Below, in pieces: positions 1 to 48,065 of a stretch of 48,065 nt of DNA; within the stretch, counting starts at the first letter, position 1; every line of letters starts with the position of its first letter. The translations under genes and the position numbers were made by a program. The stretch covers positions 1-48,065 of the forward strand of contig CANJCB010000030.1 of NCBI GenBank assembly GCA_947473305.1, in the 5' to 3' direction. The notes below the pieces were generated by a model. It was given only the letters and a program-made list of their open reading frames with translations. It had not been told where the DNA came from and searched no databases. Source of the DNA: Rhodospirillales bacterium. Its GTDB lineage: Bacteria > Pseudomonadota > Alphaproteobacteria > ATCC43930 > CGMCC-115725.

Positions 1-1
1 C

Positions 2-244
2 AACGGCACGACCACGGGTCTCTTCAAGGGTCCCTCGGGCAATACCGACACCCTGGCCTATAGCGTCACCTACAACGGCGTCGCCAAGACCTTCACCTCG
101 GGTTCCGTCAACGCGACGACCGCCACCGCTCGCACCGCCGCCGGCGGCGTCGTCAAGGCCCTCGCCATCGCTTTCACCGGTACCTCGACCCTGAATGCCG
201 ATACCTACACAGACACGCTGACCCTCACGATGACGGCCAACTGA
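2..244 (+). CDS. Spore coat protein U domain protein, C-terminal part (5' end outside window)
   Basis: An open frame enters from the left edge and ends at a TGA at 242-244, giving 80 residues of C-terminus. It is rich in Thr, Ala and Gly and ends with an alternating Thr/Leu strand (YTDTLTLTMTAN), the typical closing beta-strand of the spore coat U (SCPU) domain, a fimbrillin-like fold. Proteins of this family are secreted and usually assembled by a chaperone-usher system in Gram-negative bacteria, where they form surface fibres or pellicle. Chaperone and usher genes, if present, must lie to the left. The signal peptide and start cannot be seen. The family call rests on this short tail alone. 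Confidence 0.7.
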   Translation, partial: NGTTTGLFKGPSGNTDTLAYSVTYNGVAKTFTSGSVNATTATARTAAGGVVKALAIAFTGTSTLNADTYTDTLTLTMTAN

Positions 245-266
245 TCGGAAGAGTAGGAGAGCGGTC

Positions 267-440
267 ATGTCGGACACCACCTGCCAGCCGCATGTCGCGG
301 TTCGCTCCCTCCGCCAGACAGCCCGTCACTTGCGGGCGCTTGCGGAACGGGGCAGCGACCCTGGCGCGATCCGCGGCATCAACCACTTCGCGGATCATTG
401 CGAAGCCACTGCGGAACGCCTGCTGGAGCCGGCAGCCTGA
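267..440 (+). CDS. Small hypothetical protein (57 aa)
   Basis: An ATG at 267 follows an AGGAGA ribosome binding site (255-260) and opens a 57-codon frame ending in TGA at 438-440. The product is hydrophilic and probably helical, with Arg, Ala, His and three Cys, and no membrane segment or signal peptide. I do not recognise a family. It lies 22 bases after the SCPU gene in the same direction and just before an intrinsic terminator, so it is probably the last gene of that transcript. The good ribosome site and terminator favour a real gene; the size and lack of a family argue for caution. Confidence 0.5.
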   Translation: MSDTTCQPHVAVRSLRQTARHLRALAERGSDPGAIRGINHFADHCEATAERLLEPAA

Positions 441-466
441 TATTCGAAAGCAGCGGCAAATATGAA

Positions 467-490
467 GGGAGCCCCGGCGGGCTCCCTTTT
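467..490 (+). terminator. Intrinsic terminator closing the left-edge transcript
   Basis: A perfect 8-bp GC-rich stem (GGGAGCCC at 467-474, GGGCTCCC at 479-486) with a 4-base loop is followed by TTTT. It lies 26 bases after the stop of the 57-aa gene and separates it from the L,D-transpeptidase gene. Confidence 0.8.
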
Positions 491-636
491 CATTTGGGAC
501 ATGCGGCAAGGGGGCAACACCTGCGGCAATTCGCATATAAAGCCTGGAAATGCCATGGATGCCGCTACTCTCGATGCCGCACGACGCTATATTCTATATC
601 TGCTTCCGTTCCGGCTATGCACCTGTCCCCAAACCC

Positions 637-2286
637 ATGATCAGCAATTCGGATGCGTCCCCTGCCGAGCCTCGCTCGAAGCGCATGGGGCTTTTCACGC
701 TACTTGTCCTTTGCCTGACGGCAATGGCGCAACCCGTCTGGTCGCAGAGCGCGTCTCCGGCGCCGGATGCGGCAACCACGGCTTTGCGCATCCGTCTTGC
801 GGGAGAGGGAGATCTGCGGGTCGGTGGTGAGATCCTCGACCGTGCAGCGCTTTCAAAGGCCTATGGGGCGCGGGACTTCAAGCCGATCTGGGACAGCCGT
901 CCGGAGGCCGCCCAAGTGCTTGCCTCGGTGCTCGCCGAAGCGGGCAGTCATGGCATCGATCCAACGGTTTTCCACGCGGCAACCATAACCTCCGCGATTG
1001 CCGATCTGGCGACGGACCCAACCGAGCGAGATGTTCTCCTCACCGATGGCTTCCTGCGCTATGCCTCGGCGATGGGGGCCGGGCGGGCCGACCCGAAATC
1101 GCTCGATCCCGACTGGGCCCTGCCCGCACCGGTTATCGATCCCCAGGCGATGCTGGTTGCGGCGATCACGGGCCAGGACATGGCCGGCGCCCTGGCGGCC
1201 ATTCCGCCGAAGGCTCCGGAATATCGCCGCCTGCGGGATGCGCTGAAACGCTATCGCGAGTTGGAGCAGGCCGGCGGCTGGAATAAGATCGCCGCCGAAG
1301 CAACCCTCAAGAAAGGTGACAGCGGCGATGTCGTCCGCCAGTTGCGCCGGCGACTTGTGGCCGAGGGCTATGTCCTCGCCTCGACCGAGAGCAACGAGTT
1401 CGATGACGACCTCGACAAGGCGCTGCGCGTTTTCCAAGCCCGACACGGCATCGTGCTCGACGGTCAGGTCGGCAAGGGCACCCTCGCGGCGCTGAACATC
1501 TCGGCGGGTGAGCGCGTGGCGCAGATCCGGGTCAACCTCGAACGCTGGCGGGGCACGCCGCGCGATCTGCCGGCGCGCCGCATCGTGGTGAATGTTCCCT
1601 CGGCTTCCCTGGTCGCCTACGACAACGATGTGCCGGCGCTCACCATGCGGGTCGTCGTCGGCGCCAAGGATCATCCCACGCCCGCCTTCCTCGGCCGGAT
1701 CAGTTCGGTTCTCTATAATCCGCCTTGGAACGTCCCCTATTCGATCGCCCAGAAGGAAATCTATCCCAAGGTGCGGGCCGATCCGAATTACCTCGCGCGC
1801 AATCACTACATCCTGCGCGACCGGGCTGAGGACCCCTACGGCAAGGAAGTCGACTGGCGCCGGTCGGGGGCCGTCTATTCCATGGGGCGGGTGCAGCAGC
1901 TTCCGGGACCCGACAACGCGCTGGGCCAGATCAAGTTCGAGGTCTTCAATTCCTTCGACGTCTATCTGCACGACACGCCGTCGCGCTTCTTCGGCCGGGC
2001 GATCCGGGCTCTCAGTCATGGCTGCGTGCGGGTGGAAAACCCCAAGGACCTCGCTCTCTTCGTGCTGGGGGGCCAGCCCGGCGGGTCGATGGAGGATATC
2101 ACCCAGGGTATCGCCGGCGGCGAAACCAAGCGTGTCGGCCTCGCCAAGCCGGTGACCGTCTATCTCTTCTACTGGACGACTTTCGTGGATGAGGACGGCA
2201 CCATCGAATTTCGCGAGGATCTTTACGGCCGGGACCGAAAACTCCTGACCGTCATGGAGGGGCGCCCGCGCCGCGACCACGCCTAA
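637..2286 (+). CDS. Periplasmic L,D-transpeptidase (YcbB/LdtD-like), YkuD domain
   Basis: This enzyme should form 3-3 (mDAP-mDAP) cross-links in peptidoglycan. From the ATG at 637 it has 549 residues: a signal peptide (Arg/Lys-rich start, then a hydrophobic run LFTLLVLCLTAMA and an Ala-x-Gln region); an L,D-transpeptidase scaffold region (about 45-210); a peptidoglycan-binding domain 1 (about 222-285); and the YkuD catalytic domain (about 315-485) with SHGCVR at 460-465, Cys463 being the nucleophile. An in-frame ATG at 550 would put about 29 non-signal-like residues in front, and an ATG at 685 is also possible. No start has a strong ribosome site. The next gene is a MepK-like endopeptidase, the same pairing as ycbB-ycbK in E. 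coli, which suggests coordinated 3-3 cross-link making and cutting. Confidence 0.9.
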   Translation: MISNSDASPAEPRSKRMGLFTLLVLCLTAMAQPVWSQSASPAPDAATTALRIRLAGEGDLRVGGEILDRAALSKAYGARDFKPIWDSRPEAAQVLASVLAEAGSHGIDPTVFHAATITSAIADLATDPTERDVLLTDGFLRYASAMGAGRADPKSLDPDWALPAPVIDPQAMLVAAITGQDMAGALAAIPPKAPEYRRLRDALKRYRELEQAGGWNKIAAEATLKKGDSGDVVRQLRRRLVAEGYVLASTESNEFDDDLDKALRVFQARHGIVLDGQVGKGTLAALNISAGERVAQIRVNLERWRGTPRDLPARRIVVNVPSASLVAYDNDVPALTMRVVVGAKDHPTPAFLGRISSVLYNPPWNVPYSIAQKEIYPKVRADPNYLARNHYILRDRAEDPYGKEVDWRRSGAVYSMGRVQQLPGPDNALGQIKFEVFNSFDVYLHDTPSRFFGRAIRALSHGCVRVENPKDLALFVLGGQPGGSMEDITQGIAGGETKRVGLAKPVTVYLFYWTTFVDEDGTIEFREDLYGRDRKLLTVMEGRPRRDHA

Positions 2287-2332
2287 TCTACACAGCCGCT
2301 AGGGTCATTCCTGGGGCTCTACCCGCTATGGG

Positions 2333-2361
2333 TTGTCAAACCGTCGTTTCGGATGCTATGT
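2333..2361 (+). promoter_or_regulatory. Candidate sigma-70 promoter for the MepK-like gene
   Basis: TTGTCA (2333-2338), a 17-base spacer and CTATGT (2356-2361) lie 35 bases upstream of the start at 2396. The -35 is close to consensus; the -10 is weak. The same CTATGT hexamer at the same 17-base spacing recurs upstream of the MoxR gene. Confidence 0.4.
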
Positions 2362-2395
2362 CGTTCCCTGTTATTGGTGAGCAGGGGGACAGGGG

Positions 2396-2956
2396 ATGCG
2401 ACGACAGCCCGACGATGCCGGGACGCGACGCTATTTTCTAGGCTTGGCGCTAGGCGCCTTCGCCACCACGATTTCCGGCCCAGCGCTTGCCGCCCGCCGG
2501 GCTCTTCCGAAACGAACTCTTGCCCTTAACAGCCTTCATACAGGTGAATCCGCCAATCTGGTCTATTGGGCGGATGGAAAATATCTCCGCGATCCGATGA
2601 AGCGGCTCGCCTGGATCCTGCGCGATCACCGGACCAACGAAATCCATCCGATCGATCCCCGGCTTTTCGATCTGTTGAGCGGGCTCAGGGGGCGGCTCGA
2701 TGCCAGCCAGCCCTTCCAGGTCGTATCAGGCTACCGATCCCCCGCGACCAACGCGCTGCTTGCGAAGATGACCGATGGCGTCGCCGAGCATAGTCTTCAC
2801 ATGCAGGGCTGGGCGATCGACATCCGGGTCCCAAGCCGCAAGCTTTCCTCCGTCCGCGAGGCGGCGATGAGTCTCAAGTCCGGCGGCGTCGGCTATTATC
2901 CGCGGTCCAATTTCGTCCATGTGGACGTGGGCCGCATCCGACACTGGACGGCTTAA
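2396..2956 (+). CDS. DUF882 / M15-family murein endopeptidase (MepK/YcbK-like), Tat-exported
   Basis: The 186-residue product starts with a twin-arginine signal (TRRYFLG, then a hydrophobic stretch and Ala-x-Ala), so it should be exported folded by Tat. The mature part carries the M15/DUF882 zinc-peptidase signature: SGYRS at 111-115, SLHMQGWAID with His135 and Asp142 spaced H-x6-D, and FVHVD with His175. These three are the expected zinc ligands. E. coli MepK (YcbK) of this family cuts mDAP-mDAP cross-links. Position right after an L,D-transpeptidase supports the same role here. The start follows a purine-rich AGGGGGACAGGGG region. Its TAA overlaps the stop of the convergent gene on the TTAA at 2953-2956. 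Confidence 0.87.
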   Translation: MRRQPDDAGTRRYFLGLALGAFATTISGPALAARRALPKRTLALNSLHTGESANLVYWADGKYLRDPMKRLAWILRDHRTNEIHPIDPRLFDLLSGLRGRLDASQPFQVVSGYRSPATNALLAKMTDGVAEHSLHMQGWAIDIRVPSRKLSSVREAAMSLKSGGVGYYPRSNFVHVDVGRIRHWTA

Positions 2957-4143
2957 GGAGCGCTTCCTCTCACGGAGGCGGGCCGACCCGGCAGCTTGAA
3001 GTTGCTTCCGACCTTCATGAGCTTCGTGCCCTCGACCTTAAAGATGGCGAGATCGCGGTCGAGGAAATTCCCCACGTAAAGATAACGCCCATCGGGGCTG
3101 AAGGCGGCGCCGCGGGCATAGGCGCCGAGTTCGATCTCTCCGACCTTCACGATCTTCTTCCCGTCGATTTTCAGGATCGCGAGCACCGCGTGATCGTGAC
3201 GGTAGGGCGCGGCCTTGGCCACAGGGCCGGTCCCATTGGCGAGGACAGCGACAGCCAGAGGGCTGGTCGGACTGATTGCTAGGCTGCTCGGCCCGTCGCC
3301 TAGGACAAGGTGATCGATGACCCGGGGTGGCTTGGTTTCAAGATCGACGACGCTGACCGTATCGACATTGCCGTCCGATCCCGCGGCGGACCCCCCGTTG
3401 GCGACCAGCGCGAACTTTCCGCTGGGGGCGATCTGCACGGCGCTGGGCCACAGACCGACGGGGATATCCGTCCCTGTATAGCTGACCTGCTGTCCGTCGA
3501 TGTCGATCACCGCGACCTTGTGGTCGGCGGACTTCGTGACCAGGGCCAGCTTCCCATTGGGCGAGATCGCCACCGTATTGACCCGGGCATTGGGCGCATC
3601 CGCCGGAGCGAGAGCGACCTTGCCGAGGAGGGTTCCCACCGCCCCTTTGATCGCGAGCACGCTTACGCTGTTGTCGCCGCTATTGGCCACCAGCGCCAGA
3701 TCGCCGGCGCGGTTGATCGCAAGCCCCGAGGGCGAGGCGCCGACCTCGATCGTCGAGGTCAAACCCACGGGGTTGGCCTTGAGATCGACCAGGAAGATCT
3801 TGTTGTCCGGCTCGGACTTCGGATTGGCTTCGTCCTGGCTCCACTCCATGGCGTTGGTCATGAGCGCCAGGCGCTGATCGGGCGTCACCGCCACGTTGGT
3901 GGGCGGGGCCATCACCGTATTGGGCAGGGAGATCGAGGCGACGATCTGCGGCCGCGTGCGAAGCCCGATGTCGATGATGCAGAGCGCGTCCTTTCCCGAA
4001 GCCGAAAGGACCTGGTTGCCGGCCTCATCCCAGGACAGCTTCTCGTCGAGCCCGACGGCGAGGTATTGGGCCGAGGAAGGCGCGGCGACCAGGACCAGAC
4101 CCAGGGTCATGCCCAGCAGCGTCATGTTCCGCAAGTTGGTCAA
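2953..4143 (-). CDS. Secreted beta-propeller (YVTN/lactonase-like) protein
   Basis: About 396 residues with a signal peptide (hydrophobic MTLLGMTLGLVLVAA followed by PSSAQ) and a series of about 45-residue blades with repeated patterns such as AISPNGKLALV, INRAGDLALVANSG, IAPSGKFALVANGG and FSPDGRYLYVGN. This is the YVTN / 7-bladed lactonase-like propeller architecture, expected in the periplasm. No catalytic motif or specific ligand can be named. I take the TTG at 4143 as start because AGGGAG lies 7 bases upstream; an internal ATG at 4125 would give a product six residues shorter with the same signal. Transcription converges on the MepK-like gene with stops overlapping by 4 bases. Confidence 0.8.
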   Translation of the reverse strand: MTNLRNMTLLGMTLGLVLVAAPSSAQYLAVGLDEKLSWDEAGNQVLSASGKDALCIIDIGLRTRPQIVASISLPNTVMAPPTNVAVTPDQRLALMTNAMEWSQDEANPKSEPDNKIFLVDLKANPVGLTSTIEVGASPSGLAINRAGDLALVANSGDNSVSVLAIKGAVGTLLGKVALAPADAPNARVNTVAISPNGKLALVTKSADHKVAVIDIDGQQVSYTGTDIPVGLWPSAVQIAPSGKFALVANGGSAAGSDGNVDTVSVVDLETKPPRVIDHLVLGDGPSSLAISPTSPLAVAVLANGTGPVAKAAPYRHDHAVLAILKIDGKKIVKVGEIELGAYARGAAFSPDGRYLYVGNFLDRDLAIFKVEGTKLMKVGSNFKLPGRPASVRGSAP

Positions 4144-4150
4144 CAGCGCA

Positions 4151-4156
4151 CTCCCT
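4151..4156 (-). promoter_or_regulatory. Ribosome binding site that selects a TTG start for the beta-propeller gene
   Basis: On the minus strand AGGGAG (rev. comp. of 4151-4156) stands 7 bases before TTG at 4143-4141. The downstream ATG at 4125 is 25 bases from this site and has no Shine-Dalgarno sequence of its own. Confidence 0.5.
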
Positions 4157-4268
4157 GTTGCATAGCGGCGCACTCTGCCTGATAGACGATCCCTTGTCAC
4201 CGATGGTTGCGCGAAGGGGCGTGGCGTCGCTATCATCGGCGATTGCCGCATCGGGTCCGGGAGCAAGG

Positions 4269-4616
4269 ATGGTAGCCAAGAAAAATCCACTGGGATTGAA
4301 CGCCCTGCAATTGAAGACTCTGACCTTGCTACAGGAATTGGCGCGCTCGCCCGATCATGCGCAGCCGGCGGAGGACGCGGGCTCGATCCTGGTCGGCAAT
4401 CTGCCGCATCCCCATGGCGACCATTTCCATGTGGGCGCTGCCGTGGCGATGTCGAAGGATGCCACCGGCCTGACCAATCAGGCCGTCTGGGTGGTTTTGG
4501 AACGCAAAGGGCTCATCCGCTCGAAGTTCCCAATGGCGGCGGTCTTGACGCCCCTGGGTCTCGACTACGATACGGGTCTCGCCGACGCGATCCTTCATCG
4601 CCATCATCATCACTGA
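4269..4616 (+). CDS. Conserved-looking hypothetical protein with histidine clusters (115 aa)
   Basis: The frame starts at ATG 4269 after GGGAGCAAGG and ends at TGA 4616. The 115-residue product has a helical N-terminal half (LNALQLKTLTLLQELAR), a central His cluster PHPHGDHFH, a segment TNQAVWVVLERKGLIRSKFP that reads like a winged-helix recognition part, and a C-terminus ending HRHHHH. No signal peptide or membrane segment is present. The His clusters suggest metal binding, but that is inference. I cannot place it in a named family. It is divergent from the beta-propeller gene with about 125 bases between the starts, so they may share a control region. Confidence 0.7.
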   Translation: MVAKKNPLGLNALQLKTLTLLQELARSPDHAQPAEDAGSILVGNLPHPHGDHFHVGAAVAMSKDATGLTNQAVWVVLERKGLIRSKFPMAAVLTPLGLDYDTGLADAILHRHHHH

Positions 4617-4631
4617 CGAGGGCGAGAGCCC

Positions 4632-5504
4632 TTACCAGCGGAAGCCGGTGATGACCGCATTGGGTCGCTGACCGCTCGCCGCGATCGCCGCTTCGAGCCT
4701 GACGAGATCGGGCAATTGGCCTTCCGCGAGGCCGAATTCCTCGGCGTGGATGCCGCCGGCCACGAGCACGCAGTCGATACCGACGCCGTTCGCTCCGGCG
4801 ATATCGGTGCGCAGGCTGTCGCCGACGGCGAGGATGCGGCTGCGGTCCTCGATGCCCAGGAGGCCGAAGCAGGTGTCATAGACCGAGGGCAGGGGCTTGC
4901 CGTGCCAGCGCACCCGGCCGCCCAGCTCTTCATAGCGCTTGGCGAGCGCCCCGGCGCAGATCATCGCCCGGCCCTTGTGCATGACGATGAGGTCGGGATT
5001 GACGCAGACCATCGGGAGGTCGCGGGCCTGGCCTGCGCGAAGCAGGGGCTCGTAAGCCTCGACCGAGGTATCCATGCCCCAGGGGCCGGTATTGAGGATG
5101 AAGGCGGCGTCGGCGACGTCCTCAACCTTTTCGGCGTCGATGCCGGCCAGCATATTGTCGTCGCGCGGTGGACCGATATGGTAGCAGGTCCGCCCCATCT
5201 CGGCATAAAACGGTTCGTCGCGGCGGGAAAGATGCTGCCAGGCTTCTTCGCCCGAGGTCATGACATGGTCGTAAAGGCCGGGCGGGATGCCGATCTCGGT
5301 CATGCGCACCGCCACCAAATCGGCACGGCGCGGGGCGTTGGACAATACTACGATCCGCTTGCCCGCCGCCTTCAGCCGGGTAAGCCCATCGACCACGCCC
5401 GGGAAAGGCTTCGTGCCGTCATGAAGCACGCCCCAGAGATCGAGGATGAAGCCGTCGTAACGGCCGGCAATCTCGCCGAGGCCGGAAAGAATGGAGATGC
5501 TCAT
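4632..5504 (-). CDS. HAD-superfamily class IIA phosphatase (TIGR01459-like)
   Basis: The 290-residue cytosolic protein carries the HAD-IIA motifs: motif I DLWGVLHDG (22-30), with Asp22 as the expected nucleophile; motif II SNAPRR; and motif IV VGDSLRTDIAGA near the C-terminus. The cap is of the IIA (NagD-like) type by its position between motifs II and III. The second Asp usual in motif I (DxD) is Trp24 here; I recall DLWGV as normal for this subfamily, so this is not a defect. Substrate is unknown; relatives hydrolyse sugar phosphates or p-nitrophenyl phosphate. It converges on the His-rich gene with 15 bases between the stops. Confidence 0.85.
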   Translation of the reverse strand: MSISILSGLGEIAGRYDGFILDLWGVLHDGTKPFPGVVDGLTRLKAAGKRIVVLSNAPRRADLVAVRMTEIGIPPGLYDHVMTSGEEAWQHLSRRDEPFYAEMGRTCYHIGPPRDDNMLAGIDAEKVEDVADAAFILNTGPWGMDTSVEAYEPLLRAGQARDLPMVCVNPDLIVMHKGRAMICAGALAKRYEELGGRVRWHGKPLPSVYDTCFGLLGIEDRSRILAVGDSLRTDIAGANGVGIDCVLVAGGIHAEEFGLAEGQLPDLVRLEAAIAASGQRPNAVITGFRW

Positions 5505-5588
5505 GAAACGGGAAGCCCCTGTCGTCGCGGGAGCGTCCTAAATGCCATGGATCCGATAAGGCCGCAAAGCGTTCGTTGCGACAGTGGA

Positions 5589-5780
5589 TCAGGGCCTCAG
5601 CGGCTCGAATTGACCCTGGGCGTCCGCCTCGATCCGTTCCGCCGCGCGCAACAGGTCGTCCGCCTTGCGCGTCAATTCGGGGCATGAACCGGGCTTGCTG
5701 TCCGCCTCACGCCGCGCCTCTTCGGACGCGCGCCTGAGATCTGAAGCGATCTGTTCGAAATCGACCGGACCGTCGCTCAT
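5589..5780 (-). CDS. Small hypothetical helical protein (63 aa)
   Basis: The 63-residue product is strongly charged and probably helical, with Glu/Arg-rich segments such as LRRASEEARREAD and LLRAAERIEAD. It has no membrane segment. The ATG at 5780 is preceded by AGGAG nine bases upstream on the minus strand, which supports real translation. It lies between pyrD and the HAD gene, all leftward, and an AT-rich stretch (about 5840-5880) upstream could hold its promoter. Function unknown. Confidence 0.6.
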   Translation of the reverse strand: MSDGPVDFEQIASDLRRASEEARREADSKPGSCPELTRKADDLLRAAERIEADAQGQFEPLRP

Positions 5781-5896
5781 GAGAACGCACTCCTGCCGGG
5801 GGACGGAAACAATCGCAACGAACTACGCCAGGGAAACGCGGAAACCATAAATTAAGGTTAACGCATAATTAATATCTGTCAAGAGTCGCGACACTG

Positions 5897-6979
5897 TCAG
5901 GCGGCGGGACTCGGCTTCCCTGTAACGGCTGTCCCGATGGCCTCCGCGACGGTGGCGTAGCCGTCGCGGGCGAGCAGATCGGCGAGTTCGCTTTTGACCG
6001 TCGCCGCCAAGCCCGGGCCGCGAAAGACCATCGCCGAATAGAACTGCACGAGGCTCGCACCGGCGCGGATCTTCGCATAGGCATCGGCGCCCGAGGCGAT
6101 ACCGCCTGCTCCGATCAGCGGGATACGACCGTTCGTGAGGCGATACATGTCCATCAGAACCTCGGTCGAGGGCTGGAAAAGAGGCTTGCCGCTGAGCCCG
6201 CCCGGTTCATGGGCGTAGCGGCTCTGAAGCTCCGGCGGCCGGGCGAGGGTGGTATTGCCGATCATCAATCCGTCGATCCCGGAGGAGACCGCGACTTCGG
6301 CCAGATCGGCGCGTTCTTCCTCAGTGAGATCGGGCGCGATCTTGACGATCAGCGGCGGCGGATTTTGAGGCACGGCGATAGCGCGGGCCTTGAGCAGCCG
6401 CTCGATCAGCGCGATCACCGTGCTCCGGCGCTGCAGCGCCCGGAGCCCCGGCGTATTGGGCGAGGAGATATTGACCACCACATAGTCGACGAGCGGCGCG
6501 AGCAGCGTCACCCCCTGCTCGAAGTCGCCGATGTCATCGGCCGTCTCGCGGTTCTTGCCGACATTGGCGCCGACGATCCCGCCGCGACCCTTGCGGGCCG
6601 CGAGATTCGCCGCCGCATAGGCGAGGCCTTTACTGTTGAAGCCGAAGCGATTGATGACGGCCTCGTCCTCGGTAAGGCGGAAAAGCCGGGGCTTGGGGTT
6701 TCCAGGCTGCGGCCGCGGCGTGACGGTTCCCGCTTCCGTGAAACCGAAGCCGAAGCTCAGCATCGCGTCGCAGACTTCGGCATCCTTGTCGAAACCGGCG
6801 GCCAGGCCGACCGGGTTCGGAAAATCGAGGCCCCAGAGATTGATCCGCAGGCTCGGCGGATCCGCCGCCGGCTTTCCCCCGAAAGGCCCGAGCGCGAGCA
6901 GCTTGATCGCCAGCTTGTGAGCAGGCTCCGGTGGCAGCAGGCGGATGAAAGGAACGGCGAGGCTGGCGAGGTCGGTCAT
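5897..6979 (-). CDS. pyrD: Dihydroorotate dehydrogenase (quinone), class 2
   Basis: PyrD oxidises dihydroorotate to orotate in pyrimidine synthesis and passes electrons to the quinone pool at the inner membrane. The 360-residue product has a class 2 N-terminal amphipathic extension (LASLAVPFIRLLPPEPAHKL), the FMN-binding AAGFDKDAE region (61-68), the active-site motif NISSPNTPGLR with Ser173 as catalytic base, and the C-terminal phosphate-binding GAGGIASGADAYAKIRAG. I chose the ATG at 6979 because the class 2 N-terminus begins there; upstream codons in frame overlap the DUF952 gene. It starts 7 bases after that gene's stop, so the two are probably co-transcribed. Confidence 0.96.
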   Translation of the reverse strand: MTDLASLAVPFIRLLPPEPAHKLAIKLLALGPFGGKPAADPPSLRINLWGLDFPNPVGLAAGFDKDAEVCDAMLSFGFGFTEAGTVTPRPQPGNPKPRLFRLTEDEAVINRFGFNSKGLAYAAANLAARKGRGGIVGANVGKNRETADDIGDFEQGVTLLAPLVDYVVVNISSPNTPGLRALQRRSTVIALIERLLKARAIAVPQNPPPLIVKIAPDLTEEERADLAEVAVSSGIDGLMIGNTTLARPPELQSRYAHEPGGLSGKPLFQPSTEVLMDMYRLTNGRIPLIGAGGIASGADAYAKIRAGASLVQFYSAMVFRGPGLAATVKSELADLLARDGYATVAEAIGTAVTGKPSPAA

Positions 6980-6986
6980 CGGGCCG

Positions 6987-7334
6987 TCAATCGAAAGGAG
7001 GAAAGATGTGCCGGCCATCGGGCCCGAGCGGAAGGTCCGCCCAGCGCACGACCGCCCGGACCGGGATAGGCCCATAGGAATGGGGGAAAAGCTGACCGCC
7101 TCTGGCCGGCTCCCATTTCAAGGCCTCGCCCAATTTTGCCGGATCGACGGCCAGCAGCACGAGGTCGGCCTGCCCGGCGCGGTGCTTGGCGGCGCTTTCG
7201 GCGATCTGGGCGGAGGTCGAGAGGTGGATGAAGCCGTCGGCCGCATCCTGGGAGGAACCGGGATAGCTTCCGCTGGCCTGCGCATCCTGCCATTCCCGGC
7301 GGTGGCACATATGGTAGATAAGGGCTTCGGTCAT
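6987..7334 (-). CDS. DUF952 domain protein
   Basis: The 115-residue protein has the features of DUF952: an N-terminal IYHMCHRREW segment, the DGFIHLSTSAQI motif and a C-terminal half of PHSYGPIPVRAVV type. Members are small cytosolic proteins whose fold resembles ADP-ribosyltransferase-like or RES-type proteins; no activity is established that I can cite. It precedes pyrD with a 7-base gap and is divergent from the helicase gene (47 bases between starts), so it probably heads the DUF952-pyrD transcript. Confidence 0.85.
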   Translation of the reverse strand: MTEALIYHMCHRREWQDAQASGSYPGSSQDAADGFIHLSTSAQIAESAAKHRAGQADLVLLAVDPAKLGEALKWEPARGGQLFPHSYGPIPVRAVVRWADLPLGPDGRHIFPPFD

Positions 7335-7381
7335 GAAGGGACGCTAACGCAAGCGATGGGCTTGGAACAAGTGAAGAGCGC

Positions 7382-10117
7382 ATGAGCGGTGTCGCCCCGG
7401 TTGTCCGCGTTCCGGCCGCCTGCGCGCTCGCGGTCGGATTTTCCCAGGCGGTGTGGCTCGATGGCGACGGCGAGGTCGCGATCCTGCCGCATCGCGATGC
7501 GGCGCGCCGGGCGCAGCAGGAACCGCCTTTCGTCTGTCACGCCCGTGCGGTCGCGCGCCGGATGGGCGTCCATCCCTTCGCGAGCTTCGACCTCCTCGAA
7601 CTCTATGCCTTCGTGCGGCCGGCGCAATTCTGCCTGCCGACGCCGCGCGGAGTTGCGGCGGCGCTGGGTTTGCCTTTGCCGCGAGGTCTGGAAGAGGAAG
7701 CGCTGACCCTCGTCACCGCCGCATCGCTGCTGCTGGCGGAATGCGCGCGGCGCGCGCCGGAAGATCGGGACGCCGCGCAGATCGCCGCTGCCATGGCGAG
7801 AGGCGGTTGGGGCTGGGGATCGGCGGTTCTGGAAGCGCTGGGGGCTCCCGCCGCCAGCCCGAGCCTGGCCGTTTGGCGACGTCTGCCGGAATGGGCGGAA
7901 CAGGCGCCGGAGCCGCCGCCCGGCAGTGCGCCGGTGGAAGAACATGAAGCGCGCCGCCGTCTGGGGGAATTGCTGGGCGCGGGGGCGGAGGCGCGTCCCC
8001 AGCAATCGGATTATGCGGCGGCGGTCAGCGCGGCCTTCATGCCGCGCCAGACGGAAAATGAGCCCAATGTGGTGCTCGCCGAAGCGGGAACCGGGGTCGG
8101 CAAGACCCTGGGCTATATCGCCCCGGCGAGCCTCTGGGCAGAAAAGAACCGGGCGGCGGTCTGGATCTCGACCTATACCCGGAACCTTCAGCAGCAGATC
8201 ACCGGCGAACTCGACCGACTCTATCCGGAACCGGCGATCAAGGACCGCCGTGTCGTGATCCGGAAGGGGCGGGAAAACTATCTCTGCCTCCTGAATTTCG
8301 AGGAGGTCGCTTCGGGCGCCATGATGAGGCCGCAAGACGCGGCGGCCCTTGGCCTCATGGCGCGATGGATCGCGGCGACCCGGGAGGGCGACATGGTCGG
8401 TGGGGATTTCCCCGGCTGGCTCCCCGATCTCCTGGGACGGGGCCGCACCCTTGGCCTGGCCGACCGCCGCGGGGAATGCATCCACTCGGCCTGCACCCAT
8501 TATCACCGCTGCTTCATCGAGAGGAGCGTGCGCCGGGCTCGGCGTGCGAGGATCGTGGTGGCCAACCATGCGCTCGTCATGGTGCAGGCCGCCATGGGCG
8601 GGCTCGACGACACCAATCTGCCGACGCGCTATGTCTTCGACGAAGGCCATCATGTCTTCGATGCGGCGGATAGCGCCTTCTCCCTGGCTCTGTCGGGGCA
8701 GGAAGCCTCGGAACTCCGGCGCTGGATGCTGGGGGTCGAGGAGGGCGGACGCGGGCGGGCGCGGGGTCTTCGGCGTCGGGTCGAGGATCTCCTCGCCGAT
8801 GACGACGTCGCCCAGGAAGCGCTGCTCGCGGCCTTGGCGGCGGCGCGTATCCTTCCCGCCGAGAGTTGGCTCGCGCGCCTTTCCGAGGGGCGGCCTTTCC
8901 AGGCGACGGAGGCCTTCCTGGCCTTGGTCCGGCAGCAGGTTCACGCCCGCGCCGCCGGCCGCGACGCGGGCTATAGCCTTGAAGCCGAAGCAAGACCGCC
9001 GGGCGACGGCCTGCTTGCTGCCGCGGCTACCCTTCGCGCCGGGCTCGGAAAGCTTTCAGGGGCTTTGCATCTTTTGGCTGAGCGCTTGCAGCGCCGGCTC
9101 GAGGTGGAAGCCGCCGATCTCGACACCAATATCCGGCAAAGGATCGAGGCGATGCTGCGCAGTCTGGAGCGGCGCGGTGAAATCGAGGTCGAAGGCTGGC
9201 GCCGCATGCTGGCGGATCTTGCGACGGAGCCCTCGGATCGCTTCGTCGATTGGCTCGCGATCGACCGGATTGACGGGCAGGAGACCGATGTCGGCATGCA
9301 TCGGCACTGGGTCGACCCGACCATTCCCTTCGCGACCACGGTGGCGGAGCCCGCCCATGGATTGCTCGTCACCTCGGCGACGCTGACCGATGGCACGGGA
9401 GATGTGGAGGCGGATTGGGGAATTGCCGAGGCCCGGACGGGAGCCCGGCATATCGCGCGTCCCGCTTACCGGGCCAGGGTTCCCTCGCCCTTCGATTACC
9501 CGGCCCAGACCCGCGTCTTTGTCGTCACCGACGTGCGGCGCGACGATCCGGGCCAGGTGGCCGCGGCCTATCGCGCTCTCTTCCAGGCTTCGGGCGGCGG
9601 GGCTCTGGGGCTTTTCACCGCGATCTCAAGGCTGCGCGCCATCCATAAAAGGATCGCGCCCGATCTGGAGGCCGCGGGGATTCCGCTGTTCGCCCAGCAT
9701 GTAGACGCCATGGATAACACCACGCTCATCGATATCTTCCGGGCGGAGGAGGATGCCTGCCTCCTTGGCACCGATGCGGTGAGGGACGGGGTGGATGTGC
9801 CGGGCCGGTCCCTCAGGCTCATCGTCTTCGATCGCGTGCCTTGGCCTCGGCCCGATATCCTGCACAAGGCGCGGCGCGATGTTTTCGGGGGAAGTCGCTA
9901 CGACGACATGCTGGCGCGGTTGCGCCTGAAGCAGGCCTTCGGCCGCCTCGTCAGGCGCGCCGACGACATGGGTGTCTTCGTCCTGCTCGACCCCGCGATG
10001 CCGAGCCGCCTTGCGGGCGCTTTTCCGGAAGGCGTTTCCATCGAACGGGTCGGTCTCGCCGAAGCGGTCGGTGGGGTTGCGGCTTTTCTCGCGAAGCCGA
10101 CGGAAGATCGGCACTAA
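7382..10117 (+). CDS. DinG/Rad3-like superfamily 2 iron-sulfur DNA helicase
   Basis: An ATP-dependent 5'-3' helicase of the XPD/DinG class is expected. The 911-residue product has Walker A EAGTGVGKT (Lys241), Walker B in the DEGH form at 420-423, and between them a Cys-rich segment (NYLCLLNF, then GECIHSACTHYHRCF) matching the 4Fe-4S domain of this class. The C-terminal helicase half has GTDAVRDGVDVPG (motif V-like) and QAFGRLVRR (motif VI). An N-terminal region of about 220 residues is specific to this protein; I see no clear nuclease motif in it. Likely role is unwinding of recombination or replication intermediates or R-loops, by family. It stands alone, divergent from DUF952. Confidence 0.9.
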   Translation: MSGVAPVVRVPAACALAVGFSQAVWLDGDGEVAILPHRDAARRAQQEPPFVCHARAVARRMGVHPFASFDLLELYAFVRPAQFCLPTPRGVAAALGLPLPRGLEEEALTLVTAASLLLAECARRAPEDRDAAQIAAAMARGGWGWGSAVLEALGAPAASPSLAVWRRLPEWAEQAPEPPPGSAPVEEHEARRRLGELLGAGAEARPQQSDYAAAVSAAFMPRQTENEPNVVLAEAGTGVGKTLGYIAPASLWAEKNRAAVWISTYTRNLQQQITGELDRLYPEPAIKDRRVVIRKGRENYLCLLNFEEVASGAMMRPQDAAALGLMARWIAATREGDMVGGDFPGWLPDLLGRGRTLGLADRRGECIHSACTHYHRCFIERSVRRARRARIVVANHALVMVQAAMGGLDDTNLPTRYVFDEGHHVFDAADSAFSLALSGQEASELRRWMLGVEEGGRGRARGLRRRVEDLLADDDVAQEALLAALAAARILPAESWLARLSEGRPFQATEAFLALVRQQVHARAAGRDAGYSLEAEARPPGDGLLAAAATLRAGLGKLSGALHLLAERLQRRLEVEAADLDTNIRQRIEAMLRSLERRGEIEVEGWRRMLADLATEPSDRFVDWLAIDRIDGQETDVGMHRHWVDPTIPFATTVAEPAHGLLVTSATLTDGTGDVEADWGIAEARTGARHIARPAYRARVPSPFDYPAQTRVFVVTDVRRDDPGQVAAAYRALFQASGGGALGLFTAISRLRAIHKRIAPDLEAAGIPLFAQHVDAMDNTTLIDIFRAEEDACLLGTDAVRDGVDVPGRSLRLIVFDRVPWPRPDILHKARRDVFGGSRYDDMLARLRLKQAFGRLVRRADDMGVFVLLDPAMPSRLAGAFPEGVSIERVGLAEAVGGVAAFLAKPTEDRH

Positions 10118-10144
10118 AAACCCGCCAGCCCGGAGGCTGGCGGG
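10116..10144 (-). terminator. Intrinsic terminator of the porin gene
   Basis: A perfect 10-bp stem (10121-10130 with 10135-10144, loop of 4) is followed on the minus strand by TTTTT (10120-10116). It lies 23 bases after the porin stop. The T tract overlaps the last bases of the helicase stop codon. Confidence 0.9.
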
Positions 10145-10167
10145 TCCATAGGCGGTGTCTTACGGGC

Positions 10168-11478
10168 TTAGAACTTCACCTGGGTCGAGAACTGGAGGCG
10201 ATAGTCCTCGCCGAAGTTCAGGTTGGCATTCGTATTCATGGTCCGACGCGAGATATAGACCAGTTCGAGGCCGGTGTTCACCTGGGGCACCGGGCTCCAA
10301 ATGACGTTCGCGGTACCCCAAGTGGCCCATTTATTCGTCCCGTTCAGGACTGTATCGAGCGCAGCCACGCCGCCGCTGAGATCATGCGTCGCGGACATGC
10401 GCTCATAGGGCATGGTCGCGCTGGAGCGCAGCGTGTCCGTCCAATAGTGCAGGTAACCGAGCATGCCGCCGAACTCGCGAAGGGCCTTGGCACGGCCGTT
10501 CACAAAGTTCACCTCGACATCCTCGCCGGGGCTGTTGCCCGTCTCGCGCGAGCCGCCTTCATTATAGACCACGCTCGCGATGATGCTGTCCTTGCCGAAG
10601 GTGTTGATGCGAGCACCAGCAACCGACGACCAGCCGAGCACCGTCTTCTTGAACCCCGTGCCGTTCTGAGCGGTAATGGCCGTCAAGCCGCCACCGATAT
10701 GCGCATGGCCCCAAGGTTGGTCGATCTTATAATCAGCCGCGATTTGGGGGATATGGCTCGCACCATTCGACCCAGGAACCTGGCTCAGCAGCGTGGCCGC
10801 GCCGGTATTCTCGACAAGCGACGACTCAGGCTCTTCGATGCCGAGCGCGATCGACTGACCCGCAGGCATCAGATAAGTATAGCGAACCTGCGGGACACGG
10901 GTCGGGCCGCCGGTGGCCAGCGAGCCTTGGAAGTCCAGGGACTCGGGGCTCACCACGCCATCAGACTGGATGCCGGTCTGCTGACCGACCAGCCACGGGC
11001 CGATCGTGGCATAGGCGATACGGAGGCGGAAACCGTAGCTGTTGGTGCCGACACGCAGCGACGCGGCATTGGTGGTGCCGGAAGATTGGATGAAGTCGCC
11101 TTCGATAAAGGTCTTCACTTCGCCGTAGGCCGACGGCGTACGGGTCTCGAAGTTGAACCGGGACTCCGAGGCGTTCACCTGAAAGCCATGGCTTTGGCTA
11201 TGGGCGAAGTTGGCTGCGCCTTGCAGGTTCACGCCCGCCGACGATACGCCGCCGATGTTGCCCTGGATCGAATTGATGTCGTAGGTCACGTCCAACTTGA
11301 CGTAGCCACCGACTTTTAGCGACGTGTTCGTGCCCGGAACCAGGAACGAGCCTGGGAATGAGCCGGCGCCCGGCGCCGTCTGCGCGCTGGCCCCGGCAGC
11401 CCCGACGAGCAGCGCAACGGCTGCGGTCAAGGTGCCTAGAACGAGCTTGGCCTCAGATCGCCTTGATCTGCTCACCAT
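10168..11478 (-). CDS. DcaP-like outer-membrane porin
   Basis: A 436-residue outer-membrane beta-barrel protein: signal peptide of about 33 residues (Arg-rich start, hydrophobic core, AGASAQ), then LKVGGYVKLDVTYD, the first barrel strand typical of DcaP-family trimeric channels, many alternating aromatic/hydrophilic strands, and a C-terminal strand ending in Phe (FSTQVKF), the signal for BAM insertion. DcaP relatives import small anionic compounds such as dicarboxylates; the substrate here is unknown. GGAGGGAG lies about 10 bases before the ATG. A strong terminator follows. The upstream region contains inverted repeats, and the next gene upstream is a tandem HTH regulator in the same direction. 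Confidence 0.85.
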   Translation of the reverse strand: MVSRSRRSEAKLVLGTLTAAVALLVGAAGASAQTAPGAGSFPGSFLVPGTNTSLKVGGYVKLDVTYDINSIQGNIGGVSSAGVNLQGAANFAHSQSHGFQVNASESRFNFETRTPSAYGEVKTFIEGDFIQSSGTTNAASLRVGTNSYGFRLRIAYATIGPWLVGQQTGIQSDGVVSPESLDFQGSLATGGPTRVPQVRYTYLMPAGQSIALGIEEPESSLVENTGAATLLSQVPGSNGASHIPQIAADYKIDQPWGHAHIGGGLTAITAQNGTGFKKTVLGWSSVAGARINTFGKDSIIASVVYNEGGSRETGNSPGEDVEVNFVNGRAKALREFGGMLGYLHYWTDTLRSSATMPYERMSATHDLSGGVAALDTVLNGTNKWATWGTANVIWSPVPQVNTGLELVYISRRTMNTNANLNFGEDYRLQFSTQVKF

Positions 11479-11690
11479 AATGTCTTTCTCCCTCCGAAAT
11501 TGATGACCCGCGATGGCAGCGAGCCGGGAGGACGATCATCGATAATTCCTGGCGAAGACAATATAAGAGACGAAATTTCATTTATTTATATTGTCGTAGT
11601 GGGATTAATACAACATTTGTATTTATGAATATTTGAATATTCTCCAACGTGGTCTGGTGTTTAAATTCATTATCGTTGCATTTCTGCAAC
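11479..11690 (-). promoter_or_regulatory. AT-rich control region of the porin gene with two inverted repeats
   Basis: This gap between the porin and the HTH gene is much richer in A/T than its surroundings. It holds a 10-bp inverted repeat GACAATATAA / TTATATTGTC (11557-11566 and 11586-11595) and a shorter perfect one, ATACAA-CAT-TTGTAT (11608-11622). Both are symmetrical like dimer operators. The half-site ATACAA returns upstream of the HTH gene. No protein-coding frame is evident. A clear -35/-10 pair could not be chosen. Confidence 0.5.
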
Positions 11691-12284
11691 TCACTCCGCT
11701 GCGAAGGGGGCGTGTTCGGGTGCAATCGATTTTCCGTATCCGTGGTCGCGGAAAACGCTCACTCCCGTTCGGAGTCTGACGCCGGGGCCGCCGGGCGCCA
11801 GCGGTACGCCCGCCTGAATGAACTCGATTCCCGCTTCTTCCAAGGCGTGCTGCACGGCAAGCGAACGCCCTTTCGTCGTCGGCAGGGTCGCGCGCCCTTC
11901 GATGCGAGAAATCATCCCGACACTCACGCCCGCCTGGGCGGCCAGGTCGCGAGCCGTCCAGCGGAGCAAAGCGCGTGCGGCCCTGATCTGTTCAGGTTGA
12001 AGGCTGTAGAGCGCGCGCGAAGGGCCTCGGTCGTTTTCCGGATCCCGCAACCGAACGCCAGGGCCGCTCCCGAAGAAGGGGACCCCCGGAGGCAGGACCT
12101 CAATGCCGGCCGCTTGGATCGCCGCTTCGACGGCTTCGATAGAGACGCCGAGGGGCGAGCGCATGCTCTCATAGTTTTCCATATGGCGCAGCGTCTCGGC
12201 GGAGAGATGAGCGCGATCGGCAAGCGTTTTCACCGACCATCCCAATAGAGCGCGGGCCGCGCGGATCTGGCTTGCTTTCAGCAT
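11691..12284 (-). CDS. Transcriptional regulator with two tandem XRE-type HTH repeats
   Basis: The 197-residue protein consists of two copies of the same module. Copy one (6-80) reads QIRAARALLGWSVKTLAD and ends GPGVRLR; copy two (99-172) reads QIRAARALLRWTARDLAA and again ends GPGVRLR. Each is an XRE-like helix-turn-helix followed by a short beta/turn tail. Single-module versions are common small alphaproteobacterial regulators, so this is an internal duplication or fusion able to bind two half-sites with one chain. The ATG at 12284 has GGAG nine bases upstream. The porin gene lies 212 bases downstream in the same direction and is a natural candidate target. Confidence 0.85.
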   Translation of the reverse strand: MLKASQIRAARALLGWSVKTLADRAHLSAETLRHMENYESMRSPLGVSIEAVEAAIQAAGIEVLPPGVPFFGSGPGVRLRDPENDRGPSRALYSLQPEQIRAARALLRWTARDLAAQAGVSVGMISRIEGRATLPTTKGRSLAVQHALEEAGIEFIQAGVPLAPGGPGVRLRTGVSVFRDHGYGKSIAPEHAPFAAE

Positions 12285-12728
12285 ATAGAAATTCTCCGCT
12301 CGGTCGCGGCAAGGGGCGGCGCTTTCCCCTACGGATGCGGGAGATGGGCCGGATTCCTGCCAGTTATGCGGCGGCGAAAAACCGTTCGATCCCGGACGTG
12401 GGCCGAAGCAGAAATCCGTTGCGCGCGTTTGACGATGAGGAGAACTGGTACTCGTCAGTAAAGTGACCATTCAAATTAAATCTCTGTAAGGTGCATAAAT
12501 ACAACAATATTGGATGTGAATAATGAATCTCTATAAATGTCTACAATACACTGAACTATTTGGTTCATATTCTTGTATGCGAATTCGGGACAACCGGAGG
12601 CGATCCCTTCGTCGCCTAGGGCGTGTCTATCCGCAAGGAGCGGTGTTCGATCTCAGAAAGAAGATGTAAAAAGGGGCATTGCCCTCAGTTCAATGCCCCG
12701 CGGCACGGCGGGCGCCAAGGAAGCGACG
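12285..12728. other. Non-coding region between the divergent HTH regulator and TerB-like genes
   Basis: No supportable gene in these 444 bases. The part near 12,470-12,600 is AT-rich and holds scattered half-sites: ATACAA at 12499-12504, TTGTAT at 12573-12578 and an inverted repeat TGAAC-N6-GTTCA at 12552-12567. They may be operators for the HTH regulator. The part next to the TerB gene holds a perfect hairpin (12673-12699), listed separately. Confidence 0.6.
12668..12699 (-). terminator. Leftward hairpin with T tract upstream of the TerB-like gene
   Basis: A perfect 9-bp stem GGGGCATTG / CAATGCCCC (12673-12681, 12691-12699) with a 9-base loop is flanked on its left by AAAAA (12668-12672), so on the minus strand it reads as stem plus TTTTT, an intrinsic terminator shape. 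No minus-strand gene ends here. It could end hisC read-through transcription, or be a structure in the TerB 5' leader. Confidence 0.45.
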
Positions 12729-13139
12729 ATGATTAATCACCATGCCGCCCTGATCTACACGATGGTTCTGGTCTCAGCTTCCGACAAGGACATGTCGGAC
12801 GAGGAGATGCATATCATCGGCGATATCGTGAACCACCTGCCGGTTTTTTCGGATTTCGATCATGAGCGCTTCACCAAGACGCTGAAGGAATGCGCGATGC
12901 TCCTCAGCGGCGAACACGGCTTGGAGGCGGCGCTTGTTGCCATCAAGGAAGGCCTGCCCGCGAGACTGCGGGAGACCGCCTATGCCCTGGCCTGCGATAT
13001 CGCGGAAGCCGATGGCCAGGAGACCCGGGAGGAACTTCGGGTGCTGCAGCTTCTGAGAGAGCGGCTCAGCGTCGACCGATTGGTCGCGGCCGGCATCGAA
13101 CGGGGCGCCCGGGCGCGATTCAGCCGTCCCGAGCGCTAA
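12729..13139 (+). CDS. TerB-family (tellurite resistance-like) protein
   Basis: The 136-residue, all-helical cytosolic protein shows the TerB/DjlA-N pattern: ALIYTMVLVSASDKDMSDEEMHIIGDIV at the start, with the acidic loop SDKDMSDEE, and a second similar half ALACDIAEADGQETREELRVLQLL with ADGQETREE. The paired acidic loops are thought to bind metal ions in TerB. It is a lone TerB without terC or terZ neighbours, so tellurite resistance should not be assumed; stand-alone TerB proteins are usually linked to membrane or stress functions. The start is ATG 12729 after AAGGAAG. Its stop overlaps the stop of hisC by 4 bases. Confidence 0.85.
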   Translation: MINHHAALIYTMVLVSASDKDMSDEEMHIIGDIVNHLPVFSDFDHERFTKTLKECAMLLSGEHGLEAALVAIKEGLPARLRETAYALACDIAEADGQETREELRVLQLLRERLSVDRLVAAGIERGARARFSRPER

Positions 13140-14260
13140 GCGCCGGCGTCGATCCTCGTCAGGACGCGTTCCAGCGCCGCCCCGAAAGCCTTGCGATCGG
13201 CCGGCGTGCCCACGGTCACGCGGATGCAGCGATTGAGCGGGGCGACGCCCGGCATGCGGACGAAGATGTCTTCTTCGGACAGCAGCCTGTTCATGGCCGC
13301 CTTGGCGCGGTCGGCCGAGCCGACGTCTATCGCGACGAAATTGGTGGCCGACGGCAAGGTCTTGAGCCCCAGCCGTTCGGCGATACGCTTGTAGTCCTGC
13401 CGCCCTTCCTCGACCTTGCGAATGACCCCGGCGATATAATCGGGGTCTTGCAGGGAGGCCAAGGCGCCTTCCTGGGCGAGCCGGTTGACGCCGAAATGAT
13501 GGCGGATCTTGTCGAAGGCGCGAACCGTCTCGGCCGGTGCGATGGCGTAGCCGATGCGGGCGCCCGCCATGCCATGCGCCTTGGAAAAAGTCCTGAGCCG
13601 GATGATCCGGGGATCTTCGGGATCGATCGTGGGCAGAGCCTCGGGCGGTGCGAAATCCGCATAGGCCTCGTCGAGCACCAGGATCGCGCCGGGGGGCAGC
13701 CGGTCGATCAGCCGAAGCTGACTTTCGGCGGAAACCCAGCTTCCAGTCGGATTGTCGGGATTGGACAGGTAGACGAGCTTTGCCTTGCGTCGCCGCGCCA
13801 AAGTAGCCAGCGCCTCGGGATCGTTGCGATCCTCCCGATAGGGGGTCGCTACGGGCTTTCCGCCGAAGCCGTTCACATGAAACAGGAAGGTCGGATAGGC
13901 GCCGAAGGATGTGGCCACCCGGTCGCCGGGGTTCATGAAGGCGCGGACCAAAAGACCCAGCAGGTCGTCGGCACCCGCGCCTAAGGCGATATTATCGCGA
14001 CTGACGTTGTGTCTTTCCGCAATCGCCCGCCGGAGAACGAAGCCTTCCGGATCGCAATACCACTGGATGCGCTTGGTGGCATCCGCCATGGCGGCGATCG
14101 CCTTGGGAGACGGCCCGAAGGAGTTTTCGTTCGCCCCGATGCGCACCTTGATCGGCCGGCCGTTCGCGCGTTCGAGCGCTTCGGGCGGGATGAAAGGGAC
14201 AACGGCGGGGAGCGCGCCAACGAGACGTGAATAGCGCAACGGCGGTAAGGTGCGGCTCAT
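13136..14260 (-). CDS. hisC: Histidinol-phosphate aminotransferase-type PLP enzyme
   Basis: A fold-type I PLP aminotransferase of 374 residues, closest in pattern to HisC, which converts imidazole-acetol phosphate and glutamate to histidinol phosphate. Visible motifs are GANENSFGPSP (42-52), SNPDNPTG (166-173), the PLP-contacting LDEAYADF (196-203, Asp197) and the Schiff-base Lys227 in TFSKAHGMAGARIGY. No other his genes are adjacent. Many genomes hold several HisC-like aminotransferases, including ones acting on aromatic amino acids, so substrate is less certain than fold. It lies downstream of tatA in the same direction. Confidence 0.83.
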   Translation of the reverse strand: MSRTLPPLRYSRLVGALPAVVPFIPPEALERANGRPIKVRIGANENSFGPSPKAIAAMADATKRIQWYCDPEGFVLRRAIAERHNVSRDNIALGAGADDLLGLLVRAFMNPGDRVATSFGAYPTFLFHVNGFGGKPVATPYREDRNDPEALATLARRRKAKLVYLSNPDNPTGSWVSAESQLRLIDRLPPGAILVLDEAYADFAPPEALPTIDPEDPRIIRLRTFSKAHGMAGARIGYAIAPAETVRAFDKIRHHFGVNRLAQEGALASLQDPDYIAGVIRKVEEGRQDYKRIAERLGLKTLPSATNFVAIDVGSADRAKAAMNRLLSEEDIFVRMPGVAPLNRCIRVTVGTPADRKAFGAALERVLTRIDAGA

Positions 14261-14305
14261 CTATCGGTCGCTCATGCCCCGCGGGCCGAACTTGGCTTGA
14301 TATGA

Positions 14306-14326
14306 GGGGCCGCCTGACGCGGCCCC
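14306..14326 (-). terminator. Hairpin between tatA and hisC
   Basis: A perfect 8-bp GC stem (14306-14313 with 14319-14326, loop CTGAC) stands 10 bases after the tatA stop. There is no real T tract on the minus strand, so it may only attenuate or stabilise the tatA end rather than terminate. Confidence 0.4.
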
Positions 14327-14336
14327 AGGTTCCGGA

Positions 14337-14579
14337 TCAGCCGCGGTCGGAAACTGTCCGTTCGCCCGCAGCATGCACAGGCGACGCCGGCGGCGTGACC
14401 TGCGGAGCGGGCGCGGGGGTCGCGGCTGCTGCCGTGTCCTCTTCCTTGAGGCCCGATTTGAAAGCCTTGATGCCCTTGGCGAAATCGCCCATGACGTTCG
14501 TGATCTTGCCGCGCCCGCCGAACAGAACGGCGGCGACCGCGATGACGATCAGCCAATGCCAGATGCTGAAGCTACCCAT
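14337..14579 (-). CDS. tatA: Sec-independent protein translocase subunit TatA
   Basis: The 80-residue protein has the TatA layout: a single N-terminal membrane helix ([17 protein letters not shown]), the FGGRGKI hinge, an amphipathic helix ([22 protein letters not shown]) and a low-complexity Ala/Pro-rich tail. TatA forms the pore-like assembly of the twin-arginine export system. tatB and tatC are not in the window. The Tat substrate candidate at 2396 is in the same window. It is divergent from the nuclease-fold gene (227 bases between starts). Confidence 0.93.
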
Positions 14580-14806
14580 GATGACGTCCTCGAATACGTT
14601 TGCCCTCTCCGGGCGGTCGCGTTTCCTGAGGAGATGGCGACTTCCGGCGCGGAAATTGTCAAGGAAAAACCGGTGCAGTCTCCCCTGGAGCCTGCCGGCC
14701 TCTCTCTCGGTTCTTGTCTCAGATAGGAATAAAGAATGGGTGTGACAACGGTCCGGTTTGCGCTGCCGAGATGGTCAGGAATGCTGCCGGGTGCTATAGA
14801 ATTCCC

Positions 14807-15604
14807 ATGCGCAAGCCGATCCTCGTTATCGTCGGCGTGGCCGTTCTGGCCGCGCTTTGGGTGCTCTCCCGTCCCGATCGGGAGATCGCGCCTCCGGACT
14901 CCGTGGCGCTCAGCGTTTCGGAAGGATCCGCTCCCGCTGCCTCCGGCGATCAGCCCGTGAAGACAGAGGCGGGATCCTCTTCCTCCGTCGATGTCGCGGC
15001 GCCTCCAGAGCCCGAGGGGCCTAAGCTTGCCGAATTGCCGACCCGGGAATTGAGGCCCCGCCCCACTTTCACGGTGCCGGAGGACCAGCCCCCGGCTCCG
15101 CCTCGTCCAGTCACCTTCAACAACGCCCCGTCACCCGCCAGCAGGCCGGGGCCTCCCAGCGGCTATGTGCCGAGCGTGGGGCCGGGCAATCTTCGCCCCG
15201 GGGGAACCCTCGCAACACCCGCACAACCGATCAACGGGCCGGCGCAAGCCGCTGGTGGGACGGCTCTCACCGTCGGAGGGCGACCGGTCAAGCTCTTCGG
15301 GGTCAGGCCACCGGATGCGGCGGAGCGCTGCCCCAAGCCCGAGGGGCAGGTTTCCTGTCGTGAGGCGGCGCAGGCTCTCCTGGCCCAGCGCTTGAAGGGC
15401 AACGCCGGCGTCCATTGCCGGGTGCCCTTGTCCCGGCCCGGAGAGGCCCCTTCGGCGATCTGTCTCGATTCGTCCGGAGTCGATCTCGGCGGCCTCCTCG
15501 TGGGGGAGGGCCTGGCCCTGGCGGATACCTCCCAAAGCTACGATTATTTCGGGGCGGAGGGTATCGCGCGCAATTATCGGAAAGGTCTTTGGGCCTCGCG
15601 CTAG
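14807..15604 (+). CDS. Membrane-anchored protein with degenerate staphylococcal-nuclease-like domain
   Basis: The 265-residue product has an N-terminal membrane anchor (KPILVIVGVAVLAALWVLS, 3-21), a long Pro/Ala/Ser-rich linker (about 30-150) and a C-terminal domain (150-265) that follows the SNase/TNase pattern: VGGRPVKLFGVRPPDAAERC, an AAQALLAQRL helix, and VGEGLALAD with the final GIARNYRKGLW. At the usual catalytic site (R-L-x-G-I-D-x-P-E) it has Lys and Asp, so nuclease activity is doubtful. The domain should face the periplasm. Four Cys (175, 184, 204, 219) could form disulfides. Start at ATG 14807. It lies ahead of minC with a 141-base gap. Confidence 0.75.
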   Translation: MRKPILVIVGVAVLAALWVLSRPDREIAPPDSVALSVSEGSAPAASGDQPVKTEAGSSSSVDVAAPPEPEGPKLAELPTRELRPRPTFTVPEDQPPAPPRPVTFNNAPSPASRPGPPSGYVPSVGPGNLRPGGTLATPAQPINGPAQAAGGTALTVGGRPVKLFGVRPPDAAERCPKPEGQVSCREAAQALLAQRLKGNAGVHCRVPLSRPGEAPSAICLDSSGVDLGGLLVGEGLALADTSQSYDYFGAEGIARNYRKGLWASR

Positions 15605-15745
15605 GCGGAGCGCCTCGGGAATCGTCTCCCCGTCCTGTAAATGCTACATGACTGTCATCGCTCAGCCACGCTAATGCGATCCGGTCGGGTCTAACCGGAA
15701 AGGGTGCGGCGAAGGCCAACGAGCAGGCTCGGAGAGCAGGGGTAT

Positions 15746-16426
15746 ATGACGGTCAGCCGCGTGCAGGGCGCTATCTTTACGGTGATGGTGCTGCCCATCG
15801 CGGATCCTTACGATCCCGCTCTCGAAAGCGGGCTTCAGGAGCAGATTTCGCGCAGTCCGAATTTTTTCGCGAACGCGCCCATCATATTCGATCTCAAGGA
15901 TTGTATGGGGGGGACTTCGCCCGACGATTTCATCGAGCTCAAGTCCATGCTGAAACGGCAGGGGATGATGGCCGTCGGCGTCCAGAACGCCAGCACGGTG
16001 CAGCAGCGCGCAGCGGCGGCTGCGGATCTCGCTCCCTTCGCCGCGGCCAACGGCCGCCGCGCCCCGACCGAGCGCGCGACCGGGGCCGCGCCGAGCGCGG
16101 GTCCGACGAAGCTGGTGACCCAGCCGGTGCGCTCGGGGACCCAGATCTATGCCAAGGGCGGCGATCTCATCGTCACCGCGGCCGTCAGCCCCGGGGCGGA
16201 AGTGATCGCCGATGGCCATGTCCATATTTATGGCGCCTTGCGTGGGCGCGCGATCGCCGGTGCGTCGGGCGACAAGACCGCTCGGATCTTCATTCACCGG
16301 CTTGAGGCGGAATTGCTCTGCGTCGCGGGGCGCTACCTCGTCAGCGAGGCGATCCCGCCGGAGCATATCGGCAAGCCGGTGCAGGTGGCGCTGGTCGAGG
16401 ACGAGATCAGCATCATACCGGGATGA
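15746..16426 (+). CDS. minC: Septum site-determining protein MinC
   Basis: MinC blocks FtsZ assembly away from mid-cell when recruited by MinD. The 226-residue product has the N-terminal FtsZ-binding domain (about 1-95, with a PIIFDLKD strand and MAVGVQ), a variable linker (about 96-120) and a C-terminal right-handed beta-helix dimer/MinD-binding domain (RSGTQIYAKGGDLIV, then GAEVIADGHVHIYGALRGRAIAG), which is the most conserved MinC signature. The ATG at 15746 follows GGAGAGCAGGGG. It is first in minCDE, with minD 45 bases downstream. Confidence 0.96.
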   Translation: MTVSRVQGAIFTVMVLPIADPYDPALESGLQEQISRSPNFFANAPIIFDLKDCMGGTSPDDFIELKSMLKRQGMMAVGVQNASTVQQRAAAAADLAPFAAANGRRAPTERATGAAPSAGPTKLVTQPVRSGTQIYAKGGDLIVTAAVSPGAEVIADGHVHIYGALRGRAIAGASGDKTARIFIHRLEAELLCVAGRYLVSEAIPPEHIGKPVQVALVEDEISIIPG

Positions 16427-16471
16427 GATGATTATGAATGCAGGCTGGGTTCGCTATGGCAGGAGGTTCAT

Positions 16472-17284
16472 GTGGGTAAGGTGATCGTCGTGACCTCGGG
16501 TAAGGGGGGTGTCGGCAAGACGACCACCTCGGCGGCCATCGCGGTCGGTTTGGCGCAGCATGGCCACAAGACCGTCGTGATCGATTTCGACGTTGGCCTG
16601 CGCAACCTCGATCTCATCATGGGATGCGAGCGGCGGGTTGTCTTCGACTTCATCAACGTCATCAATGGGGACGCCAACCTCCAGCAGGCGCTGATCAAGG
16701 ATAAGCGGCTGGAAAATCTCTTCATCTTTCCGACCTCCCAGACCCGCGACAAGGACGCCTTGAAGCGCGACGGGGTCGATCGGGTGATGCAGGACCTGAA
16801 AGATCAGTTCGACTACATCGTCTGTGACAGCCCCGCCGGCATCGAGCACGGAGCGCTCAGCGCGCTTTATCATGCCGACAGCGCGATCATCGTGACCAAT
16901 CCGGAGGTCTCTTCGGTTCGCGACAGCGACCGGATCATCGGGATCCTCGCCTCCAAGTCGCGCCGGGCGGAGCTCAAGATGGAGCCGGTGCAGGAGCATC
17001 TCCTCCTGACGCGCTACGTTCCGGAGCGGGTCACGCGGGGCGAAATGCTGTCGGTCGACGATGTGATGGATATCCTGTCGATCCCCCTCCTGGGCGTGAT
17101 CCCGGAATCGGAGACGGTCCTCAAGGCTTCCAATACGGGCACGCCGATCATCCTCGATCCCCAGAGCCCGGCGGGCCGCGCCTATGAGGACGCCGTCGCG
17201 CGGTTTCTCGGCGAGACCCGGGAAATGCGTTTCGTCGTCCCGGAACGCCGCAATTTCTTCCGCAGCCTGTTCGGGAAGGCGTGA
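16472..17284 (+). CDS. minD: Septum site-determining ATPase MinD
   Basis: MinD is the membrane-binding ATPase that carries MinC and oscillates under MinE. The 270-residue product starts at GTG 16472, five bases after AGGAGG (16461-16466). It has the deviant Walker A GKGGVGKTT (10-18) with signature Lys11 and Lys16, the switch-like DFDVGLRNLD, the CDSPAGIE Walker B region, and a C-terminal amphipathic membrane helix (RRNFFRSLFGKA). Its stop overlaps the minE start by one base (TGATG), showing translational coupling. Confidence 0.98.
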   Translation: MGKVIVVTSGKGGVGKTTTSAAIAVGLAQHGHKTVVIDFDVGLRNLDLIMGCERRVVFDFINVINGDANLQQALIKDKRLENLFIFPTSQTRDKDALKRDGVDRVMQDLKDQFDYIVCDSPAGIEHGALSALYHADSAIIVTNPEVSSVRDSDRIIGILASKSRRAELKMEPVQEHLLLTRYVPERVTRGEMLSVDDVMDILSIPLLGVIPESETVLKASNTGTPIILDPQSPAGRAYEDAVARFLGETREMRFVVPERRNFFRSLFGKA

Positions 17285-17616
17285 TGAGCATCCTCGACTT
17301 CTTCTTCCGCCGCAAAGGCGAGAGCGCCACCGTCGCCAAGGATCGCCTGCAGATCGTGCTGGCGCATGAGCGCAAGACCCGCGACGCCCCCGACTTTCTG
17401 CCCCTGATGCAGAAGGAACTGCTGGCGGTGGTCGCCAAATATGTCGCGGTTCGCGAAGACATGATCAGGGTCGGGTTGGACGCCAATGGCGGCACCTCGG
17501 TTCTGGAGATCAATGTCGAATTCGACCGGGCGAGCGCCAAGGCGCTGCCACCGACTCCCGAGAAGGCGGTTCGCAAGGCTCCATCCAAGCCCATGGGAAA
17601 GACCGCCAAAGCCTGA
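17284..17616 (+). CDS. minE: Cell division topological specificity factor MinE
   Basis: MinE stimulates MinD ATPase and drives pole-to-pole oscillation. The N-terminal part has the membrane-targeting MSILDFFFRRK and the MinD-contacting helix VAKDRLQIVLAHERK, followed by the dimer-forming topological domain. The product is 110 residues, about 20 longer than the E. coli protein, because of a Pro/Lys-rich tail (PPTPEKAVRKAPSKP). Start is ATG 17284, overlapping the minD TGA; a GTG one codon earlier is also in frame. Confidence 0.95.
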   Translation: MSILDFFFRRKGESATVAKDRLQIVLAHERKTRDAPDFLPLMQKELLAVVAKYVAVREDMIRVGLDANGGTSVLEINVEFDRASAKALPPTPEKAVRKAPSKPMGKTAKA

Positions 17617-17643
17617 GGCGCCGCCTCTATCGTTTTGATTCGC

Positions 17644-17672
17644 TTGGCGGAGCCGGCGCAATTACGCTATGT
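17644..17672 (+). promoter_or_regulatory. Candidate promoter for the MoxR-VWA pair
   Basis: TTGGCG (17644-17649), a 17-base spacer and CTATGT (17667-17672) lie 32 bases before the start at 17705. Same -10 hexamer and spacing as the candidate promoter at 2333. Confidence 0.4.
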
Positions 17673-17704
17673 CCAGGCGAAGATCACCGGACAGGCGGAA
17701 ACAC

Positions 17705-18556
17705 ATGGCGCGTTTTGCGGGCACCGAGAATTATGTGGCGACCGAGGACCTCATGGTCGCGGTCAATGCCGCCATCGCGCTGGAGCGGCCGCTCCTGATC
17801 AAGGGCGAGCCGGGGACAGGCAAGACCGTGCTGGCCCAGGAAATCGCCAAATCGCTCGGCAAGGAGCTCATTGCCTGGCACATCAAATCGACCACCAAGG
17901 CGCAGCAGGGCCTTTACGAATATGACGCCGTGTCCCGGCTGCGGGACAGCCAACTCGGCGACGCGAAGGTCAACGACATCTCGAACTACATCCTGCGCGG
18001 CAAGCTCTGGGAGAGTTTCACCCGTGACGAGTCGCCGGTCCTGCTGATCGACGAGATCGACAAGGCGGATATCGAGTTTCCGAACGACATGCTGCTCGAA
18101 CTCGACCGCATGGAATTCTATGTCTACGAGACGCGCCAGACGATCCAGGCGAAGCATCGGCCGATCGTCATCATCACCTCCAACAACGAAAAGGAGCTGC
18201 CGGACGCCTTCCTGCGCCGCTGCTTCTTCCACTACATCCGCTTTCCCGACCGGGACACGATGACCCAGATCATCGAGGTCCATTATCCGGATCTTCAAAA
18301 GACGCTGCTGCGCGAGGCGCTCAATGTCTTCTACGAAATCCGGGAAGTGGCGGGTCTCAAGAAGAAGCCCTCGACTTCGGAGCTGCTCGACTGGATCAAG
18401 CTCCTGATGGTGGAGGACGTTTCGGCCGAGGTCCTGCGCACCCGCGATCCGGCGAAGCTCATCCCGCCGCTCCATGGCGCGCTCCTCAAGAACGAGCAGG
18501 ACGTCCATCTCTTCGAGCGGCTGGCCTTCCTGCATCGCCGCGAACGGGGCAGCTGA
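17705..18556 (+). CDS. MoxR-family AAA+ ATPase
   Basis: The 283-residue chaperone-like ATPase has Walker A KGEPGTGKT, Walker B VLLIDEIDKAD, and sensor 1 IITSNNEKELPDAFLRRC. MoxR proteins remodel partners and usually work with a von Willebrand factor A protein encoded next door, as here (17 bases downstream). I use the ATG at 17705 because family members begin close to the FAGTENYVATEDL segment; an in-frame ATG at 17669 would add 12 Arg-rich residues. A candidate promoter precedes it. The client complex is unknown; relatives act on cofactor insertion in oxidoreductases such as CO dehydrogenase (CoxD-CoxE). Confidence 0.93.
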   Translation: MARFAGTENYVATEDLMVAVNAAIALERPLLIKGEPGTGKTVLAQEIAKSLGKELIAWHIKSTTKAQQGLYEYDAVSRLRDSQLGDAKVNDISNYILRGKLWESFTRDESPVLLIDEIDKADIEFPNDMLLELDRMEFYVYETRQTIQAKHRPIVIITSNNEKELPDAFLRRCFFHYIRFPDRDTMTQIIEVHYPDLQKTLLREALNVFYEIREVAGLKKKPSTSELLDWIKLLMVEDVSAEVLRTRDPAKLIPPLHGALLKNEQDVHLFERLAFLHRRERGS

Positions 18557-18573
18557 GGCGGGGGACGGTATAG

Positions 18574-19749
18574 ATGTTCGTCGGTTTCTTCCTGGAGCTG
18601 AAACGGGCCAAGGTGCCCGTCTCGCTGCGCGAATATCTGACGCTCATGGAGGCGATGAAGCAGCACGTCGCCGACTACAACATCGACCATTTCTATTATC
18701 TGGCGCGTTCCTGCCTGGTGAAGGACGAGCGCAACCTCGACAAGTTCGACCGGGTCTTTGGCCAATGCTTCAAGGGCATCGAAAGCACCGAGGAGGCGGG
18801 CCATCAGATCCCCGACGAATGGCTCCGGAAACTCGCCGAGCGCTTCCTGACCGATGAGGAAAAGGCGCAGATCGAGGCGCTGGGCGGGCTCGACAAGCTC
18901 ATGGAACTGCTGAAGCAGCGCATGGAGGAGCAGAAGGGCCGCCATCAGGGCGGCAGCAAATGGATCGGCACCGCCGGCACTTCGCCCTTCGGCGCCTATG
19001 GCTACAATCCCGAGGGCATTCGCATCGGCCAGGACGGCAACCGCAACTTCCGGGCGGTGAAGGTCTGGGACAAGCGGGAATACAAGAGCCTCGACGATAC
19101 AGTCGAAATCGGCACCCGCAACGTCAAGGTGGCGCTGCGCCGCTTGCGGCAGTTCGCGCGCGAGGGAGCGGCCGACCAGCTTGATCTCGACGATACGATC
19201 CGCTCCACCGCGCGCAATGCCGGGTGGCTCGATCTCAAGATGGTGCCGGAGAAGCACAACGCGGCCAAGGTGCTCCTCTGCCTCGATATCGGCGGCTCGA
19301 TGGATAGCCACGTCCGCACCTGCGAGGAGCTTTTCTCGGCGGCCCGGACCGAGTTCAAGCATCTCGAATATTTCTATTTCCACAATTGTCCCTACGAGAA
19401 CTTGTGGAAGGAGGGACCGCGCCGCGACGTGGAGAAGATCCCGACGACGCGGGTGCTGCACACTTATGACGCGAGTTACAAGCTCATCTTCGTCGGCGAC
19501 GCCAGCATGAGTCCCTATGAGATCGTGGAGCCAGGCGGCAGCGTCGATCATTTCAACGAGGAGGCCGGCGAGGTCTGGATGCGCCGGCTGCTGGATACCT
19601 ATCCCAAGGCGGTTTGGCTCAATCCGGTGGGCGAGCGCTATTGGGAGGGCACCCGCTCGATCGGAATGATGCGGCAACTGATGGAAAACCGCATGTTCCC
19701 GCTGACGATCGAGGGGCTCGATCGCGCGATGCGGGCTCTGACGCGATAG
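18574..19749 (+). CDS. VWA-domain protein, CoxE-like
   Basis: The 391-residue soluble protein begins with a helical DUF-type N-terminus (MFVGFFLELKRAKVPVSL), continues through a Gly-rich linker with GTAGTSPFGAYGYNPEG, and ends with a VWA fold containing a MIDAS-like LDIGGSMDSH in which the usual DxSxS is DxGxS. I recall the Gly form as common in CoxE-like proteins next to MoxR, so divalent-ion binding may persist in altered form. It is the expected partner of the MoxR ATPase. A 6-bp stem near its end followed by TTTTT (19750-19754) may terminate the transcript. Confidence 0.9.
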   Translation: MFVGFFLELKRAKVPVSLREYLTLMEAMKQHVADYNIDHFYYLARSCLVKDERNLDKFDRVFGQCFKGIESTEEAGHQIPDEWLRKLAERFLTDEEKAQIEALGGLDKLMELLKQRMEEQKGRHQGGSKWIGTAGTSPFGAYGYNPEGIRIGQDGNRNFRAVKVWDKREYKSLDDTVEIGTRNVKVALRRLRQFAREGAADQLDLDDTIRSTARNAGWLDLKMVPEKHNAAKVLLCLDIGGSMDSHVRTCEELFSAARTEFKHLEYFYFHNCPYENLWKEGPRRDVEKIPTTRVLHTYDASYKLIFVGDASMSPYEIVEPGGSVDHFNEEAGEVWMRRLLDTYPKAVWLNPVGERYWEGTRSIGMMRQLMENRMFPLTIEGLDRAMRALTR

Positions 19750-19810
19750 TTTTTAGGAGCGAGGCGGCAAAGTCCTCACCCGTCCTCGACGGAAAGGAAC
19801 TTTCGCTATG

Positions 19811-20152
19811 CTAGGCCGCGTTCGAGTTTTGCGACTTCGGCTTGATATAGGCCAGCGCCGCGTGCTCGGCACAGTAGGGCTTGCCGGACATGGGCCGCTC
19901 GTCGCAGAAGTGAAAGGTCTTTTCGCCGGGATGGCCATAGGGCCAGGAGCAGGTCGGGCCGGAAAATTCCACGATCTTGATCGGGGCGCGCTTTACGGGC
20001 GACGGCCTTGGGGTGAGGAAAAGACGATGCGCCTTACCCACCACGGCGTTCTTGCTGATCCCGAGTCGACGGCCGATTTCCGCGGTTGAGAAACCCTCTT
20101 GCCACAGCGCCGACAATTGTTGGGTGAGCTCGATCGTCCAAACTGTTTCCAT
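19811..20152 (-). CDS. gcrA: GcrA-family cell cycle regulator
   Basis: GcrA binds sigma-70 RNA polymerase and activates promoters carrying CcrM-methylated GANTC sites in alphaproteobacteria. The 113-residue product has the N-terminal DNA-binding helices (QLSALWQEGFSTAEIGRRLG, then GISKNAVVGKAHRL) and the C-terminal Cys/His module CSWPYGHPG ... FHFC ... PYCAEHAALAY (Cys68, Cys83, Cys94, His97) typical of the family. Start is ATG 20152, five bases after GGAGG; a GTG four codons upstream lies before that site. The linker is short compared with Caulobacter GcrA. Confidence 0.93.
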   Translation of the reverse strand: METVWTIELTQQLSALWQEGFSTAEIGRRLGISKNAVVGKAHRLFLTPRPSPVKRAPIKIVEFSGPTCSWPYGHPGEKTFHFCDERPMSGKPYCAEHAALAYIKPKSQNSNAA

Positions 20153-20277
20153 GGGGACCTCCACCGCATCCTGTAGGAAGGGATAGTGTTACTACAACAT
20201 ATGGTATCACGCCCGCGTATCAACGCAACGCCCAAGGCGTCGGGCAAGTCGATTTTCCTGGGGATAAATCGGGCATG

Positions 20278-20309
20278 AAAAATCCCGCCCGGAAGACCGG
20301 GCGGGATTT
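20278..20309 (-). terminator. Strong intrinsic terminator after the cold-shock gene
   Basis: A perfect 13-bp stem (20280-20292 with 20297-20309, loop AAGA) ends in a T run on the minus strand (20282-20278). It lies 22 bases after the stop of the cold-shock gene and isolates it from gcrA, which is transcribed the same way. Confidence 0.92.
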
Positions 20310-20331
20310 AAAAGTCAGCGACCAGAAGCGG

Positions 20332-20856
20332 TCAGAGCAGCTCTATCGAAACCGCTTCACGGCCGCGCGGAGCCAGAGCCACTTGCATGCGAACCTGATG
20401 CCCTGGGGCCAATTCTTCGAGGCCTGAACGCCGGAGCGCCATGGCATGGACGAAAATATCCTTGCCTCCATCGCTCGGCAGGATGAAGCCGAACCCCCGG
20501 GTCATGTCGTACCATTTGACGACCCCGTCGAGGGTTTCCGCCGGACCCGCCATACCCTGGCCGTCCCGGGGATGCGGGGCGGGCGCTGCCGCCGTGGAGG
20601 CGTCGAGGCTGTGGAGCGCCGCGGCAGACCTGCCCTTGGGTCCTTGGACGGCATCGACAATCACGGTAGCGCCTTCGGGAGCGCTGTTCTGACCTGAGCG
20701 CTCCAGCACGGTCATCGGCAAGAACACATCGCCGCCGCCGTCGTCAGGAATAATAAAGCCGAAGCCTTTGCTGCGATTGAACCACTTTATACGACCGGAG
20801 ACTCGGGTGGATTCGCCGAGCTCCGCCTGCGCCTCCGGCGGATTGGAAAAGTTCAT
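20332..20856 (-). CDS. Double cold-shock-domain protein
   Basis: The 174-residue protein holds two cold-shock domains joined by an Ala/Pro-rich linker (about 85-110). Domain 1 has GRIKWFNRSKGFGFIIPDDG with RNP1 KGFGFI and RNP2 DVFLPM; domain 2 has GVVKWYDMTRGFGFILPSDG and DIFVHA. Such tandem CSD proteins are frequent in alphaproteobacteria and bind single-stranded RNA or DNA, affecting RNA structure in cold or stationary phase. In domain 1 the usual RNP2 VF-V-H is VFLPM, so that domain may bind more weakly. The roughly 165-base upstream gap leaves room for a long 5' leader. Confidence 0.93.
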   Translation of the reverse strand: MNFSNPPEAQAELGESTRVSGRIKWFNRSKGFGFIIPDDGGGDVFLPMTVLERSGQNSAPEGATVIVDAVQGPKGRSAAALHSLDASTAAAPAPHPRDGQGMAGPAETLDGVVKWYDMTRGFGFILPSDGGKDIFVHAMALRRSGLEELAPGHQVRMQVALAPRGREAVSIELL

Positions 20857-21021
20857 GCCTGACCGTCCAACTATCTTATCGTTACTCTCACCGAACCGAT
20901 ACGTTAGGACTGTTCGGTCTGGCTCGATGCGCGAAAGGAAGACCCCCTTCCCCTCGTTACTGACTGCTAGTTTTCTCCTAAGCGTAACATAAACGCAAGA
21001 GTTGCATATCGGGCCATTTAA

Positions 21022-21762
21022 CTAAAGAGCGCGCTTCTTCGCGAAAATCATGTAATTGACTTCATGATCTTGGGAGAGCGCCCAACTGTCCGAGGCTGGA
21101 CTGTAAGTTACTCCCGCGAGAGCGCCGATCGACAGCCCATGGGGGCGAAGCCCGCGTGCGATTTCGGAGGGCCGGAGGAACTTTCGCCAATCGTGGGTTC
21201 CGCGCGGTATCCAGCGCAGCAGGTATTCGGCGCCGACGATCGCCAGCATGAAGGATTTGGCGGTGCGGTTTATAGTCGCGAGGATGGCGCATCCGCCCGG
21301 TCGCACGAGTGCCGACACCGATTCCAGAAAGAGCCCGGGCGAGGCGACATGCTCGATAATCTCCAGCGCCAGAACGACATCGAAGGTTTCGCCGGCACGG
21401 GCGAGGTCCTCCGCCGCGGCGTGGCGATAGTTAATGGTGAGGCCGACCTCGTCCGCATGGCGCTGGGCGGCCTGGATATTGGGGCCGGCCGCATCAACGC
21501 CGGTGACCTGGAACCCCAGCCTGGCCATGGGCTCCGAGGCAAGTCCGCCACCGCAACCGATATCGAGAAGAGACAATCCGTCGAAGGGCCGCGCCGCCCT
21601 CGGATCGCGCCCGAAATGGGCCAGCAGATGCTCGCGAATGAAAGAAAGCCGCGCGGGCGCCAGGCGATGCAGCGGCTTGAAGTCGCCGCCGGGATCCCAC
21701 CATTTATCGGCAAGGGCCGCGAAGCGCGCGACCTCGGTCTCGTCTATGGTGCTGTCCGACAT
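21022..21762 (-). CDS. ubiG: Ubiquinone O-methyltransferase UbiG
   Basis: UbiG performs both O-methylations of ubiquinone synthesis using S-adenosylmethionine. The 246-residue product starts with a DETEVARFAALADKWWDP segment that is diagnostic of UbiG, followed by SAM-binding motif I LLDIGCGGGLASEPMA, motif with VTGVDAAGPNI, EIIEHVASP and NRTAKSFMLAIVGAEYLLRW, also UbiG-specific. Start is ATG 21762. It is divergent from lysC (132 bases between starts), a common alphaproteobacterial arrangement. Confidence 0.96.
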   Translation of the reverse strand: MSDSTIDETEVARFAALADKWWDPGGDFKPLHRLAPARLSFIREHLLAHFGRDPRAARPFDGLSLLDIGCGGGLASEPMARLGFQVTGVDAAGPNIQAAQRHADEVGLTINYRHAAAEDLARAGETFDVVLALEIIEHVASPGLFLESVSALVRPGGCAILATINRTAKSFMLAIVGAEYLLRWIPRGTHDWRKFLRPSEIARGLRPHGLSIGALAGVTYSPASDSWALSQDHEVNYMIFAKKRAL

Positions 21763-21894
21763 CAGTCTCTTCGTCCTCGAACGCCCCCGAATGTTGCTCG
21801 GCCGGGCGAGTGAGAGTATGTAGTTGCGCCGCCTGCTCGGCAATATCGCCGCCGGCATTCCTCTCTCCTTCAAGGTTCCCAGGGCTAGAAGACG

Positions 21895-23115
21895 ATGGCA
21901 CGCATAGTGCAAAAATTCGGCGGCACATCGGTTGCCGACATGGATCGGATCAAGAACGTGGCTTTGCGCGTGAAGCGCGAGGTCGATGCCGGCAGCGAAG
22001 TCGCGGTCGTCGTCTCGGCGATGTCCGGCGTTACCAACCAGCTCGTCGCCTGGGTGAACGAGGCCCATAAGCTTCACGACACCCGCGAATACGACACCGT
22101 GGTCGCCTCCGGCGAGCAGGTGACGGCGGGGCTCCTGGCCTTGGCGCTTCAGAACCTGGGCATCGATGCCCGCTCCTGGCTTGGCTGGCAGATCCCGATC
22201 CATACGGACGGCGTCCACGGCAAGGCGCGCATCCAGGACATCCAGACCGACGACATGATCCGCCGCATGAAGGAGGGGCAGGTCGCCGTGGTCGCGGGCT
22301 TCCAGGGCGTCGGGCCGGACAATCGGATCTCGACCCTCGGGCGCGGCGGGTCCGATACCTCGGCCGTGGCGCTCGCCGCCGCCTTGAAGGCTGATCGCTG
22401 CGATATCTTCACGGATGTGGATGGGGTCTATACCACCGACCCCCGCATCGTTGCCAAGGCGAGGAAGCTCGATAAAATAACCTATGAGGAGATGTTGGAA
22501 CTGGCATCACAGGGCGCCAAGGTTCTGCAGACCCGCTCGGTCGAGATGGCGATGAACCATCGCGTCCGGGTCCAGGTGTTGTCGAGCTTCAGCGACGCGC
22601 CGGGCACAATGGTGGTGGATGAGGAAGAGATCGTGGAAAAGCAGATTGTGAGCGGCATCGCCTATAGCCGCGACGAGGCGAAGATCACCCTCCTGAAGGT
22701 TCAGGACCGGCCGGGCGTGGCCGCGGCGATCTTCGGACCGCTCGCCGACAGCGCGATCAATGTCGATATGATCGTGCAGAACGTCTCCGACGACGGGCGC
22801 ACGACCGACCTTACCTTCACGGTCCCGAAGGCGGACCTCGACCGGGCGGTCAAGGTGCTGGAGGCCAAGCGCGGGGATCTGGGGTTCCAGGCGCTGAAGC
22901 CCGACAGCAATGTCGTGAAGGTCTCGGTGATCGGCGTCGGCATGCGCAGCCACGTCGGCGTCGCGAAGCAGATGTTCCAGACATTGGCGGAAAAATCGAT
23001 CAACATCCAGGTCATCTCGACCTCGGAGATCAAGGTCAGCGTGCTGATCGCAGAAGAATATACGGAACTTGCGCTGCGGGCGTTGCATACTGCTTACGGG
23101 CTCGATGCAAACTGA
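21895..23115 (+). CDS. lysC: Aspartate kinase
   Basis: LysC phosphorylates aspartate, the first step to lysine, threonine, methionine and diaminopimelate. The 406-residue product has VQKFGGTSV at the start (5-13), the catalytic VVSAMSGVTNQL, the GRGGSDTSAVALAAAL active-site loop and two C-terminal ACT domains (SRDEAKITLLKVQDRPGVAA and VSVIGVGMRSHVGVA), which mediate feedback inhibition by lysine and/or threonine. Length fits the monofunctional class. The next gene starts 6 bases after its stop. Confidence 0.98.
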   Translation: MARIVQKFGGTSVADMDRIKNVALRVKREVDAGSEVAVVVSAMSGVTNQLVAWVNEAHKLHDTREYDTVVASGEQVTAGLLALALQNLGIDARSWLGWQIPIHTDGVHGKARIQDIQTDDMIRRMKEGQVAVVAGFQGVGPDNRISTLGRGGSDTSAVALAAALKADRCDIFTDVDGVYTTDPRIVAKARKLDKITYEEMLELASQGAKVLQTRSVEMAMNHRVRVQVLSSFSDAPGTMVVDEEEIVEKQIVSGIAYSRDEAKITLLKVQDRPGVAAAIFGPLADSAINVDMIVQNVSDDGRTTDLTFTVPKADLDRAVKVLEAKRGDLGFQALKPDSNVVKVSVIGVGMRSHVGVAKQMFQTLAEKSINIQVISTSEIKVSVLIAEEYTELALRALHTAYGLDAN

Positions 23116-23121
23116 GGTTAC

Positions 23122-24237
23122 ATGGCCGTTGCCGCCGAACCTTCAGCCGTAAGGACACCGCCTCTTCCGGCAGCTCACGTGGAGGCGCGCCGGCAGCTTG
23201 ACCGGCTCTGGCAGCGCGGCCGCGACTTCCTTGGCTGTGACTTCGCCATCATGGGCGGCGCCATGACCTGGGTGTCGGACCGGAACCTTGTCGCCGCCAT
23301 CTCCAATGGCGGCGGGTTCGGGGTTATTGCCTGCGGTTCCATGAACCCGACTCAGCTCGATGCCGAGATCGCGGCGACGCGCGCGCTGACCGACCGACCT
23401 TTCGGCGTCAATCTCATCACCTTGCATCCCCAGCTTTCCGAGCTGATCGAGGTCTGTGCCAGGCGGAAGTTGAGCCATATCGTGCTCGCCGGCGGCCTGC
23501 CGGGCGGGGGAGCGGTGGGCCAGATCAAGGAAGCGGGAGCGAAGCTCCTTTGTTTTGCGCCCGCGCTGGCGCTGGCCAAGCGGCTCGTGCGCGCCGGGGC
23601 GGATGCGATCATCATCGAGGGAATGGAGGCGGGCGGTCATATCGGCCCGGTGTCCACCAGCGTGCTGGCGCAGGAGATCCTGCCGGCGCTGCTCGACGTC
23701 CCGGTCTTCGTGGCGGGCGGCATCGGGCGCGGCGAGGCGGTCGTCTCCTTCCTGGAGATGGGCGCTGCGGGTGTCCAGCTCGGGACCCGTTTCGTCTGCG
23801 CCCGGGAGTCGGTCGCCCATCCCAATTTCAAGCAGGCCTTCATCAGGGCCCATGCCCGGGACGCCGTGGCTTCGGTCCAGCTCGATGCGCGCTTCCCGGT
23901 CATCCCCGTTCGCGCGCTGCATAACGGCGGCACCGAGCGTTTCATGGAGATGCAACGAGAGGTTATCGGGCGGTTTCTTGCCGGGGAGGTCGCCCAAAAA
24001 GACGCGCAACTCGAAATCGAGCATTTCTGGGCCGGCGCGCTCCGCCGTGCGGTGATCGACGGCGATGTGGAGAACGGCTCGCTGATGGCGGGTCAGAGCG
24101 TCGGCATGGTCGGCTCGGAGCAGACCACGCGGGAAATCCTGGACGAATTGGTCGATCAGGCCATTGCCCAGCTCGCGGCGCGGAACTCTCTCTCCAGGGC
24201 GGCCCGAGACGGAGGCCGCGCCAGCGCGGAAGGCTGA
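23122..24237 (+). CDS. NAD(P)H-dependent flavin oxidoreductase / nitronate monooxygenase family
   Basis: A TIM-barrel FMN enzyme of 371 residues. Visible motifs: PIMGGAMTW-type N-terminal FMN contact (FAIMGGAMTWVSDRN), SNGGGFGVIACGSM, EGMEAGGHIGPVSTS, and VAGGIGRGEAVVSFLEMGAAGVQLGT near the phosphate site. The Pfam NMO family covers 2-nitropropane dioxygenases and enoyl-reductase FabK-like enzymes; I cannot choose a substrate. It stands between lysC and ptsP with a 6-base gap and a 1-base overlap, so it belongs to their transcript. Confidence 0.88.
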   Translation: MAVAAEPSAVRTPPLPAAHVEARRQLDRLWQRGRDFLGCDFAIMGGAMTWVSDRNLVAAISNGGGFGVIACGSMNPTQLDAEIAATRALTDRPFGVNLITLHPQLSELIEVCARRKLSHIVLAGGLPGGGAVGQIKEAGAKLLCFAPALALAKRLVRAGADAIIIEGMEAGGHIGPVSTSVLAQEILPALLDVPVFVAGGIGRGEAVVSFLEMGAAGVQLGTRFVCARESVAHPNFKQAFIRAHARDAVASVQLDARFPVIPVRALHNGGTERFMEMQREVIGRFLAGEVAQKDAQLEIEHFWAGALRRAVIDGDVENGSLMAGQSVGMVGSEQTTREILDELVDQAIAQLAARNSLSRAARDGGRASAEG

Positions 24238-26507
24238 TGGAGCAGGGCGCGGCCGCCACCGGCTCCCGCCGTCTGCTGCGGCGCCTGCGGGATGTCATGG
24301 CGGGCTCCGGCACGGCCCAGCAGCGCCTCGATACGATTGTCCGCCTGATCGCCGCCGACGTGGTGGCGGAAGTCTGCTCCGCCTACATCATGCGGGCGGG
24401 CGAGGTTCTCGAACTCTTTGCCAGCGAAGGCCTGCGGCCCGAGGCGGTCCATCACACCCGCCTCCGGGTCGGCGAAGGGCTGGTGGGCGCGATCGCCGCC
24501 AACGCCCGGCCGCTGGCGCTGGCCGACGCCCAATCCCACCCTGACTTCGCCTATCGACCGGAGACGGGCGAGGAGATCTATCAATCGCTGATGGGGGTCC
24601 CGATCCTGCGGAGCGGGCGCGTGCTCGGCGTGCTGGTCGTTCAGAACCGCACGCGCCGTAACTACAGCGACGACGAGGTCGAGGCGCTTCAGACCATCGC
24701 CATGGTGCTGGCGGAACTGGCGGCCAGCGGCGATCTCGTCAGCCCGATAGAACTGCAGCCCAGCAACGGCATCGGTCTCCTGCCCCTGAGGCTCGATGGG
24801 ATCAGGCTCAATTCGGGCCTCGCCATGGGCATCGCGGTCATGCACGAGCCCCGCATCGTCGTCCATCAGGTCGTGGCGGAGGATCCGGAAACCGAACTCG
24901 CGCGCTTGCGCCACGCGGTGAGCGCCATGCAGAGCGCCATCGACGCGCTCCTGGCGGCGAGCGACATGGCGGCGAGCGGCGAGCATCGCGATATTCTCGA
25001 AACCTACCGGATGTTCGCCGAGGATCGGGGCTGGCTCAACCGCATCACCGAGGCGATCCGCAGCGGCCTGACGGCCGAGGCGGCGGTCCAGAAGGTCCAG
25101 GACGATACCCGCGTCCGCATGTCCCAGATCACCGATCCCTATCTGCGCGAGCGGCTGGCGGACCTTGAAGACCTCGCGAACCGTCTCCAGCAGCATCTCG
25201 CGGGCAGGGAGACCTCGGCGGCCGATTCGGAGCTGCCCGAGGAATTCGTGCTCGTCGCCCGCTCCATGGGGCCGGCGGAATTGCTCGACTATGACCGGCG
25301 TTGCCTGAAGGCGCTGGTGCTGGAGGAGGGCTCCCCCACCGCCCATGTGGCCGTGGTCGCGCGGGCCCTCGACATTCCTGTCGTCGGCCGGGTCCGGGAC
25401 GCGGTCGCGCGGATCGATGCGGGCGATCCGGTGGTCGTCGACGGTTTCGAGGCCCAGGTCTTCATCCGGCCGGGCGAGGACATCCAGCAGGCGGTCGAAG
25501 CCAATATCGAAACCCGCCGGATGCAGCGGGAAGCCTATGCGGTCGTGCGGACTCAGCCCGCGATCTCGCTGGACCGGGTGCCGATCAATTTGCATCTCAA
25601 CGGCGGGCTGTTGATCGATCTGCCGCATCTCGATGAAACCGGCGCCTCGGGCATCGGGCTCTACCGCACCGAGCTGCCTTTCATGATCCGCTCGAGTTTC
25701 CCGACGGTGGAGCAGCAGACGGCGATCTACCGCCGGGTGCTGGAGCAGGCGGGCGACCGCCCGGTTACTTTCCGGACGCTCGATATCGGCGGCGACAAGC
25801 TGCTGCCCTATCTGCCGAAGCTCGAAGACGAGAATCCCGCCATGGGCTGGCGCGCGATCCGGATCGCGCTGGACCGCCCTGCCATGCTGCGACACCAGCT
25901 CCGGGCGCTCATCCGCGCGGCTGAGGGCCGGGAGCTTCGGGTCAAGTTTCCCATGGTGGCCGAGGTCGCCGAACTCGAACAGGCGCGCGCCATCCTCGAC
26001 ATGGAGATCGAACGGGCAAAACGCTCAGGCGCCGGGATGCCGGCCGCCGTGAAAGTCGGGGTGATGCTGGAGGTCCCGGCCCTGCTCTGGCAATTGCCGG
26101 CCCTGCTGCGCCGTCTCGACTTCCTGTCCGTCGGCACCAACGACCTGGTGCAATTCCTCTTCGCCTGCGATCGGGGCAATCCGCGCCTCGCCGAGCGATA
26201 CGATGCCTTGTCTCCCGCCGTGCTGGGGTTGTTGCGGCAGCTTTCCTCGACCTGCGCCGAATATGGCGTGCCGATCAGCCTTTGCGGCGAGATGGCCGGC
26301 GATCCGCTCGACGCCATGGCTCTGATCGGCATCGGTTTCCGCACGCTCTCCATGGCGCCGGCCTCGATCGGGCCGGTGAAGACCATGATCCGCAGTGTCC
26401 ATCTGGGACCGCTGGAGCAATTCATGGCCGGCTTGCTCGACCGGCCTGACCATAGCCTCAGGCCTTATCTGCGGGCCTTCGCCCAGGATCACGGCATCGT
26501 GGTCTAA
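24237..26507 (+). CDS. ptsP: PTS-Ntr enzyme I (phosphoenolpyruvate-protein phosphotransferase PtsP)
   Basis: EI-Ntr takes phosphate from PEP and passes it to NPr, feeding the nitrogen-related PTS that regulates potassium, nitrogen and stringent-response signalling. The 756-residue product has an N-terminal GAF domain (about 1-165, with LRVGEGLVGAIAANARPLAL), then PEP-utilizer N-terminal helices, the swivelling phospho-His domain with SPTAHVAVVARALDIP (His370 as phosphorylated residue), and the TIM-barrel PEP-binding domain with DIGGDKLLPYL, GTNDLVQF and LCGEMAGDP (catalytic Cys). Its ATG overlaps the upstream TGA by one base. ptsO and ptsN are not in the window. Confidence 0.96.
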   Translation: MEQGAAATGSRRLLRRLRDVMAGSGTAQQRLDTIVRLIAADVVAEVCSAYIMRAGEVLELFASEGLRPEAVHHTRLRVGEGLVGAIAANARPLALADAQSHPDFAYRPETGEEIYQSLMGVPILRSGRVLGVLVVQNRTRRNYSDDEVEALQTIAMVLAELAASGDLVSPIELQPSNGIGLLPLRLDGIRLNSGLAMGIAVMHEPRIVVHQVVAEDPETELARLRHAVSAMQSAIDALLAASDMAASGEHRDILETYRMFAEDRGWLNRITEAIRSGLTAEAAVQKVQDDTRVRMSQITDPYLRERLADLEDLANRLQQHLAGRETSAADSELPEEFVLVARSMGPAELLDYDRRCLKALVLEEGSPTAHVAVVARALDIPVVGRVRDAVARIDAGDPVVVDGFEAQVFIRPGEDIQQAVEANIETRRMQREAYAVVRTQPAISLDRVPINLHLNGGLLIDLPHLDETGASGIGLYRTELPFMIRSSFPTVEQQTAIYRRVLEQAGDRPVTFRTLDIGGDKLLPYLPKLEDENPAMGWRAIRIALDRPAMLRHQLRALIRAAEGRELRVKFPMVAEVAELEQARAILDMEIERAKRSGAGMPAAVKVGVMLEVPALLWQLPALLRRLDFLSVGTNDLVQFLFACDRGNPRLAERYDALSPAVLGLLRQLSSTCAEYGVPISLCGEMAGDPLDAMALIGIGFRTLSMAPASIGPVKTMIRSVHLGPLEQFMAGLLDRPDHSLRPYLRAFAQDHGIVV

Positions 26508-26605
26508 AGAGGCCTTGTGTCATCGCCTCGCCGCGGTTGCGACGGGCGGGCGATCTTTGATACACAAGGTTATTATCGCCCGTGAGGCAGGGCGGCGTGG
26601 GGTCT

Positions 26606-27676
26606 ATGGCAGTATTCTCGCGACAGCAGCGCGACACGGCTCTTGAGACCGGCGACGGCACCTCGACCGAGGACGGGTCCGGGCGGCCGCAACGGCGAAA
26701 CCAGGTCGGCGACGTTCTGCGCGAGGCGCGGTGCTCTTTCGGAGTCGAGCTCGCCCAGATCGGGGCTTCCCTCCGGATAAAGCCGGCCTATCTCGCCGCC
26801 CTCGAGGAGGCGCGCTATCAGGAACTCCCAGGCCCGACCTATGCCGTGGGATTCCTGCGCGCCTATGCGGAACATCTGGGCCTCGACGGCGAGGAGATGG
26901 TGCGGCGCTTCAAGCGCGAGGTGGCTGGCCTCGACGCCAAGCACGACCTTTCCTTCCCTGTGCCGCTTGCCGAGCGCAGCATTCCGCGAATTTCCATGCT
27001 GGTGGCGGCCCTGATCCTTGCCGGCTGCGGCTATGGGCTCTGGTACTATATCTCTTCGGCCGACCGTGCCCGGCCGGAACGGGTTGCGGCAGTGCCCTCG
27101 ACCCTGCTGCCGGAACGGACATCGGTCTCGCCGCCCAGCATCGCGCCGAGCTCCTCGGGCAATTCGGCGGCTGAGGCCCCGCAGGCATCCCAGCCGCCCG
27201 AGATCCCGGCGACACCGACGTCGCGGACGGTTGTGGAGCCCCCCGCATCCGTCGCGTCCCCGAGGCCCGCTCCGGTGCAGACGCCCCTCACCGCGCAACC
27301 CGCTTCCGTTGAGCCGCCTGCCGCGCCTCCACGCGTTGCGAGCGTGCCGGAGGTGCCTCCGGCGCCTGCCAATTCCGCCGCCAAGGTCTATGGGGTCGAG
27401 TCCGGTCCGGCGCGGATCGTGATCCGTTCCTCCGGCGAAAGCTGGGTCCAGGTGCGCGATCGTAACCAGGCGGTGGTTCTGGTCCGGGTGCTTCATCCTG
27501 GCGATACCTATCGCGTGCCGGATCAGCCTGGGCTTGTGCTGCGGACGGGAAACGCGGGCGCCCTGCAGTTTTCGGTGGATGGCGCCGCGGTGCCGGCGGT
27601 CGGCCCTTCGGGCAAAAGCCGCAACGTCGCGCTCGATCCCGGCCGCCTGATCTCGGGCAGCGCCGTCATCGAGTAG
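26606..27676 (+). CDS. RodZ-like HTH / membrane / DUF4115 protein
   Basis: The 356-residue protein has an N-terminal HTH_25 domain (VGDVLREARCSFGVELAQIGASL, then YLAALEEARYQELPGPTYAVGFLRAYAEHLG), a single membrane helix (ISMLVAALILAGCGYGLWYYI), a long periplasmic Pro/Ser/Ala linker, and a C-terminal DUF4115 beta domain (ARIVIRSSGESWVQVRDRNQ). This is the RodZ architecture; RodZ links MreB to the cell-wall elongation machinery. Many alphaproteobacteria carry such proteins next to ispG, as here. I use ATG 26606; a GTG at 26582 would add eight residues. Confidence 0.85.
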   Translation: MAVFSRQQRDTALETGDGTSTEDGSGRPQRRNQVGDVLREARCSFGVELAQIGASLRIKPAYLAALEEARYQELPGPTYAVGFLRAYAEHLGLDGEEMVRRFKREVAGLDAKHDLSFPVPLAERSIPRISMLVAALILAGCGYGLWYYISSADRARPERVAAVPSTLLPERTSVSPPSIAPSSSGNSAAEAPQASQPPEIPATPTSRTVVEPPASVASPRPAPVQTPLTAQPASVEPPAAPPRVASVPEVPPAPANSAAKVYGVESGPARIVIRSSGESWVQVRDRNQAVVLVRVLHPGDTYRVPDQPGLVLRTGNAGALQFSVDGAAVPAVGPSGKSRNVALDPGRLISGSAVIE

Positions 27677-27772
27677 ATTTGCCGCGCTTTTTCCGCGAAA
27701 GGAAACGCGCTATAAGTCGCCGCGGCCCCAGGTATGACTTCCCCGGGCCGCCTGAGGAATAAGGATCGTTCC

Positions 27773-28897
27773 ATGAGCGTCAGGGCCTATCGAGACATCG
27801 TGCGGCGGAAAAGCCGGCAAATCCACGTCGGCAAGGTGCCGGTAGGCGGCGATGCGCCGATCACGGTGCAGTCCATGACCAACACCCTGACCCATGACGT
27901 CAAGGCAACGGTCGCGCAGATCCAGGCTTTGGAGGCTGCCGGCGCGGATATCGTGCGCGTCTCCTGCCCCGACCAGGAATCGTCGCTTGCGCTCAAGGAT
28001 ATCGTCCGGCAGGTCCAGGTGCCGATCGTCGCGGACATCCATTTCCACTATAAGCGCGCCATCGAGGCCGCCCAGAACGGCGCGGCTTGCCTGCGCATCA
28101 ATCCCGGTAACATCGGCTCCGCCGAGCGCGTGAAGGATGTGGTCAAGGCGGCCAAGGACTATGGCTGTTCCATGCGGATCGGCGTCAACGCGGGCTCCCT
28201 CGAAAAGGAATTGCTGGAGCGCTACGGCGAGCCCTGTCCCGAGGCCATGGTCGAAAGCGCTCTCAACCACGCCAAGATCCTCGAGGACAACGACTTCTTC
28301 GAGTTCAAGATCTCCTGCAAGGCGTCGGATGTGTTCCTGGCGGTCGCGGCCTACCAGCAATTGGCCGATGCCTGCGATTATCCCCTCCATCTCGGGATCA
28401 CCGAGGCGGGCGGGCTTACGGGCGGGACGATCAAGTCCTCCATCGGCATGGGCATGCTGCTCTGGTCCGGGATCGGCGACACGATCCGCGTCTCGCTTTC
28501 CGCCGATCCGGTCGAGGAGATCAAGGTCGGCTTCGAGATCCTGAAGAGCCTGCAGCTGCGCCGCCGCGGCGTCACCGTGATCGCTTGCCCCTCCTGCGCC
28601 CGCCAGCAGTTCCAGGTGATCCCGACCGTTGCGGAATTGGAAGCCCGGCTCGCCCATATCACCACGCCCATGACCGTCTCGGTGATCGGCTGCGTCGTCA
28701 ACGGCCCGGGCGAGGCGCGGGAAACCGACATCGGTTTCGCGGGCGGCGGCAACGGCACCCACCAGGTCTATATCAGCGGCGTCACCGACCACCGCTTCAA
28801 GGACAAGAACATCGTCGATCATCTCGTCTCGCTGGTCGAAAAGAAGGCGGCCGAGATCGAAGCCAAGCAGGCGGCCGAATCCGTCGCGGCTCAGTAA
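27773..28897 (+). CDS. ispG: 4-hydroxy-3-methylbut-2-enyl diphosphate synthase
   Basis: IspG (GcpE) is the sixth enzyme of the MEP isoprenoid pathway, an iron-sulfur reductase converting MEcPP to HMBPP. The 374-residue product has the TIM-barrel start [28 protein letters not shown] and [11 protein letters not shown], and the C-terminal 4Fe-4S ligands in [10 protein letters not shown] and [16 protein letters not shown]. Start is ATG 27773 after AAGGAT. A TATA-like CTATAA (27710-27715) lies upstream. hisS follows after 41 bases. Confidence 0.97.
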
Positions 28898-28938
28898 CGC
28901 CGCCAGCCCGCACCATATAGACAGACAGAACCTTTAGA

Positions 28939-30183
28939 ATGGCGCAGCTTCAGCCGGTCCGCGGCACGCAGGACCTCCTCCCCGACATGCTCCGCCGGCA
29001 CCGCATGGTGTCGGAGACCGCGCGCAACGTCGGCAGCCTTTATGGCTTCGAGGAGATCGCGACCCCGATTTTCGAATTCACCGAGGTCTTCTCGCGGCCC
29101 ATCGGCGAAAGCACCGATATCGTCTCTAAGGAGATGTACACTTTTCCCGACCGCAGCGGGGAGGAGCTGACCCTTCGGCCCGAAAACACGGCCGGCGTGG
29201 TGCGGGCGGTGATTTCGAACGGGCTGACGCAGAGCCTGCCGATCAAGTTCTCCTACAGTGGGCCGATGTTCCGCCATGAGCGGCCGCAGAAGGGCCGCTA
29301 CCGGCAGTTCCACCAGATCGGCGTGGAGCTGATCGGCGTGCCGCAGCCCCAGGCCGATATCGAAGTGATCGCTCTGGGCGCGCAGATCCTCTCGGATCTC
29401 GGCATCCTCGACCGGACCGTGCTGGAGCTCAACACGCTGGGCGACACGGCGAGCCGGGTCGCCTATCGCGAGGCGCTCGTCGCCTATTTCACGCCGCATC
29501 GCGCTTCCTTGTCCGAGGACAGCCAGCGGCGGCTCGACACCAACCCCCTGCGCATCCTCGATTCCAAGGATGAGGGTGACAAGGCGCTGAGCGTCAATGC
29601 GCCCGCTTTCGGCGATTACCTCAACGAAGATTCGCGCTGGTTCTTCGATCACGTGACCTCTGGGCTCGATGCCATCGGGGTCGCCTATAAGCTGAGCCCT
29701 CGCCTCGTTCGCGGCCTCGATTACTATTGCCATACAGCCTTCGAATTCGTGACGACCGACTTGGGATCCCAGGGCACCGTCATGGGCGGGGGGCGCTACG
29801 ATGGCCTCATGAATCTCATGGGCGGCCCGGACCTGCCGGGCGTGGGCTGGGCGGCGGGGATCGAGCGGCTGGCGCTCCTGATCGCCGAGCCGCCGCTTTC
29901 GACCCGTCCCATCGCGCTGATCCCGGTCGGCGCGGAGGCCGAGAAGAAGGCGCTGGTGATCACCCAGCAATTGCGCCGCGCCGGTCTCACCATCGAGCTT
30001 GGCTATTCGGGAAATCTGACCCGGCGGATCAAGCGTGCCGACAAGATCCGGGCCCGCATCGCGGTGATTCTCGGCGATAACGAACTCGCCAAGGGGGTCG
30101 CCGGCGTACGCGATCTCGATTCCGGCGAGCAGGTCGAGGTGCCCCTGGCGGCGTTGCAGGATCACCTCGCCCCCTTCCGCTAG
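28939..30183 (+). CDS. hisS: Histidine--tRNA ligase
   Basis: The 414-residue class II synthetase charges tRNA-His. It shows class II motif 2 (MFRHERPQKGRYRQFHQIGVE), the His-specific RGLDYYCHTAFEFV (His A region) and GGGRYDGL, motif 3 GWAAGIERLALL, and a C-terminal anticodon-binding domain (PVGAEAEKKALVITQQLRRAG). RPENTAGVVRA is the second HisRS signature. It lies between ispG and hemA. Confidence 0.97.
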   Translation: MAQLQPVRGTQDLLPDMLRRHRMVSETARNVGSLYGFEEIATPIFEFTEVFSRPIGESTDIVSKEMYTFPDRSGEELTLRPENTAGVVRAVISNGLTQSLPIKFSYSGPMFRHERPQKGRYRQFHQIGVELIGVPQPQADIEVIALGAQILSDLGILDRTVLELNTLGDTASRVAYREALVAYFTPHRASLSEDSQRRLDTNPLRILDSKDEGDKALSVNAPAFGDYLNEDSRWFFDHVTSGLDAIGVAYKLSPRLVRGLDYYCHTAFEFVTTDLGSQGTVMGGGRYDGLMNLMGGPDLPGVGWAAGIERLALLIAEPPLSTRPIALIPVGAEAEKKALVITQQLRRAGLTIELGYSGNLTRRIKRADKIRARIAVILGDNELAKGVAGVRDLDSGEQVEVPLAALQDHLAPFR

Positions 30184-30198
30184 CGAAGTCCGGGGCCC

Positions 30199-31473
30199 AT
30201 GGGACCCCCGGGCGAGGATGCCTCGTTTCTTCAGCGGCTTGCCGTGGTTGGCACCAATCACCGGACCAGCCCCTTCGTCCTGCGCGACAGCCTCGCGGCT
30301 CTGGAAGACGACCTCCCGGCGGAACTCGAAAAACTCAAGGGCCTTGGCGTAACCGACGCGGTGCTGATCGCGACTTGCGACCGGGTGGAACTGGTGACGG
30401 CCTCCGGTGGCGAGGCTGCCCGCCATGTCCTGTCGGCATTGTTGGCGCGGCACGTCGGCTTGCCCGAGGAGGCGATCCCGCCGCTGCTTTATGCCCATGT
30501 GGGCGAGGCCGCTCTGCGTCACATCTTTGCGGTTTCGAGCGCGCTCGACAGTCTCGTCATCGGCGAGCCGCAGATCCTGGGTCAGATGAAGGCTGCTCAT
30601 TCGGCAGCGTCCCGCCAGGAGGCTCTCAGCACGTCGCTCGATGGCGTTTTCCAAGCTGCCTTCGGGGCCGCGAAACGGGTCCGCAGCGAGACGAAGATCG
30701 CCGAACGTCCTGTCTCTCTGGCGGCTGCTGCGCTGCAGTTCGCGCGCGATGTCCATGGCGATTTGAAGCGCGCGACGGGGCTGCTGATCGGCCCCAGCGA
30801 AATGGGCGAGCTTCTGGCCGAGCAGATGCTGCGTGGGGATCTCGGGCGGCTGATGGTCTGCGGGCCGCAGCTTCGCGCGGAGCGGGTGGCCCGGCGCTTC
30901 GGCTCGCTCCTCCATCCCTTCGAGGATCTGGACAAGGCGCTGGTCGAGGCTGATATCGTCATTTCCTCGGTGGGTGACGGCCGAAGGCTGCTCTCCGTCT
31001 CTCGCATGGAGGCGGCGTTGAAGCGCCGCCGTTTGAGGCCCATGTTCGTGATCGACGCGGCGATCCCCTCCGACGCCGAACCCAAGGTCAACGATCTCGA
31101 TGGTGCTTTCCTTTATGATCTCGACGATCTGGAAAGGGCGGCCATGGCGGGCCGGGCGACCCGGGAAGCCGCATCCAAGGAGGCCTGGGCGATCGTCGAT
31201 CAGGAGGTCGCGGCCTTTGTCCGGCGTCAGGCGGAGCGGGGCGCGATCCCTGCGGTAACGGCGATTCGCGACCATTTCGAGGCCGTGCGAACCCAGATCC
31301 TGGAAGAGGGCAAGGGTTTGAATGCGGAAGAGGCGACACGGCTGCTCGTCAATCGTCTCCTCCACGATCCTTCGGAGGTTCTGCGGGGCATGGCGGCGGG
31401 CGGCGCTTCGGATGCGGACGGAATGCTGGCCCGCCTTTTTCGGCTCGGCGAGTTCAAGGAGACAAAAGAGTGA
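30199..31473 (+). CDS. hemA: Glutamyl-tRNA reductase
   Basis: HemA reduces glutamyl-tRNA to glutamate semialdehyde, the committed step of C5-route tetrapyrrole synthesis. The 424-residue product has [10 protein letters not shown] at the N-terminus, the catalytic ATCDRVELV, where the nucleophilic Cys is kept but the usual STCNR reads [17 protein letters not shown], an NADPH-binding region and the C-terminal dimerisation helix. Its presence argues that this organism, or at least this locus, uses the C5 pathway, whereas many alphaproteobacteria use 5-aminolevulinate synthase. It starts 15 bases after hisS and overlaps prfA by 4 bases (GTGA). Confidence 0.93.
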
Positions 31474-32531
31474 CGAGTTTTGCCGAGAAGCTCGACCGGC
31501 TGGTGCGACGCCATGCGGAACTTCGGGATCGGCTCGCCGGTCCCGATGGCGGCGCCGAATTCGCGAAGCTCTCTAAGGAGTTGAGCGATCTCTCGCCGAT
31601 CGTCGAGAGCGTCGATGCCTTGCGCGGCGCGGAGCAGGAACGGGAAGATCTGAAGGCGCTCCTCGACGATCCGGAGATGAAGGAGATGGCCGAGGCCGAT
31701 CTCCGGTCGCTGGAAGAGCGGATCCCGGCGCTGGAACACAAGATCAAGATCATGCTCCTGCCCAAGGACGAGGCGGACGAGCGCAATGCGATCCTGGAGG
31801 TCCGCGCCGGCACGGGCGGGGAGGAGGCGGCGCTGTTCGCCGAGACGCTCTTCCGCATGTATCAGCGCTATGCCGCGCTGCATAACTGGAAATTCGAACT
31901 GCTGGACGTGTCGGAAACCGGCCTCGGCGGCTTCAAGGAAGCCAGCGCCTCTATCACCGGCCGCAACGTCTTCGAGCGGATGAAATTCGAATCGGGCGTC
32001 CATCGGGTCCAGCGGGTGCCGGAAACCGAGGCGAGCGGGCGCATCCATACCTCGGCGGCAACCGTCGCCGTGCTGCCCGAGGCGGAGGAAGTCGATATCC
32101 ATATCGACGAGAAGGATCTGCGCATTGATGTTTTCCGGTCGAGCGGTCCCGGCGGACAGTCGGTCAATACGACCGACAGCGCCGTGCGTCTGACCCATCT
32201 GCCGACCGGCCTCGTCGTCATCCAGCAGGACGAGAAGTCCCAGCATAAGAACAAGGCCCGTGCCCTGAAGGTGCTGCGCGCCCGGCTTTACGAGCGCGAA
32301 CGCCAGATGAAGGACGCCGCGCGGGCCGCCTCGCGCAAGAGCCAGGTCGGGAGCGGCGACCGCTCGGAGCGCATCCGGACCTATAATTTCCCGCAAGGCC
32401 GCGTCACCGATCACCGCATCAATGTGACCCTCTACAAGATCGACAAGGTCGTGAACGGCGAGGCCCTGGACGAACTTATCGAGGCGCTGCTCTCTGAAGA
32501 CCAGGCCGCGCGGCTCGCGGAGGTGGAGTGA
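31470..32531 (+). CDS. prfA: Peptide chain release factor 1
   Basis: RF1 ends translation at UAA and UAG. The 353-residue product begins at GTG 31470, inside the overlap with the hemA stop. It has the RF1 codon-recognition segment [20 protein letters not shown] (PxT tripeptide PET, where E. coli has PAT) and the peptidyl-hydrolysis motif [18 protein letters not shown]. Domain order and length are normal. It is coupled by GTGA overlaps to hemA before it and to prmC, the enzyme that methylates its GGQ glutamine, after it. Confidence 0.97.
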
Positions 32532-33388
32532 CATCGAGGTCGGTGGGAGGGGCTGTCAGAGAGGCCGCGGTTCGGCTTGAGAGCGTCGGCATCTCTACCG
32601 GCCGACGCGAAGCCCGCCTGCTTCTGGCTCATGTGCTGGGCGTCGATCAAACCCAGGTGCTGGCCTATCCCGAGCGGGCTGTCGATGAGGCGAAGACGGC
32701 GGCCTTCAAGGCGCTGATCGACCGCCGGATCGCCGGCGCGCCCGTGTCCCGGCTGATCGGCGGCCGCGAGTTCTGGAGCCTTCAATTCACGCTTTCGGCC
32801 GACACGCTGGATCCGCGCCCCGATAGCGAGACCCTGATCGAGGCGGCGCTTGAAACGGTCGCCGACCCTGACCGGCCGCTGCGAATTATTGATTTTGGCA
32901 CCGGCAGCGGCTGCCTGTTGCTGGCGCTTTTGGATGCGCTGCCTTTCTCCACCGGAATCGGCGTGGATCGCGCGCCGGGCGCGGCCGCAATGGCGCGGCG
33001 AAACGCCGCGGCTCTCGGATTGGGGGGGAGGGCCTCTTTTCTTGTCGGCGATTGGGGGCGTTCCTTGGCGGGGAAAGCGGATTTGATCGTCGCCAATCCG
33101 CCCTATATCCCCAGCGCCGATATTCCAGGCCTCGCGCCTGAGGTGAAGGATCATGATCCGCTCCTGGCGCTCGACGGGGGGCCGGATGGGCTTGAAGCCT
33201 ATCGTTCCCTGGCTTTGGATGTGGCGGCGCTTCTAGCGGAAAGAGGTTCGGCTTTTTTCGAAGTGGGCGCAGGACAGGCGAAGGATGTCTCAGAAATCCT
33301 CAAGGCAGCGGGACTTGAAACCCAGGCGGTGCGACGCGACTTCAATGGCGTCGACCGCTGCATCGTCGCGAGGTCCGCGAGGATCTGA
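32528..33388 (+). CDS. prmC: Peptide chain release factor N5-glutamine methyltransferase
   Basis: PrmC methylates the GGQ glutamine of release factors. The 286-residue product has an N-terminal helical domain (about 1-85), SAM-binding motif [17 protein letters not shown], and the glutamine-N-methylase motif [12 protein letters not shown] start at 32528 overlaps the prfA stop by four bases, keeping enzyme and substrate co-translated. DUF4167 follows after 185 bases with its own candidate promoter. Confidence 0.96.
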
Positions 33389-33415
33389 GCAAGGTTCGGA
33401 ATGCTAAAAAAACTG

Positions 33416-33444
33416 TTGGAATGAACGGGGTTCCCGTCTAGGGT
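33416..33444 (+). promoter_or_regulatory. Candidate promoter of the DUF4167 gene
   Basis: TTGGAA (33416-33421), a 17-base spacer and TAGGGT (33439-33444). It would give a leader of about 120 bases that contains a self-complementary GCCCCAAGGGGC (33541-33552) shortly before the start. Confidence 0.35.
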
Positions 33445-33573
33445 TGAACCGGTGATTCGGAGCCGGTGAGCTCCGCGGCCAACGAGACGCCGATATCGCT
33501 CTTCCGCGTCGATGCCGGGACGAATCCCGTAGAGCGTCATGCCCCAAGGGGCACCACTAAAACTCGAGATCAT

Positions 33574-34029
33574 ATGTCGTATCGCGATCCAATGGGTGGA
33601 ATGAGGCCTGGGCAGAATAACAAGCGCTCCCGGGGCCGGGGTGGGAATCATCCCAATCAGCAGAGCAACAACAGCAGCAACAATAATAACAATAACAATA
33701 ACAACAACCGGCCGCGCATGCCCAACCGCATGCAGACCTTCGACAGCAATGGTCCCAGCGTCAAGATCCGGGGCAACGCCTATCAGGTGTTCGAACGTTA
33801 TGTGGCGCTGGCTCGCGAGGCGCAATCCTCGGGCGATCGCGTGGCGGCGGAGAATTTCTACCAGCATGCCGAGCATTATTTCCGCGTCATGAATGCGAAC
33901 GGGGACGGCCAGAATAACCAGTTGCAGCCGCCACGCCCGACCACGCCCGCCGATACGGAAATGAGCGGGCCGGAACAGGAAGGCGAGCAGGAATCGGATC
34001 AGGCTGAGTCGGAGCCGGTTAATTCCTGA
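33574..34029 (+). CDS. DUF4167 protein with polyasparagine tract
   Basis: The 151-residue protein has a basic Arg/Lys/Gly-rich start (MRPGQNNKRSRGRGG), an Asn/Gln/Ser-rich stretch that ends in ten consecutive Asn (residues 36-45), the conserved DUF4167 core (SNGPSVKIRGNAYQVFERYV, then ALAREAQSSGDRVAAENFYQHAEHYFRVM) and an acidic tail. Basic start and helical hairpin suggest RNA or ribosome contact, but no function is established that I can cite. DUF4167 between prmC and clpB is an arrangement I recall from alphaproteobacteria. Start at ATG 33574 is favoured; ATG 33601 is an alternative. A longer reading to 33466 has no better support. Confidence 0.88.
   Translation: MSYRDPMGGMRPGQNNKRSRGRGGNHPNQQSNNSSNNNNNNNNNNRPRMPNRMQTFDSNGPSVKIRGNAYQVFERYVALAREAQSSGDRVAAENFYQHAEHYFRVMNANGDGQNNQLQPPRPTTPADTEMSGPEQEGEQESDQAESEPVNS
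33679..33708 (+). repeat. AAC/AAT trinucleotide repeat inside the DUF4167 gene
   Basis: Ten consecutive AAC or AAT codons, with three more close upstream (33667-33672 and neighbours). Being a multiple of three, slippage would change Asn-tract length without frameshift. Confidence 0.9.
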
Positions 34030-34104
34030 GTTTTCGCGCGCTCTCTTTCGGAGAGCCGAGGAGAACCCGGCGCGCTCTGCCCCGAAGTTAGGCAGGGCCG
34101 CGCC

Positions 34105-34132
34105 CTTGTGTGCCTGAAGCTCCACCTTATAT
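34105..34132 (+). promoter_or_regulatory. RpoH (sigma-32) heat-shock promoter of clpB
   Basis: CTTG (34105-34108), a 17-base spacer and CTTATAT (34126-34132) match the alphaproteobacterial sigma-32 form CTTG-N17-CYTATNT at every defined position. It lies 75 bases before the clpB start, as expected for a heat-shock disaggregase. Confidence 0.85.
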
Positions 34133-34207
34133 TCCGAATTGGAAGGCGGTACGCGTTGCCTCGATGAGGGACGCGCGCAGTCGGTTCAAAAGAAGGTGGA
34201 TTCGGCC

Positions 34208-36802
<2,595 letters not shown>

Positions 36803-36825
36803 GAATACGTTCCGATTTCGAAAAG

Positions 36826-36854
36826 GAGGGCAGTCTTTCAGGGCTGCCCTCTTT
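36826..36854 (+). terminator. Intrinsic terminator of clpB
   Basis: An 8-bp stem GAGGGCAG / CTGCCCTC (36826-36833, 36844-36851) with a 10-base loop, followed by TTT. It lies 24 bases after the clpB stop. Confidence 0.7.
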
Positions 36855-36951
36855 GCGGAAAACTCTAAAGAAAGTGCTTCCCTTCGGGCTCCGCGGGGAT
36901 TAGTTAGGTCACAGGAAAGCCGCCCGGCTTTCCTCACTCCGATATGCAAAA

Positions 36952-37803
36952 ATGGCGATGTCGAAACGAATCCCTCAGAACGAATGGGGCGCGATCGTTG
37001 CGCGCCGTGAGCAAGGCGAATCCGTGGCGTCTATCGCCAAGAGCTGTGATTGCAGCCCGCCGCTCATCTACAGCATCCTGAACCGCGTGAAAATCGACGC
37101 AGGCGAGGCCGCAATGGAAGAAAATGGCTCCGATATCGGTTCGCGTCCGGAGGAGCGTGCCGCTCCCGTGACCGAACTTCCACTCGCGGCGCCGCCGCCC
37201 GTGCGCCAGGCGCCGGAACCCCGCGCCGCGGCCGAGCCTCCGGCGGAACGTCCGGCCCCGCAGCATCAGCCCCAAAACAGCCAGAGTGGCCAGGGTGGGG
37301 GTCAAGGCGGCAACAATGCGCCTCGACTTTCGCTGCCGTCCCGTGACGGCGGCAACGGCGGCTCACCCCGTCTTGCGGCCGTTGGCAGCGAGCAGCGCCA
37401 GCCATCCCAATCCTATCAGCCGCGCGAGCAGCATCAGCAGCACCAGCAGCAAGCGCCCCGTGCTCAACAGTCCTATCAGCAGGACGCGAATGGGAATGGC
37501 GGCGGGCGTGTCGATCCGATGCCCTCGCAACGCGTCGAGAAGGAAAAGCCGATCGCGCTGACCGCTGGTCTCGATGCGGAGCTTCAACAGGATGTTGAGG
37601 GTGTGATCGCGGCCTTCCGCACCGCTTTCGATAAGGCGCTCGCCGAGCGTTCTACCGAGGCGCGGGAGACCCTGCTCAAGGCCTCGTCGGATCTGATGCG
37701 GGCCGGCGCGCGGACGACCATCGTGCTGGAACGTCTTGCCTCGGGTGGCAATCGGCAGTCCGCCAGACGCGATTTCGGTGGACAGCAGCGGGATCGGGCC
37801 TAA
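36952..37803 (+). CDS. Protein with N-terminal HTH and long Gln/Pro-rich disordered region
   Basis: The 283-residue product starts with a short HTH-like segment (WGAIVARREQGESVASIAKSCDCSPPLIYSILNRV, about 12-46), then an about 140-residue low-complexity region rich in Pro, Ala, Gly and Gln with runs such as HQQHQQQAPRAQQSYQQ, and a C-terminal helical bundle (about 200-265). The HTH suggests DNA binding, perhaps as a resolvase- or Rcs-like small module. No family name can be given. Start is ATG 36952; ATG 36958 is equally possible. It follows clpB after its terminator, so it has its own transcript. Confidence 0.78.
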   Translation: MAMSKRIPQNEWGAIVARREQGESVASIAKSCDCSPPLIYSILNRVKIDAGEAAMEENGSDIGSRPEERAAPVTELPLAAPPPVRQAPEPRAAAEPPAERPAPQHQPQNSQSGQGGGQGGNNAPRLSLPSRDGGNGGSPRLAAVGSEQRQPSQSYQPREQHQQHQQQAPRAQQSYQQDANGNGGGRVDPMPSQRVEKEKPIALTAGLDAELQQDVEGVIAAFRTAFDKALAERSTEARETLLKASSDLMRAGARTTIVLERLASGGNRQSARRDFGGQQRDRA

Positions 37804-37828
37804 GGCTTCTGAAACGGGAAGGCGGCGT

Positions 37829-39523
37829 TTACGCCGTCTTCGCCGCCTTCAATCCAAGCTCGGCGATCGTGCGTTCACGCATGACGAATTTCTGAATCTT
37901 GCCGGTTACCGTCATCGGGAATTCGTCCACGAAGCGGTAGTAGCGCGGGATCTTGTAATGGGCGATCTGCCCGTCGCAGAAGGCGCGGATGTCTTCTCCC
38001 GTCACCGTTTCGCCCGGCCGCAGCTTGACCCAGGCGCAAAGTTCCTCGCCATAACGGTCGTCCGGCACCCCGATGACCTGGACGTCCTGGATCTTGGGAT
38101 GCCGGTAGAGGAATTCCTCGATCTCCCGTGGATAGACATTCTCGCCGCCGCGGATGACCATGTCCTTGATGCGCCCGACGATGTTGCAATAGCCCTCCTC
38201 ATCGAGGGTGGCGAGGTCGCCGGTATGCATCCAGCCGGCCGGATCGATGGCCTCTGCCGTGCGCGCCTCGTCGTCCCAATAGCCCAGCATCACCGGATAG
38301 CCCCGGGTCAGTAATTCTCCGGGCGTGCCGGGCGGAACAATGCGGCCTTCGGCATCGACGATCTTTACTTCCACATGGGGATGGATGCGCCCGACCGTGC
38401 TGACCCGTCGTTCCAAGGGATCGGAGGTCGAGCTTTGAAAACTCACGGGGCTTGTCTCGGTCATGCCGTAGGCGATGGTGATCTCGCCGAGATTCATGGT
38501 GGCGACGGCGCGCTTCATGACCTCGATGGGGCAGGGCGAGCCGGCCATGATGCCGGTTCTGAGGCTTGAAAGATCAAAACGCTTGAAGTCGGGATGATCC
38601 ATCTCGGCGATGAACATGGTGGGAACGCCGTGAAGGCCGGTGCAACGCTCCTCCGCCACGGTTTCGAGGGTGGCCAAGGGGTCGAAGCCCTCTCCCGGAA
38701 AGACCATCGCCGCGCCATGGGTGACGCAGGCGAGATTGCCCAGGACCATGCCGAAGCAATGATAGAGCGGCACCGGGATACAGAGCCGATCCTCCGGCGT
38801 GAGCCGCATCGCCTCGCCGACGAAGAAGCCGTTGTTGAGGATATTGTGATGGGAAAGCGTGGCGCCCTTGGGGTGTCCCGTGGTTCCGCTGGTGAACTGG
38901 ATGTTGATGGCGTCGTCGAACTGGAGCCGCGCGCCGATTTCCTCCAGCCTCGCGGCTTTCCCTTCGCCGCCGCGCTCCATCAGATCCGAAAAGCGGAGCA
39001 TGCCGGGGAGCGCGTCCTTGCCCAGCGTCACTGCCCATTTGAGATGAGACAGGCGGCCCGCATCGAGCCTGCCCGGCGCCGACCGATCGAGTTCGGGCGC
39101 GAGCGAGCGGAGCATCGCCGTGTAGTCGGAGGTCTTGAACCTTTCGGCGAGGATCAGCGCCTTGCAGGTGACCTTGTTGAGCGCATAGTCGAGTTCAGTC
39201 ACCCGATAGGCCGGATTGATGTTGACCAGGATGAGGCCGGCTTTGGCGGTGGCGAATTGGGTCATGACCCATTCCGCGTTGTTGGGAGACCAGATGCCGA
39301 CCCGGTCGCCAGGTTCCAGGCCCAGGGCGAGCAGGCCCTTGGCGAGCCGGTCGATTTCCCGGTCGAGCTCCGCATAGGTGAAACGGAGGCCTTGGTGCCG
39401 GACAATAAGCGCGGGGCGGTCGGCCCAGCGCCGGGCCGCCTCGGTGAAGAAGCGGCCGATCGTTTCGCCGATCAAGGGCATGTCGCTCGCACCGTGAACA
39501 TAGCTCTGCCGCAAGGCGGTCAT
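37829..39523 (-). CDS. AMP-binding acyl-CoA synthetase
   Basis: An adenylate-forming enzyme that activates a carboxylic acid, probably a fatty acid, with ATP and CoA. The 564-residue product has the signature [19 protein letters not shown] (P-loop-like A3), the YGMTETSP motif (A5), the [23 protein letters not shown] region (A7) and [17 protein letters not shown] with catalytic Lys in [10 protein letters not shown] (A10). The N-terminus reads [26 protein letters not shown], usual for the medium/long-chain FadD3/FadD35-type group, and supports the ATG at 39523. It converges on the HTH/Gln-rich gene. Confidence 0.93.
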
Positions 39524-39607
39524 CGCGCGCTCCTCCGTTTATTTTGGGTCATCATACACCGCGGCGGGCGAGACGCGCCAACCTGTGGCCTCAGCCGCGA
39601 GTGCTTG

Positions 39608-39613
39608 CTATAA
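39608..39613 (+). promoter_or_regulatory. -10 element of the tRNA-Arg promoter
   Basis: CTATAA/TATAAC stands 12 bases before the mature tRNA 5' end, as expected for a strong -10. A clear -35 was not found; CTGTGG (39583-39588) is the nearest candidate. Confidence 0.45.
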
Positions 39614-39625
39614 CGGCGCTCATGC

Positions 39626-39702
39626 GTCCCCGTAGCTCAGCCGGATAGAGCAACGGTTTCCTAAACCGTAGGCCGCGTGTTCGAATCACGCCGGGGACGC
39701 CA
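39626..39702 (+). tRNA. tRNA-Arg (anticodon CCT)
   Basis: A 77-base cloverleaf reads: acceptor stem GTCCCCG / CGGGGAC, D arm with GCTC ... GAGC, anticodon arm ACGGT-TTCCTAA-ACCGT with anticodon CCT (reads AGG), a five-base variable region, T arm GCGTG-TTCGAAT-CACGC, discriminator G and encoded CCA. All stems pair perfectly. It stands at the junction between housekeeping genes and a restriction-type island, and tRNA 3' ends are common integration sites. Confidence 0.97.
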
Positions 39703-40039
39703 ATTATTTCAATAAGTTATGTATTATATTGGGGAAAATCATCAGGGATAATTCTGGCAGGCTAACGCCTAGGTTAACCTAATTGGGTGCCGGGGCTTTG
39801 GCTTGTGGTGCCAGCCCAGTTCGTGCGTGGAAGCGGAGTCGACCGCTGCGCGAGCGCAACCTCCGCGCATCACGAAATTGTGCAACCCGCTCAGGCATCC
39901 AATCCGGATGCAATTCGCGATTGGAGGATTCCAGGCCTTCAATGTAGCCGCTGCGTGACGGTTCAAACGCTAGGAAACATCGACATCTGGCTCGATCTTC
40001 AATAGATAACTGAGCAGAGCAAGCAGTGAAAAGGACCGA
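39703..40039. other. Non-coding junction between tRNA-Arg and hsdM
   Basis: No supportable gene in 337 bases; short frames on both strands lack ribosome sites and family patterns. The first 80 bases are AT-rich and contain the 12-base palindrome TAGGTTAACCTA (39770-39781). A weak inverted repeat CCAATC / GATTGG lies at 39899-39924. The last 60 bases hold the hsdM promoter. No integrase remnant is recognisable. Confidence 0.6.
39980..40008 (+). promoter_or_regulatory. Candidate promoter of the hsdM operon
   Basis: TCGACA (39980-39985, five of six to TTGACA), a 17-base spacer and TAGATA (40003-40008), 31 bases upstream of the hsdM start. An AAGGA ribosome site follows at about 40031. Confidence 0.45.
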
Positions 40040-42172
40040 ATGAGCGATCTGAACATTGGTAATTTTATCTGGAACATCGCCGACGATGTTCTGCGAGATG
40101 TCTACGTTCGCGGCAAATACCGGGATGTCATCCTGCCGATGACCGTCATTCGCCGCCTCGACGCCGTGCTTGAACCGACCAAGGACGCCGTCCTGGGCAT
40201 GAAGGAGCAATTGGACAAAGCAGGCATCGCGAATCAGCGCGCCGCACTGTGTCAGGCCTCAAAAGAAGCCTTCTACAACACCTCGCAGTTCCGACTTCGC
40301 GATCTTAGCGCGCGCGCGCGCCGCCAGCAGTTGAAGTCGGACTTCGAGGCCTACCTCGACGGCTTCTCCCCGAACGTCCAGGAGGTGCTCGATAAGTTCA
40401 AGTTCCGCAATCAGATTCCGACGCTTGTCGAAGCGGACACGCTGGGCTTCCTGATCGAAAAATTCCTCGACCCGTCGGTCAATCTCAGCCCCAAGCCAGT
40501 CCTGCACCAGGATGGCAGCGTGCGCTTGTCGGGGCTCGACAACCATTCCATGGGTACAATTTTCGAAGAGCTGATTAGGCGATTCAATGAGGAAAACAAC
40601 GAGGAGGCCGGCGAGCACTTCACTCCGCGAGACGTGGTGGAACTTATGGCTTGCCTGATCTTCATGCCGATCGCGGACGAAATTCAGTCCGGCACCTACC
40701 TTGTGTACGACGGTGCGTGCGGCACGGGCGGTATGCTCACGGTCGCGGAAGGGACACTGGTCAAGCTAGCGGCCGACCATGGCAAAGACGTCTCCGTCCA
40801 CCTCTATGGACAGGAGGTCAATCCGGAGACCTTCGCGATCAGTAAGGCTGACCTCATCCTCAAAGGGGAAGGCGCAGAAGCCGAGAACATGAAGTACGGA
40901 TCAACCCTGTCCAGCGATGCCTTCCCATCGGGGGAGTTCGATTTCATGTTGTCGAACCCGCCCTACGGCAAGAGCTGGAAATCGGACCTCGATCGGCTTG
41001 GTGGCAAGAAGGACATCGCCGACCCGCGGTTTGTGATCGAACACGGTGGCGATCCCGAATACAGCCTTATCACGCGCTCCAGCGATGGCCAGATGGTGTT
41101 TCTGGCGAACATGCTAAGCAAGATGAAGAAAGCTACCAAGGTCGGTAGCCGCATCGCCGAGGTCCACAATGGCTCATCACTCTTTACGGGCGATGCGGGA
41201 TCGGGCGAAAGCAATGTGCGGCGCTGGGTAATAGAGAACGATTGGCTTGAGGCCATTATCGCGCTGCCGCTGAACATCTTCTACAACACCGGCATCGCGA
41301 CCTACATCTGGGTGCTGAGCAATCGCAAGGCGCCATCCCGTAAGTGCAAGGTCCAGCTGATCGACGCAACGGCGTGGTCCAAGCCGCTGCGAAAGAACCT
41401 CGGTAAGAAGAACTGCGTTCTCGAGCCGGACGACATCAAGCGTATCTACGATAGCTTCATCAACAGCGAGGAAAGCGAGCAGTCGAAGATCTTCCCCAAC
41501 GATGCCTTCGGTTACTGGAAGGTGACGGTGGAACGGCCGTTACGCCTAAAAGTTGAACTATCGGCGAGCGCGCTGCGCCGCTTCGCCAAGGCGTGCGCGG
41601 AAGCTGCGGAAGATCCTCTCGTCGGCGTTGTGGATGCGGTCATCGAACGGCTCGGCGAACGGCCCCATTTCGATTTCAACCGCTTCCTTCAAGAAGCCGA
41701 AACTGCGGCGAGCAAGCGGGGCGTCCGCATGACGGCAAAACGCCAGAAGCTCCTCATGGATGGGCTCGGCATCAAGGACGCTGGAGCGGAACCGCTCATC
41801 AAGAGAGTGTCCAAGATCAAGCCGGGCGCCGATGCCGAGTCCGATGCGCTCTATGGCAGCTACCACAAGCCCCATGGCGGCAAGCCGGCCATTGTCGAGT
41901 ACGAGTCGGACACGGAGTTGAGGGACACCGAGCAGGTGCCGTTTTTGGAAAATGGGGGCGTTGAGGCATTCTTCCGCCGAGAGGTCCTGCCCCATGCGGC
42001 TGACGCCTGGATCGATTCGTCGAAGACCGTCATCGGCTACGAAATCTCCTTTACGCGGCACTTCTACAAGCCGCAGCCGCTGCGAACGCTCCAGGAGATT
42101 GAGGCAGACATCCGGGCGCTGGAGCAAGAAACCGAAGGTCTTCTTGAAGACGTGCTGAAGGGGGGCCACTGA
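40040..42172 (+). CDS. hsdM: Type I restriction-modification methyltransferase subunit HsdM
   Basis: HsdM methylates adenine N6 in the target chosen by HsdS, protecting host DNA. The 710-residue product has the HsdM N-terminal helical domain ([20 protein letters not shown] ... [15 protein letters not shown]), the pre-catalytic [16 protein letters not shown]-binding motif [10 protein letters not shown] (224-232), and catalytic motif IV NPPY (306-309), followed by an extended C-terminus (about 480-710) ending in a coiled-coil-like [14 protein letters not shown]. It is longer than the roughly 500-residue minimal HsdM. First gene of the operon; DUF262 begins 2 bases after its stop. Confidence 0.95.
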
Positions 42173-42174
42173 GC

Positions 42175-43971
42175 ATGGCTACTCAACGCTACTCCGTCAC
42201 CCCCCATCCGATTGAAACCCTGCTCACCTGGGTGAAGTCTGGCGAGATCGCAATTCCGGAGATCCAACGCCCTTTCGTGTGGGATGCGACGAAGGTCCGG
42301 AACCTTTTGGATTCGCTCTATCAGGGCTATCCGGTGGGCTATCTGATCGCATGGCGGAATCCGTCGGTGCGCCTGAAGGACGGGTCCTCATCGTCAGGCA
42401 AGCGCATCCTGATCGATGGCCAGCAACGGGTGACAGCGCTGATGGCGGCGCTGCTCGGTCGAGAGGTTCTGACCAAAGACTACGAAACCGTCCGGATCCG
42501 CATCGCCTTTCACCCCGTGGACGAGAAGTTCGAGGTTTCGAACCCCGCCATCCAGAAAGACGTCGCGTGGATTCCCGATCTAGCGGAGGTCTTCGCGCCG
42601 GACGCTAGCCTGACGAAGCTGACGCGCGACTATGCGACCCGGAACCCAACCGTCGATCAAGACGAAGTGTCCATCGTCCTCGAACGGGTGCGCAAGATCA
42701 TCAACAATCATGTCGGCTTCATCGAGCTGGCCGAAGACCTCGACATCGAGACGGTGACCGAGATCTTCATCCGAGTGAATTCGGCCGGCGCATCGCTCAG
42801 CCAGGCGGATTTCGCCATGTCGAAAATCGCGGCGAACGATACCTATGGCGGCAACATGCTGCGCAAGGCGATCGACTATTTTTGTCACCTTGCCGTCGCG
42901 CCGGAGTTCCTGCCCCGCATCGAGAAGGGCGACAAGGCCTTCGCAGCATCCGAGTTCCTGCCGAAGATGCGCTGGTTGAAGGACGTAAATGACGACCTCT
43001 ACGACCCGTCCTACACCGACATGCTTCGCGTGGCATTCACGTCGGAGTTCCGTAGGGGCAAGCTCCAAGACCTCGTTGCACTGTTGTCGGGCCGGAACTT
43101 CGAGACGAAGCAGTATGAGGAAACGGTCGCCGAGGAAGCCTTCGCCCGCCTGAAGACCGGCGTGCTGAACTTCATCAACAAGACGCATTTCGACAGGTTG
43201 ACGATGACCCTGCGCTCCGGAGGCTTCGTTACTTCAGGACTTATCCGCAGCCAGAACGCCATCAACTTCGCCTATATCCTCTACCTGCGCGGCCGCACCG
43301 ATGGGATGCCCGCCGCCGACATCGAGCGTCTCGTCCGGCGTTGGTACGTCATGTCGCTCCTGCGAGGGCGCTATTCGGGCAGCCCCGAGACGGCCTTTGA
43401 TTTTGATATCCGCCAGATCGAGTCACGCGGCCTTGCCGCTTACACGGATGCGGTGATCGACGCCGAACTGCCGGAGAGCTTCTGGACCACGCTGCTGCCG
43501 CAGGAGATGGACACGTCGTCGGCCTCGAGCCCCTACTTCCTCGTCTATCAGGCGGCGCAAGTGAAACTCGGCGATCTCGGGTTTCTGTCGAGGGACATCA
43601 CGGTGCGAGACCTGCTGCTGAACCGAAGCGACGTGCATCACGTCTACCCGCGCAATTACCTGAAGGGCCAGGGTCTGACGCGCGGCCGCTACAACCAGAT
43701 CGCCAACTTCGTAGTCGCGCAAAGCGAGATCAACATCGGCATCGGGGACCGCGATCCGAAGGCATATTTCGCCGAACTGGCGGACCAGTGCAACGGCGGC
43801 ATTCGGAAGTATGGCGGTATCACTGCGAATGACGAGATGCGCTCTAACCTGCGCATCAGCTGCCTGCCGGAGTGCCTTCTCGACGGCGAAGTCCCACCGT
43901 TCGATGATTTTCTCGAACAGCGGCGCAAGCTGATGGCCCAGAAGATCAAGACCTATTTCGAAGGCCTTTGA
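42175..43971 (+). CDS. GmrSD-like DUF262 protein with C-terminal HNH-type motif
   Basis: The 598-residue protein has the DUF262 (GmrS) signature near its start, [11 protein letters not shown] (27-37) and ILIDGQQR (78-85), the latter being the nucleotide-binding/hydrolysing motif, a long helical middle, and near the C-terminus [13 protein letters not shown] (486-498) followed by an Asn-rich [16 protein letters not shown], the H-x-x-P...N layout of DUF1524/HNH nuclease domains. GmrSD enzymes are type IV restriction enzymes that cut glucosylated hydroxymethylcytosine DNA. Here it lies inside a type I operon, between hsdM and the remaining genes. Target preference cannot be read from sequence. 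Confidence 0.88.
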
Positions 43972-44014
43972 GAATGATGTCGGGGACACGCAAACGCAAG
44001 TGGAGGGGCGAGAA

Positions 44015-45049
44015 ATGGCTGAACGGGACGATCTTCTCGCGTCGATAGTTGCAACAACTGCCGACTATCGTGAGGGTGACCTGCCTGCTCCGACCCCGGA
44101 GCACGTCGAACGCTGGATCAACCAGTTCGACGCGGCGGTGCAGCTCCCGATCCTGCGCGAGATGGATCACGTCCTCAAGCAGACCTACTTCTCACGGAAA
44201 GGGACGCGAAAGTTCCTGGCCGGGCTGTTCCAGACCGAAAAGCTGGTTGGCGAGGACCCATGCGCCTTCTGGAAAGGCGCGAAGTTCCTTGACATTCAGG
44301 GCGGCGGCGCCAGCCAGAAGGAGATGCTCGCGCTGTTCAGCAAGGTGCTGGAGAAACAGTGCGGGCTTGAAGCTGCCGATTGTGGTGAAGCTCCCCACGC
44401 CTTCGTCTATCTGGATGACGCCATCTTCACCGGGAACCGTGTCAGGCGCGATCTCGAAACATGGATCGCTGAGCAGGCTCCGGCCGAAGCGAAAGTGCAC
44501 GTTGTTACGATCGCGCTGCATAGCGGCGGCCAATATTACGCGAACGGCAAAATCAAAGAAGCCGCGAAGACTGCCGGCAAGAACATCGACCTGACGTGGT
44601 GGCGCGCGATCGAGCTGGAAGACAGAAGGGCCCACACGACGACGTCCGATGTTCTTCGGCCGGTTGCGATCCCCGACGATGAAGGAGTCAGGGCCTACGT
44701 GGCGGGGATGCGCTATCCGCCGAATTTGCGCACCGCAGGTCATGTGGGCGGAAATGGTATCTTCTCCAGCGACGCCGGCCGCCAGCTCGTGGAAGAGGAA
44801 TTCCTGAAGGCGGGCGTGCGCATCCGGCAAATGTGCCCGCATCTGAATCAGTACCAGAGGCCGTTGGGCAACATTGTCCTCGACACGCTTGGCTTCGGTT
44901 CGATGATCGTCACCTTCCGGAACTGCCCGAACAACGCGCCTCTCGTACTCTGGGCCGGCGATCCCTGGCATCCCCTTTTTCTGCGCACAACCAACAGCGA
45001 CACGTCGATGAAGCGCTTTATGGCGATGCTGGCGAAGGACGTGGTCTGA
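44015..45049 (+). CDS. Phosphoribosyltransferase-fold protein of conflict-system type
   Basis: The 344-residue protein has one clear motif, VYLDDAIFTGNRV (about 131-143), matching the PRPP-binding loop of type I phosphoribosyltransferases (four hydrophobics, two acids, x3, T-G). An N-terminal helical region (HVERWINQFD, MDHVLKQTYF) and a C-terminal half with WAGDPWHPLFLRT are unfamiliar but resemble PRTase-like proteins that occur in defence loci. Substrate is unknown; a base-exchange or nucleotide-salvage reaction is only inference. ATG 44015 follows GGAGGGG. Its TGA overlaps the start of the NADAR-HsdS gene by one base, so the two are coupled. Confidence 0.72.
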   Translation: MAERDDLLASIVATTADYREGDLPAPTPEHVERWINQFDAAVQLPILREMDHVLKQTYFSRKGTRKFLAGLFQTEKLVGEDPCAFWKGAKFLDIQGGGASQKEMLALFSKVLEKQCGLEAADCGEAPHAFVYLDDAIFTGNRVRRDLETWIAEQAPAEAKVHVVTIALHSGGQYYANGKIKEAAKTAGKNIDLTWWRAIELEDRRAHTTTSDVLRPVAIPDDEGVRAYVAGMRYPPNLRTAGHVGGNGIFSSDAGRQLVEEEFLKAGVRIRQMCPHLNQYQRPLGNIVLDTLGFGSMIVTFRNCPNNAPLVLWAGDPWHPLFLRTTNSDTSMKRFMAMLAKDVV

Positions 45050-47151
45050 TGTCCCAGGCCAGCCAGGTTCGCACATATGACCCCGCAGCCAGCGTCGTCT
45101 TCCTGAAGACGAACGAGCGGTTCGGCGGTCTGTCGAACATGGCGCCCGGCTTTCCGCTGCGGGTGAACGGCGTTCGCATCCGCACGTCGGAAGCCCTCTA
45201 CCAGGCATGCCGCTTTCCGCACCTGCCCGAGGTGCAGCGCAAGATCATCGACGAGCACAGCCCGATGACGGCGAAGATGCGCAGCAAACCATTCCGCAAG
45301 GAGTCGCGGCCGGACTGGGACGCGGTGCGCGTGAAGATCATGCGCTGGTGCCTGAGGGTGAAGCTGGCGCAGAACTGGCGCGAGTTCGGCAGGCTGCTGC
45401 TGGCGACGGGAGACCGCCCCATCGTCGAACAATCCCGCAAGGATGATTTCTGGGGCGCGAAGGTCGCCGAGGACGGATCGCTCGTCGGCATGAACGTGCT
45501 GGGCCGCTTGCTGATGGAAGTTCGCGAGAAGCTGAAAAGCGATGAGGCGAGCTTGAAGTCCGTTGAGCCGCTGGCGATCCCCGAGTTCCTTCTGCTCCAG
45601 CAGCCGATCGAGATGATTTGCGCCGAGGTCTCCGCTTCGCGGCCAGCCGAGGTTGAGCCGCACGCGTCTTGGCCCGTCGCTGCGCCGCCCCCACGCGACC
45701 TGCCGCAACCCTCGCTTTTCGACCAGCCGATGATCGCCAAGGGTCGGATGGATATTCAAACCAGTCGCGTCGTCAAGGCCAAAGGCAACAAGAACCCCAC
45801 GCCCTATTCGGGGTATCGCGACAGCGGCCTACCTTGGCTTGGTCGGATCCCGCAGCATTGGGACGTGCGCCGCAACGGACGATTGTTCGCCGAGCGAAAT
45901 CAAACAGGCTTCGAGGACTTGCCGATCCTGGAGGTATCGCTGCGGACGGGCGTCAGGGTGCGCGACATGGAGAACGGCGCGCGCAAGCAGCAGATGACCG
46001 ACCGCAGCAAATACAAGCGCGCGGCCAAGGGTGACATCGCTTACAACATGATGCGGATGTGGCAAGGTGCCGTCGGCGTCGCGCCGGTCGATGGTCTCAT
46101 CAGCCCCGCCTATGTGGTGGCGCGTCCATTCGCCGAGGTCGAACCGCGCTACTACTCGTACCTGTTCAGAACCGCCGCCTATATGCGCGAGGTCAACAAG
46201 TTCTCGCGCGGCATCGTTTCAGACCGAAATCGGCTCTATTGGGACGAATTCAAGCAAATGCCGTCGGTCTTTCCGCCGACGGACGAACAGGCGCGGATCT
46301 CTGAGTTTCTCGAGGCGCATGGCCGCCTTGCGGCTCGCCTGATCCGCAATAAGCGGCGGCTGATTGGGCTGTTGAACGAGCAGAAGCGAGCGATCATCAA
46401 TCAGGCGGTCACGCGCGGGCTGAACCCCGACGCCCCGGTGAAGCCCACCGGTATCGTTTGGATGTCGGAAGTACCCGCGCACTGGGAGGTCACCCCGTTG
46501 CGCCACCTTTCGACTTGTCTAGACGGCAAACGGGTACCGCTCGAAGCATCTGCGCGTGAGAAGATGCTCGGTGATACCCCATACTGGGGCGCGAACCAGA
46601 TCATCGATCACTTGAACGACTTCTTGTTCGACGAAGATCTAGTCCTGCTCGGCGAAGACGGAGCGCCCTTCTTTGACCGCAACAAGTCAGTGGCGTTCTT
46701 CTCCCAAGGCAAGGTCTGGCCCAATAATCACATTCACGTCCTAAGACCCAAGCCAAGCAATCGGCCCGAGTTTATCGTGCATGCGCTAAATTGCGTAGAC
46801 TATATGAACTACGTCGGTGGCGCCACGCGTGACAAGCTCACGCAGAGCTATATGAAGGCCATCCCCATTCCGATCCCACCGAAGAGCGAGCAAGACGTCA
46901 TTCTCGAGCATTTAGAGCGGGAATGCGCGCCATTGGACGAAACGGCCAAACGGGCTGCGCGCGAGGTTGGGTTTATTCAGGAATATCGCGAGCGCCTGAT
47001 TGCCGATGTCGTTACAGGCAAGCTGGACGTGCGACAAATCGAAATCGCCGCGCCCGCGGACGAGCCGATCTTCGACGAAGATGACGCGCTGGAAGAGGAG
47101 CTGGAAGTCGACGATACCGACGTGGTGGAGGGAGCCGATGCCGACGACTGA
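45049..47151 (+). CDS. NADAR domain fused to type I specificity subunit HsdS
   Basis: One 700-residue chain in two parts. Residues about 14-162 are a NADAR (YbiA/DUF1768) domain: SVVFLKTNERFGGLSNMAPG, RTSEALYQACRF, a KIIDEHSPMTAKM segment, and DDFWG ... GMNVLGRLLMEVRE, all hallmarks of the family. YbiA cleaves N-glycosidic bonds of riboflavin intermediates, and other NADAR members remove ADP-ribose from guanine. After a linker (about 165-245), residues 250-690 are an HsdS with two target-recognition domains: first GLPWLGRIPQHWDVRR (260-275), second VWMSEVPAHWEVTPLRHL (470-487), each followed by conserved helices (FLEAHGRLAARL; LERECAPLDE). The tail is acidic. The ATG at 45049 overlaps the PRTase stop. 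Confidence 0.88.
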   Translation: MSQASQVRTYDPAASVVFLKTNERFGGLSNMAPGFPLRVNGVRIRTSEALYQACRFPHLPEVQRKIIDEHSPMTAKMRSKPFRKESRPDWDAVRVKIMRWCLRVKLAQNWREFGRLLLATGDRPIVEQSRKDDFWGAKVAEDGSLVGMNVLGRLLMEVREKLKSDEASLKSVEPLAIPEFLLLQQPIEMICAEVSASRPAEVEPHASWPVAAPPPRDLPQPSLFDQPMIAKGRMDIQTSRVVKAKGNKNPTPYSGYRDSGLPWLGRIPQHWDVRRNGRLFAERNQTGFEDLPILEVSLRTGVRVRDMENGARKQQMTDRSKYKRAAKGDIAYNMMRMWQGAVGVAPVDGLISPAYVVARPFAEVEPRYYSYLFRTAAYMREVNKFSRGIVSDRNRLYWDEFKQMPSVFPPTDEQARISEFLEAHGRLAARLIRNKRRLIGLLNEQKRAIINQAVTRGLNPDAPVKPTGIVWMSEVPAHWEVTPLRHLSTCLDGKRVPLEASAREKMLGDTPYWGANQIIDHLNDFLFDEDLVLLGEDGAPFFDRNKSVAFFSQGKVWPNNHIHVLRPKPSNRPEFIVHALNCVDYMNYVGGATRDKLTQSYMKAIPIPIPPKSEQDVILEHLERECAPLDETAKRAAREVGFIQEYRERLIADVVTGKLDVRQIEIAAPADEPIFDEDDALEEELEVDDTDVVEGADADD
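45739..45750 (+). promoter_or_regulatory. Possible internal translation start for HsdS alone
   Basis: AAGGG (45739-45743) lies four bases before an in-frame ATG at 45748 (Met234), right at the boundary between linker and HsdS domain. Use of this start would give a free HsdS of about 467 residues beside the NADAR fusion. Confidence 0.3.
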
Positions 47152-47995
47152 CACCAGCGAGAAAGGCCTCGAAGCTCTCATCGTCCGCGCGCTGGTCGAC
47201 GAGGCGGGCTATGTCGCCGGGGATTCGAAAGATTTCGACCGCGACCATACCATCGACGTGGTGAAGCTGTTCGCTTTTCTGAATGCCACTCAGCCAGACG
47301 CGGTCGAGGCATTGGGGATCGGAGAGGATGGCCCGAAGCAGCTGCAATTCCTGCACCGGCTGCAAGGCGAGATCGCGAAACGCGGTGTCATCGACGTGCT
47401 GCGCAAAGGAGTGAAACACGGCCCCGGCGCTGTGGAGCTGTTCTTCGGCACGCCGACGCCTGGCAACGCAAAGGCCAAGGAGTTGTTTGCCGCCAACATC
47501 TTTAGCGTCATCCGCCAACTACATTATTCGAAGGACGCGACCAAGCTGTCCCTAGACGTAGCTATCTTCATCAACGGCCTGCCCATCGCCACGTTTGAGC
47601 TGAAGAACAGCCTGACTAAGCAGACGGTCGAGGACGCGATCGAACAGTACAAGCGCGACCGCGATCCCAAGGAGCTGCTGTTCCAGTTCGGTCGCTGCGT
47701 CGTCCATTTCGCCGTGGACGACCAGGAGGTGCGGATGTGCACGCATCTGAAGGGTAAGGCGTCCTGGTTCCTGCCCTTCAATAAGGGCTGGGACGACGGC
47801 GCGGGAAACCCGCCTAACCCCCATGGGCTGAAGACCGACTATCTGTGGAAGCAGATTCTAACCAAGCGCAACCTAACCGACATCCTGGAAAACTATGCGC
47901 AGGTGGTCGAGGAGAGCGACGAGGGGGGCAAGAAGAAGTCGCCGAAGCAGTGTACGCCGTCAGCGTCTATGAGACAGAATTGGGGTATTGATTAG
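47138..47995 (+). pseudogene. hsdR: Type I restriction subunit HsdR, N-terminal nuclease part, truncated
   Basis: The frame starts at ATG 47138 after GGTGGAGGGA, overlapping the hsdS stop by 14 bases. Residues 1-271 match the HsdR N-terminus, with the PD-(D/E)xK nuclease core: Asp140 in KLSLDVAIF, and Glu154-Leu-Lys156 in ATFELKN, then EDAIEQYKRD. HsdR is usually near 1000 residues, with helicase/translocase domains after this point. Here sequence leaves the family after KKKSPKQ at 47950, adds 14 unrelated residues and stops at TAG (47993-47995). The junction coincides with a TGTACG insertion-element-like end. The motor domains needed for restriction are missing, at least up to the window edge. 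Confidence 0.83.
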
Positions 47996-48065
47996 AGGAG
48001 GGTTTTGGTCTCATCGCAGTGACGAAGGAACGAAGATGAGAGCAAAACCCGTGAGTTCGAAAGCC
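47951..48065 (+). mobile_element. Left end of an IS3-family-like insertion sequence (truncated by window)
   Basis: Starts with TGTACGCCG at the exact place where hsdR coding sequence ends. It carries about 85 bases of non-coding leader and then a transposase start. The TGT end and leader length suit IS3-family elements. The other end and a target duplication are beyond the window. Confidence 0.6.
48036..48065 (+). CDS. Transposase OrfA start, IS3-family-like (only 10 codons in window)
   Basis: ATG at 48036 opens MRAKPVSSKA after a GAAGGAACGAAG ribosome site. I recall this start from IS3-group transposases with an N-terminal HTH, but ten residues cannot prove it. Confidence 0.5.
   Translation, partial: MRAKPVSSKA

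Follow-up and report, generated by a model that had tools for sequence, protein, structure and literature searches.

What does a type I restriction-modification (R-M) operon do with a phosphoribosyltransferase-like (PRTase) gene and a NADAR domain joined to its specificity subunit? The question is raised by the window, a 48,065-nucleotide stretch of DNA from a Rhodospirillales bacterium, in which a sequence-only reading had described five rightward genes as a possible composite defence operon. The same five genes, coordinates, gaps (2 and 43 bases) and overlaps (1 and 14 bases) were re-found in the ORF list (Table 1), and the domain calls HsdM, DUF262, PRTase, NADAR and HsdS all exceeded the Pfam curated cut-offs. 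The first gene encodes a type I HsdM N6-adenine methyltransferase according to both Pfam (N6_Mtase, 172.9 bits; HsdM_N, 87.5 bits; above curated cut-offs) and PADLOC (MTase_I, 825.8 bits). The gene arrangement is not due to chance, since it recurs elsewhere.

Table 1. Coordinates of the features at the operon within the window.
Feature	Position	Strand	Remarks
HsdM, type I N6-adenine methyltransferase	40040..42172	+	710 aa, NPPY motif
GmrSD/DUF262-like protein	42175..43971	+	598 aa; IPEIQR, DGQQR and FIRVN motifs; HHVYPRN...N...N tail
PRTase-CE / DS32_1 phosphoribosyltransferase-like protein	44015..45049	+	344 aa; PRPP-loop-like motif FVYLDDAIFTGN
NADAR-HsdS fusion	45049..47151	+	700 aa; NADAR ~18-163, low-confidence linker ~195-247, then HsdS
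HsdR N-terminal fragment	47138..47950	+	HSDR_N nuclease part, motor domains absent; frame enters foreign sequence and stops at 47995
IS3-like element end, at contig end	47951..48065		interrupts hsdR

The fifth gene had been taken as an intact hsdR. It is a 5' fragment, which matches Pfam HSDR_N (76.3 bits, above the curated cut-off) and is cut at about position 47951 by the end of an IS3-like element, so that a full HsdR with motor domains is not encoded here. The element recurs on 8 other contigs of the same genome, and the best plasmid relatives are located at an ISSsp2-type IS3 transposase gene. When the 985-aa HsdR of a relative was searched against this genome, only its residues 1-270 were matched and the remainder of hsdR was not found. 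HsdR is full-length in relatives, e.g. L026 and L033 (Rhodobacteraceae NBU2976). Because of the truncation the cutting arm is probably dead in this strain; full-length frames for HsdM, GmrSD, PRTase and NADAR-HsdS are still present.

Judged by family profiles, the PRTase-NADAR part of the operon is already known as the anti-phage pair DS32_1/DS32_2, because both products exceed the NCBIfam cut-offs: the PRTase scored 432.1 bits (cut-off 250) and the NADAR-HsdS chain 290.6 bits (cut-off 240). As in DS-32 (NCBIfam NF053875 and NF053876), the two families are encoded in the same order by overlapping or adjacent genes, here in tandem with a 1-base overlap at 45049. In DS-32, however, NADAR is a separate gene, whereas here it is the N-terminus of HsdS; the locus is not a stand-alone DS-32, with its own NADAR gene and no surrounding R-M operon, but a NADAR-HsdS chain within an hsd operon. 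The pair itself is known; the build, a DS-32 NADAR fused to HsdS inside a type I operon, is apparently new. In the open-licence literature, including passages of PMC11543638, PMC11125620, PMC12839542, PMC9503650 and PMC11833690, no NADAR-HsdS fusion in an hsd operon was found. Names of the form DS-n come from DefensePredictor (PMC13092281, accessible text), and we infer that the NCBIfam DS32 families are the system of that paper, although the accessible main text contains neither "DS-32" nor "DS32". No mechanism for DS-32 is described in the text accessible.

Pfam assigned the PRTase to PRTase-CE (200 bits, above the curated cut-off) and detected both NADAR (93.6 bits) and Methylase_S (75.7 bits) above their cut-offs in a single chain. 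A profile of the PRTase gave no credible relative among PDB sequences (best E 0.012, an EF-hand protein), and a comparison of folds was therefore needed. With the AlphaFold model (mean pLDDT 91.4), Foldseek alone was weak (best E 0.014, unrelated folds among the first 10 rows). VIA, which re-examines the list produced by Foldseek and in which Z under 8 was common, gave a best Z of 9.1 over 123 residues with a uracil PRTase, and among the 50 rows listed all with informative titles were PRTases or PyrR; the model has a PRTase core with a PRPP loop. Residues Y132, D134, D135, F138 and G140 were invariant in 32 rows. The C-terminal part resembles the Retron III-A PRTase (E 8e-9), which is termed an effector in the accessible part of PMC12548924.

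The NADAR-HsdS model (mean pLDDT 68.1) matched HsdS (1yf2, E 4e-14), YbiA (2b3w, E 2e-5) and an ADP-ribose-bound NADAR (8bau, E 0.002) in Foldseek. Its HsdS part has two target-recognition halves, the second modelled at low confidence, and two long helices (411-456 and 612-655). The AlphaFold models with Foldseek and VIA thus agree with the sequence-only reading that the N-terminal region is NADAR and the preceding product a PRTase. An assignment of the NADAR as a YbiA-type riboflavin enzyme was rejected: TIGR02464 gave 80.0 bits (cut-off 73.7), but DS32_2 gave the far higher score above. By family, NADAR is an N-glycosidic-bond hydrolase. Active-site positions, taken from passages of PMC11543638 via the YbiA and 8bau alignments, were invariant in 20/20 rows (E48, E127, W90 and W135). 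Arginine (R55) was likewise found in 20/20 rows at the position of the phosphate-binding Lys95 of the E. coli C7 NADAR, in which, according to the same passages, K95R kept in vitro hydrolysis and gave no rescue from toxicity.

The sequence-only reading had called for a search for co-occurrence, and the gene set does recur. Of 167 genome loci carrying this PRTase, we analysed the best 80, labelling context from phmmer matches of nine query proteins within at most 10 kb of flank; several loci are cut by contig ends. Type I R-M operons account for 37 of these 80 loci and Hma operons for 6, and the other 37 lie in neither, meaning that none of the nine query proteins was detected in the flanks available. 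NADAR was fused to HsdS in 36/36 of the type I loci where it was visible, which upholds its physical link to the subunit that reads the sequence; in 4 of the 6 Hma loci it was fused to HmaB. The type I loci with the fusion belong, by record title, to Pseudomonadota, Thermodesulfobacteriota, Verrucomicrobiota, Planctomycetota, Acidobacteriota and Chloroflexota, and several are MAGs. The HsdS fusion was also found in 5/33 IMG/VR PRTase loci, one of which (L026) and genome locus L037 are one and the same contig.

The pairing ran one way. NADAR was downstream of the PRTase in 78/78 genome loci where it was visible (of the best 80 of 167; L039 and L106 end at a contig edge) and in 33/33 viral loci. 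In one locus, L096, PRTase and NADAR are separated by a second PRTase gene. NADAR occurred without a nearby PRTase in 7/42 IMG/VR NADAR loci, and an eighth (L182) starts at a contig edge. DS32_1 was not matched in those seven records (50-485 kb) by a search that was positive in 5/5 control records, and terminase was matched in 2/7. This one-way pairing is an asymmetry like that in toxin-antitoxin pairs.

The GmrSD-like gene is an optional passenger. Its product has the DUF262 domain of GmrSD type IV enzymes (Pfam GmrSD_N, 102.3 bits, cut-off 33.2; PADLOC HEC-05, 100.3 bits). The HNH-type tail proposed for it is visible by eye as the motif in Table 1, but Pfam reported no DUF1524/His-Me tail model. 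GmrSD was full length in 14/37 type I loci among the best 80 of 167 and was ruled out as a defining part by the other 23; no close GmrSD was found in 384 other genomes of the class at E 1e-50. The composite defence operon thus stands by family and recurrence, but without GmrSD as a fixed component. Since GmrSD is outside the fixed set, targeting of modified bases concerns that passenger only, and the proposal that the operon as a whole is aimed at modified-base phages was not supported as stated. The same holds for ADP-ribosylated nucleic acid as the target and for site-specific base editing or repair.

Sequence comparisons indicate that the PRTase gene is swapped, cassette-like, while GmrSD and NADAR on either side are conserved. 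In comparison with L094 and L086, DNA identity was 47-70% in PRTase windows, whereas GmrSD reached mostly 70-91% and the first three windows of NADAR 79-88%. The PRTase was more than 15 points less alike than NADAR in 219/666 pairs of type I rows, which are not independent, and the reverse never occurred. As a clade of the HsdM tree, the group with divergent PRTases was rejected (AU test, p 7.9e-7; 22 loci and the window, picked from the type I rows, the group itself being taken from the PRTase tree). The NADAR tree alone failed to reject it (p 0.256), and part of NADAR may therefore have moved with the PRTase. In a quick 111-row tree, whose long branches were flagged, 8 changes of the type I label are required, and 3 of them are forced by starred branches.

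We hypothesize, tentatively and with a little less than even confidence, that a type I R-M operon took in the DS-32 pair as a second layer, with the PRTase as effector and NADAR, tethered to the R-M complex, undoing or restraining its action. The tandem PRTase and NADAR genes, with NADAR forming the N-terminus of HsdS, are a recurrent build that suggests a single machine combining two layers of phage defence. Using PRPP or a comparable sugar-phosphate donor, the PRTase would act on nucleotides or nucleic acid; its likeness to the Retron III-A PRTase, itself termed an effector, speaks for this role. NADAR would undo or limit this chemistry, as NADAR does for DarT1, and non-cognate NADARs also gave protection from DarT1 (PMC11543638, passages). 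Because it is part of HsdS, NADAR would be present in each M2S complex and accompany the host DNA. Should a phage sequester, inhibit or outrun the R-M complex, the PRTase would be released and growth would be arrested, much as PrrC guards EcoprrI. An enzyme reversing a product need not co-vary with its maker, which fits PRTase exchange beside a conserved NADAR.

Several observations speak against this preferred reading. R55 stands at the Lys95 position, where K95R gave no rescue in the E. coli C7 enzyme; the constant pairing also fits two subunits of one effector; and a NADAR-DUF4365 fusion (L096) would fit an effector role for NADAR. Lone phage NADARs may serve other roles, and the IMG/VR records may be fragments. 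A more elaborate self/non-self circuit, uniting methylation-based recognition and an enzymatic toxin-antitoxin cycle in a single protein, is doubtful: the PRTase would mark DNA or nucleotides with a sugar-phosphate, NADAR in HsdS would erase the mark from methylase-patrolled self DNA, PRTases would be swapped like target-recognition domains to outrun phage inhibitors, and the lone NADAR of large phages would be an antitoxin mimic.

In an alternative that we regard as possible but unlikely, NADAR is itself the effector. HsdS or HmaB would bring it to unmethylated phage DNA, where N-glycosidic bonds are split and a base or phage base modification is removed, with the PRTase as activator, sensor or co-substrate supplier. 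Two unrelated systems do have NADAR fused to a part that reads or methylates DNA, namely HsdS in 36 genome loci and HmaB (DUF1156) in L060, L069, L070 and L084, the 4 genome loci, and also in L175. NADAR is joined to DUF4365 in L096, in 3 Vibrio replicons its gene adjoins one for a Dam methylase, and the catalytic Glu positions are invariant. Free NADAR beside the PRTase is, however, about as common as fused NADAR (35 vs 42 of the best 80 of 167 loci, 3 being cut by contig ends), and delivery by HsdS is therefore not required. A lone NADAR in large phage records would be odd for an anti-phage effector, and NADARs tested so far reverse guanine ADP-ribosylation (PMC11543638 and PMC11125620, accessible passages).

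Simple co-location, in which an independent DS-32 is parked for shared expression and transfer and the fusion fixes stoichiometry without coupling to R-M, we consider rather improbable. Pairs without R-M are found in E. coli prophages, and 37/80 loci (best 80 of 167) have no R-M or Hma gene in the flanks available. With this PRTase as query, tblastn matched none of 50,697 phage records at a threshold of 1e-5; in the plasmid collection it gave 3 matches (29-50% identical), each a PRTase-NADAR pair located outside an R-M operon. Such free-standing pairs in prophages and plasmids show that the pair does not generally require tethering to HsdS. Other defence genes (YhcG, AlbA/Schlafen, McrBC, macrodomain and RhuM) are passengers of the same operons, and TgvAB (PMC11411939) and DarTG2 (PMC12255303) are described as embedded systems in the accessible text. 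Those passengers are separate genes, however, whereas NADAR is fused in every visible type I locus and to HmaB elsewhere, a repeated fusion that parking leaves unexplained. Least probable is an addiction module stabilising the R-M operon with defence secondary: a restraining NADAR would mean that hsdS loss unleashes the PRTase, and here the PRTase and NADAR-HsdS frames outlast a broken HsdR, but NCBIfam names both families anti-phage and the pair also occurs without R-M.

Fusion to two unrelated systems, one-way pairing, PRTase exchange and lone phage NADARs together give a testable hypothesis on effector versus restraint and on R-M gating of a second immune layer. If true, it would link restriction-modification physically to NADAR chemistry on nucleic acid. 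PrrC is a tRNase that guards EcoprrI. None of the five ORFs resembled it in Pfam or PADLOC, and PrrC/EcoprrI (cf. PMC2610378), with an effector silenced by a linked type I complex, serves as a works-like model. Hma (HmaABC, "DUF499-centered BREX-related" in the accessible text of PMC12839542) is a different host system for the same pair, in which NADAR is joined to the methylase DUF1156/HmaB; HmaA, HmaB and HmaC were not among the PADLOC matches listed for the five window ORFs. DarTG1 (DarT1-NADAR; PMC11543638, passages) shares NADAR as a base de-modifying enzyme, and DarTG2 (PMC12255303, passages) is a toxin-antitoxin pair likewise within an hsd operon, an E. coli type I operon. Unlike in these systems, no ADP-ribosyltransferase family was among the family matches of the five ORFs; a PRTase, not DarT, stands beside NADAR, which is fused to HsdS. 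TgvAB, as described in passages of PMC11411939, is a GmrSD-like pair in a V. cholerae type I operon and shares a DUF262 protein within the hsd operon, whereas here one such protein, not two, lies between hsdM and the PRTase gene.

The window is an entire contig (G000:C30) of a 105-contig assembly. ORF reading bore out the coordinates of the five genes, with their gaps and overlaps, from the sequence-only reading, and the identities of the operon parts were concordant across Pfam, PADLOC and NCBIfam. That reading had named two calls as refutable, a PRTase and an N-terminal NADAR domain on HsdS; both are backed by predicted structures. The PRTase model (mean pLDDT 91.4) aligned in VIA with uracil PRTases and PyrR at Z up to 9.1, and all of the 50 rows shown named PRTases or PyrR except three with uninformative titles; Foldseek by itself was weak (best E 0.014, no row <0.001). 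The 700-aa NADAR-HsdS chain was modelled at mean pLDDT 68.1, low at the linker (195-247) and in the second recognition half. In structure comparison it resembled HsdS structures, and its N-terminus resembled YbiA and an ADP-ribose-bound NADAR. The fifth gene, read earlier as hsdR, proved to be broken by an IS3-like element. Its product retains the HSDR_N nuclease part (Pfam), and a search of the window's genome found no remainder of HsdR. In L026, an IMG/VR relative with full-length HsdR, a SWI2/SNF2 motor lies further on.

Coordinates of features in the window and in related loci
Feature	Locus	Position	Remark
IS3-like element end at contig edge	window	47951-48065	start approximate; interrupts hsdR; common to 8 other contigs of the genome
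SWI2/SNF2 motor of HsdR	L026	312-541	residues of translated stretch
HmaA-PRTase-NADAR.HmaB-HmaC	L175	1221-12534	further IMG/VR record
Two PRTase genes, then NADAR-DUF4365 fusion	L096	9986-13721
Prophage pair	L031	5785-8573	E. coli
Free PRTase-NADAR pair	L044	5700-17741	PRTase identity 72%
PRTase-NADAR between transposase ORFs	L038	9114-12545	PRTase identity 88%
PRTase-less NADAR	L183, L184, L185, L204, L205, L206, L207		IMG/VR

A species-genome collection was scanned with a PRTase alignment, the best 80 of 167 relatives were retained, and locus context was assigned by neighbouring genes. Type I operons made up 37 of these best 80 loci; NADAR was fused to HsdS in 36/37 and not visible in the other (L039, contig end). 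Six of the 80 lay in operons of the unrelated Hma defence system, with four fusions of NADAR to the methylase HmaB, one free NADAR (L068) and one locus cut at a contig end (L088). PADLOC recognized HmaA, B and C in L015, HmaB in L060, and HmaB and C in L084, and Pfam found NADAR plus DUF1156 in L069 and L070. Two genomes (L015, L016) carried the pair inside the Hma operon with NADAR free. The other 37 of the best 80 showed neither context: NADAR was free in 34, lost to a contig end in L106, and fused to DUF4365 in L096 and to a region without Pfam match in L067. Among 33 IMG/VR loci, 5 were type I operons with the HsdS fusion and 28 showed neither context. Not all IMG/VR and genome loci are independent: L026 and genome locus L037 are one and the same contig, and scores were equal for L113 and L122.

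The pairing ran one way. NADAR was downstream of PRTase in 78/78 genome loci where visible, with a second PRTase gene intervening in L096, and in 33/33 viral loci. NADARs of the type of the NCBIfam family DS32_2 stood without a nearby PRTase in 7 of 42 IMG/VR NADAR loci, on records of 50-485 kb. Whole-record searches with the PRTase family DS32_1 gave no match in these seven and a match in 5/5 positive records. The four scanned (L183, L184, L205, L207) scored 165-232 bits on DS32_2, below the cut-off of 240 and far above other NCBIfam models. Match figures were equal for L184 and L185 and for L205 and L206, which are probably near-copies, so that about five lineages are represented. A terminase model matched just two of the seven (G748, G749), and viral status therefore rests mainly on IMG/VR. 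A counter-defence role of these NADARs is possible. On three Vibrio replicons of ~0.9 Mb (L165, L166, L167), which had no DS32_1 match, a Dam methylase gene adjoins the NADAR gene.

The PRTase behaved as an exchanged cassette. Compared with relatives L094 and L086 in 150-base windows along the operon, PRTase was 47-70% identical and GmrSD 70-91% (except for L086 at its final window, 63%); NADAR was 79-88% identical over its first three windows and 58-67% over a fourth that extends to the linker. In 219 of 666 pairs, similarity of the PRTases lay >15 points below that of the NADARs, and in no pair did the opposite hold; the pairs derive from 37 type I rows, including the window and some viral loci, and the rows are not independent. 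Quicker PRTase evolution could explain this count, but cannot account for the conflict with the HsdM tree: in tests on 23 rows picked from the set, loci L086, L091, L093, L094 and L098, with divergent PRTases, formed a single PRTase clade (support 96) and were rejected as an HsdM clade (AU p 7.9e-7), the NADAR tree being indecisive (p 0.256). The open-licence literature searched, as far as its text was available, yielded no report of this exchange or of NADAR-HsdS or NADAR-HmaB fusions.

We tentatively favour a mechanism in which the PRTase would be the effector and NADAR would reverse or restrain it, fusion to HsdS keeping NADAR within the R-M complex. Fusion, recurrence, one-way pairing and PRTase exchange are observations; the presumed chemistry, toxicity and trigger are modelled on the PrrC case, on DarT1-NADAR (PMC11543638, available text) and on retron III-A PRTases, described as effectors in the accessible part of PMC12548924. 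The window PRTase showed partial profile similarity to the latter. Its residues Y132, D134, D135, F138 and G140, invariant in 32 rows, belong to a PRPP-loop-like motif, which we take to be the PRPP loop. NADAR residues E48, W90, E127 and W135 were invariant in 20/20 rows, and R55 replaced Lys95 of the E. coli C7 NADAR in all 20. The available text of PMC11543638 covers the active-site roles of NADAR residues and reports that K95R of the C7 enzyme retained hydrolysis in vitro and did not rescue cells, which, given R55, argues against a plain antitoxin role of the DarT1 type here. That NADAR is itself the effector is a less probable but serious alternative.

Simple parking of the pair in the operon is a second such alternative, given the recurrent fusion a little less probable still. 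The available portions of PMC11411939 and PMC12255303 describe, respectively, GmrSD-like genes and DarTG2 embedded in type I operons. GmrSD was present at full length in 14/37 type I loci; L085 carried it as fragments. An "empty" comparator, L210, has HsdM, GmrSD, HsdS, one further ORF and HsdR, and neither PRTase nor NADAR. The slot between NADAR-HsdS and HsdR held varied other genes in relatives: DUF1828/1829, YhcG, AlbA/Schlafen, AAA plus McrBC, HTH-M78, macrodomain and RhuM (seven loci scanned: L048, L049, L058, L062, L063, L065, L113).

The window PRTase scored 432.1 bits on DS32_1 (cut-off 250) and the NADAR part of the fusion 290.6 on DS32_2 (cut-off 240), so the two together are an anti-phage unit already catalogued in NCBIfam. 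The name DS32 fits the DS-n series of DefensePredictor; we infer this origin only, because "DS-32" is absent from the main text of PMC13092281, whose available text mentions NADAR + PRTase among validated systems. In a set of 398 genomes from this phylum, each of the two cut-offs was exceeded in three genomes, identical for both families and including that of the window. Pairs outside R-M operons occurred on a Methylobacterium plasmid, a Vibrio plasmid and a Klebsiella record, and in E. coli in lambdoid prophages (two records examined). DNA similarity to a Klebsiella pair placed a related NADAR gene in 62 of 5,426 E. coli genomes, at only 18-22% query coverage in the rows shown. In prophage locus L031 the PRTase gene has a shorter 5' end than in the other prophage record, and the pair adjoins an IS4-like element. 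By eye, the L044 pair lies amid large ORFs resembling phage tail genes, and its NADAR has a C-terminus similar to the linker seen in NADAR-HsdS. The two transposase ORFs flanking the L038 pair have identical translations and the NADAR frame terminates within the second; the locus looks like an operon piece excised by IS copies.
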